Below, in pieces: positions 1-37,086 of a stretch of DNA of 37,086 nt (its first letter is position 1; each line of letters begins with the position of its first letter). Source of the stretch: a virus; the IMG/VR virus record IMGVR_UViG_3300021517_000013, positions 1 through 37,086 of that record. One strand, given 5' to 3'. A program made the translations under genes and the position numbers. The notes under the pieces were generated by a model that had not been told where the DNA came from, searched no databases, and saw only the letters and a program-made list of their open reading frames with translations.

Positions 1-30
1 CATGTCGGAGGCACCCTCGTAGTCGGTCGG
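1..30. repeat. Terminal direct repeat, left copy
   Basis: These 30 bases are identical to the last 30 bases of the window. The minus-strand reading frame that runs off the left end continues in frame at the right end. The repeat is therefore most simply the overlap of a circular or circularly permuted assembly, not a biological terminal repeat. Confidence 0.9.
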
Positions 31-291
31 GCTGTGGTGCAGGAAGTGCCCGAAGGCGTCCTGGCAGTACTGCGCATACTCCCAGGTGTACAGGATGAAG
101 GTGTGCCAGCCGACGTCCACGATCTTGCTCGGGCCGATGCCCTCGGTGTCGTGGTTGGCGGCGTGCATGTAGACGAGCGTCTCGTCCATGATGGCGGTGG
201 CCATCTCGGAGCTGAAGTCGTGCTCACGCATCATCCTGGCGATGATTCGCTGACGAGTGGCCTCGTCGAGCGGGGTAATGGTATGGTTCAC
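1..291 (-). CDS. GC-rich moron gene, N-terminal part (continues at right end)
   Basis: This is the first 97 codons of a 204-aa protein whose remainder is at 36733-37056. The start is GTG at 291, because AAAGGAG lies 8 bases upstream. The N-terminal half contains VDVGWHTFILYTWEYAQYC followed by GHFLHHSPTDYEG. This His/Trp/Cys pattern resembles a small protein family I associate with Streptomyces and other actinobacteria, sometimes named glycine-rich domain-containing. Its function is not known to me. The DNA is conspicuously GC-rich: bases 121-180 have 39 G/C of 60, against 25 of 60 for a typical phage stretch at 2581-2640. Codons end mostly in G or C, unlike every neighbour. It has its own sigma70-type promoter at 333-361. 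Foreign composition plus a private promoter fits a recently acquired moron. Confidence 0.8.
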   Translation of the reverse strand, partial: MNHTITPLDEATRQRIIARMMREHDFSSEMATAIMDETLVYMHAANHDTEGIGPSKIVDVGWHTFILYTWEYAQYCQDAFGHFLHHSPTDYEGASDM

Positions 292-332
292 TGGTATCAC
301 TCCTTTGGTCGTTGGGCTACCAGATGGGGACG

Positions 333-361
333 ATCCTATCACAGCATTTAATAAAAGTCAA
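333..361 (-). promoter_or_regulatory. Sigma70-type promoter of the GC-rich moron
   Basis: On the minus strand TTGACT (356-361) is followed by a 17-base spacer and TAGGAT (333-338). Predicted transcription start is near 326, about 35 bases before the GTG start at 291. It is among the best matches to a -35/-10 consensus in the window and sits right at the switch from AT-rich to GC-rich DNA. Confidence 0.65.
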
Positions 362-384
362 TACCTAAATAAGCATAAGTGGTT

Positions 385-414
385 GGGGGCTAGCACACCA
401 TTGTACTAACCCCC
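385..414 (-). terminator. Hairpin after the lysis operon (no U-tract)
   Basis: GGGGG at 385-389 pairs with CCCCC at 410-414, with TAG/CTA and AC/GT pairs further in, separated by C-A mismatches. It lies just after the last lysis-module gene, which ends at 419, and before the moron promoter. Neither strand has a T-run after it, so it is not a canonical intrinsic terminator. It could slow polymerase or protect an RNA end. Confidence 0.4.
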
Positions 415-418
415 AGGC

Positions 419-610
419 TCACCACGAATCGACCTCACCAGTGTGGAGGCGATCCAGTCGGTCAACCAAGATGGCTCGTTCGGCTTCAAGACCGTTAATA
501 CGATCTGTGGTTTGGATGTGAAACATACGCTCAAGTTCAAGCGATACATCGATACCGTGAAGCTCACGTTCGAGCATTTCGATTTGAGTTTGTCTGGGCA
601 CTTCTCTCAA
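419..610 (-). CDS. Small coiled-coil protein of unknown function
   Basis: 63 aa, nearly all predicted helix, with heptad-like Leu/Ile spacing through IEMLERELHGIDVSLELERM and LEAERAILVDRLDRL. The start is TTG at 610, supported by AAAGGAAGTGA about 9 bases upstream. A GTG three codons in is an alternative. It overlaps the end of the preceding zinc-ribbon gene by 47 bases, which suggests translational coupling. It is the last gene of the lysis module. I do not recognise a family. The coiled coil suggests an oligomeric or adaptor role. Confidence 0.6.
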   Translation of the reverse strand: MREVPRQTQIEMLERELHGIDVSLELERMFHIQTTDRINGLEAERAILVDRLDRLHTGEVDSW

Positions 611-773
611 CTGGCGTCACTTCCTTTGGTTCTTCGTTTGGGTTGTACTTGCGAATCATGCCGCCACGATTAACAATAAAGACCACTCTAACTGCTAGGC
701 AGAAGTGCTCCACTGTTTGCCGTGAGGGACTCAAAAGCAGATGCCCACAGTAGTGGCACTTCTTGATGAGCAT
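564..773 (-). CDS. Small zinc-ribbon-like protein
   Basis: 69 aa. The N-terminus has CHYCG (residues 6-10) and a further Cys in VEHFC, a plausible partial zinc-binding cluster. The C-terminal third is polar and probably disordered (NPNEEPKEVTPVERSAQTN). The start is ATG at 773 with AAAGGGG six bases upstream, overlapping the stop codon of the preceding gene. Function unknown. Its place at the end of the lysis operon suggests late expression, but nothing in the sequence links it directly to lysis. Confidence 0.6.
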   Translation of the reverse strand: MLIKKCHYCGHLLLSPSRQTVEHFCLAVRVVFIVNRGGMIRKYNPNEEPKEVTPVERSAQTNSNRNART

Positions 774-775
774 TG

Positions 776-1039
776 CTACCCCTTTCGGACTGGTATTTTC
801 CGCTTCTTACGAGTCTTGGTAACTCGCTTGGTCTTGACTACCTTCGGACTGACTGTGGCCACAGGCGTTCCCCTTTTTTCAACGAGCCTATCCTTATTAT
901 GCCACTTTTTATTATTGCTGGAGTTATCTAAAAAATCCTCATCAATCTGCTCATCACCGACTGACGATGCAAATAAAATAATAAATTCAACTAGTGCAAC
1001 TGTGCCAGCACCAGCTAAGAACCAGGCCAACTCAACCAT
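776..1039 (-). CDS. Small membrane protein with basic C-tail
   Basis: 87 aa. Residues about 3-26 form one strongly hydrophobic segment (ELAWFLAGAGTVALVEFIIL), followed by an acidic patch and then a highly basic tail rich in Lys and Arg (KTKRVTKTRKKRKIPVRKG). The predicted topology is a single membrane anchor with a cytoplasmic basic tail. It starts 6 bases after the holin stop without a clear ribosome site, so translation is probably coupled. Its position after holin and endolysin suggests an accessory lysis function such as a second holin or spanin-like factor, but this is inference from context. Confidence 0.7.
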   Translation of the reverse strand: MVELAWFLAGAGTVALVEFIILFASSVGDEQIDEDFLDNSSNNKKWHNKDRLVEKRGTPVATVSPKVVKTKRVTKTRKKRKIPVRKG

Positions 1040-1045
1040 ACAAGG

Positions 1046-1228
1046 TTATTGAGTCTTGGAAATACCGGCTCGTAACGTAGCCAGGCCCAAAGCACCAAGC
1101 ACAAGGTTCACATACTCGACATGCTCCACTTGCAAGTAACCGAGCTGTACTAAAGTGTTGAACAAAATGGCAACTGCTACGACTATGTAGGTTTTCTTAC
1201 CACTTAAGAAGTCCATAACTTTGTTCAC
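1046..1228 (-). CDS. Holin
   Basis: 60 aa with two hydrophobic segments at about residues 12-31 (TYIVVAVAILFNTLVQLGYL) and 38-55, separated by a short turn. The N-terminus is short and charged (MNKVMDFLSGKK), and the layout FLxGKKTYIV matches small phage holins. Start is GTG at 1228 behind AAGGAAGGT. The gene lies 1 base after the endolysin stop. The protein is expected to oligomerise in the cytoplasmic membrane and time release of the amidase encoded immediately upstream. Size, topology and context all support the assignment; the exact holin family is not certain. Confidence 0.82.
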   Translation of the reverse strand: MNKVMDFLSGKKTYIVVAVAILFNTLVQLGYLQVEHVEYVNLVLGALGLATLRAGISKTQ

Positions 1229-1229
1229 G

Positions 1230-2282
1230 CTATACCTTCCTTTTCTTAATTAAGGCTTCAAATAGCCTCTTAATAAAGTCTAGCACTTTTTGTAACCATG
1301 TGAGTTTTGGAGCATTTGGCACATTGTCTTGGTCGTCGGTTGGATTTTCAACCGGTGGTGGTGGCGGGGCTGGCGATGGTGTAGTGTCGGGTGGAATTGG
1401 TGTTGGTGATGGTTCAACCAGGCGCAAATCCTTTTCAGGAATGCCGTTTGGTACATTCTTACTCTTAGAATAAACAGTTCTTAACCAAGTCTCATTATCC
1501 TTTTTAATTCGATCCACTATGTCAAATTGGGTACCTGGTGGGTAATCAGCGATCTTTTCGCCCGTTAGAACGTTATCTAGGTGGGTATTAACCATCGCAA
1601 AGTATTTGGCAGGGATTACCTCTTCATAAGTAATAGATGGCTTAGGCGGCTCCTGTGGTGGTTTAGGAGGCTCTGGTACTGGTGCAGGTGGCGGTGGAGT
1701 TGGTTGCGGTTGGTATTGTGGCCAGTCGTAAACGGCCTCGGCAGGGATACCGACATTACCACCGGTATTACGATAATCATTTACAAATGGCACTAGGGTC
1801 TCGCCGCAACAGGCAGTCGGGCTAAAGTACCGGTGTGGATAAACGTCATTCTGATCTGCTGGGAACTGTGGATTTTGTGTGCATAACCAGTCTAGTAATT
1901 GTTTTAAAGCTTCGTATTGTTCACGAGTTGGTGGTTGGTTATAGGGCGGATGGAAGTAACCGTCTAAACAAACGGCTACAGTGGTGTAGTTAGCTTGCCC
2001 ACCAACATGGTATAAAAATACATCAAACGGTCTAATCCAAAAGATTTCACCAACATTATCTATTTTGAAATGGTACTGAAGTCCGGGGCCAAGCCGGTTA
2101 TAGTGTTCGTTGGCTTCTTGTCGGTAACGGGCTACACTATCATAGTCATGTGGTCTTATAGCTGCATCGTGATGGATTGCTATTTGAGTAATAACACTTT
2201 GATTGCGGCCATGGCCTGGCCAACCGGGGTTAAGGTAAGCGTCACCCCTTAAATCTCGGATCGCACCTATATAGTCTTTCAT
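1230..2282 (-). CDS. Endolysin: N-acetylmuramoyl-L-alanine amidase with SH3-like domain
   Basis: 350 aa. Residues 1-170 are an Amidase_2/PGRP zinc amidase, which cleaves the lactyl-amide bond between MurNAc and L-Ala. Likely zinc ligands are H37 or H38 (IAIHHDA), H150 (YPHRYF) and C158 (TACCGE, equivalent to TxCPG); H92 (YHVGG) is also conserved in type. A Pro-rich linker (about 185-215) leads to an SH3-like wall-binding region (about 220-290) with DNVLTGEKIADYPPGTQF and a Trp in ETWLRTVY. A second Pro-rich spacer precedes a cationic amphipathic C-terminal helix ending KKRKV. No signal peptide is seen, so release should be holin-dependent. The start is ATG at 2282 behind AAGGAGGT and overlaps the upstream gene by 4 bases. 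Confidence 0.93.
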   Translation of the reverse strand: MKDYIGAIRDLRGDAYLNPGWPGHGRNQSVITQIAIHHDAAIRPHDYDSVARYRQEANEHYNRLGPGLQYHFKIDNVGEIFWIRPFDVFLYHVGGQANYTTVAVCLDGYFHPPYNQPPTREQYEALKQLLDWLCTQNPQFPADQNDVYPHRYFSPTACCGETLVPFVNDYRNTGGNVGIPAEAVYDWPQYQPQPTPPPPAPVPEPPKPPQEPPKPSITYEEVIPAKYFAMVNTHLDNVLTGEKIADYPPGTQFDIVDRIKKDNETWLRTVYSKSKNVPNGIPEKDLRLVEPSPTPIPPDTTPSPAPPPPPVENPTDDQDNVPNAPKLTWLQKVLDFIKRLFEALIKKRKV

Positions 2283-2650
2283 TCTACCTCCTTAGATTTA
2301 ACATGTTGATGTTCGACAGTTTGTTCCTTTATTTGTTGTTTGTCGATGTGGTCAATAATCTCAGACACAGCACTATTAGCAATCCGCTCCCCATCTTTTT
2401 TGCTTTGCATCACTAATTCGGCTAAATGGCCGTTACGTTCTTTGGCTTCGTCAGCGGCACGCTGGCTGGCATCGGCTACCCGGCCAGTTGCACCAGCCAT
2501 GTCTTTGATAGCCTTAGATAGTTCCTTGCGTTCAGAACGGTCAGACTCACGGTCTTTAGACGCTTGGGTAAGTAAAACCTTAGTAATAGCCCAAAAACTT
2601 GCCACTAAAGCGGCAAAGGTACCTAATACGGCTGTTATGTCTATACTCAT
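2279..2650 (-). CDS. Membrane-anchored coiled-coil protein (lysis accessory)
   Basis: 123 aa. One N-terminal hydrophobic segment at about residues 7-29 (AVLGTFAALVASFWAITKVL) is followed by a long charged helical region with alanine-rich heptads (KAIKDMAGATGRVADASQRA). This anchor-plus-coiled-coil layout resembles XhlA/hemolysin-type or DUF2746-like lysis partners. It overlaps the endolysin start by ATGA. There is no strong ribosome site. TGTTACGAT, an extended -10-like sequence, lies 7 bases before the ATG, so the lysis operon may begin here with a very short leader. A second holin is the alternative. Confidence 0.65.
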   Translation of the reverse strand: MSIDITAVLGTFAALVASFWAITKVLLTQASKDRESDRSERKELSKAIKDMAGATGRVADASQRAADEAKERNGHLAELVMQSKKDGERIANSAVSEIIDHIDKQQIKEQTVEHQHVKSKEVE

Positions 2651-2688
2651 GTCTTCTATCGTAACAAAAGAATTTAGATCGTGTCTTA

Positions 2689-3627
2689 TTAGCGTATGAG
2701 TTCAGCCATTATAAAGGCCGGGCTGGTAGCGGCTGCATACAATGTATGAGAACTAGCAGATGAGTTTTGCATTGAAAATAGGTAGGTATGGCTACCCGTT
2801 GATAGGATTAGTGGCGAGCTTTGGAAGTAACAACCCACTTTATAACCCGAAACAGGTTCTTGGACTTCGAAGTATTCAAGTACAGTAGTTGATTCACGGA
2901 TGGCTACTGTGATAGTAGTAGCGGCTGCACCGGCGGTACCCATTGACGCTCCTTTAAGAGTAAACCTAACTCCTACGCCGCCAGCAATAGTAGGGGGTAC
3001 GATAATAGGCATTGAAAGTCCAGTCACATTTGCATAAGTTGAAGCACCAGGAGTAGCAGTATAGTTTGCTGTAATTTGCCTAAAGCCTAACATCGTACGT
3101 CTAGGATCAGTATTGGCGATTAAGTTACCAAGGCTATCGGTTGTCTGATAAGGAATTGAGCTAGCAATCGGTAGTACCTTAGTGCCCTGACCTTGGTTAA
3201 TTGAAGCGGCAGTTGATGTAATAGATGCTCCGGCTACCACAATACCAAGTCGTAAACTATTAGCGGCTAAGGCAGGGGAAGCGGCATTATTAGCTACTGG
3301 AGTATAAACTATGGTAGCTGTACCGTCTCCAGCCTTAAGTAAATCAACATAAGTATCGGAGTTAGCATTACAGATTCTATTTACAACTGTCCCAAAAGTT
3401 AGATAAGAGCCACCGATCACTACTGTGCCTGCTGAAATGTCGATGCTTAATGAACCGTTTTTGGTAATGATGCCACCAGTCTGGACATAATCAAATAATG
3501 CACCGCTTCTAAAACTACTAAGCGAATTAGCTGTAGTATCATTAGTTCCGTCAGCCAAACCTTCCATGTTAGCATTTACTTGAGCCGATTGAATTATTTG
3601 ACCTGGTGTGAATTCTGTTAGTGCCAC
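2689..3627 (-). CDS. Tail fiber / receptor-binding-type structural protein
   Basis: 312 aa, low in charged residues and rich in Ser, Thr, Ala and Gly. The N-terminus is of a kind common to phage fibers (EFTPGQIIQSAQVNANMEGL). A middle part reads SGTVVIGGSYLTFG-like beta strands, and a C-terminal jelly-roll-like region contains TTITVAIRESTTVLEYFEV. It lies directly downstream of the tail hub, where receptor-binding proteins usually sit, and directly upstream of lysis genes. Start is GTG at 3627 behind CGGAGG. No enzymatic motif is seen. A role in host attachment is inferred from position and composition. Confidence 0.65.
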   Translation of the reverse strand: MALTEFTPGQIIQSAQVNANMEGLADGTNDTTANSLSSFRSGALFDYVQTGGIITKNGSLSIDISAGTVVIGGSYLTFGTVVNRICNANSDTYVDLLKAGDGTATIVYTPVANNAASPALAANSLRLGIVVAGASITSTAASINQGQGTKVLPIASSIPYQTTDSLGNLIANTDPRRTMLGFRQITANYTATPGASTYANVTGLSMPIIVPPTIAGGVGVRFTLKGASMGTAGAAATTITVAIRESTTVLEYFEVQEPVSGYKVGCYFQSSPLILSTGSHTYLFSMQNSSASSHTLYAAATSPAFIMAELIR

Positions 3628-3628
3628 T

Positions 3629-6103
3629 TTAAACCTCCGTTGGCGTTTCCGCTGTATTTATTGTATCAATGTTATCGCTCCTACGCTTATTGTCTCGAAT
3701 TGAAGCGTTCACATCGGCCGGTATAGAATCAGCCTCGATCCTTATATAATCAACCTCATAAGCAATTCGTCCGACTTGAAAGTACATCGAACCTAGTTCG
3801 TTAAAGTTATAATCCCAAAACGAACCATCCCAGCTAGCAGCATCCCACAACGTGCCTTCTTCGTCGCCAAGATCACGAATCCTTATTAATTGTCCGACCT
3901 TAATCTCATCGATTGGATAGCCCTTCAAACCATTTAATCCATTATCTGGCCTTCGATTAGAATAAACTACCATGTTAATTCTAACATGTGGATAACTTTG
4001 TCTAGTCAAGTAGTAATTGGCTATGCGATCGGCGGTCGAGTCTAGGGTTACACGGTTATCAACTATCATTTTCGGACTATAGCCGTAAGTGTCAATTGAA
4101 TCTTGATTGGTGTATTTACGATACAATGTCTCGCCAGAAGACTGCTCACCACCGACAAAAAACACCGTATTAATAATGTCATCTGAAACGACTTCAGCCT
4201 CCAAACTATCAATATGGGTACCTAAGTAGAGCTCATGTTCAGCATCATCAGCCGCATCCAAAAGCTCAATTGTACTGTCAGTAATGTTATAAACCAAGTA
4301 GAAGGTTTCAGGGCAAACTTCGATAATCTTCTGGATTACTGAAGCTAGGCTTTGGTTGTTAAAGCTTAGAGTAGTTTCAACGCCTGTGGGCGTAATCTTA
4401 TGTGGTTTGTACCATACACTACCTCCTTCTTGATTGTAACCATCCAAGATGGCCTTTAGCATTAGGGCTGGATCCATGTCCACAAAAGTAGTCTGATAGA
4501 CATTCCCCTTAACATAAACCGTGCCGGCCGGGCTATATGGTGAAGCAGCTATGGGGGTACTACCAATCGGGTCAATGAAAAAATCGTCTTCATACGAATT
4601 CGGATTGACCAAGAACCCATCCATAGTAGCGTCTTGCAGGGTGAAACTAAATCGCCACCACTTATAAGTTCCAATTGCGTCTGCATCAAGTGAGAAATTA
4701 TAGGAAGTTCTATAAAAGATGTCCATGTGCGGTATTGTGTCGCCAGTTTGGTCAGTTGAAATTTTATAAGACACTGATGGCTGATCGTATAATGTGGCGG
4801 TTGAAGGATCACTCACCGAACCATTGTCGTTGTAAATAGCCACCGCTAGACTAAAATCTGTGTCGGCAGGTACTACACTTGCATCAACTTTGGCATAGCC
4901 CCTAAATGAGTCAATAATGTATTCTTTATCCACATAAAACCTAAACCAGAATTGGCCATTACCTCCAGTTGCTCCACCAGTGAAACCAATTGAGACTGCA
5001 TCATTAGACAGTGGGAAATCCCACTTTGGAACAGCCCCGTAAATAGATGCTAAGTATTTAGCGAACTCATTGCCCCTTGAGAGTAAGGTAATAATCATTT
5101 TCTTATCATCCCCGTAAACATGTCTAACTCTGGTGATGGTACCATCAAAGAAAAGCTTTTTGTTGTCGTCGTTAGTATCACGTCTATAGATTTGGACTGT
5201 ATTACCGATCTGGGCTAGCTCACTATCTGGGTTCGGTAGTTCTCCAAGCTCCAAGTTAATAGCAACCCCGGCTGATGATTTTTCTAACGTAAACGTTGGT
5301 TTACTTACAACAGTACTTAAAGAACCAAGTATGTTGGTATCTTGGTCTAAAACCTTATAATCAAAGTATGTTTGGGTTGGTATAAATTCCGAACTGTTTT
5401 CTGTTTTAGGTTTCAAGTAAACGCCGAAGAAACCGACTGAACCATCAGCTTTACCAATAGATACCCCTTGCTCCTCACTAGTTGGAAAGTAGTTGTTATA
5501 CATCGCTTCAACAACCCATAAGAGTCGAACATAAGGTGTACGATTACCGTCAATAATGTCTTGAATTATAGTGGCGAATTCTGGTGTGATAGCAAGATTG
5601 TTAAACAGATCCTCATAATCCATAGTCGATGAGTTGAATGTTTGGCCGGTAATGTTAATCATGTTCTGGCTGTGCATTTTAATCATTATCGGATAATCTT
5701 CTGGATTACTATCTAGCAACGCCGGGTCAATCCAGTGGCTTGTTGTGGTAGCGGCACTAGTCTGGTCAGGATGTAATAACGCATAAAAGTGGAATTCCCC
5801 TGGTGGTGTGTATTGGTACTCAGTATTCTCAGTTGTATTAAGACAAGTCCTTGTTCGGTAAAACAGGTTATAGACTTCTGGCGTATCAATACTTAAGCTT
5901 TGCAAAGCCGACATGTTAAATAACTCGATAGACTCATCAACTATAAATGAGCTAGAAGTTGCGTTACGGGTAAAACCTGGGGTAATACTGGTATGGGGTA
6001 GGGATAATGCACCCGTGGTATAAGTCCGACGAATTGTTTGTACAGTTGATGTTAATAACTGTAAAGTCACCCCTTCCTTCCAGGCAGTTGATGACCTAAG
6101 CAC
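3629..6103 (-). CDS. Tail hub / tail-associated (Tal-like) protein with inserted domain
   Basis: 824 aa. About residues 260-360 have the look of a baseplate-hub ring (LAQIGNTVQIYRRD, FFDGTITRV, MIITLLSRGNEFAKYL), and a matching second half near the C-terminus has IKVGQLIRIRDLG and FQVGRIAYEVDYIRIEAD. Between them, about 375-545, is a beta-rich insert resembling a carbohydrate-binding module (FWFRFYVDKEYIIDSFRGY, KWWRFSF). A WD-repeat stretch (LWDAASWDGSFWDYNF) sits near residue 755. No protease or muramidase motif is obvious. The start is GTG at 6103, overlapping the Dit stop by one base, with AAGAGGT upstream. It should cap the tail tube below Dit. Confidence 0.75.
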   Translation of the reverse strand: MLRSSTAWKEGVTLQLLTSTVQTIRRTYTTGALSLPHTSITPGFTRNATSSSFIVDESIELFNMSALQSLSIDTPEVYNLFYRTRTCLNTTENTEYQYTPPGEFHFYALLHPDQTSAATTTSHWIDPALLDSNPEDYPIMIKMHSQNMINITGQTFNSSTMDYEDLFNNLAITPEFATIIQDIIDGNRTPYVRLLWVVEAMYNNYFPTSEEQGVSIGKADGSVGFFGVYLKPKTENSSEFIPTQTYFDYKVLDQDTNILGSLSTVVSKPTFTLEKSSAGVAINLELGELPNPDSELAQIGNTVQIYRRDTNDDNKKLFFDGTITRVRHVYGDDKKMIITLLSRGNEFAKYLASIYGAVPKWDFPLSNDAVSIGFTGGATGGNGQFWFRFYVDKEYIIDSFRGYAKVDASVVPADTDFSLAVAIYNDNGSVSDPSTATLYDQPSVSYKISTDQTGDTIPHMDIFYRTSYNFSLDADAIGTYKWWRFSFTLQDATMDGFLVNPNSYEDDFFIDPIGSTPIAASPYSPAGTVYVKGNVYQTTFVDMDPALMLKAILDGYNQEGGSVWYKPHKITPTGVETTLSFNNQSLASVIQKIIEVCPETFYLVYNITDSTIELLDAADDAEHELYLGTHIDSLEAEVVSDDIINTVFFVGGEQSSGETLYRKYTNQDSIDTYGYSPKMIVDNRVTLDSTADRIANYYLTRQSYPHVRINMVVYSNRRPDNGLNGLKGYPIDEIKVGQLIRIRDLGDEEGTLWDAASWDGSFWDYNFNELGSMYFQVGRIAYEVDYIRIEADSIPADVNASIRDNKRRSDNIDTINTAETPTEV

Positions 6104-6909
6104 TACAAGTACCTCTTATAGTAAGTAAGCCTTGGGTTATTCAAATCAGTAAAGTCTGAAGCTGCACCGGCGGTGTCGTAACCTTCAAAGCGGATTGTCT
6201 GGCTACCAATCTCGAATTCAGGAAACACACCAAAGTAATCAAGGGCTACGCCCTGCATCTTAACAGTCTTATTAAGACAGTCAACTACAATGGTTTTGCC
6301 AGTGTCACCAGTCCAGTCTTTTTGAATCCATAAGCTTTCAAGGTAGGCTGATGTGGCAGTACTATAACGGCCAATTACCAATCGTCTAGTAGCCGATGAC
6401 GGTGAACTAAGCGTTACTTGAATAACTGGTTTGGCGTTGTAGGTACCAGCTACCGTAATAGTCCAATTACTTGGCAAGCTAGTTATGTTACTAGTGGTCT
6501 CAAGAACATAGTTAGGATCGTAGCCAAATGGGTCAGCACAGACAAAAGTAATAACAAAAGTTGTCGAACTACCTTCTGATTCACTGAATGTGACATCTGA
6601 AACCGTACCAGTGTAAATCCTAGTGGCTCCTGACTGTATAAAACGTAATGTCTTTTCAATTGGAGCTAGGTATTGCATCAATGTATCTCTAGCGATTTCC
6701 ATCTCATCCACTGTGTCACCTTCCAAGTAACCTTCTACAACTATGGTTTTGTCTTTGTATTCAGCGGCCGTAGTTTTCGAGCCATCACTATTGGACAAGT
6801 TAAGAGTTGAAAGGTTCCGGCGGGGTGAATTATATGGAGTAATACGAGTAATCACACAATCAGTAATTGTGCTTAAATCAACGCTATTAAATAGAATTGA
6901 TCGGCTCAC
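6103..6909 (-). CDS. Distal tail protein (Dit-like)
   Basis: 268 aa. The N-terminal part fits the Sipho_tail/Dit family: LFNSVDLSTITDCVITRITP, a ring domain, then VEGYLEGDTVDEMEIARDTL and the FVCADPFGYDPNY motif where the family passes to its second domain. The C-terminal galectin-like part (about 145-268) carries beta strands with FEIGSQTIRFEGYD. It lies between the tape measure gene (4-base overlap) and the hub gene, the standard siphovirus order. The protein should form the hexameric ring joining the tail tube to the hub. Confidence 0.85.
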   Translation of the reverse strand: MSRSILFNSVDLSTITDCVITRITPYNSPRRNLSTLNLSNSDGSKTTAAEYKDKTIVVEGYLEGDTVDEMEIARDTLMQYLAPIEKTLRFIQSGATRIYTGTVSDVTFSESEGSSTTFVITFVCADPFGYDPNYVLETTSNITSLPSNWTITVAGTYNAKPVIQVTLSSPSSATRRLVIGRYSTATSAYLESLWIQKDWTGDTGKTIVVDCLNKTVKMQGVALDYFGVFPEFEIGSQTIRFEGYDTAGAASDFTDLNNPRLTYYKRYL

Positions 6910-9008
6910 GACTGGTACCCCCTAGTGGTTATACCTTGGTCGGCTAGCTCCTGGTTGCGGCTAATACGCTGGATTAGGTTATCGCCATCGGCTTCATTAC
7001 CAATGTAAATTGGTGCATTAAAGGTAGTATTAGTCTGGTTGTTCATAGCACCAGCCAACATAGGTTCTAAACCATTAGAAGTAATGCGGTTTAGCTGGTT
7101 GACATCCTTAGTCATTTGATACAAAGTTTCACTAGCTTGATCCTGGATAGCCATAAATGCCTTTTCAATGTAACTTGGTGACCGGATACCTAAACCCTTC
7201 TTAAAGCCTTCCCAGACGCTTGCAGCGATTCGACGGCCCTGTTCCCATAGCCAGCTACCAAACCCACCTATAGTATTAGCAACTTGTGCCATAATCCCCC
7301 AGACACGGCCTGGTAGGCTACTAACCCAACCAATAAAGCCATTCACCATGTTGCTGGCTGCATTCTGTGCCCAGCCAGGTAATTGGCTTAACCAATGAAC
7401 AATAGAGTTGAACAAGTTGACCATGGCATTCCAAGCTCGGCCTGGCAACTGGTTTAACCAATTAATTATGTTATTCACCATTATTTCAGCATTGCGTGGT
7501 AGTTCCATAAACCATCGCACCACTGATCCAACAATCAAGCCAATGTTATACGGTAAGTTTTGGAAAAATGAAATAAAGGCATTTACCGAATCAGTCACAA
7601 ACTTGACTGTCGCATTCCAATCATTAACCATCCTATCCCAATACATGTTCAGTTGGTCGATAACCCAACTAATTGCATCGATTACACCTGACCAGACATT
7701 TATCATAAACTCTAGCCAGTAGATCAGTAAATAGATAGCGACAATTAGCGTGCCTCCAATAATACCAGCAATAATGCCTAAAGCCTGCATAACGGCGGGG
7801 CCGTGACGTTCCCAGAACTCTTGCAATTTAGGTAGTAGTTTCTCTTGGAATGTTTGCCATAAGTGATCCAGTGCTGGTTTAATCCGCTCATTAAACAACC
7901 TTACTATAGTTTCCCAGGCCATCTTGAACCACTCAAAGACTGGCTTAAGTCGATCCATCACAGCTTGCCAACCGCCGAAATGTTCAACTATCTTATTCAC
8001 TGCAATACCAAGTAAAATTATACCGGCTACAATGGCGGCAATTATCAATACAACGGGATGAGCAGCTAACGCCCCTAGTGCTGTAGCTAACGCCCCTAGT
8101 GCTAATAGTAATGGGCCAATAGCAGCAGCTACACCTAAAATTACAAGGATAATCTTTTTAGTGTTGCCATCTAGCTTTTCGAACCAATCAAAAGCCTTGC
8201 CCACCCATTCTAATAACTTATTTGCAATCGGGAGTAATTCCTCACCAATCTTAGTTTGTAACTCTTTGAACCTTTCCTGCATCATACGAATTTGGTTAGC
8301 TGTACTATCAGCCGTTCTAGCAAAGTCGCCTTGGGAATTCTTGGTTACATCCATAACATACTTATAACGCCAAGTCACTTTTTCAGCTTGGGTTAAAGCT
8401 TCGAAATTACCTTTGAAACCCTGGGTCAGAGCGTAAGCCTCAACATTGGTCTGGGTCATTACTATACCAAGTCGTTTTAAGCTTTCTGTCTCACCAGTGA
8501 AGATACCAGCTAAAGCAATTTGTGCTTGCTCAAAAGGAATGTTCTTAAACGACGCTAAGTCTGCACCTAACTGAACTAGGCTAGTACTCATTTTAGCTGC
8601 CTCTTCGGTTGTCAATCCCATTGACGTACTCATGTCACCAAATAAGGCGGCGGCGTCTAATGCCGACTGCCTAGCCAAACCCATAGATGTTACTGAAGTA
8701 TTAGCCCATTCCCTCACCGTTCTGGCTTGGTCTTTAAAAGAGACGTCAACCTTATTTAAAGTTTCCTGTAGATCACTAGCGGCCTTAACGCTAGCAAGCC
8801 CCATAGCAACTATTGGCAATGTAACAGCAGCAGACATTATCGTACCAGTCTTCATCATGCTGGCACCAAAAGAACTCAATTTACTTCCGAAGTCCTGCAA
8901 CTTACTACTAAAAGTATGTGCCGAAGCTTGAGCATCAGCCATGCCAGATTTGAAGTTAGTCGCATCAGCTTTAATCCGAGCAACAATTGATCCTGCTTCA
9001 AACGCCAT
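6906..9008 (-). CDS. Tail tape measure protein
   Basis: 700 aa. The N-terminal third has the TP901-type core with ASDLQETLNKVDVSFKDQ, SALDAAALFGDMSTSMGL and LAGIFTGETESLKRLGI. Very hydrophobic segments follow at about 285-335 (ILVILGVAAAIGPLLLALGA) and about 410-450, and Trp-rich repeats of the form NLPxRAWNAMVN, QLPGWAQNA and SLPGRVW. It is the longest gene of the tail module and follows the frameshifted chaperones, as expected. Using the usual rule of about 0.15 nm per residue, a tail near 100 nm is inferred. A 21-base tandem duplication lies in the first hydrophobic segment. The hydrophobic segments may aid DNA passage through the membrane. Confidence 0.93.
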   Translation of the reverse strand: MAFEAGSIVARIKADATNFKSGMADAQASAHTFSSKLQDFGSKLSSFGASMMKTGTIMSAAVTLPIVAMGLASVKAASDLQETLNKVDVSFKDQARTVREWANTSVTSMGLARQSALDAAALFGDMSTSMGLTTEEAAKMSTSLVQLGADLASFKNIPFEQAQIALAGIFTGETESLKRLGIVMTQTNVEAYALTQGFKGNFEALTQAEKVTWRYKYVMDVTKNSQGDFARTADSTANQIRMMQERFKELQTKIGEELLPIANKLLEWVGKAFDWFEKLDGNTKKIILVILGVAAAIGPLLLALGALATALGALAAHPVVLIIAAIVAGIILLGIAVNKIVEHFGGWQAVMDRLKPVFEWFKMAWETIVRLFNERIKPALDHLWQTFQEKLLPKLQEFWERHGPAVMQALGIIAGIIGGTLIVAIYLLIYWLEFMINVWSGVIDAISWVIDQLNMYWDRMVNDWNATVKFVTDSVNAFISFFQNLPYNIGLIVGSVVRWFMELPRNAEIMVNNIINWLNQLPGRAWNAMVNLFNSIVHWLSQLPGWAQNAASNMVNGFIGWVSSLPGRVWGIMAQVANTIGGFGSWLWEQGRRIAASVWEGFKKGLGIRSPSYIEKAFMAIQDQASETLYQMTKDVNQLNRITSNGLEPMLAGAMNNQTNTTFNAPIYIGNEADGDNLIQRISRNQELADQGITTRGYQS
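8064..8103 (-). repeat. 21-bp-period tandem duplication inside the tape measure gene
   Basis: A perfect 19-base repeat occurs at 8064-8082 and 8085-8103, giving a period of 21 bases and keeping frame. It encodes the doubled heptapeptide ALGALAT-ALGALAA in a hydrophobic segment. It looks like a recent slippage duplication. Confidence 0.85.
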
Positions 9009-9040
9009 TATTTACCCCATGGTTTACGTTTTTTGGCCAT
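9008..9040 (-). CDS. Possible 10-codon ORF before the tape measure gene
   Basis: ATG at 9040 opens a 10-residue frame (MAKKRKPWGK) whose TAA overlaps the tape measure ATG by one base. It has no clear ribosome site of its own, but its end contains GGGG just before the tape measure start. It may be a translational coupling device, or chance. It is very basic and ends in WGK. Confidence 0.25.
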   Translation of the reverse strand: MAKKRKPWGK

Positions 9041-9062
9041 AGGTTAATTGTAGCAATTAAAA

Positions 9063-9754
9063 TCATTTAACGCCGAATCCCCCACCTTCTAAAGTGACTT
9101 TAAGACTATCTTTAGCTGGCTTCTTAGTTTCCATACTTACCGACGGTTCAGTGTCGATGTCAGATTTAAAAACGTTTAATAATTCTCTTGGGTTCTTGGT
9201 TTTGGGGTTTAAGGCAATAGCTGCCAGTTTGTAATTCTCAGCAGCTTTACGATTGCGAATAGCGTTTTGCAACATTAATAATTCGTCTGGGTAGACGTCG
9301 TAATAAATGTCCTGCTTGCTCCAGCCGTACTCGCTGGCTAGGGTGTCGACGGCTCGGATGAGCCAGCTTTCGAGTTGCTCTGCGGTAACTTTGGAGCTTT
9401 GTTGCTTTGACTCCACCGAGCCATAATTTTTTTTATGTTAGCAAATACCTTTTCGTAATTATTGACTTCGATACTTGCTAAAAAGATGTCGGTCGCCTCA
9501 TCAAAGCCTAACTCTTCGGCCTCTTCGACTGGCATCTCTGCCATGATGGCAACTATTTTTATCACATCAGGGGTTGCTTTAGCGAACAACGTTGGTAACT
9601 GTTCAAGTATCGATTCTTGGTTAAGCTTATCGAAGTTTTCGAAAAGCTCCGGTACATTCTGAAGTGCTAAAAATAGTTCTGAATACTTCTTGATAGGTAG
9701 TTTTCTAATTACCCGATCGCCCGAATCTAATTTTATTGTAATCTCTCTTTTCAT
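9063..9754 (-). CDS. Tail assembly chaperone, -1 frameshift fusion (G-T type)
   Basis: This is the predicted fusion of the 138-aa upstream frame with the downstream frame through a -1 shift at the A8 run 9427-9434. Counting codons gives 109 residues before the shift and 121 after it, 230 in all. The downstream frame is open from the slip site onward (NYGSVESKQQ...) and carries LIRAVDTLASEYGWSKQDIY and YPDELLMLQNAIRNRK, typical of the second domain of lambda G-T-like chaperones. The downstream frame has no ribosome site of its own. The fusion is expected to bind the tape measure protein and recruit tail tube subunits. No experiment is implied; this is sequence logic plus the known conservation of the system. 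Confidence 0.8.
9338..9754 (-). CDS. Tail assembly chaperone, unshifted product (G type)
   Basis: 138 aa and acidic. The first strands bind as in other chaperones (REITIKLDSGDRVIRKLP), followed by a helical body with IVAIMAEMPVEEAEELGF. After the slip site the frame continues for 29 residues of Ser/Pro/Lys-rich tail (NKAPKLPQSNSKAGSSEPST). It sits between tail tube and tape measure genes, the invariant place of this gene. Expected to be made in excess over the fusion. The start is ATG at 9754. No strong ribosome site is visible; TACCTT lies 6 bases upstream and may be a weak -10. Confidence 0.85.
   Translation of the reverse strand: MKREITIKLDSGDRVIRKLPIKKYSELFLALQNVPELFENFDKLNQESILEQLPTLFAKATPDVIKIVAIMAEMPVEEAEELGFDEATDIFLASIEVNNYEKVFANIKKIMARWSQSNKAPKLPQSNSKAGSSEPSTP
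9428..9434 (-). promoter_or_regulatory. -1 ribosomal slippery heptamer A AAA AAA
   Basis: In the 138-aa frame the codons read ATA AAA AAA ATT, so A_AAA_AAA is in the correct phase for a -1 slip. After the slip the ribosome reads AAT TAT GGC TCG GTG into the second chaperone frame with no stop. The 79-base overlap of the two frames begins just downstream of it. I did not find an obvious strong stimulatory hairpin by eye. Confidence 0.8.
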
Positions 9755-9798
9755 GTAGCTAAGGTATGACGGTGACTTTGCACACTAGGTCACAACCA

Positions 9799-10308
9799 TT
9801 AAGCTGTACTGTCGCCGATAAACCCAAGGTAGTTGTTGTCAGACTTGCTCTCATCAACCAACGCAACGAACTCAACCTCGATGATTTTGTCTTCGTCATT
9901 CTTATGTGGCAAAGTGATTGTAGCTGCAACATAAGCTTTGTGGAAAACAACATCGTAGGCACGAGTGCCTTCGTTTTGTGGATGTAAAACAAGTTGTGCG
10001 GAATTAGTTAATGCACCTGCTCCAGCCGATTTACCGACGTGGATTCGAGCATTAGCTACACCTGCATACTGGCCTTGTGGCATGGCGGCTTTAAGATTGG
10101 CGATTGTGTATTCGGCAAGTGGTACTTTAGCGGTCAACTTCTCACCGATGAGCTTCTTCTCAACGACGGTTTCACCAAACTTATCGACCATCATGTCGTG
10201 ATAAGTAGGTTCATAAGTGACTTCAACCCCACCTTGCGTATGACCTAAGTCAACACCGTTAAATACAACGGTACAAACACCAACCCGCATTTTGGTTGCG
10301 TCTGCCAT
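9799..10308 (-). CDS. Major tail tube protein
   Basis: 169 aa. Features shared with siphovirus tube proteins are FNGVDLGHTQGGVEVTYEP near the N-terminus, a middle segment with LKAAMPQGQYAGV, and the C-terminal strands ATITLPHKNDEDKIIEVEF followed by DESKSDNNYLGF. It lies just before the chaperone genes and after the tail terminator and Com-like genes. AAGGA lies 5 bases before the ATG. An extended -10 (TGATACAAT) at 10354-10362 gives it a private promoter with a leader of about 40 bases, consistent with the high dosage a tube protein needs. Confidence 0.88.
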   Translation of the reverse strand: MADATKMRVGVCTVVFNGVDLGHTQGGVEVTYEPTYHDMMVDKFGETVVEKKLIGEKLTAKVPLAEYTIANLKAAMPQGQYAGVANARIHVGKSAGAGALTNSAQLVLHPQNEGTRAYDVVFHKAYVAATITLPHKNDEDKIIEVEFVALVDESKSDNNYLGFIGDSTA

Positions 10309-10353
10309 ACTATCCTTTTCCCTTATTAATTATTTAATGTTCGACCTGATCTG

Positions 10354-10362
10354 ATTGTATCA
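10354..10362 (-). promoter_or_regulatory. Extended -10 promoter of the tail tube gene
   Basis: TGATACAAT on the minus strand overlaps the stop codon of the Com-like gene. Predicted start near 10347 gives a leader of about 40 bases ending in a good ribosome site (AAAAGGA). No -35 match is obvious, as with the other extended -10 elements here. Confidence 0.45.
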
Positions 10363-10542
10363 TTTTTCAAACTTCTTGGCTTTTAGTCGGTGTTGGAAAT
10401 AAAACTTGTTAGGCTCCCCACAGCGTGGGCACTCAAATAGAACATAGCCATGGTAAATGTATTCATAACAAATCAGCATCCGGCACTTCATACACCGAAG
10501 TTCTCGATAAATCCTATCTTTTATACGCTTCTTATCCTGCAT
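10360..10542 (-). CDS. Com-like zinc-ribbon protein
   Basis: 60 aa. Four cysteines form two knuckles: C17-x2-C20 (LRCMKCRML) and C38-x2-C41 (ECPRCGEPN). This matches the pattern of the Com family (phage Mu Com, a zinc-binding translational activator), which has RCxxCxxLL and KCPRCGxxN. In Mu, Com opens the mom mRNA for translation; here there is no mom gene nearby, so the target is unknown. It overlaps the tail terminator gene by 22 bases and precedes the tube gene. It may regulate late-gene translation or be a small RNA-binding structural partner. The family call is by motif only. Confidence 0.65.
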   Translation of the reverse strand: MQDKKRIKDRIYRELRCMKCRMLICYEYIYHGYVLFECPRCGEPNKFYFQHRLKAKKFEK

Positions 10543-10913
10543 TGGAAGTTTATACTAAATAATTCGTTACCAGCTTCGTCTTGGCCTAATGCACCACCTT
10601 CGGAGATTGCGTAACACCATTGGAAGTGGATACTACTAATTCGTTGTTCACTTAAACCATGAAAGGCATTGCGGACTTGAGTAAGCTTTTGTAGCCCAGC
10701 ATCATAGTCGGTATTACGAATCATTATTTGAAAAGTACTCGATCGCCGGGCTGTTACATACCGATCGGGTTGTTCACCACCAGTCATAATAACTACTACA
10801 CAATTAATCACATCTGCCGGCATACGACCTTCAAACAAGTTCACACCTGGGCTTAAACCAATGTCTTCGTTGAAGAGTTGAGTAGCAACTGAATTAGAGA
10901 TTTGTAGTTCCAT
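10521..10913 (-). CDS. Tail terminator protein (minor capsid type)
   Basis: 130 aa. The layout fits the phage tail terminator or minor capsid family: PGVNLFEGRMPADVINCVVV, then RSSTFQIMIRNTDYDAGLQK with a helix carrying FHGLSEQRI, then a final strand ELFSINFQCRIRSV. It sits between the HK97 gp10-like gene and the tube gene, the usual position for the ring that stops tail tube growth and joins it to the connector. Start and stop overlap with both neighbours, indicating tight coupling. Confidence 0.75.
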   Translation of the reverse strand: MELQISNSVATQLFNEDIGLSPGVNLFEGRMPADVINCVVVIMTGGEQPDRYVTARRSSTFQIMIRNTDYDAGLQKLTQVRNAFHGLSEQRISSIHFQWCYAISEGGALGQDEAGNELFSINFQCRIRSV

Positions 10914-11269
10914 TATAATGCCCTGTTAATTGTTTGTTGAATCCACGAGCCAAATAGCTTGGCATTCTGTTTCAGCGGGTCTTCAAGGTATTTGCCTTTG
11001 CGGCCATTTTGGAAATGGTACTCTGGATGTTCATGTAACCTAGCAGCGTAGGGGGTGAAGTAACCAACTTCCTGCTCGTCTGGGGTAATAGTACGACGAT
11101 TGCCAGTCTGCATTAAATGGCCAGTATCAAAAGGCACCTCTAGTTGGCTTAGCCGCAATAGATCGTCAGCGACCTCTAATAATCCTCTATGAGTAGCCTC
11201 TGCAACTATCTTAGCCGCCATTCTTGATCCACTCTGAAAACTGCTATCGTCCCACTTTACTGAGGCCAT
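10913..11269 (-). CDS. Head-tail neck protein, HK97 gp10-like / minor capsid
   Basis: 118 aa. Key features are LEVPFDTGHLMQTG, VGYFTPYAARLHEHPEYH and the basic GRKGKYLEDPL, a block typical of gp10-like neck or minor capsid proteins. It overlaps the head-closure gene by 13 bases and the terminator gene by one base. The expected place is at the head-tail interface, guiding tail docking. Confidence 0.78.
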   Translation of the reverse strand: MASVKWDDSSFQSGSRMAAKIVAEATHRGLLEVADDLLRLSQLEVPFDTGHLMQTGNRRTITPDEQEVGYFTPYAARLHEHPEYHFQNGRKGKYLEDPLKQNAKLFGSWIQQTINRAL

Positions 11270-11577
11270 TTGACAACCTCCAATTCCAAATGATGACTAG
11301 AGCCATTACCCACTACTACAGTTTCCTTGTTCACTACTTTGTAGGTATCTGATCCGAATGTAATCTTGTCATCAGTATTAATGGTGATAGTTGGTTGGGC
11401 AAAGATGATACCATGAATAACCTGCGTCTCACCGTTTGGCAAAAGTCGGGTTTGATTCTTTTTCTCAAATCGACATTTAATGTTAGTGCTACTACCGAAA
11501 GTTTGTCGGCCATACCGATCATGGTTGTTTGTGTTAGCAACTGTGATGGTTTGGTTAAGCATTCCCTCATAGCTCAT
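11257..11577 (-). CDS. Head-tail joining (head closure / stopper) protein
   Basis: 106 aa with beta-barrel character: LNQTITVANTNNHDRYGRQT, FGSSTNIKCRFEKKNQT, then ITINTDDKITFGSDTYKVV, ending in a strand ELEVVKWPQ. The order adaptor, stopper, gp10-like, terminator is the classical connector order, and this gene is in the stopper slot. A GGAG element lies 9 bases before the ATG. Confidence 0.75.
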   Translation of the reverse strand: MSYEGMLNQTITVANTNNHDRYGRQTFGSSTNIKCRFEKKNQTRLLPNGETQVIHGIIFAQPTITINTDDKITFGSDTYKVVNKETVVVGNGSSHHLELEVVKWPQ

Positions 11578-11578
11578 C

Positions 11579-12274
11579 TCACGTCTCCGTTACCATTACG
11601 CCTTTTCGATTGACATAGCCACGCAAAAGCATTTTGGCTTTTGGTGCGATTAATGGTGCAATGTCACCACTACCGCCGCCACCACCCCGTCCGTATTCAT
11701 AATTGCCGATTCGTTCACTATCAAAAGTTGAGCTATTGCCAGCAAAAAAGTTATCACCCATTGTAATCATAAATTGTACTTGGGCCGCTGTCGCACGGCG
11801 GATGGCTTCTGGGATACTCTTGACATAAACCTGCGGGCTAACATTGCCATCAAAAAAGCTCTCCTTTTCTCTCGGGAACTTACCAAGCTGATAAATACGA
11901 TAATAACTTGTACTATTTGGGGTGGTCGACCAAGACGAATCAACAGTTAATACACCAGCATAAGTACTGGCTGTAATTGTGCGACGTTGGCCTGATCCAG
12001 TACCACCCATGATTTCCACCTCACAATACAAGAAAAAATTACCTTGATAGGCATTCTGGTGTCTACTAGCTTCTAAGGTGAAGGTTGTGGTTGTAGCACT
12101 AGCAACCCGGCCTTCGATAACTTCCTCGACGGCTTTACATTGATAGCCTACATAACTGTCTATCAACTCTTCGGCTTGGGTAATTCGGTCGTCGGCTTCA
12201 CTAGAATCGGTAATGGTTATGTCGGCATACTCTGCAAGTTCTGATTGCGATAAGTATTGTCGTTTGCTTGCCAT
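11579..12274 (-). CDS. Head-tail adaptor (connector) protein with beta insert
   Basis: 231 aa. The N-terminal helix LSQSELAEYADITI and a C-terminal helical segment (IPEAIRRATAAQVQFMITMG) match adaptor proteins that bind the portal. Between them, about 50-130, is a beta-rich insert (FTLEASRHQNAYQGNFFLY, GGTGSGQRRTI), which makes the protein longer than many adaptors. A Gly-rich loop (YGRGGGGGSGD) lies near the C-terminus. No ribosome site precedes the ATG. TGCTAAAAT lies exactly 6 bases upstream, so a leaderless mRNA is predicted. Confidence 0.75.
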   Translation of the reverse strand: MASKRQYLSQSELAEYADITITDSSEADDRITQAEELIDSYVGYQCKAVEEVIEGRVASATTTTFTLEASRHQNAYQGNFFLYCEVEIMGGTGSGQRRTITASTYAGVLTVDSSWSTTPNSTSYYRIYQLGKFPREKESFFDGNVSPQVYVKSIPEAIRRATAAQVQFMITMGDNFFAGNSSTFDSERIGNYEYGRGGGGGSGDIAPLIAPKAKMLLRGYVNRKGVMVTET

Positions 12275-12280
12275 ACCATC

Positions 12281-12289
12281 ATTTTAGCA
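12281..12289 (-). promoter_or_regulatory. Extended -10 (TGCTAAAAT) 6 bases before adaptor ATG; leaderless
   Basis: The hexamer TAAAAT preceded by TGC sits 6 bases before ATG 12274. With usual initiation 6-7 bases after the -10, the first transcribed base would be the A of ATG. There is no ribosome site. It has the same geometry as the portal and 850-aa fiber starts. Confidence 0.55.
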
Positions 12290-12502
12290 TTATGAGTACC
12301 AGGATGTATTATCGGCTGTATACCAACTAGAAGCTGGGCCATCATACCAACCACCTTGACTAGCTTCTCTACTATCCCATGATGTGTTCAAACTATCCCA
12401 AGTAACAGTCATGGAATCCCAAGTAGCACCAGCAACAGTAATCCACCAAGAGACTAATAATGCTGTGTACCATGCTGGGTTGGCATCAGTATACCAGGCC
12501 AT
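12290..12502 (-). CDS. Trp-rich periodic repeat protein
   Basis: 70 aa with 10 tryptophans, at residues 3, 11, 19, 20, 28, 35, 42, 52, 60 and 68, so one every 7-10 residues along the whole chain. Units begin WYT or WDS (WDSMTVT, WDSLNTS, WDSREAS) with Ser/Thr/Asn between. This suggests a small solenoid or a stack of short hairpins with a Trp ladder. It has no membrane segment or signal peptide. It lies between the 192-aa structural-type gene (4-base gap) and the adaptor gene. A related WD stretch occurs near the C-terminus of the tail hub. Function unknown; a decoration or docking role is possible. Confidence 0.65.
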   Translation of the reverse strand: MAWYTDANPAWYTALLVSWWITVAGATWDSMTVTWDSLNTSWDSREASQGGWYDGPASSWYTADNTSWYS

Positions 12503-12506
12503 TTAA

Positions 12507-13085
12507 TTAACCTTGGTTAAGAGTTTGAGTACCGAATAAGATGTTGAAGGTGTAACTATTAACGGAGGCCACAGTGCCTTGTTTACAGAGTAAGCCTTCG
12601 TTTTGACCAATTACTAGTGGTTGGGCCTCATCTGAAGTCGGTAGAAGATTAAAATGCTGATGAGCATTAGTTTGAGCGTTGGTTTCTTCTGAAAAGATGT
12701 ACCTTCGGAATAGGTAATTACCTATAGCAGCGCCACCAGTTGGAACACTTCTAAAAAGAAGGTTTGAGATAGGATCGCCAAATTCTATGTTCCTAGTATC
12801 AAGCGGGGCTATTGTTGGTACGTTTGGTAGTGGTGACTCCCATAAAGCACCCGTGCCACCAGTGCCAGTAGAACTGGTTTTATAAAAATCAAAGCGAACA
12901 CCAAGAGTACCAGTTACAGCGACATCAGTTTTAGGGATGGCCCAAATACCAAAGATGAGTAGTCTAGCGTTTGTAGCGACCGGATTAAATAAATCCCAGA
13001 AGTTTTTGGATGCACCAGCTACCACCTCATCTGTGCTGATAAGGTAGGTTTCCAAACCTTCTTTGTAGTATTTCATGTTTGCCAT
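12507..13085 (-). CDS. Structural-type protein of unknown function
   Basis: 192 aa, beta-rich, with low Cys and Lys. Distinct stretches are YLISTDEVVAGASKNFWDLF, LLIFGIWAIPKTDVAVTGTL and NAQTNAHQHFNLLPTSDEA. It looks like a beta-sandwich virion protein such as a head decoration or fiber-associated protein, but I do not recognise a family. No ribosome site is present. TACAAT is exactly 6 bases before the ATG, so a leaderless transcript is predicted. Confidence 0.7.
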   Translation of the reverse strand: MANMKYYKEGLETYLISTDEVVAGASKNFWDLFNPVATNARLLIFGIWAIPKTDVAVTGTLGVRFDFYKTSSTGTGGTGALWESPLPNVPTIAPLDTRNIEFGDPISNLLFRSVPTGGAAIGNYLFRRYIFSEETNAQTNAHQHFNLLPTSDEAQPLVIGQNEGLLCKQGTVASVNSYTFNILFGTQTLNQG

Positions 13086-13091
13086 AAGTCA

Positions 13092-13097
13092 ATTGTA
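13092..13097 (-). promoter_or_regulatory. -10 hexamer TACAAT 6 bases before ATG; leaderless
   Basis: TACAAT on the minus strand ends 6 bases before ATG 13085. A TG lies directly before it without the usual one-base gap. No ribosome site is present. It fits the recurring leaderless geometry of this genome. Confidence 0.45.
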
Positions 13098-13119
13098 CAT
13101 TAGTTTATTTTAATGTGCT

Positions 13120-13410
13120 TTATTTAATGCCTTCGGCACTAACATTTAATACTTTGGCGGACTGCTCGGCTTCAAAAGGTGTTTCTTTTATGTCGTCGTC
13201 AGCTAAGATTGTTGTTTTAGCCTGGGCCTGTGCCTGCTCAACAATAGTTTGCCTAATTATTACCACGGTCTCATGGGATAGCATCTTGCCTAAGAATTCG
13301 AGTTTTTGTTCTGTGGTATCAAACTTGTCGACCACATTATAGCGAGCTTTATATAAAGCTACTAAATTATCTACTTTGTTATTTGGAACCTCTACATTTA
13401 TTGTTGCCAT
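13120..13410 (-). CDS. Small conserved-type phage protein, unknown
   Basis: 96 aa, helical. Features are NKVDNLVALYKARYNVVDKF, TTEQKLEFLGKMLSHETVV and a Gln/Ala helix VEQAQAQAKT. It starts behind an excellent ribosome site (AGGAGGT) and follows the large fiber by 11 bases. It is probably a helical accessory or assembly factor for the adjacent structural proteins. No motif allows a firmer call. Confidence 0.7.
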   Translation of the reverse strand: MATINVEVPNNKVDNLVALYKARYNVVDKFDTTEQKLEFLGKMLSHETVVIIRQTIVEQAQAQAKTTILADDDIKETPFEAEQSAKVLNVSAEGIK

Positions 13411-13421
13411 TATTTTACCTC

Positions 13422-15974
13422 CTAAATTACTTGATAAGTGAATTGATACGACCAGGTTTGTGACGTAACATCACCTGCTACCCATTGTACCTTAGCTGTG
13501 TCATTAGCTGCCACACCAAACACCATTGCCCCTTGCCCGGCAATAGAACCACAAAATGCTGTACCTGCCACATCATCGGCTGCACCAAGGTTTGATGACA
13601 CGGGTAGTGTAATCTCAAAACTAGTAGTGGTAGCAGTAAGTGTGGGATCAGCCGTAAACCTACCAGATACAGTGACCGTATTACCAACTCGCATGTATTG
13701 GGCCTCAGTCATGGTAACATTCGCATCTAGGTTAGTCTCTGCTGAACGTGTTGGGGTATAAGTACCTGCTGCAAGTTCGACAGCACCGTTGCCAGTATCA
13801 ATGTCGGCACAGACGAAGCTATCATCAGTTTTGAGGGTATTAGCCGCACTCCTATATAGGTTGGTGTCAATTGCTCCTGCACCGCCTGGCCCCCATTCAT
13901 GCAACCCTGCTGCATCAACACTAAATCGTCTGACACCATCTGTAGTAATGAGGGCACTAAACGCTAAATCAGTTGAAGCTGCCCTAGCTGACCGAAGTTG
14001 GTCATTGGTACCTAAAATGTTGGCACCCATTCGGAATAGATTAGTGTCGGCGCTTAAGCCAAAGTGAATACCCGCTGATTCGACAGTATTATCAGCATTG
14101 TATGACAGCCAAAGAGTTCGTACTGTGGTGGCTCCTGAAGTTGAAGGGGCTGCAAACTTGGCCGAATAGCGATTGGTACCAAGCGTGTAACTAGCCACTT
14201 GTACACCAATGGCGTTAGTCCAGGTGCCTGAATTAGTACCGGCTTGTTCTATCGCTACGCCATAATCATCAGTTAATGTGCTACCTGCTCCGACAGTAGT
14301 CCCTTGAGAATAAAAGCCAACATTGGTAGTTACGTTATTTGTTCCGGAGTTTATACGGTTGATTGTAGAATTACCAAGGAAACCTACAACGAGTGATGTT
14401 GTTAGGGTACCGCCGTTAGCCTGTATTATTGGTTGTGAGACAAATCCACCGACTGGCCCAACTGAACGGGTAGAACCACTATTATTTTGTATAGTTGGGT
14501 GATTGTAGAATAAGAACCCCGAGCCGAAACCAAAGCCATCTTGTTGGAAAATTATCGTAGAACCATAATCCCATGCCACTGGATAACTTGCATTGCTGAA
14601 ATTAGCTGTGTAGGTATTATCGTTTTTTATGAAAGCATGAGTGGCTGTATAGGTTCTGTCGGTTGGTGCTAGCTCCAGTAACGACCCCGCACTTAATGCA
14701 CCGTCAAAGATAGCCTGGGCTGTACCACCAGTCGCTAAACCAACTTGGTTGGTGGTTGGTCTATATAGTCCATTATCGGTATCGTCGTCAAAAGCTAGGC
14801 TGGGTGCCGCAGCGGTACCATCAGGTGCTCTAACTAAACCTACTGGGGTAATACTGGTTAGTATAGCACCAGTGTTATCTTGCACCTCAAAAGCGTTGGC
14901 GGTTTGGCTAGAACGCATCTGTAGAACCAAAGCTTTTCTAGCTGTTGAACTAGGAGTATTCATTTGCTCTACAGTTGCATCAGTTGTAAGTGGTGCATTC
15001 AATAAAAACCTATTATTTACTGATCCAACTGTACCTAGGTAGAATCCACCTGATGAGCTAGTCTCTACATAACCATCAAAGAAGTTACGGCTGGATAACC
15101 CCGCAGAATACAGGTTGTAGTCAGTCACGCCAGCCGTCTGATTCTCAAGGTATAGGCCATAATTGGTCGTAAATGTACCACCACCAGTATTTGTATTTGA
15201 AACGATGATACAACCATAACCGGTTGTAATCGTGCCGGAACCAGTATTTTGAACATTCCCATATAGGCCATAAGCACTGGTAATCGTGCCGGCCGATTGT
15301 AGGGCGGCAATGCCTGGTAACCCAAAAGCACTACCAACCGTACCAGTGCCTCTATGTGCCGAACCGCCAAAGAATCCCGCTAAAATAATGCTCCCTGCTG
15401 TATTCCCCGCTAATGTAGCAGCCAAAGCTTCAATAGCTATTACGGTTGTTGGAGACGATGAGTAATTTGAAGCTAACTTGACATTTAGCCCATTGGTATA
15501 AACATTTGGTGTACCCGTTCTTGTTTCCTGAATGTTACTAACACTTGAATAAGTGCCAGCACCAAATAAGTCTTGTAGTAATGAGTTAATTTGGCCATTA
15601 CCGTCTACATCGGCATTAGCACCAACCGCTATATGGCCTGTGTATATAATGCCTGGGCTATCGGCTTGCCATTGGCTGTATAAATTAGTTGATCCTTGGG
15701 GTAAGTTATTAGTAGTAGCGGTGCCTAATAATGTGGTAAAGGCCGTCCAAGTGGTATTAGTTGCACCTTTAGCAAGAACAGTATTAGCGGCTGCACTGGA
15801 AGCGGCACTCGATCCAATGCCGAGTTTGGTTTGGATAGCTGTAATTTCTTCTTCGACTTTACCGTGTACATCAGTATGTTTTGGATTGGTAGCACCAAGA
15901 AACTGATCGTCATTATTAGATGTATCAGTTTGAGAATGTATGCTTGTTGGGTAATCTGGGGATGGGTTAGCCAT
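13422..15974 (-). CDS. Large fiber protein with beta-helical repeats
   Basis: 850 aa, almost free of Cys, rich in Gly, Thr, Ser, Asn and Ala. The N-terminus carries PKHTDVHGKVEEEITAIQT, a short trimerising coiled coil common in phage fibers. Two arrays of Gly/Thr/Asn repeats with YGLY-type strands (about 209-290 and 515-620) look like beta-helix rungs. Each is followed by a similar block containing NLYSAG or SAKFAAP, suggesting an internal duplication. The C-terminal 120 residues form a widespread fiber-tip domain (AQYMRVGNTVTVSG, SFEITLPVSSN). Its location between capsid and adaptor genes is unusual for a tail fiber; it may be a head or neck fiber. Leaderless start is predicted. Confidence 0.78.
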   Translation of the reverse strand: MANPSPDYPTSIHSQTDTSNNDDQFLGATNPKHTDVHGKVEEEITAIQTKLGIGSSAASSAAANTVLAKGATNTTWTAFTTLLGTATTNNLPQGSTNLYSQWQADSPGIIYTGHIAVGANADVDGNGQINSLLQDLFGAGTYSSVSNIQETRTGTPNVYTNGLNVKLASNYSSSPTTVIAIEALAATLAGNTAGSIILAGFFGGSAHRGTGTVGSAFGLPGIAALQSAGTITSAYGLYGNVQNTGSGTITTGYGCIIVSNTNTGGGTFTTNYGLYLENQTAGVTDYNLYSAGLSSRNFFDGYVETSSSGGFYLGTVGSVNNRFLLNAPLTTDATVEQMNTPSSTARKALVLQMRSSQTANAFEVQDNTGAILTSITPVGLVRAPDGTAAAPSLAFDDDTDNGLYRPTTNQVGLATGGTAQAIFDGALSAGSLLELAPTDRTYTATHAFIKNDNTYTANFSNASYPVAWDYGSTIIFQQDGFGFGSGFLFYNHPTIQNNSGSTRSVGPVGGFVSQPIIQANGGTLTTSLVVGFLGNSTINRINSGTNNVTTNVGFYSQGTTVGAGSTLTDDYGVAIEQAGTNSGTWTNAIGVQVASYTLGTNRYSAKFAAPSTSGATTVRTLWLSYNADNTVESAGIHFGLSADTNLFRMGANILGTNDQLRSARAASTDLAFSALITTDGVRRFSVDAAGLHEWGPGGAGAIDTNLYRSAANTLKTDDSFVCADIDTGNGAVELAAGTYTPTRSAETNLDANVTMTEAQYMRVGNTVTVSGRFTADPTLTATTTSFEITLPVSSNLGAADDVAGTAFCGSIAGQGAMVFGVAANDTAKVQWVAGDVTSQTWSYQFTYQVI

Positions 15975-15980
15975 AACCCA

Positions 15981-15989
15981 ATTATAGCA
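15981..15989 (-). promoter_or_regulatory. Extended -10 (TGCTATAAT) 6 bases before fiber ATG; leaderless
   Basis: A perfect TGCTATAAT on the minus strand ends 6 bases before ATG 15974. No -35 match and no ribosome site are present. This is the best example of the leaderless extended -10 architecture seen here. Confidence 0.65.
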
Positions 15990-16007
15990 ATAATAGCTAG
16001 ATCAGGA

Positions 16008-16298
16008 TTATTCAGGATCACTAGCCTTAAGTGCCTTTTCTAGCATGTCGATTGTCTTTTCGTTTTTTTCTTTAGCCGTGGCAAGTTGTCTTCTATTGGC
16101 TTCATAGTCAGTCAATTCTTCCTTAGCTAAATGTCTGAATAATTCCTCATCGTCTTTGCAAGCCCGATAGATTTTATCGACTAAAATACTAATTCTGGCA
16201 TTAGCTTGTTTATGTTGGGCTTCTGGTATAAGGGCATAGCTCTTAATAACGTTAATCGCATTTGTGAACCGCTCACGTTTGAATTGTTCTGATAACAT
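16008..16298 (-). CDS. Small helical protein, unknown
   Basis: 96 aa, highly charged and helical throughout (FKRERFTNAINVIKSYAL, ANRRQLATAKEKNEKTIDML). No cysteine cluster or membrane segment other than isolated residues. Start ATG at 16298 behind AAAGGGGAG. It lies between the sugar-enzyme island and the large fiber and shows no clear link to either. The function is not recognised. Confidence 0.65.
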   Translation of the reverse strand: MLSEQFKRERFTNAINVIKSYALIPEAQHKQANARISILVDKIYRACKDDEELFRHLAKEELTDYEANRRQLATAKEKNEKTIDMLEKALKASDPE

Positions 16299-16311
16299 AA
16301 CTCCCCTTTCG

Positions 16312-16581
16312 TTAATCTAACATTATGTCTGGGCCCATAAACTCCCGAATCTTCCGCATAGCAGCATCTTCTAACTCTTGGTCGCTTATCATTGCTTTAG
16401 AATCATTGTAAATCCGTTCTTTGAATAATTCAAAGTCAAATGAACGTACACTCTCACGACTCATACCATAAGACTTATGCCAGACATGTTGGCCCCGACG
16501 GATTTCGACTGCGATTATTGCTTTATCATCTTTGATCTGGAAGTCGGTAATTCGCATTTTGGTGTGTTTCTTACGGGCCAT
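16312..16581 (-). CDS. Small basic protein, unknown
   Basis: 89 aa. The first half suggests a small beta sheet (MRITDFQIKDDKAIIAVEIR, GQHVWHKSYGM) and the second half is helical (FDFELFKERIYNDSK, DAAMRKIREFMG). AAGGTG lies upstream of the ATG. It directly follows the last glycosyltransferase gene (4-base gap), so it may belong to that operon. No family is recognised. Confidence 0.65.
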   Translation of the reverse strand: MARKKHTKMRITDFQIKDDKAIIAVEIRRGQHVWHKSYGMSRESVRSFDFELFKERIYNDSKAMISDQELEDAAMRKIREFMGPDIMLD

Positions 16582-16585
16582 AACA

Positions 16586-17644
16586 TCACCTTAGATTCAT
16601 TAAAAATTCTTTAATCCGATCGGCTTCATAATCGAAATCAACCACCTTACAAAACTGCTTATAAGCTCGGTAAGACAAGTCAAAATACTCGTCTGGCTGG
16701 GCGTAGTGTTTAACCTTTTCGGCTATTTCACTAGGAGACAGGTTATCAATTGCAATACATGTTCTGCCATCAAGCAGTAGGTCTTCACCGAGTTTACCAG
16801 CATAATCATTAATAGCGGTAATAACTGGTACACCACAAGCATAACTATTAAATAGAATGTGTCCATAACCATCACCACCTGGTTTCACCTGCCAAACAAA
16901 CTTGCTATCTTGGATTGCCTGGGCTACTTGAATGGTACCGTGTCTAGCACCATCTCGACTCTGCCCACCATAAATCTTAACTTGGCCATCAACTAGCTTT
17001 TCAACTTCTAATAATGTGTTATAGCTTGGATACTGTTCTGGTACATTTAACAATGATGTTATATAGGCTGGCTTTTCTTTCAAGATTGGCTTAAAGATGT
17101 TCAAATCAAACTCTTGGTGATACTCAATAAAATTAAGTTCAGTACCTTCACGGCGGGCAAACTCTGGGATCAAATCCCACTTCAGCCTTGCACTAGCCAT
17201 AATGTTTTCAGCATAAATACCATCCCATTGATTACCTACCTGATAGATTAGTTTGGCATTAGGCTTATGTTCAGCGATTAATCTTCGGAACGGTTCGATG
17301 TGTTGGGGCAAAGATGCAATTACAACATCAATGTCAAGCTTGCGAAAGTTGTCAAAATCAATAGCTTTATTGTAATAACCAGAATCAATGTCTTGACAGT
17401 AGTAAATACCATTCTCAACCTTCGTGATGTTATTAAGCGGTTGGCTACCGTCAACTGGCTTATAGCCTTGGGCTGTGGTCAAATACTGTTGAATAGTAGC
17501 GGGGTGATCGTAAACTTTCCAATAGCCTTCTTCGGCCCATTCAGTACCGATCGGTCTATAAACGTTTCCTCCTAGTCTATTCTCGAATAGCATAATAAAA
17601 CTATTTAAAAGCCCAGCGTGGTGGAAGTCACAAAAGACATTCAT
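16586..17644 (-). CDS. Glycosyltransferase, GT-B fold (GT4-like)
   Basis: 352 aa. The C-terminal half has the nucleotide-sugar site of GT-B enzymes: VWQVKPGGDGYGHILFNSYA followed by CGVPVITAINDYAG and a helical tail. The Glu-x7-Glu pair typical of GT4 is not conserved, so it is a divergent member or may have altered chemistry. N-terminal Rossmann-like strands include IDVVIASLPQHIEPF and AKLIYQVGNQWDGIYA. The gene is the last of the sugar island and overlaps the preceding GT gene by 4 bases. The donor sugar cannot be told from sequence. Confidence 0.72.
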   Translation of the reverse strand: MNVFCDFHHAGLLNSFIMLFENRLGGNVYRPIGTEWAEEGYWKVYDHPATIQQYLTTAQGYKPVDGSQPLNNITKVENGIYYCQDIDSGYYNKAIDFDNFRKLDIDVVIASLPQHIEPFRRLIAEHKPNAKLIYQVGNQWDGIYAENIMASARLKWDLIPEFARREGTELNFIEYHQEFDLNIFKPILKEKPAYITSLLNVPEQYPSYNTLLEVEKLVDGQVKIYGGQSRDGARHGTIQVAQAIQDSKFVWQVKPGGDGYGHILFNSYACGVPVITAINDYAGKLGEDLLLDGRTCIAIDNLSPSEIAEKVKHYAQPDEYFDLSYRAYKQFCKVVDFDYEADRIKEFLMNLR

Positions 17645-18363
17645 AATCCAGCCTCCAACAAAAGATCGACCCCTTTTTGAGCCAACTTCTTGAATCTTGG
17701 ATCAAGATTGGGTTGTTGCAAACAAGTAGCTAAGTAGCCCCTAAACTGCGTTGGGTGATAAGTTATAATCTCGCCTCGCTCTAACAAACTCATGTTATGG
17801 CTAAGACCATTCATGTGGTAAAACATTGGATTTGGATAAGGATACTGATAAGTCGGCACACAGAGATTGTCCAGCTCTTTACAGAATAGACCAAAGTGGT
17901 CGTATTTATTATCAACTACACCAAAATTACAATTGGTTCTCCTTAAGGTTTCAAGGTTTACCCAAAGGTTAGATGGGTGTAAACGGTTATCACCATCACC
18001 CTCTTTGTAGCCAATCACATCATAGGTTATAGACTTAAGGGCAACATCAGTAAAGAATGAGTCTTGAGTGATAAATAAATCTTGTTCAGTGAACCAAACA
18101 AACTCAGCCTCACATAGACTAAGTGCTAGGTTGACTGCCACATCCCGCCAATCTTGCCCATGGGTTATCTCACTGTTGTTGAAGCAGGTAACTCGGTATG
18201 GTGATAAGTCAGCCTGAACAAAAGCGGTATAATCTTCACCTTGATGTGTCTCGGTAAAGACTACAAAGACCTGTTTGAACCGGTCTCTATTTTCTTTAAT
18301 AAAAGCCCGCCACAATGGGTAGTCACAACTCCGTGGCCAGCAGACTATTACGTCATAGTCCAT
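17641..18363 (-). CDS. Putative glycosyltransferase, GT-A like
   Basis: 240 aa. A single domain with VIVCWPRSCDYPLWRAF at the N-terminus and FVWFTEQDLFIT (E93-Q94-D95), which sits where GT-A enzymes carry the metal-binding DxD. Trp- and Tyr-rich C-terminal part (YQYPYPNPMFYHMNGLSHNM). It overlaps both neighbours in the island. The fold call rests on this motif and on context, so an alternative such as a nucleotide-sugar-binding relative is possible. Confidence 0.6.
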   Translation of the reverse strand: MDYDVIVCWPRSCDYPLWRAFIKENRDRFKQVFVVFTETHQGEDYTAFVQADLSPYRVTCFNNSEITHGQDWRDVAVNLALSLCEAEFVWFTEQDLFITQDSFFTDVALKSITYDVIGYKEGDGDNRLHPSNLWVNLETLRRTNCNFGVVDNKYDHFGLFCKELDNLCVPTYQYPYPNPMFYHMNGLSHNMSLLERGEIITYHPTQFRGYLATCLQQPNLDPRFKKLAQKGVDLLLEAGL

Positions 18364-19361
18364 CTTGGTAGTACCTCATAATACATAAGCATTCGTTTGG
18401 CTATGGCTGATCGATTCAATTCGTAATGATTACATAGTCGATCAAGAGCTAGCTTATAGTCTGTTAATTGGTTTTTTAGGGCTGGTTCTTTGAAATTCTC
18501 AGCAAAGATCGACCAGAAGGTAACACGTCGCTCTAACTCTAACTTTTCCTGTTCAGTATTAAACCCAACCTGTGGTAAGGGTTTATTAAGATCAAGTAAA
18601 CCGAAGATGCCACTAGACAAGCTGCCTACATGCAACCAGGCTGTTTGTGGTGCCCAGATGTTGGTTCTGGCATCGTAGTCTGGTTGATCGTCTGTAGCAC
18701 CATGGTGCTGTGGCTCATACCAAATCTGGCTTTCAGGAACGATTGAGTGGATTTGTAAGCTAGTATTCACAAAAGTATCACCTGCACAATCGGCCTCGGC
18801 CGGTTCATTCAAACCATCAATTACTTGGCCTGGCTTCCATAGTTTGGCACAGAAATTACGATCGGTCTTAAGTAGTAGTGCTCTACTAGAGAAAAAGAAG
18901 TTAGGCCAGAAGTTACAGCCCTGGTCTCCTAATCCTTCATAACTTAAGCTCCACTTAATTGCTGCCTTATCGAGAATCTCTTGTGAACAACTACCACGTT
19001 TTGAACCGACAACTTGGTATTGGCCACTCTCTAGTAGTTCAAAGCACTGTTTAACCTTGCCTTTGCGGAAAACAAAAGCATCGTCTTCGATAAGCATAAT
19101 GTGCTTTTCCTTACAGATACCAAGTAGCTCATCGATGGCGTTACCATGGTCGATCATTCTTAGACTATCTATAAACTCGCAATTGGTTGTTGCAGTTAGT
19201 AGATCGTAGATAAAGTTTATTGACTCTTTATCAGTTTGCCCATTTATACAAACATAAAGTTTATCAACCTCATCACGCCAAACACTTTCATAGTGTTGCA
19301 TCCAGTAATAAAGTAAAAACGGATCACCAGGAGTGGGTAAGATTACAGCCCGACTAGACAT
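18348..19361 (-). CDS. Putative glycosyltransferase, GT-A like (GT2-type)
   Basis: 337 aa. The N-terminal domain reads AVILPTPGDPFLLYYWMQHY, DKLYVCINGQTDKES, then HGNAIDELLGICKEKHIML and IEDDAFVF (E92-D93-D94), a convincing DxD in GT-A context. A later HHGATDDQPDYD and WLHVGSLSSGIFG could shape the acceptor site. The gene overlaps its neighbours by 8 and 16 bases. The C-terminal 80 residues are helical. Sugar and acceptor are unknown. Confidence 0.68.
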   Translation of the reverse strand: MSSRAVILPTPGDPFLLYYWMQHYESVWRDEVDKLYVCINGQTDKESINFIYDLLTATTNCEFIDSLRMIDHGNAIDELLGICKEKHIMLIEDDAFVFRKGKVKQCFELLESGQYQVVGSKRGSCSQEILDKAAIKWSLSYEGLGDQGCNFWPNFFFSSRALLLKTDRNFCAKLWKPGQVIDGLNEPAEADCAGDTFVNTSLQIHSIVPESQIWYEPQHHGATDDQPDYDARTNIWAPQTAWLHVGSLSSGIFGLLDLNKPLPQVGFNTEQEKLELERRVTFWSIFAENFKEPALKNQLTDYKLALDRLCNHYELNRSAIAKRMLMYYEVLPRWTMT

Positions 19362-19875
19362 AAATTAATGCCACCCCCGTACTACTTTTATTGTAGATTA
19401 ATTCGCCATTAACCCCTTGATCGGCTAGCTCATCCCACAACTTATAAACTTCAACCCCTGGATTATCAGCTATACCAGCATCATGCAAAGCGATAACACC
19501 ACCCTTTTTGACTAACGGGCCATACATCTCATAGTCTTGCTTTACACCTTCATAAGTATGGTCTCCGTCTATGAACAGAAAGTCAACCTTACTACCGGCT
19601 AAGGCTAGCTTAACCTCATCCCAAGTATCAACGCTATGTGAATCACCTTCGATTATGTCGGCATCATCAAACCTTAGCTTACTAGTATCGTTATCCACAC
19701 CAATCAAGATGTCTGGTTCAAAGGCTCGCCTCCAATCCTGGAGTGAATAACCAAGATGTACACCGATCTCCAGAATAACCTTTGGCTCTGACTTCTTAAC
19801 TTTTACAAGTAGTTCGAAAAGCTCATCGTGATTTTGTGAAGCTGTGGAGTATTCAACTACTTGTCTTATGTCCAT
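19354..19875 (-). CDS. SAM-dependent methyltransferase (Methyltransf_24-like)
   Basis: 173 aa. Class I Rossmann methyltransferase features are ILEIGVHLGYSL (motif I, E36/G38), IGVDNDTSKLRF (acidic loop for SAM ribose), then DFLFIDGDHTYEGVKQDYEM (D103-x-D105-H106) and KKGGVIALHD. The DGDHTYE signature is shared with sugar O-methyltransferases and CmcI-like enzymes in carbohydrate clusters. It overlaps the next methyltransferase gene by 10 bases. In this island it most likely methylates a glycan or its precursor. Confidence 0.82.
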   Translation of the reverse strand: MDIRQVVEYSTASQNHDELFELLVKVKKSEPKVILEIGVHLGYSLQDWRRAFEPDILIGVDNDTSKLRFDDADIIEGDSHSVDTWDEVKLALAGSKVDFLFIDGDHTYEGVKQDYEMYGPLVKKGGVIALHDAGIADNPGVEVYKLWDELADQGVNGELIYNKSSTGVALIYV

Positions 19876-20525
19876 TGGTAATCCTGTTCGGTGGTTTTAT
19901 AGAAGCCGGTCATACCCCTTGGGGTGGGGAAGTGGAATGGTCGTAAACTGCCGTTTATTATTAGCGTATTCATGGCTTCTGGAATACGGCCATAAGGCCA
20001 GGCGAAGCCATGTTCTTGATTATCGATTTGGTGCATGTGACGGTGGAGATCGTGAATAAATAGGTAGCCGCCTGGTTTTAGACTCTTATAGAATTGTAGG
20101 AGTTCAGCAAAGCGGGTCTGCGGTTCTGTGTCAAGCAGGATCATACCATACTCAAACTCCGGTTCGTAATCGGCTACATCCATTAGGCTTGAAACAACAT
20201 ACTTATCAAGGGCCAGTTTTTTAAAGCGGTTCTTAGATTTCAGGTGGTTTTCAGGTAAGAACTCAATGGTGTGAACCTCACCAAAACCATTCTCTTTACA
20301 GCCCAAGGCCATGTAGCTTGCTCCAATGCCCTCATGTGTACCAGTCTCTAAAACATACTCTGGTTTTAACACTCGAACCATTGCAAACAAAAATTCGCCA
20401 ATCTCGCATTCAACCCCACCACTATTAAAAGAAAAGTAGTTATTACCATCAATACCACTGTATTCAGACTCATTATGAAGCTGTAAGCTTCTATCTTTTT
20501 GCTGCATGTATTTTGTGGGTGTCAT
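19866..20525 (-). CDS. SAM-dependent methyltransferase, CmcI-like
   Basis: 219 aa from ATG 20525, chosen because it makes the usual ATGA overlap with the upstream stop and has AAGGAG and GGAG before it; a start 7 codons earlier is possible. Motif I is YVLETGTHEGIGASYMALG, the acidic strand VHTIEFLPENH, and MILLDTEPQTRFAELLQFYK plus LKPGGYLFIHDLHRH corresponds to the catalytic region of CmcI/Methyltransf_24 enzymes. His-rich HDLHRHMHQ could bind metal. Likely modifies a sugar along with the adjacent methyltransferase. Confidence 0.78.
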   Translation of the reverse strand: MTPTKYMQQKDRSLQLHNESEYSGIDGNNYFSFNSGGVECEIGEFLFAMVRVLKPEYVLETGTHEGIGASYMALGCKENGFGEVHTIEFLPENHLKSKNRFKKLALDKYVVSSLMDVADYEPEFEYGMILLDTEPQTRFAELLQFYKSLKPGGYLFIHDLHRHMHQIDNQEHGFAWPYGRIPEAMNTLIINGSLRPFHFPTPRGMTGFYKTTEQDYQWT

Positions 20526-21517
20526 TTCTCCAAATACTCCTTCCATTGTTTTTTAACTATGTCTTTGCCGAATAACTCGATAGCTTTAGTGCGACCATTT
20601 TGACTTATCATTTGACGTAACTTATTATCCTTTAGTAGTTGTTCTAAGTAAGTTCGTAATTGATCCAGGTCATCACTCACAAAGCCGTACATACCATTCC
20701 GAAGAATGTCTGGTACTTCAAACGTATCTTGGTTAAAGTCGGTTGAGTTGCCGTATTGTGGGCCGATAGAGACTATTGGAATACCGGTCATAAATGCTTC
20801 AATAAAGTTTAAGGTATAACAGGCTGGGTGAGTACCAGTATAAAAGTATACTCTAGCATCTCGCATCTTAGCCTTCATTTTCTCATAGCTTAAGCACCCG
20901 CCGTTTAAGTGAGTATCATCATTATTGGGGCCATAGACATGAGCATCTAAGCCTTTGGTGGTAGTTTCGTATACATCATAGTTACAATAACTACCCCTTG
21001 ACCGCATAGATTGTGCAAAGGTAACTATCTCATTAGTTGCACCATTATAATTACCAAACTCGGCTGGATCTTTATAAAAGCGGATTGTGGCGTCTTGGCC
21101 AATGTTATTAGGTATTCTAGCCTCATAGGGGCTGTAGCGTAATACTTCCATGCCTTCATTCTTGAATTGTTTAAGCCGCTCTTCAGTTGCGAAGGTGGAT
21201 TGACCAATCGATCGCCAAATAACTCTTTTGTGTTTAATCCTTGGCCAGTTAAGTTCGATCCATTCTGGAACGTGCATTATTATGATTACATCGGCCCACT
21301 CGATTTGTTCTTCGTGTAGGTTGCTCTGGTTATGTATCATTGATACATCTGCCAGGTGTTGGTGGTATTTATGGCCTAACGCTGGCCGAATGTCAGCATG
21401 CGGTTTCTTGGGATTAATGTAAGCACCAATTGAAAAGTAATCATAGCCCAGCTCTTCAAAGAGCTTAAGTTCGTCGTATTCAAGTATTGCATGACAGCTC
21501 AAATAGAGTATTTTCAT
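20522..21517 (-). CDS. Glycosyltransferase, GT-B fold (GT4-like)
   Basis: 331 aa. The N-terminal Rossmann part is MKILYLSCHAILEYDELKLF, with ADVIIIMHVPEWIELNWP. The C-terminal donor site is GTHPACYTLNFIEAFMTGIP followed by IVSIGPQYGNSTDF, with one of the two glutamates of the GT4 Ex7E motif kept. The helical end matches GT4 proteins (GRTKAIELFGKDIVKKQW). Overlaps neighbours by 4 bases on both sides. Expected to act at the cytoplasmic side; no membrane segment is present. Confidence 0.78.
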   Translation of the reverse strand: MKILYLSCHAILEYDELKLFEELGYDYFSIGAYINPKKPHADIRPALGHKYHQHLADVSMIHNQSNLHEEQIEWADVIIIMHVPEWIELNWPRIKHKRVIWRSIGQSTFATEERLKQFKNEGMEVLRYSPYEARIPNNIGQDATIRFYKDPAEFGNYNGATNEIVTFAQSMRSRGSYCNYDVYETTTKGLDAHVYGPNNDDTHLNGGCLSYEKMKAKMRDARVYFYTGTHPACYTLNFIEAFMTGIPIVSIGPQYGNSTDFNQDTFEVPDILRNGMYGFVSDDLDQLRTYLEQLLKDNKLRQMISQNGRTKAIELFGKDIVKKQWKEYLEK

Positions 21518-22641
21518 GTTTGATCGCCTCCTGCCATAATTAAGTTTAGCCGATCAAACATAAGCTTTCCAACCGCATCAAAACTAAACTTATCAAGAAC
21601 AGTCTTACGAGCTGTTTGACCGATCTTTTCGGCCTTATCTTTATTGTCATAAGCCCACCGCATTGTTTTTCTAACGTCTTGAATTTCAACCTTACCCCAC
21701 TTCTGATCTGGTAAGTACCAATGGGTATTACGAGTATTAGTTACTGGTATCATCTCAACTGGTAGCAACAACGCATCCTTTTTATGAGTTAGGTATTCAT
21801 GGATTCCACCAACATTACTACTGATAATTGGCTTACCAAGTAACATGGCTTCCATCTGCGGCACCCCCCAACCTTCACCACGGTGAGTTGATACAAAGCA
21901 ATGAAAGCTCCTGTGAAAGCGATAGACTTGGGGTCGATCCATCAAATCACGGTACAAATAGACAGGGGGATAATACTTTTGGTTCAAAGCGGCTTTAATA
22001 GCCCCAATGGCTTGTGAGATCTCTTGACGCTTGGTAACACTGAAATCATCAACATAAGTCTTAATCACCAGACTTACATCATCTTTGTCAGTGAATTCAG
22101 ACCAATAGGCTCTAAGCAGTGCATCAGGATTCTTACGTTCCGTCCATTCAAAGATTGAATAAAAGGCGAATGTACGGTCAGCTTTGCAATGATAAGGTTT
22201 AATTGACTCCGGTTTTACAGTGGTGCTAATGGCCTCTGGTATTACAAAAATTGGCTTGGTTACTCCTGAATCAAGGATGGCCTGTTTGTTAAATTCTGAA
22301 GCCGTCCAAACCTCATCCATTAAATGGCAGTTTTCCGCAAACTCTGGTGGTAGTTTAGTAGTTTCCCAGATTACCCGCCCAATGTTGTACTTACCTGGTT
22401 CGTGAAATTTCTTAAACTGGTCTGGCGTAGTGTGGATTATCTTAAAAAAGTAGTCGAGTGGGCGATCTTCAAGTTGACTAACAATCTTACCCATCTCTTG
22501 GTAATCGGCTTGTTCTCTAGTATAACGTGGTATTCGACAACTAACTTCAATGCCTTGTGAAACTAGGGCACCGATGTCGTTACGGCAAGCTTCACCATAA
22601 CCAGAATAATCTAAACTAGGGCCGATGTATTGAACATTCAT
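21514..22641 (-). CDS. Glycosyltransferase family 4-like
   Basis: 375 aa. Complete GT4 layout: N-terminal IGPSLDYSGYGEACRNDIGA, a central DEVWTASEFNKQAILDSG, a donor-domain opening FAFYSIFEWTERKNPDALLR, and the Ex7E motif HRGEGWGVPQMEAMLLGKP (E256 and E264). It is a retaining GT-B enzyme by family. It overlaps the tiny membrane protein gene upstream by 4 bases and the next GT downstream by 4 bases, showing that the island is one operon. Confidence 0.88.
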   Translation of the reverse strand: MNVQYIGPSLDYSGYGEACRNDIGALVSQGIEVSCRIPRYTREQADYQEMGKIVSQLEDRPLDYFFKIIHTTPDQFKKFHEPGKYNIGRVIWETTKLPPEFAENCHLMDEVWTASEFNKQAILDSGVTKPIFVIPEAISTTVKPESIKPYHCKADRTFAFYSIFEWTERKNPDALLRAYWSEFTDKDDVSLVIKTYVDDFSVTKRQEISQAIGAIKAALNQKYYPPVYLYRDLMDRPQVYRFHRSFHCFVSTHRGEGWGVPQMEAMLLGKPIISSNVGGIHEYLTHKKDALLLPVEMIPVTNTRNTHWYLPDQKWGKVEIQDVRKTMRWAYDNKDKAEKIGQTARKTVLDKFSFDAVGKLMFDRLNLIMAGGDQT

Positions 22642-22748
22642 TTCAACCGCCTTGACATAATAATCACTATGATAAGTAAAGCCGCTGCCGAACCTAATAA
22701 GAATAAATCCCAGTAGAGTAAGGATAGCCAGCTAGTAGTATCAAACAT
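22638..22748 (-). CDS. 36-aa single-span membrane protein
   Basis: Reads MFDTTSWLSLLYWDLF, then LLGSAAALLIIVIIM and a positive end (SRRLK), giving one transmembrane helix with the C-terminus predicted inside. ATG at 22748 follows AGGAGGT by 6 bases, one of the best ribosome sites in the window, located inside the end of the preceding GT gene. Its stop overlaps the next GT by ATGA. It may anchor the sugar enzymes at the membrane or act on its own. A longer frame upstream is not supported. Confidence 0.65.
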   Translation of the reverse strand: MFDTTSWLSLLYWDLFLLGSAAALLIIVIIMSRRLK

Positions 22749-22749
22749 C

Positions 22750-23934
22750 TCAGACCTCCTGTAACGGCAGTATGTCGCCGACCTTTCGCTCTGGTAAGGG
22801 TTTTTTCTTAATGTCATCAAAAATCTTTTTAAGTTGTTCGGCAGTCTTAGAATAAGTCCACTTCTGAACATACTTACTAGCTTTAGTACCTAATGCTCTG
22901 GCTTCGTCTGGATGCTCAATGCACCACCTCATTTGCTTACGGATGTCATCGACATTACATTTCCGCATATAACCAACATTAGTGAGCCGACGATAAATAG
23001 CGGTACACTTTTCAGTCGCTCGGACTCCTAGCATGTAGTTTTTATTAAAATACTCACTTATGCCATGAGCGTTTGGCACAATAGCTGGTAACCCAGTCGC
23101 CATAGCCTCTAATGGTGTAATACCAAAGCCTTCACCACGGCTTGGGAATAGAAAGGCATCAGCCTGTTCACACAACTTAAATAACTCTTGTTCTGGTACC
23201 TTGTCGTAAACAACCTTAATGTTGGGGTATTCGCTCGGTACAATTGGGATTGGTGCGATCTCGCGACTGGTTTTAAGAATCAACTTAATGTGCTTTTCTT
23301 TGACTTTATCAAACTCTTGGTCGAAGGCTTCTAGCACTTCAAAGTGGCCTTTACGAGCATTGAAAGCATCATAGTGTAAAAAGGTAAAGGTATCCCGCTT
23401 TGGTCGCTTAACATACTTAAATACTTTGTCGTTATAGCCTAGTGGTACAACGATTGAATCAACACCAGACTTTTTGAAAGTCTTTTGACACCATTTAGAA
23501 GGCACAATCACTAGATCAGCAGCATGTAAATAATCATACCAATCCTCGGGTATTTTATCGCTTTCAAACATAGTGTAGATGATCTTGTACTTGGTATCGA
23601 GTCGAGTAATACTATGTGGACTATGATAGAGCAACCCAATGTCTTGTTCGGTGTAGTATTCGCTAACTGGTACACCGGCCCATTCTAAAGCTTCAATTAA
23701 ATGTTTACTACTCATACCATAGCCGTCAGCACCACCACGCTCACTAACTGAAACTAAATAAAGCGACTCTTTGTAGCTTAGATCACCACTCATTTTAGCG
23801 TGTTCTAAGATTCGTCGCTCTCGGTACTCTCGTTCTTCTTGTTCAGTTGCTTTTCTGAAACCAGGCTGTTGTAGCCAATGTTCCCAATTTTCGTCTAGTT
23901 CAACGTATCTGCCAGTGGGGTTTACAAGTAGCAT
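22750..23934 (-). CDS. Glycosyltransferase family 4-like, first gene of the sugar island
   Basis: 394 aa. Residues 1-50 form an extra N-terminal segment (MLLVNPTGRYVELDENWEHW) not part of the usual GT4 fold. GT4 features follow: SERGGADGYGMSSKHLIEAL, AADLVIVPSKWCQKTF, FLHYDAFNARKGHFEVLEAF and the Ex7E motif RGEGFGITPLEAMATGLPA (E268, E276). Start ATG 23934 behind AAAAGGAAACAG. A promoter with an 8-bp palindrome lies just upstream (23952-23982). The enzyme is cytosolic by sequence; the substrate is unknown. Confidence 0.88.
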   Translation of the reverse strand: MLLVNPTGRYVELDENWEHWLQQPGFRKATEQEEREYRERRILEHAKMSGDLSYKESLYLVSVSERGGADGYGMSSKHLIEALEWAGVPVSEYYTEQDIGLLYHSPHSITRLDTKYKIIYTMFESDKIPEDWYDYLHAADLVIVPSKWCQKTFKKSGVDSIVVPLGYNDKVFKYVKRPKRDTFTFLHYDAFNARKGHFEVLEAFDQEFDKVKEKHIKLILKTSREIAPIPIVPSEYPNIKVVYDKVPEQELFKLCEQADAFLFPSRGEGFGITPLEAMATGLPAIVPNAHGISEYFNKNYMLGVRATEKCTAIYRRLTNVGYMRKCNVDDIRKQMRWCIEHPDEARALGTKASKYVQKWTYSKTAEQLKKIFDDIKKKPLPERKVGDILPLQEV

Positions 23935-23951
23935 CTGTTTCCTTTTGTTGT

Positions 23952-23982
23952 CATTATTAAGTTAATAATGCACCAAACACAA
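23952..23982 (-). promoter_or_regulatory. Promoter and palindromic operator of the sugar island
   Basis: On the minus strand TTGTGT (23977-23982), a 17-base spacer and TAATAA (23954-23959) form a candidate promoter. A perfect 8-bp inverted repeat, CATTATTA-agt-TAATAATG (23952-23970), covers the -10 and part of the spacer. This is where a repressor would sit, so the island may be regulated separately from the capsid genes, whose terminator lies directly upstream. Confidence 0.5.
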
Positions 23983-24003
23983 ACAAAACACAAGCTTTTT
24001 GTA

Positions 24004-24034
24004 CCACAAAAGCCGCCAGACGGCGGCTCTGTGG
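24004..24034 (-). terminator. Terminator after the major capsid gene
   Basis: On the minus strand AGCCGCC-GTCT-GGCGGCT forms a 7-bp GC-rich stem (24011-24028) with an outer CCACA/TGTGG stem; TTTTG follows the inner stem. It lies 24 bases after the capsid stop and before the sugar island promoter, separating the two transcripts. The short T-run makes it moderate. Confidence 0.65.
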
Positions 24035-24058
24035 AAGTTTTGAGTAGTCGGCTATTGC

Positions 24059-24985
24059 CTAGCTAGATTCTAGCTCTACAACTCTTCGGGTGTCAAGTAT
24101 GCTGGCACCAAACAGAACGTCGAGTGTCAACTGCATACCAAGGGTGTCTTTGTCATAACCCATGGTAGCACGAAGGCCGACGCCAACGTCAGGGTTAGAG
24201 ACTACAGACTGTACTACACCGTGACCGTTACCATCAGTTGGTAGTGGTCGGAATGCCAATACGAAGGCATCTCTGGTGTAAGCCAAGTTATGGTAACGAA
24301 CAGGTGAACCTGAAGTTTGTACGTTCTGGCTTTCGAAAATGTCGAAGCCGTACAGTCGCAAACCGCGACCATCTGAATTACCATCTACCTGATTTGAAGC
24401 TGATCCCATGTTCTGGGCTGTAGTGAATTGAGACTCTTCTAAAAGTTCATTCATTACTGAAGCATCAACGTACAAGTTTTTGCGTTCCAGCCGTGGTACT
24501 TTATTCTCTACAAATCGTTTGCGTAGATTCAAAAGTGCAGTGATCTTGCTTGCTGTTGAAGTTGCGTCAAAAGTTATAGTGTTAGTAATACTTGGGTGCA
24601 AGCCAGCAATGTAGGTTTCCACTTTTTCAGCCAGTGCAATTGCACCATCTTCAGCATACCCCATAAGGGTATCCTGGTTTTGCAGCACTTTAGTTACGTC
24701 GTCAAGTTGGAATGAGACTTCGAAGTGCTGATTAAGAGTAACCGATACATTAGTTGCTGTTGGGTTTTGGAGGGTAACTGCCGATCCTTGTACCTTCGCA
24801 TTTGCCGATACAGCACCACGTTTTGGAACCTGGATGGTTTGGCCAAAAGTGCTAGTAGCATAGTCGAAGTCACGAGCTACAGTTCTTGCAAGATTCATGT
24901 AACTGGCAAATCGACCAAGTGCTTTCTGGGCAACGATGGTAGGAATGAGTACGGCATTAGTAGTGTTGTTTAATACATCTGCCAT
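24059..24985 (-). CDS. Major capsid protein (P22 coat-like HK97 fold)
   Basis: 308 aa. The N-terminal part, LARTVARDFDYATSTFGQTI followed by VPKRG and HFEVSFQLDDVTKVLQ, then GYAEDGAIALAEKVETYIAG, matches P22 coat-like capsid proteins with the HK97 fold. The C-terminal part has YGFDIFESQNVQTSG, AYTRDAFVLAFRPLP and GVGLRATMGYDKDTLGMQLT, also typical. It follows the scaffold gene by 30 bases, has AAAGGAA upstream, and ends at a strong hairpin. No decoration or protease domain is fused, and no separate head protease is visible. Confidence 0.88.
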   Translation of the reverse strand: MADVLNNTTNAVLIPTIVAQKALGRFASYMNLARTVARDFDYATSTFGQTIQVPKRGAVSANAKVQGSAVTLQNPTATNVSVTLNQHFEVSFQLDDVTKVLQNQDTLMGYAEDGAIALAEKVETYIAGLHPSITNTITFDATSTASKITALLNLRKRFVENKVPRLERKNLYVDASVMNELLEESQFTTAQNMGSASNQVDGNSDGRGLRLYGFDIFESQNVQTSGSPVRYHNLAYTRDAFVLAFRPLPTDGNGHGVVQSVVSNPDVGVGLRATMGYDKDTLGMQLTLDVLFGASILDTRRVVELESS

Positions 24986-25014
24986 GATGTTAAATTCCTT
25001 TGATTAGTTGATTG

Positions 25015-25707
25015 TTATTTAACTTCGAGATCGTTTTCAATCAAACCTAACCGTAGTGCCTCTAAGATGTCCTTTTCATTCTCCTGATAAAACTTAGGGT
25101 CTTGAAGTTGGGACGCCTTATAGCGTTTGGTGCCTTGTTCTGTTTGAGTATTGCTAGGGTTGCTCGGACTGCCGATTTTTGATGGCCCGTCTTCGGAGAC
25201 AAGGTAGGGCTTATTTTTGACTAGCTTATTCAAAGCGTCATCGATACCCTCTACCTGGCCGTCTTTGATGGTAATACCACTTCGGTCGATCAGTGTAGTA
25301 GCAGCCTCTAAATCAATAATCTTGAGTGCAGCCGCTTTTGCCTGAATTGCATTCTGTATAGCCATGGTTGCAATCTTACCTTCCAACTCTTCGTTTTTAG
25401 ACTTGTATTTATTAGCAAGCTCTTCGAACTTCTTGTTTTCGGATAATGATTTTTCCTCGGCTTCACTAGCTGCCTTTTCCAGCGAGTCGGCTTTTTTAGC
25501 ACGGTCACTTAGAGACTTAAAACGACTATGTTTGTATAAACGTTCATCGCCATAGATTTTTTCAAAGTCCTCATCGCTTAGTTTCGATGGGTCGAAGGCA
25601 TCACTGCCTGTTGGTGCCTCAGACTGTTTAGTGTCTTTTGGCTGATCGCCAGTTTTTTCCGAGCCTGACTCGTTTGGATCATTACTATTGTTTGCCTCAT
25701 CGGCCAT
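25015..25707 (-). CDS. Capsid scaffolding protein
   Basis: 230 aa, acidic and low in hydrophobic residues. The first 45 residues are disordered (NSNDPNESGSEKTGDQPKDT). A long coiled coil follows at about 70-130 (ADSLEKAASEAEEKSLSENK, KNEELEGKIATMAIQNAIQ). The C-terminal basic helix (KRYKASQLQDPKFYQENE) is the part that usually binds coat protein. The chosen start is ATG 25707 because GGAGGG lies 7 bases upstream; a longer frame to 25800 lacks a ribosome site and would add a Cys-rich hydrophobic stretch. Its place before the coat gene is standard. Confidence 0.82.
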   Translation of the reverse strand: MADEANNSNDPNESGSEKTGDQPKDTKQSEAPTGSDAFDPSKLSDEDFEKIYGDERLYKHSRFKSLSDRAKKADSLEKAASEAEEKSLSENKKFEELANKYKSKNEELEGKIATMAIQNAIQAKAAALKIIDLEAATTLIDRSGITIKDGQVEGIDDALNKLVKNKPYLVSEDGPSKIGSPSNPSNTQTEQGTKRYKASQLQDPKFYQENEKDILEALRLGLIENDLEVK

Positions 25708-25989
25708 AATTTCCCTCCACTTTTTTACATGGTTTGTGCCCAAGATTAGGGTTATTATCATTGTGCAACAAGCTAAAGAATTTTGCAAATCAGAACACAA
25801 TAATTACTCTTTAATTATTACTTTATTACTCCCCTCCCCTATTGCCATGTGTCACAGTGTTACAGGTTAGCCACCACCACTCCCCTATCGGGGAAGTGTA
25901 GGCTTTTTTTGGGTTTTTAATCTGGTAAACCGAACAGGGAGTAAACATAGACACACTACACCATCGGGGGAGTGGGTAAGTCAAGTGTC
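25708..25989. other. 282-base noncoding stretch between packaging and capsid genes
   Basis: No gene is supported here. It holds a plus-strand intrinsic terminator (25878-25910), a 12-base near-repeat ATCGGGG(G/A)AGTG at 25887-25898 and 25963-25974, and AT-rich DNA (about 25745-25840) with several weak -35/-10 pairs on the minus strand, for example TTGTTG-N17-TAATCT, that could drive scaffold and capsid. TTGCAA-N16-TACTCT on the plus strand could start a short RNA ending at the terminator. Confidence 0.5.
25878..25910 (+). terminator. Plus-strand intrinsic terminator
   Basis: CAC-T-CCCC pairs with GGGG-A-(A)-GTG around a TATC loop, an 8-bp stem with one bulged A, followed 5 bases later by seven T residues on the plus strand. 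No plus-strand gene leads to it. It may end a small antisense RNA or stop antisense read-through. Confidence 0.55.
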
Positions 25990-27726
25990 TTAACGACCGA
26001 AGGCAGCATTGGTACGTTGTCGCAATTGCTCAACAAGTGGGTTCTTGCCGGTCTTGCCGGAGTAGGTAGCCATAAGCCCCATAATGTCAGCTTCGCTTGG
26101 ATTCCGTTTGTAGCGAGATTGGAAATCATCTATCACAAAGCCTTTAAATTGTTGTTCAGAAATCTTACCTTGCTGGAATAAGTTAGCTTGATTATCGATT
26201 ACCCTAGACGTGAATGGCCGCTGGGCCGCATTGGCAGCATTCTTGTGTAAGTTGGTAGTTAATTGTTCGGCCTGGGTGTAGCTCATCTTGCCTTGAGCGA
26301 TAGATTTTTCGGCCGCCGTTAGTGCCTTGTTTTGTTGTAAGAATTGTAATTCGCCGGTCGTAAGAACTTTGCCTTTGGGGTCTAATACGTCAAAGTCTTT
26401 TGTAACATGATAGCCTTGTTGGGCTAACTTATCACTCAATGCACCACTCTTAACCGCCTGTTGCGTCCAAGTATCGTATTTGCCTTTAGGGAGTTTATCT
26501 TTATTAAAGTCGTAATGGTAGTAGCCTTTTTTGGTTGTATCCCAGCCGTGATTCAACGCAGCCAGTTCGGGGTTAATTGGGTTCACAGTGTGCTTACAAT
26601 TTGGATGAAACAGGCCAGTCGATACAGCCTCTTCATAAGACGGGTAACCGTCAGTGGCACCAGTCATTGTTAAGATTCTACCCTCCCAGATTCGGCAAGC
26701 CTCGTGAGTTGATCGGTTCTGTGAAACTTGTACCAAGTCTTGCTTGTTCTCAAGCATCTTATTAACCAGACCGGTGTTACGAGCTTCGGCCATCTTAGTT
26801 CTAACTAACATGCTAGAATAGCGGTCTATAGTCCAAGTACGCCCCGCCCGGTCTTTAAGGGCCGTTAGCCCCTGTTCTCTAATTAAACCTTTGACTGATT
26901 GTACTATCTGTGGTCTAGTAGCACCGGTAATTACACCTTCAGCAATCTTGGCCCTGACCTCACGTTGAAAGGCGATGTTTGTAAGGTTGCGAGTCGAGCG
27001 ACCTACACCACTAATAGCCTCTGCAAACCGCTTAGATGTGTCGTCGACTAATGCTTCAACCATTTGACGATTCTGGGTGGTAAATAGAGTCCGGATTGGT
27101 AGGGTAGGAGTTTTGGATACCAAGGTTTTATCAAACACAGCAATACCAGCCTTATCATCGAAGCCATCAGCTCCAGCAATAGCTTTATAGCCGTTTACCT
27201 TTGCCCACTTCGGAATGGCTGTATGGTAGTCTTCGCCAGGGTAAGCCTTAATAACCCGATGGATTAGTTTATCATAATCAGCATCAGTATTAATCCTAAG
27301 TATCTCGGCTTTGTTGTATAAGCTTAGATAAACTTTATCAACCTTATCGCCAAATAGCTTGGCTGTTTTCTTATTAGGTGTAATGTAAAAGCCACTACCA
27401 AAGATGTCGCCGCCTAATCCACCATAAGTGCCGGCCCCTCCACCACCGCCGTGGTAGAAGGGATTACTAACTAATTGTTTATGCATGTTATCAATAGCTT
27501 CTTTCATACCAGCTTTGTAAGCTGCTGGTATCTCTTTTTGAATCCATGCAGTAGTTTCAGCCCCAAGTCGCTTTAGCTCTTGGTCAATGTAGGCTAGGGT
27601 CTGGACTCGATAAAACTTACCAAAGTCAGTGGCTTTATCGATCTCACTTAGGATGTTATTATACGTTGTTTGGTACAACTTAATCAGTCGATTAGCCGCT
27701 TGCTGATCGTAGGGCGGCGTAGCCAT
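25990..27726 (-). CDS. Minor head protein with inserted ADP-ribosyltransferase-like domain
   Basis: 578 aa. The flanks belong to the minor capsid (Mu F / SPP1 gp7 / min_cap2) type: helical N-terminus 1-85, and about 210-430 with SMLVRTKMAEARNTGLVNKM, NRSTHEACRIWEGRILTMTG and TGLFHPNCKHTVNPI. Residues about 88-205 look like an inserted ART domain: YHGG (Y91-H92), GSGFYITPNKKTAKLFGD (Y114), VDKVYLSLYNKAEILRI and GIAVFDKTLV. The catalytic Glu usually placed before VVFD is Gly here (G193), so activity is uncertain. The C-terminal 140 residues are an additional helical region. gp7-type proteins travel with the DNA, so the insert could act in the host cell early. Confidence 0.8.
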   Translation of the reverse strand: MATPPYDQQAANRLIKLYQTTYNNILSEIDKATDFGKFYRVQTLAYIDQELKRLGAETTAWIQKEIPAAYKAGMKEAIDNMHKQLVSNPFYHGGGGGAGTYGGLGGDIFGSGFYITPNKKTAKLFGDKVDKVYLSLYNKAEILRINTDADYDKLIHRVIKAYPGEDYHTAIPKWAKVNGYKAIAGADGFDDKAGIAVFDKTLVSKTPTLPIRTLFTTQNRQMVEALVDDTSKRFAEAISGVGRSTRNLTNIAFQREVRAKIAEGVITGATRPQIVQSVKGLIREQGLTALKDRAGRTWTIDRYSSMLVRTKMAEARNTGLVNKMLENKQDLVQVSQNRSTHEACRIWEGRILTMTGATDGYPSYEEAVSTGLFHPNCKHTVNPINPELAALNHGWDTTKKGYYHYDFNKDKLPKGKYDTWTQQAVKSGALSDKLAQQGYHVTKDFDVLDPKGKVLTTGELQFLQQNKALTAAEKSIAQGKMSYTQAEQLTTNLHKNAANAAQRPFTSRVIDNQANLFQQGKISEQQFKGFVIDDFQSRYKRNPSEADIMGLMATYSGKTGKNPLVEQLRQRTNAAFGR

Positions 27727-29198
27727 TATTCAACTCCGTTACTTGCTTCGTCTTGTTTATCGTCTTCTGGCGAGAATACCCCAGCACTAGGCAAACTAAC
27801 GGCCGATTCTTCTTTAATCTCCTTGGCTTTGAGCTGGGCCGTGTCTTCGTCAACGTTATCCAGCCTCATAATACTATCAACTATACTTTGGTTGCCAGTA
27901 GTGATTCGGATTTGTTCCTCTTCAATAGCTTCCTTGTCATCGATCGGTAAACCATCTTGCCAGATAATTTCGGGCCAGACAGGTTCATTCTTGAGTTTAA
28001 GTGAATAATCACCTTTTTTCTGGTCATAAACACCAATACTATTGGCCTTAGCAAATAGTTGGGCTGTATGTAATACTTCTTTTAAAGCAACGTCATAGTA
28101 CAAACGTTTGCGGGCTACCTTGGCGATAGTACGCATTAATCGCAGTTTAAGAGCACGGCCACTATCATTCTGACCTTTGCCCATACCAAAAGCATCAGGA
28201 CTGGTTTCAGAGAACATGTACAGAAATTCGATCAGTTTCTCGATGTGCTTAAAATTGCTCTCTAAACTAGCATTCCAAACAATGTATTCCGGTTTAGCTT
28301 GAGCACCAGTTCCACCGTCTGGGATCTCAAACATGTTAAAAGCTTCTTTTTTAACCTTGCCACTCTCATCAAGTACACCTTGAGGCAAAGCCAAAATTGG
28401 GTCACTGTGCTTATCTAAAATGTTTTCGGTCTTAGTCATACGGTTATTGACCGCATAGAATAAACTGTTTAGATCAGAATAATCATCATAGCCAAAATAA
28501 CGTGAGCCATCTCGCCAATTAGGAATGTGGATTACTAATGGTTTGTCGATACCGGTTATTTCAACTTCTTTAACCTCGGAGTCCTGTAGTAGTTCAAGAC
28601 CGACCTCGGCCTTAATGTCCTCGCCTTCTAATAAATAAAGTTTATTCTCAATCCTACCTGGGAAGTGGATCTCTTTTCGTAGATACTCTTTAGTACCAAT
28701 CTTTATCTTCCAAGCTAGCTCTTGTTCTTCTGGAATCTGTCTGGCATTGTTGGAATCGAGTGTCGGGAAGTAAATACTTGGAGTAATGTCTTCAATAATT
28801 ACAGTCGGTTTTTTATCGCCGGGGTTTAGCTTGCCCATTCGAATCTTAAATAAAGCATCACCGTGCCGTGAGTTCGCTAAAGCACTCTCATAGTTTTGAG
28901 CGTGTAGTTTATTCTGTTGTACCAAAGCATCAACGAAGCCTTGATCGCCGTCGTCAACTTTGACTTTGATAGGCTCGCTAAAAAGCAAGTCTGCACACAC
29001 CTTGGAAATTAATCCGGCAAAATTACCTACCACATACTTTAGCATAGCGTAGTGGCGATTGTAATGGTGGCTGTCTACCTTTTGCTGGAAAGCATCAAAA
29101 TGACGACCTTCGAAGAGCTTGTCATTAAAGCTATAACGCTCTAGTCTAGGCTTGGCATCATCGTAAGGAAATTTAGTTAAATCCTGTTTTTCACTCAT
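27726..29198 (-). CDS. Portal protein
   Basis: 490 aa. It fits the SPP1 gp6-like portal family: NRHYAMLKYVVGNFAGLISK, ADLLFSEPIKVKVDD, then ENILDKHSDPILALPQG and DGGTGAQAKPEYIVWNASLE, with the long stem helix FKHIEKLIEFLYMFSETSPD and DSGRALKLRLMRTIAKVARK. The acidic C-terminus (EDDKQDEASNGVE) is disordered. It lies between TerL and the minor head protein. No ribosome site precedes the ATG; TGCTATCAT lies exactly 6 bases upstream, predicting a leaderless mRNA. Twelve copies should form the DNA channel. Confidence 0.9.
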   Translation of the reverse strand: MSEKQDLTKFPYDDAKPRLERYSFNDKLFEGRHFDAFQQKVDSHHYNRHYAMLKYVVGNFAGLISKVCADLLFSEPIKVKVDDGDQGFVDALVQQNKLHAQNYESALANSRHGDALFKIRMGKLNPGDKKPTVIIEDITPSIYFPTLDSNNARQIPEEQELAWKIKIGTKEYLRKEIHFPGRIENKLYLLEGEDIKAEVGLELLQDSEVKEVEITGIDKPLVIHIPNWRDGSRYFGYDDYSDLNSLFYAVNNRMTKTENILDKHSDPILALPQGVLDESGKVKKEAFNMFEIPDGGTGAQAKPEYIVWNASLESNFKHIEKLIEFLYMFSETSPDAFGMGKGQNDSGRALKLRLMRTIAKVARKRLYYDVALKEVLHTAQLFAKANSIGVYDQKKGDYSLKLKNEPVWPEIIWQDGLPIDDKEAIEEEQIRITTGNQSIVDSIMRLDNVDEDTAQLKAKEIKEESAVSLPSAGVFSPEDDKQDEASNGVE

Positions 29199-29204
29199 AG
29201 GTTA

Positions 29205-29213
29205 ATGATAGCA
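29205..29213 (-). promoter_or_regulatory. Extended -10 (TGCTATCAT) 6 bases before portal ATG; leaderless
   Basis: TATCAT preceded by TGC, then TAACCT and the ATG at 29198. No -35 match and no ribosome site. It sits just after the TerL stop and would let portal be transcribed independently of the terminase genes. Confidence 0.55.
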
Positions 29214-29216
29214 TTT

Positions 29217-30734
29217 TCAAAAGCCAGGCGGTTTATTCTTGAAAGTCCTAATGTTTGATCGCATGGTTACGTCTTCGGCGGCCATCATAAAGGCATCAAA
29301 CATGTCGTCATGGTTACCTTGGGGGAATTGTACCACTTCGTCTAGAAAGGCGTTTAATAGTGGGTGGTCGACTCTAATGTGGATTAAGTTGCCGGCAAAA
29401 CTAGCTGATTGAACAATAGCTCGGCGTACCTTATCTTTGTCCGGTCGATAGGCAACAGTTGGTGCGTAGATGTTACGTTCCGCCCCAACTCTATTAATAA
29501 GTTGTTGTAAGCCTTGTTGATAGGCGACAGATTCAACTTTAATTCGATCATGCCTCCATTCTTGATGCTTGTCTAGCACAATACCGACTTGGACTAACGG
29601 GTCGGATTCTCTTACTCGATGGTAGTCTAAGATCCAGATGTGACCATTGTCTCTAGCAATACCAATCGTAACCATAGCCCACCAATCGGCCGTCGATTTT
29701 TCCGAAATTGCCGGATCAACCGCACCAATTATCATCTTGAATTTATCTCTTAAAAAGCTGTTGGTTATTTCGGCTTGGTCAACCTGTGGGTTCTCTGTAT
29801 GATACTGGTTGAGTAATTCTTGCAAATTAAAGCGTTGGTTGAGCCACTCTGGCTTAATGATTTGGTCTTCGTCGCTAATCGGGCTGTTCTGCATTTCTTG
29901 ACTAAATGAGACTGGCCCTATATAGCGTTCACTGTTGGGGGTATCTCGCATCGCCACCAGTTCTTCGTAACTAAAGCGCTCTGGCCAAAGGCTTTTATTA
30001 TCATCGGAAATGGCTTGATACTTCTTAGCATGCCAACCTTTGAATTCGTCTTTTAGTTGAATAGCATTGGTAAGTAGGCTGTCTCGATGTAGTGTAGTGC
30101 CAATCATAACAACCTCACCATTCTTTGCCAGAGCGGGGAGTACCGACATTTTAAGCCAGTTGCGTAGCTTCTTACGTCGCTCAATACTCATAACTAATTG
30201 GTCGTTTTCGAGATCATCAATAATAATTAGATCAGGCCGATAAGAACGAAACTTAATACCGCGGATCTTCATACCAGCACCTCGGGCCATAATTCTAACC
30301 CGGGCATTCGGAGCATCAATCTCAATGTCTTCTTGAGTCCACTTGTCGGTAACAACCTCGCCGTACAACCACCGTATTAATTCGTTTGATTCCATCTCCT
30401 GTTTGAAGGCATCGAGTAGCATAGTAGATTGGGTATGAGTATCACTAATTAAAACAATAAAATTCTTTTTGTTATGTAATACTACCCACGATAAATAAAC
30501 TAAATCGGTTATAGTGGATTTTGAAAAGCCACGGGGTGCAGCAATTACCTTGTTGCCTCTTAGCTCAGTAAACATCGTATAAATCTCTTTATGAAATTCT
30601 GGTACCTGGGATTCTATGTGTTGCTTAAACAGGTAGCTGAAAGCGACTATGTTTTCAGGCTCACTGAAATAGTCTCTAATCAGCTTTGGGTTCTGTTTGG
30701 CCTTTTGTTGTATTAGGCTTTTTAGATTGCTCAT
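29217..30734 (-). CDS. terL: Terminase large subunit
   Basis: 505 aa. ATPase: Walker A-like APRGFSKST at 66-74, Walker B LIIIDDLE at 169-176, and the coupling motif IGTT at 211-214. Nuclease: IGAVDPAISEKSTADWW with the first acidic residue and GNHDDMFDAFMMA near the C-terminus with the last. These are the two standard domains, giving a motor that cuts and pumps DNA through the portal. The start overlaps TerS by 59 bases; the ribosome site is weak, so coupling with TerS translation is likely. The packaging strategy (cos or pac) cannot be told by eye. Confidence 0.95.
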   Translation of the reverse strand: MSNLKSLIQQKAKQNPKLIRDYFSEPENIVAFSYLFKQHIESQVPEFHKEIYTMFTELRGNKVIAAPRGFSKSTITDLVYLSWVVLHNKKNFIVLISDTHTQSTMLLDAFKQEMESNELIRWLYGEVVTDKWTQEDIEIDAPNARVRIMARGAGMKIRGIKFRSYRPDLIIIDDLENDQLVMSIERRKKLRNWLKMSVLPALAKNGEVVMIGTTLHRDSLLTNAIQLKDEFKGWHAKKYQAISDDNKSLWPERFSYEELVAMRDTPNSERYIGPVSFSQEMQNSPISDEDQIIKPEWLNQRFNLQELLNQYHTENPQVDQAEITNSFLRDKFKMIIGAVDPAISEKSTADWWAMVTIGIARDNGHIWILDYHRVRESDPLVQVGIVLDKHQEWRHDRIKVESVAYQQGLQQLINRVGAERNIYAPTVAYRPDKDKVRRAIVQSASFAGNLIHIRVDHPLLNAFLDEVVQFPQGNHDDMFDAFMMAAEDVTMRSNIRTFKNKPPGF

Positions 30735-31158
30735 GGCTCGCTATTATGTCAGACAATCGTTCTTGTTCGTCATTGTCTGGTTCTGGTAGTTCGTGTTTAA
30801 CTTCTTGTTTCGTAGAAAACTCGTCTCGGTTCTTGTGTGCCAACCACCATGTGGCACTTTTAGCATTGCCCTTTTGGATTGATGCGACCACCACTCGTCT
30901 CGATAACATCGACGGAAATTCCTTGGCTTTAGTCATTTCCTCGTTAAACTGTTGATCGCTTTTCATTCGGTTATAATAAGCGTCGTCACTAATGCCGGCT
31001 TGTAAACAAGCTTGAGTTATGTTCAAGCCATTCTGGAAAGCCGCAACCAGTTTGGCGGTTACTTTGTTGGTCGTAACTGGTGGTCTACCGCCTGGGTGCT
31101 TTCCTTTGGGCTTCTTAGTTCTGGGTCTGGTTGGCGTCTTCTTTTTTGGTGAATTCAT
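30676..31158 (-). CDS. Terminase small subunit
   Basis: 160 aa. The N-terminus is very basic with an AT-hook-like GGRPP (KKPKGKHPGGRPPVTTNK). A helix-turn-helix follows (LNITQACLQAGISDDAYYNR), then an oligomerisation region and an acidic C-terminus (PEPDNDEQERLSDI). Its position directly before TerL and overlap by 59 bases support the call. It should recognise the packaging site and recruit TerL. The ParB-like gene upstream overlaps it by 44 bases. Confidence 0.85.
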   Translation of the reverse strand: MNSPKKKTPTRPRTKKPKGKHPGGRPPVTTNKVTAKLVAAFQNGLNITQACLQAGISDDAYYNRMKSDQQFNEEMTKAKEFPSMLSRRVVVASIQKGNAKSATWWLAHKNRDEFSTKQEVKHELPEPDNDEQERLSDIIASHEQSKKPNTTKGQTEPKAD

Positions 31159-31597
31159 GGCCGCACTCGGGGCATTTAATTAATTTTTGCTCTGGTAGTT
31201 GGTTGTCTTGGTCGGATAGATCTAATTCTTGGAGTTTATCTAGGCGTAGCTCTATAAAGTCGTCTTCTAATTTAAGTTCTTCTAGCACCTCAGTTAATTT
31301 GTCTTGATCCCAATTCCCACTAATAAACTGGCTATTCATTAGTACATTCAGCTTTTTTTCTTGGACTTTATTAAGATCAACTAAGTTGCAAACGGCCTCA
31401 TCCCAACCTAAGAATTTCATGGCCTCAAGCCGCATGTGGCCGGAGATGACCGTCATGTCTTTATTGACTATTAAGTTTTCTTGTTGGCCAAAAGTTTCTA
31501 AACTCTTAACTAGGCCATTAAATTCGTCTTCGTTAATACTCCTAGGGTTGTAGATGGCTGGGTTAAGATCATCTAATTTTAGAGTCTTTATGTTCAT
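31115..31597 (-). CDS. ParB-like (ParB/Srx) domain protein with C-terminal zinc knuckle
   Basis: 160 aa. Residues about 5-90 show the ParB/Sulfiredoxin fold: DLNPAIYNPRSINEDEFNGL, ETFGQQENLIVNKD and VISGHMRLEAMKFLGWDEAV with the conserved GHxR. The middle is helical and acidic, and the end carries CPECGHEF, a single zinc-type knuckle. Such phage proteins lie before terminase genes and may act as nucleases or DNA-binding CTP switches. It is the first gene of the packaging operon. There is no ribosome site; a promoter (TTGCAT-N17-TTTAAT) predicts initiation at the A of the ATG. Confidence 0.82.
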   Translation of the reverse strand: MNIKTLKLDDLNPAIYNPRSINEDEFNGLVKSLETFGQQENLIVNKDMTVISGHMRLEAMKFLGWDEAVCNLVDLNKVQEKKLNVLMNSQFISGNWDQDKLTEVLEELKLEDDFIELRLDKLQELDLSDQDNQLPEQKLIKCPECGHEFTKKEDANQTQN

Positions 31598-31619
31598 ACG
31601 TTAATTAAACAACGTTAAT
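31598..31619 (-). repeat. Two ATTAACGT direct repeats at the packaging-operon promoter
   Basis: The 8-mer ATTAACGT (minus strand) occurs at 31598-31605 and 31612-31619, period 14, covering the -10 region and spacer and ending at the start codon. This is a plausible binding site for a regulator dimer on one face of DNA, given that 14 bases is about 1.3 turns. Confidence 0.5.
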
Positions 31620-31632
31620 AACTCTTATGCAA
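31604..31632 (-). promoter_or_regulatory. Packaging-operon promoter; predicted leaderless start
   Basis: TTGCAT (31627-31632), 17-base spacer, TTTAAT (31604-31609) on the minus strand. Six bases separate the hexamer from the ATG at 31597, so the A of the ATG is the expected first base. No ribosome site is present. Confidence 0.6.
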
Positions 31633-31633
31633 A

Positions 31634-31966
31634 TTAGACTAAAAAGATGTGCGATACATTATCCTTATTGATAATAGTTTTAAGATAACGGCCATAATAC
31701 TCGGTTGGTTCTGTGTCACCATCAATAAAAGCATTAATAACTAGTTCTTTTGTAACCAAACTATTATCAGCGGTTCCATAAATCGTAAGCTTGTTTGCAA
31801 CGAGTTCTACATCTAAGTAAGTAAAGCTGGCTGGTACTTCTAATACCCCACTAAAGGGGACTTCGTAACTAACAAAGTTTTTGCCTACAGGAGTTGGTTT
31901 AGGAAACCTGGCATTATCCATAATAGTCTGTTCTCTAGTCAGTTCTTTGGCTGATTTTGGTTCCAT
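31634..31966 (-). CDS. Unknown small protein, beta-rich
   Basis: 110 aa. A basic, polar N-terminus is followed by a beta region (FVSYEVPFSGVLEVPASFTY, VELVANKLTIYGTADN) and a mixed end (EYYGRYLKTIINKDNVSHIF). It has no cysteine, membrane segment or recognised motif. It is the last gene before the packaging promoter. TATAAT ends exactly 6 bases before the ATG and there is no ribosome site, so a leaderless transcript is possible even though it lies within the early gene string. Confidence 0.65.
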   Translation of the reverse strand: MEPKSAKELTREQTIMDNARFPKPTPVGKNFVSYEVPFSGVLEVPASFTYLDVELVANKLTIYGTADNSLVTKELVINAFIDGDTEPTEYYGRYLKTIINKDNVSHIFLV

Positions 31967-31972
31967 AATTTG

Positions 31973-31978
31973 ATTATA
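31973..31978 (-). promoter_or_regulatory. -10 hexamer TATAAT 6 bases before ATG 31966; leaderless
   Basis: A perfect TATAAT overlaps the stop codon of the preceding gene and ends 6 bases before the ATG, with no ribosome site. It has the same geometry as the other leaderless candidates but lacks the upstream TGC. Confidence 0.5.
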
Positions 31979-32186
31979 CCTTTTTACGGCCTATGTGGTA
32001 GTAATTGCAGTGACGGCACTTGTATGGTTTTACAATACTTGGTTTACGTTGACCATTGGCCTTGGCTTCAGCATAAGTGTCATAGCGAAGTTTGGAGTAG
32101 CAACTAGCTAGGTAGTCAGCAGTTAGGTGCTTTTTATTATGTCGCAGCTTTTGTCTGATGTGCTTTCGCTTTCCGACTTTTCCCAA
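31974..32186 (-). CDS. Small basic zinc-knuckle protein
   Basis: 70 aa from TTG 32186, chosen because GAAGGGG lies 8 bases upstream; a longer frame from GTG 32264 would overlap the preceding gene by 128 bases and has a weaker ribosome site. The first part is very basic (KRKHIRQKLRHNKKHL). Near the C-terminus CRHCNYYHIG gives Cys-x2-Cys and a His four residues later, a likely zinc site, next to KPSIVKPYK. Probably a nucleic-acid binder. No family is assigned. Confidence 0.55.
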   Translation of the reverse strand: MGKVGKRKHIRQKLRHNKKHLTADYLASCYSKLRYDTYAEAKANGQRKPSIVKPYKCRHCNYYHIGRKKV

Positions 32187-32394
32187 TTTTAATACCCCTT
32201 CGATAGCCTTTTTTAGTATAGAGCCGGTCAGCCCAGCGGCGGCGTCTAGTCGCTCGGTTGCCACCTAGCTTAGAATTAGTTTCATACACTCCATCTTTAT
32301 CATCGAATTCTTGTTCTAAAATAGGGTAGTCGCCTTGGCCCCGCTTGCCTCCAGCTCGCCTCTCTTGATAGATAAGCTGTTCTTCAGTCTTCAT
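32137..32394 (-). CDS. Small basic protein, unknown
   Basis: 85 aa. A polar N-terminal half (YQERRAGGKRGQGDYPILEQ) and a very basic C-terminal half (NRATRRRRWADRLYTKKGYR). GGNRATRRRR resembles the GNRAxRR motif of other small phage proteins of unknown role. It overlaps the upstream 47-aa gene by 11 bases and the downstream zinc-knuckle gene by 50 bases. Likely nucleic-acid binding. Confidence 0.55.
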   Translation of the reverse strand: MKTEEQLIYQERRAGGKRGQGDYPILEQEFDDKDGVYETNSKLGGNRATRRRRWADRLYTKKGYRRGIKIGKSRKAKAHQTKAAT

Positions 32395-32527
32395 AATCAG
32401 CCATGCTTATTCTAATTTCTTTAAGCTCTTTTTGGAGCGTTGGTTTGATTATCAGTTCAATAGCTTTTAGTACTTCTAAGATACCTTTGTCTGATTCAAC
32501 CACAATCTGGACTATGTATTTACTCAC
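32384..32527 (-). CDS. 47-aa protein, unknown
   Basis: Translated by hand: begins MSKYIVQIVVESDKGILEVL and ends RISMADYED. A beta strand followed by a helix rich in Lys/Glu. The start is GTG at 32527 with AAGAGGT 5 bases upstream. It overlaps the 46-aa gene upstream by 8 bases and the next gene by 11 bases, a compact early-operon arrangement that supports translation. No family recognised. Confidence 0.55.
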   Translation of the reverse strand: MSKYIVQIVVESDKGILEVLKAIELIIKPTLQKELKEIRISMADYED

Positions 32528-32660
32528 CTGGTACCTCTTTTTTAGGCCGTACAATTTTTACTATATGAAAGCCTAAATTACGGATTATGGTCAGTTTTTG
32601 TTTTGGAAACTCAAACTTAAATGAGTCTCGCTTAGTTATCCCATCGACTGGTCTTTTCAT
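32520..32660 (-). CDS. 46-aa protein, unknown
   Basis: Translated by hand: begins MKRPVDGITKRDSFKFEFPK, contains LTIIRNLGFHIVKIVRP and ends KKEVPGE. Small, basic, mixed alpha/beta. The ATG at 32660 overlaps the upstream membrane protein stop by ATGA, so translation is coupled. No motif recognised. Confidence 0.55.
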   Translation of the reverse strand: MKRPVDGITKRDSFKFEFPKQKLTIIRNLGFHIVKIVRPKKEVPGE

Positions 32661-32998
32661 TTAATCCCTCCATTGTCGTATGCCCAATTAATTTGGTATT
32701 GGTGCCAGACATTATCGCCACCATAGCTATCGCAGTATTCAACCTTAATAGCTTTAGAGCTAATCTGCCAGATCACCAAGATTGATAAGGCAATGTTAAT
32801 TAATACACTAATTGTAAGTAATGTTCTAAGTGTTAGACTTCCCCTATCAAAGAGTTTAAGAAATAGTTTTGTCATGTCTTCTACAAAGAGCGGATGGACA
32901 TCTGCTTTTGTATACTTACCATCCTCTGAAATGTCTACAATTGTCGTACGCCTATTTAGTATCTTCTTTATTTCAGCTTTTAATTGTGATTTAGTCAT
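32657..32998 (-). CDS. Membrane protein with cytoplasmic helical N-domain
   Basis: 113 aa. Residues 1-53 are soluble and charged (KSQLKAEIKKILNRRTTIVD). One transmembrane helix at about 57-80 (LRTLLTISVLINIALSILVI) is followed by an outside tail of about 33 residues with Cys and Trp (EYCDSYGGDNVWHQYQ). Overlaps the preceding 54-aa membrane protein gene and the following 46-aa gene by 4 bases each. Early expression and membrane location suggest a role at the host envelope such as exclusion, but this is inference. Confidence 0.65.
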   Translation of the reverse strand: MTKSQLKAEIKKILNRRTTIVDISEDGKYTKADVHPLFVEDMTKLFLKLFDRGSLTLRTLLTISVLINIALSILVIWQISSKAIKVEYCDSYGGDNVWHQYQINWAYDNGGIK

Positions 32999-33159
32999 TG
33001 ATACCTCTCAAAGTCGACATAATCCCAGCAGTATTTTGGAATCTCATTGACTGGTACGCTATAGCAATCTGCTTCTCGACCACGTTCTACAGCTATGTAG
33101 AATAAACCGATAAAGATTGCTACTGCGATAATTATTCCGACTATTATTAGTTTCAACAT
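32995..33159 (-). CDS. 54-aa single-span membrane protein
   Basis: Translated by hand: MLKLIIVGIIIAVAIFIGLF forms the membrane helix, followed by YIAVERGREADCYSVP and PKYCWDYVDFERYQ outside or in the periplasm, with two cysteines. AAGGAGGG lies before the ATG at 33159, a strong ribosome site. The stop overlaps the next membrane protein start by ATGA, so the two may work as a pair. Confidence 0.65.
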   Translation of the reverse strand: MLKLIIVGIIIAVAIFIGLFYIAVERGREADCYSVPVNEIPKYCWDYVDFERYQ

Positions 33160-33175
33160 TCACCCTCCTTTTTGG

Positions 33176-33418
33176 TTAAGTTAATTCTTCGATTGTATTC
33201 TTGTCATGTCCAAGATTAATTTTACCGATCCTATACCAATAGGGTAGGATAGTTGCTATTAAGTTGACAACACTTTGGCGGTGAAACTTTCGACCTTCAG
33301 TTTCAGTTAGTATCTTGGCTAGTTCAGAAATGTTTGTCATGTTGCCGCAGATGTAATTGCGGACTGCAAATTCGCCCTTTTGAGATAATTCGTATTCAGT
33401 TATTGTTACAGTCTTCAT
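33176..33418 (-). CDS. Small probable DNA-binding protein, unknown family
   Basis: 80 aa. ICGNMTNISELAKILTETEG followed by RKFHRQSVVNLIATILPYWY suggests a small helical bundle with a helix-turn-helix-like element. There is a basic end (IGKINLGHDKN). It directly follows the winged-helix gene with a 4-base overlap, so both may take part in early gene control. AAAGGAGG is present but 14 bases before the ATG. The family is not recognised. Confidence 0.6.
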   Translation of the reverse strand: MKTVTITEYELSQKGEFAVRNYICGNMTNISELAKILTETEGRKFHRQSVVNLIATILPYWYRIGKINLGHDKNTIEELT

Positions 33419-33696
33419 AGTAGTGTCGTTTGTCCTCCTTTAATTGCTTTCCAAAAGATTACTCTAACTCCGGTTTGTGGACTTGGTGCTCGGTATGCTT
33501 CTTCGACTAGATCATCTTTTACTAAACGATTAGTGATGCCAGTTATAGAGTTAATCGGCAAGTTCATAGCTTTGGAGATTTCAGTATTACACATTGGCCG
33601 CTTACCTAACATCTCTAGTACCCGTTGCATCCGATAACTCATTTTGTCTAAGCTACGATAAGCGTCAATCGATGTTTGGCGTACCCTCGTCCTCAT
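33415..33696 (-). CDS. Winged-helix DNA-binding protein
   Basis: 93 aa. KMSYRMQRVLEMLGKRPMCN leads into the recognition region TEISKAMNLPINSITGITNR, then the wing LVKDDLVEEAYRAPSPQTGV and RVIFWKA. This is the layout of small phage MarR-like or wHTH regulators. AAGGAGGT precedes the ATG. It is the only clear transcription-factor-like protein in the window and thus a candidate binder for the ATTAACGT repeats or the palindrome at 23952-23970; which, if either, is unknown. Confidence 0.75.
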   Translation of the reverse strand: MRTRVRQTSIDAYRSLDKMSYRMQRVLEMLGKRPMCNTEISKAMNLPINSITGITNRLVKDDLVEEAYRAPSPQTGVRVIFWKAIKGGQTTLL

Positions 33697-33697
33697 T

Positions 33698-34432
33698 TCA
33701 TACCTCCTTGTTTGGTAGCTCTATGAGCTTTTTAATTAAATCGCTCGCTTCTTGTTTTGTAATTGGTTTTTCAATGTCAAAGTCAATTTCCTTTTGTCGG
33801 CTCAAGCGGTCTAACAAACCAACCTGTGAAGCGGTAGGCTCACCAGTCATAGGTTTACCACTATCATAATTGGTCTTCTGGCCGTTTGTAACGTCTTTTG
33901 TGGCGTCTTCCATGTCTTGGGTGAAAAAGTCACTAAGACAGCCTGTTCGTAGCACAGCGTCTACCTGTGCCCTTTTCTGGGCTATTTTAACTGCCTTATT
34001 GATTTCAAAGTCACCAGCGGTGAGTTCAACTTTATGAACACCACGGCCCTCACCAATTACACGACCTTTGGTGTCTACTAATTCGCACACATAGGCTACT
34101 AAACCCGGGGTATTGCCAAGCATCTCGCAAGTCTCATCGTCTTTACGAAAGGTAGCTCGGACTTTGAACAAAGAGCAAAACTTTTCGGCACCTGGTTTGA
34201 GCAGACTAGGCTTTGACTCAAATTCAGTACCACTCTTGGTTTTGGATTTAATCGAGCCATAGTCTTTACCCTTTACCATGTTAGCTTTGATGTATTCATC
34301 AATTACCTTACGCACATCTTGGTCACGTTTCATTTGGGCCTTCAGTTGAGCTGGAGTTGCCATCACGGCTTGGGGGCCAGTAATAACTTCAGGCTCTTTA
34401 ACTTCTACAGCTTGGGTGTTTTCACTTTCCAT
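33698..34432 (-). CDS. Recombination protein candidate (Rad52-like annealase, uncertain)
   Basis: 244 aa. A central conserved region contains KDYGSIKSKTKSGTEFESKP, SLLKPGAEKFCSLFKVRATF, YVCELVDTKGRVIGEGRGV and INKAVKIAQKRAQVDAVLRT followed by GCLSDFFTQDME. This pattern is common to phage proteins placed beside annealing or ERF/Rad52-type recombination genes. The C-terminal 50 residues form a small helical module (TASQVGLLDRLSRQKEIDFD, ITKQEASDLIKKLI). It would promote strand annealing. AAAGGAG precedes the start. The family call is by pattern and context, so a different ssDNA-binding role is possible. Confidence 0.6.
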   Translation of the reverse strand: MESENTQAVEVKEPEVITGPQAVMATPAQLKAQMKRDQDVRKVIDEYIKANMVKGKDYGSIKSKTKSGTEFESKPSLLKPGAEKFCSLFKVRATFRKDDETCEMLGNTPGLVAYVCELVDTKGRVIGEGRGVHKVELTAGDFEINKAVKIAQKRAQVDAVLRTGCLSDFFTQDMEDATKDVTNGQKTNYDSGKPMTGEPTASQVGLLDRLSRQKEIDFDIEKPITKQEASDLIKKLIELPNKEV

Positions 34433-34838
34433 TCTTTGTCTCCTTTGGGAATCTTGGTGATAAGTATTCCACGGTTTCGATCTCTGTGCCTGGCACTACT
34501 TCACCAGTGGATTTCAAGATTGTTCGAGCGATTGGGTCGAAGGCTGACTTTTTTAGGCCGATGTAGACGTCAGCCTCCAAGTCTGGGTTATTACGAATCC
34601 AATCAATAACACTCGGCTCATGTTTGATTGCTATGTTTACTCGATTAGCAATGACTGCTGTAAAGCCATCATCTGTTTTGGCTGACTTAATACCAAGGCT
34701 TTTAAGCTCAGCATAAACCTCATTTTTAGCAGCCTCAGTAGACTGCTTAAATCCGTCAAGGGTTTTCCAAGCTAGGTTTTCAGCTTCTTTAGCTTTATAT
34801 AGCTTGTACAATGCTCTTTGAAGGTTACTTAGTGCCAT
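34422..34838 (-). CDS. Helical early protein, partner of the recombination gene
   Basis: 138 aa. N-terminal half is coiled coil (RALYKLYKAKEAENLAWKTL, STEAAKNEVYAELKSLGIK), then a beta-rich half with DGFTAVIANRVNIAIKHEPS and KSTGEVVPGTEIETVEYLS. The GEVVPGxE pattern is seen in phage genes next to annealases. Start ATG 34838 lies inside a 23-codon upstream ORF that carries GGAGG for it, so translation is coupled. Function not established. Confidence 0.65.
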   Translation of the reverse strand: MALSNLQRALYKLYKAKEAENLAWKTLDGFKQSTEAAKNEVYAELKSLGIKSAKTDDGFTAVIANRVNIAIKHEPSVIDWIRNNPDLEADVYIGLKKSAFDPIARTILKSTGEVVPGTEIETVEYLSPRFPKETKNGK

Positions 34839-34896
34839 AAAGCATTACCTCCAACTGTTTACTTAATTGTTCGATTTCTAGCCATAATTCCCACAT
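34825..34896 (-). CDS. 23-aa upstream ORF, translational coupler
   Basis: Reads MWELWLEIEQLSKQLEVMLY then GTK. AAAGGAGG lies 7 bases before the ATG at 34896, an excellent ribosome site. The stop codon lies 14 bases inside the next gene, and GGAGG for that gene sits within this ORF. It starts about 30 bases after a predicted transcription start. It may be a leader peptide or a small functional helix. Confidence 0.5.
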   Translation of the reverse strand: MWELWLEIEQLSKQLEVMLYGTK

Positions 34897-34933
34897 GGCC
34901 TACCTCCTTTGTTGTTATTAGTCTGATAATTTA

Positions 34934-34962
34934 ATTATAAATCACAAGAATAATAAAAACAA
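34934..34962 (-). promoter_or_regulatory. Early-operon promoter
   Basis: On the minus strand TTGTTT (34957-34962), 17-base spacer, TATAAT (34934-34939). Start expected near 34927, giving a short leader to the ATG at 34896. It drives the recombination and regulator genes. A plus-strand extended -10 lies divergently at 34992-35000. Confidence 0.65.
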
Positions 34963-34991
34963 GTGTTTTTCACACACATTTTTATTGTATT

Positions 34992-35000
34992 TGCTATTAT
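34992..35000 (+). promoter_or_regulatory. Plus-strand extended -10 (TGCTATTAT)
   Basis: TGC followed by TATTAT matches the extended -10 consensus used elsewhere here (TGCTAWNAT). No -35 is seen. Predicted start near 35007 would give a very short RNA ending at the terminator 35009-35058. Divergent to the early-operon promoter. Confidence 0.45.
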
Positions 35001-35006
35001 GCTAGT

Positions 35007-35058
35007 AGGCGGCCTCATACCCTTTCTTTGTTGTGGGTTTAAACGCAGGCCGCTTTTT
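35007..35058 (+). ncRNA. Candidate small RNA 2 (about 50 nt)
   Basis: A 7-bp GC stem (GCGGCCT at 35009-35015 with AGGCCGC at 35047-35053) closes a 31-base loop with an inner ACCC/GGGT stem, followed by TTTTT. The inner loop holds CTTTGTTGT (35026-35034), exactly complementary to ACAACAAAG in the minus-strand leader at 34907-34915, which overlaps the ribosome site AAAGGAGG of the 23-aa ORF. The RNA would thus be able to block translation of the early operon. Structure is read from sequence; expression and activity are inference. Confidence 0.45.
35009..35058 (+). terminator. Plus-strand intrinsic terminator
   Basis: Seven-base-pair GC stem followed by TTTTTATTT on the plus strand. On the minus strand no T-run follows it, so it serves plus-strand transcription although no plus-strand gene lies upstream. 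Its right end touches the stop codon of the DUF1064 gene. Confidence 0.65.
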
Positions 35059-35422
35059 ATTTAACAACTTGATAGGCATGGTCTAGGTGCTCGGGTAGCC
35101 AGAATAGCTCGAGCATTTTTCTTCGCCACTTATAATCGCTAGTCTCAACGCCCTTGGCTTCAATTAGGGTATAGCTGCCATCGAGTTCATACACTCTAAA
35201 GTCAATCTTGTGGTCGCAAACATGAACTTTATCGCCTTGAAGGGTCTTAGCATAAATCTCTACCTTAAATTGCCGATCCCAGGCTTTTATACGTTTAGCT
35301 TTGAGTAATAAATCAAGTTCAGCGGCCTGACTGGCTTCGAGCTTGGATGGATAATTATAGCCGTTGTATGAAGTTCTAACGGCATTGTACTTATTACGCT
35401 TTAGATACGTTTGGCGATACAT
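35057..35422 (-). CDS. DUF1064 family nuclease (PD-(D/E)XK-like)
   Basis: 121 aa from ATG 35422 (two TTG codons precede it). Conserved features are KYNAVRTSYNGYNYPSKLEA, the helix AAELDLLLKAKRIKAWDRQF, then the strand pair DHKIDFRVYELDGSYTLIEA with E-A-K-G, then SDYKWRRKMLELFWLPEH. The acidic residue in DF and the E-x-K of EAKG form a PD-(D/E)XK active-site pattern; DUF1064 proteins are thought to act as phage Holliday-junction resolvase-like nucleases. It overlaps the preceding gene by 29 bases. Confidence 0.83.
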   Translation of the reverse strand: MYRQTYLKRNKYNAVRTSYNGYNYPSKLEASQAAELDLLLKAKRIKAWDRQFKVEIYAKTLQGDKVHVCDHKIDFRVYELDGSYTLIEAKGVETSDYKWRRKMLELFWLPEHLDHAYQVVK

Positions 35423-35648
35423 CAACAATCACATAACTAATGTGCGGGCCAGAATAATTGGCCTCAAAGAATGCTTTGGCTTGATTAACTGCATCTTGCT
35501 CGTTACAAGCCCTAACTGGAACTTCGATGCGATCTATAACTTCTGGAGATTCTCGATCAATTGTAACAACACAACTAACCGGTGTTGAAGTTGACCAGTT
35601 GTAGGTTTCTTTGACAGCTTCTAATTTAAGTTCTTTTTTCCTTGCCAC
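35394..35648 (-). CDS. Unknown protein, first gene of the early operon
   Basis: 84 aa. A beta-alpha-beta arrangement: TPVSCVVTIDRESPEVIDRI, then CNEQDAVNQAKAFFEANYSG and HISYVIVDVSPNVS. Start is GTG 35648 with AAGGAG 8 bases upstream. No motif or family is recognised. A weak minus-strand promoter (TTGTGA-N18-TATTAT) is possible just upstream at about 35675-35705. Confidence 0.65.
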   Translation of the reverse strand: MARKKELKLEAVKETYNWSTSTPVSCVVTIDRESPEVIDRIEVPVRACNEQDAVNQAKAFFEANYSGPHISYVIVDVSPNVSKA

Positions 35649-35690
35649 TTTATTACTCCTTCACATAACCACTATAACATAATAATTAAC

Positions 35691-35720
35691 TTGCCTTTTA
35701 ATTCACAAAGTGCCTATAAT
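35691..35720 (+). promoter_or_regulatory. Plus-strand promoter 1 of the control region
   Basis: TTGCCT (35691-35696), 18-base spacer, TATAAT (35715-35720). Start expected near 35727, so the RNA would begin with the hairpin AACTATC-GATTACTT-GATAGTT. Confidence 0.6.
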
Positions 35721-35732
35721 ACATTTAACTAT

Positions 35733-35745
35733 CGATTACTTGATA
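35733..35745 (+). repeat. 13-base inverted repeat, left arm
   Basis: CGATTACTTGATA here is the exact reverse complement of 36030-36042. It covers the loop and right arm of the leader hairpin. A 13-base match within 300 bases is very unlikely by chance. Confidence 0.85.
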
Positions 35746-35920
35746 GTTCATGTAGGCAGCCTACCGTGAGGGCATTGGAGCATGTTAAAAGGTTCAATGA
35801 TAAGGTTCACGGCCTATACCTTAACCCATACCCATACAGAATGATACTAGCAGGATTGCCACCTTTTGGCAGGCTAGGGAGGTTGACTACCAATAGTAGC
35901 AAGAGCCATTACATTCTGGA

Positions 35921-35940
35921 GGGGCGGGGAAGGGCAGGGG
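35921..35940 (+). other. G-quadruplex motif
   Basis: Four G-runs, GGGG-C-GGGG-AA-GGG-CA-GGGG, with loops of 1-2 bases on the plus strand. Further G-runs follow at 35979-35990. It is strongly out of character for this AT-rich genome. Confidence 0.6.
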
Positions 35941-35995
35941 ATAGTTCAGGAGGATTCCTTGATCGCCGGAGGCGTAGGAAGGGGAAGGGGAACTA

Positions 35996-36024
35996 TTGAC
36001 AACTTTTCTATAGCTGTGTACTAT
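35996..36024 (+). promoter_or_regulatory. Strong plus-strand promoter 2 (small RNA 1)
   Basis: Consensus TTGACA (35996-36001), 17-base spacer, TACTAT (36019-36024). It is the best sigma70-type promoter in the window and faces a terminator only 25 bases beyond its -10, so its product must be about 50 nt unless terminated inefficiently. Confidence 0.75.
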
Positions 36025-36029
36025 TAGAG

Positions 36030-36042
36030 TATCAAGTAATCG
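36030..36042 (+). repeat. 13-base inverted repeat, right arm
   Basis: TATCAAGTAATCG, the exact reverse complement of 35733-35745. It forms the single-stranded 5' part of candidate small RNA 1. Confidence 0.85.
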
Positions 36043-36081
36043 CAAGAGACCGCCGCTAACCCTCACGTTTGGCGGTTTTTT
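36031..36081 (+). ncRNA. Candidate small RNA 1 (about 50 nt)
   Basis: It has a 12-base single-stranded 5' tail (the 13-base repeat starts one base earlier) and a terminator hairpin with a C-rich loop (CCTCAC). The tail can pair with the leader hairpin loop of the long transcript at 35733-35745, and the loop (CCCTCACG, 36060-36067) can pair with CGTGAGGG at 35765-35772. The second match is only 8 bases and could be chance. C-rich loops that bind G-rich ribosome sites are known in small RNAs of Gram-positive bacteria. Promoter and terminator are seen; regulation is inferred. Confidence 0.6.
36049..36081 (+). terminator. Plus-strand intrinsic terminator
   Basis: ACCGCC (36049-36054) pairs with GGCGGT (36071-36076) around a 16-base loop with an inner AAC/GTT stem, followed by TTTTTT. 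It has no function on the minus strand, where no T-run follows. Confidence 0.8.
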
Positions 36082-36122
36082 GTTTACGCAAAAAGACTTC
36101 CCAAGATTGCTCCTGAAAAGCC

Positions 36123-36662
36123 TTATTGCTCTACCAATACTTTGAGCGTGCCATAGTCTTCGAAGTAGCCACTATCCGCCTCTATAGCGTCTGGCATGAG
36201 TTGTTTTAGCTCCGACCATGGAATTGAAATGTCTTTTAAATGTGGGCTGTACTTGGTCAAATAGCGAAGCAACAGAACCGGTGAGATGACTACTAGCTTG
36301 CCGTCTGACTTAAGCATAGAGCGAGCCTTGTCCAGAAAAGCCTTGCGATCTTCAGCGAACGCTAGAACCAAGTTCACGAAGATGTAATCGTATTTGGCGT
36401 CAAGCTCCAAGTCCATGAAATCTCCGATGACATATAGACCATCAGGGTTATTCTCCACAGCCTCCCTAATAGCTACATCGCTTAGATCGATTCCAGCTAC
36501 CTCAAAGCCACGGGATTGCATTTGACGTGTCAGCTCACCCTTCCCGCATCCAATGTCCAAAACACTACCCGATGTCTTGTCTATGATCTTATCGAGCACT
36601 ATTTCACTCACTGGTGCAAACTTTCGCCCGTTGCGGTAGGCTTCATTCCAATTAGGAATCAT
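36123..36662 (-). CDS. Class I SAM-dependent methyltransferase
   Basis: 179 aa. Motif I SVLDIGCGKGELTRQMQ (about 33-49), acidic SAM-ribose loop FEVAGIDLSDVAIREAV, then the strand YDYIFVNLVLAFAEDRKAFL and the later SMLKSDGKLVVISPVLLLR. Size and layout match small Methyltransf_11/25-type enzymes. The substrate could be a small molecule, protein or lipid. AAAGGAG precedes the ATG. Composition is intermediate: 28 G/C in 60 sampled bases. It follows the GC-rich moron gene and may be part of the same acquired block. Confidence 0.85.
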   Translation of the reverse strand: MIPNWNEAYRNGRKFAPVSEIVLDKIIDKTSGSVLDIGCGKGELTRQMQSRGFEVAGIDLSDVAIREAVENNPDGLYVIGDFMDLELDAKYDYIFVNLVLAFAEDRKAFLDKARSMLKSDGKLVVISPVLLLRYLTKYSPHLKDISIPWSELKQLMPDAIEADSGYFEDYGTLKVLVEQ

Positions 36663-36694
36663 TTGTCGTCTCCTTTAGTAGTTGCTTGGAGGGA

Positions 36695-36712
36695 GGGGAG
36701 CCGAAGCTCCCC
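36695..36712 (-). terminator. UUCG tetraloop hairpin after the moron gene
   Basis: On the minus strand GGGGAGC-TTCG-GCTCCCC is a 7-bp GC stem with the very stable C(UUCG)G tetraloop. It lies 20 bases after the moron stop. No T-run follows, so it may be a processing or RNA-stability element as well as a weak terminator. Confidence 0.5.
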
Positions 36713-36732
36713 CCTCTCCTTGCTGGTAGCTC

Positions 36733-37086
36733 CTAACGGAGCTGGGTGCCGCAGCCAGGGCCTCCCTGGCATCCCCACCCACCGCTGCCGTTGCAGTCCG
36801 CCATGTTGGTGGCGTTTGCGAAGGCAAGGATGGGGTCGCACGGCGTCCTGGGATCGACCTGGGTACCGCAGTTGGGGCCGCCCTGACCGACGCACTGGCT
36901 GACAGCTTCGGCCTTGCGGCGTCCGCACTGAGCACAGGTGTTCTTGCAGCCAGGGCCAGGGTTGCTGCACTTGCCGTTGCCCATGACCGGCCCCCAGAGA
37001 TCGGGGTCGTAGGTGATCCCGTTGGCCTCCATGAAGGCGAGCGTGGCCGACAGCGGCATGTCGGAGGCACCCTCGTAGTCGGTCGG
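36733..37086 (-). CDS. GC-rich moron gene, C-terminal part (begins at left end)
   Basis: The rest of the 204-aa protein that starts at 291. After the His/Trp domain it runs LSATLAFMEANGITYDPDLW, then a Cys- and Gly-rich tail: CSNPGPGCKNTC, AQCGRR, QCVGQGGPNCGTQ, TPCDP, ADCNGSGGWGCQGGPGCGTQL. Ten or more cysteines in Gly/Pro loops suggest a metal-binding or disulfide-rich knot. Note that the last 30 bases repeat the first 30. The high GC continues through the tail. Function unknown. Confidence 0.78.
   Translation of the reverse strand, partial: PTDYEGASDMPLSATLAFMEANGITYDPDLWGPVMGNGKCSNPGPGCKNTCAQCGRRKAEAVSQCVGQGGPNCGTQVDPRTPCDPILAFANATNMADCNGSGGWGCQGGPGCGTQLR
37057..37086. repeat. Terminal direct repeat, right copy
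   Basis: Identical to bases 1-30. See the left copy for its interpretation as the closing overlap of a circular contig. Confidence 0.9.

Follow-up and report, generated by a model that had tools for sequence, protein, structure and literature searches.

Does a noncoding region of a phage genome encode two RNAs that pair with one another, or a single RNA whose two ends pair to close it? The question arises near one end of an IMG/VR virus record of 37,086 bases, which was analysed in full and is referred to here as the window. A preliminary description of the locus proposed two plus-strand promoters, the first starting a long RNA with a 5′ hairpin and the second starting an RNA of about 50 nt with a 5′ tail complementary to that hairpin. 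With moderate confidence we favor another reading, in which the region encodes a structured phage ncRNA, an orphan, whose two ends pair with each other (Table 1). Should this hold, phages with a relative in a Patescibacteria genome bin, from a group whose phages have been little studied, gain an orphan structured RNA. It would also mean that a same-strand complement can mimic a sense-antisense pair when it is actually the closing helix of one RNA.

Table 1. Predicted features of the locus, in window coordinates
Feature	Positions	Strand	Basis or remark
Promoter 1, TTGCCT-18-TATAAT	35691..35720	+	10/12 consensus match; start predicted at ~35727
Proposed single structured ncRNA, ~355 nt	35727..36082	+	MFE, z-score, non-coding codon usage, Rfam negative
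Transient 5′ hairpin with 5′ strand of P1	35727..35748	+	predicted in partial transcripts
Closing helix P1, 5′ strand	35733..35745	+	complement of 36030-36042; mean pairing probability 0.99
Helix P2, 5′ strand	35752..35760	+	pairs with 36013-36021, probability 0.98-0.99
Hairpin P3	35764..35812	+	z -3.8, 0/200 shuffles; probability 0.98
Branched domain P4-P7	35815..35936	+	z -3.45, 0/200 shuffles
G-quadruplex motif GGGGCGGGGAAGGGCAGGGG	35921..35940	+	overlaps 3′ strand of P4
Possible hairpin P8 (ATAGTTC/GAACTAT, inner CGCC/GGCG)	35937..35999	+	z -2.0, 10/200 shuffles as good; weak
Promoter-2-like site, TTGACA-17-TACTAT	35996..36024	+	10/12 match; start predicted at ~36031
Closing helix P1, 3′ strand (or 5′ tail of possible ~50-nt RNA)	36030..36042	+	
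Intrinsic terminator, hairpin and U-run	36043..36082	+	13-bp helix 36043-36055/36070-36082, probability 0.97

Setting of the locus

To judge from its genes, the window is a tailed phage: it carries a large terminase, an SPP1-type portal, a tape measure, a Dit protein, head proteins and an endolysin. Relatives of its terminase reach no more than 53 % identity, and those of its portal no more than 62 %. Because the first 30 bases recur as the last 30 (a direct terminal repeat, 1-30 = 37057-37086), the phage genome is probably circular and complete. A GC-rich (about 65-70 %), cysteine-rich minus-strand frame of ~200 aa spans the circular junction (36733-37056 joined to ~1-300). Part of this frame resembles gp33 of Streptomyces phage Kromp (45 %), no Pfam match was found for it, and it looks recently acquired.

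A relative with a common gene order, including the glycosyltransferase cluster, was met on a contig of 34 kb that belongs to a genome of the Patescibacteria sample. This relationship suggests a Patescibacteria host, with the proviso that the contig may be mis-binned. In the window, a cluster of glycosyltransferase and methyltransferase genes occupies 16586-23934, in an order common to contig G109:C15 of a Patescibacteria genome. In a relative phage (L005:6167-8040), a full-length frame judged GroEL-like from its translation adjoins a short GroES-like frame.

The minus strand holds nearly all genes of the window, among them the two that flank the locus, at 35394-35648 and, encoding a methyltransferase, at 36123-36662. 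On the plus strand, the frame 35691-35999 is open, and longer than in 99.25 % of shuffles. Despite this length, the codon usage of the frame is non-coding: read from the GTG at 35766, it has a score of -0.28 bits per codon, and each of the 118 in-frame pieces taken from the phage's genes scores higher. It has no Pfam match either. A protein-coding plus frame was rejected on its codon usage. With both results, the coding target that an antisense small RNA would need is, as far as the frame can be read, missing.

Promoters, terminator and the 13-nt complement

The two plus-strand promoters of the preliminary description are both present as sigma-70-like sites, each with ten of the 12 consensus positions. 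Calling the second near-consensus was right for its perfect -35 but generous for its -10, where only four of six positions match; we treat it as a candidate promoter with predicted activity. Plus-strand matches of this quality number five in the whole 37-kb window, two of them at this locus, and 0.078 per 520 bp are expected in shuffled local sequence. The sequence elements predicted for a 3′ RNA of ~50 nt, including its intrinsic terminator stem, are likewise there. A simple terminator scan misses this stem because its loop is long, and a wider scan locates it at 36047-36078. Between promoter 1 and promoter 2 no terminator was found; an RNA from promoter 1 would therefore contain the sequence of the small RNA, that is, its own complement.

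The complement itself is a perfect 13-nt inverted repeat with both copies on the plus strand, in one transcription unit. It is beyond chance in this region: when 35727-36085 was dinucleotide-shuffled 300 times, none of the long-range complements exceeded 11 nt. The earlier estimate of 45,000 local pairs against 4^13 is fair locally, but ~0.3 perfect 13-nt inverted repeats within 600 nt are expected over the whole window (37,000 x 600 / 4^13), so the weight of the complement rests on its placement. Across 1.15 Mb (the window and related phage DNA), a long complement of 13 nt that ends at a terminator occurs only here; the scan gave one other match, with 10 nt, and an 11-nt match that is a script artefact at a contig start.

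That expectation for the whole window is what lends some credit to chance, or to an inverted repeat that acts as DNA, for instance as a binding site close to the two promoters, with no functional RNA involved; conservation of the locus in relatives, moreover, was not found. Against this stand the local shuffles, the lack of further close copies of the repeated sequence in the window, the fold excess of the internal domains described below, and the shape of the repeat, which comprises the loop and one stem side of the 5′ hairpin and not the dyad. On this last ground a DNA operator was rejected, and we hold the broader explanation to be improbable.

Pairing within one RNA or between two

Folded as a single transcript, the region is more stable than its shuffles. 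The minimum free energy of 35727-36082 is -126.1, against a shuffle mean of -101.0 (z -4.5; 0 of 200 shuffles as low), an excess to be read against the genome-wide scan given below, and for 35727-36085 it is -127.1 kcal/mol (z -4.2, 0 of 100). P1 is the outermost helix of a predicted branched fold, is kept from 20 to 50 C and has the terminator directly after it. Pairing probabilities are high for P2, P3, the terminator and the P4-P7 core, whose inner helices 35837-35843/35912-35918 and 35847-35851/35873-35877 reach 1.0, but not for P8 or the outer part of P4. P3 and P4-P7 each exceed their shuffles when folded alone; stripped of its ends, the interior of the RNA gives no more than z -2.1, and the complete element read in antisense gives z -3.7.

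A coarse genome-wide scan (421 windows, 16 shuffles each) gave a mean z of -0.6 with a standard deviation of 1.4. The window aligned with the element, a manual addition to the grid, came fifth among all windows and led the plus strand; the regular-grid window at 35701 (z -3.7) came slightly behind a plus-strand window at 14701 (z -3.9), and several coding minus-strand windows fold lower, at z -4 to -5.7. Fold excess is not unique to the element, and a functional RNA could not be claimed from folding alone.

The 5′ hairpin of the promoter-1 RNA, as first described, is present in the predicted folds. In a series of growing transcripts it appears at every tested end up to 36029, and from end 36045 P1 is formed instead; these are thermodynamic minimum-energy folds and not a kinetic simulation. 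The 13-nt match had been described as a complement to the hairpin loop; the match is perfect, but it takes in a portion of the stem as well as the loop. Replacement of the hairpin by P1 accounts for this extent without a second RNA. Pairing between the complementary segments thus remains the natural reading, but pairing in cis is a better explanation of them than a trans-acting small RNA, because P1 has a probability of 0.99, its 3′ strand adjoins the terminator, and there is no coding target.

We infer from these folds that the locus forms a gene of its own, which yields a single structured ncRNA of ~355 nt. Transcription would run from promoter 1 to the terminator, on the strand that carries hardly any other phage gene. 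During synthesis the first 22 nt would form a local hairpin that sequesters the 5′ strand of P1. The emerging 3′ strand would then displace this hairpin, and the 13 bp of P1 would zip both ends together beside the terminator stem. The outcome would be a branched RNA with protected ends, presumably stable and functional; its most likely partner would be a protein or complex from either the host or the phage.

One closed RNA leaves the position of promoter 2 unexplained, and this position speaks most strongly for a small RNA. The predicted start of promoter 2, 36031, lies one base into the complement; among interior shuffles, the fraction in which a 10/12 promoter would start no more than 3 nt away is 0.00075, a post hoc figure. 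In the switch first proposed, a ~50-nt RNA from promoter 2 would use its 5′ tail to pair in trans with the hairpin that begins the promoter-1 RNA, and alter the fate of the long RNA. The complement to both loop and stem suits such a switch, and perhaps a second contact is made through the terminator loop of the small RNA, where CCCTCACG (36060-36067) is an 8-nt complement of CGTGAGGG (35765-35772). This 8-nt match is present as described, but most of CGTGAGGG lies in the 5′ strand of P3, and the contact competes with the local helix 35764-35770/35806-35812 (probability 0.98). The 13-nt and 8-nt segments have the same order in both RNAs, so that the two contacts could form simultaneously only as a kissing-type complex. 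Folding the two RNAs together gave a divided answer. On a transcript ending at 36028 the trans helix is favored by ~10 kcal/mol (-125.1 against -115.2), but with the full-length RNA, which carries the same sequence in cis, the small RNA gains only ~1.8 kcal/mol. No terminator that would yield the shorter target was found and a coding target is lacking, and we consider a trans-acting switch unlikely.

Both RNAs might also exist as 3′-coterminal products, the ~50-nt copy from promoter 2 trapping the 5′ hairpin of the nascent long RNA, blocking its closing and so regulating the folding of its own parent. We give this arrangement little credence; if real, control by a 3′-coterminal small RNA would be of a less common type.

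The G-rich stretch at the 3′ strand of P4 raises a further alternative. GGGGCGGGGAAGGGCAGGGG is the genome's only G3+N1-7 motif on either strand. Given its overlap with P4 and a slightly lower energy in quadruplex-aware folding (-128.9 against -126.1), P4 and a G-quadruplex may alternate. Local GC skew reaches +0.40 at 35850-35999. An RNA from promoter 1 that invades this stretch could form an R-loop and prime replication, and such a transcription-primed origin would be in keeping with the single motif, the local skew and a protein set in which family scans, which were not exhaustive, recognized no replication initiator, helicase or polymerase. However, cumulative skew localizes no origin, because GC skew is weakly negative over most of the genome, and an origin requires neither the complement nor the terminator. 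The likeness is one of resemblance only, and we regard an origin here as very improbable.

Known RNAs and the search for relatives

The closed ncRNA that we favor is close in kind to GOLLD and ROOL, large structured RNAs of phages and prophages that are supported by covariation and often lie near tRNA islands (PMC12286853). Like them it would be an elaborately folded, phage-encoded RNA of unknown function (PMC12286853). However, many GOLLD RNAs exceed 800 nt (PMC12286853), whereas the RNA proposed here has ~355 nt, matches no Rfam family and lies in a window without tRNA.

The locus had also been said to resemble antisense-controlled switches, and the complement on which that likeness was built is present; neither of the two systems compared here fits. 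The c4 antisense RNA (RF01695) of phages P1 and P7 controls an antirepressor mRNA (PMC12197685, PMC2864571) and comes nearest to the earlier idea, as a phage small RNA that pairs by complementary sequences around a ribosome site. Here, however, no antirepressor gene was recognized, Rfam gave no match, and the plus frame 35766-35999 has non-coding codon usage and no Pfam match; a c4-type RNA was rejected. In the IstR-1/tisB type I toxin-antitoxin system, the genes are divergent, the complement has 21 nt and the toxin is a hydrophobic protein of 29 aa (PMC4147584). The likeness lies in the complementarity between a small RNA and the 5′ part of a transcript made nearby, but here the complement has 13 nt and lies on the same strand, and no hydrophobic small protein was seen: the long plus frame is basic and glycine-rich, and the shorter frames were read by eye. 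A type I system was rejected as well. A retron ncRNA, closed by inverted repeats, would lie beside a reverse transcriptase gene. Here the ends are predicted to be closed by inverted repeats, and no reverse transcriptase was found among the proteins scanned, a subset of the ORFs.

The SRP RNA of E. coli forms a transient local 5′ hairpin, which gives way to a long-range end-to-end helix once the 3′ end has been made. Replacement of the 5′ hairpin by a closing helix would be common to both, in an RNA here of different size and family. In PMC12212151, SRP RNA is mentioned by name as a cotranscriptional case that has been modelled.

Searches for relatives were negative throughout. Rfam 15, which includes GOLLD, ROOL, c4, RNase P, SRP, tmRNA, 6S and introns, gave no gathering-level match in the window and no match at E ≤ 5 in 35640-36120, and ARAGORN found no tmRNA or tRNA gene in the window. 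No homologue was found by blastn among phages and plasmids, among related viral records, or in 380 Patescibacteria genomes, where a 24-nt match (96 % identical) falls inside a protein-coding gene and loses significance once the 380 genomes are taken into account. A covariance model built from the single sequence 35764-35940, a weak method, found none in 60 sources and 11 records; an exact pattern search found no match, and a gapped pattern gave 19, all unrelated. The methyltransferase used as bait recovered no relative. Within the collections searched, from which near-identical records may be missing, the RNA is thus an apparent orphan, which is not to say unique.

In a related record, L088, the syntenic place, marked by a 58 % identical DUF1064 gene, is without the RNA. 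At 1728-2490 of L088 (minus strand), ~760 nt carry no convincing gene, lie on the strand opposite to its genes and fold at z -3.9 (20 shuffles). This stretch had no Rfam match at E ≤ 1 and only four short, weak blastn matches against phages; it is possibly another large structured RNA.
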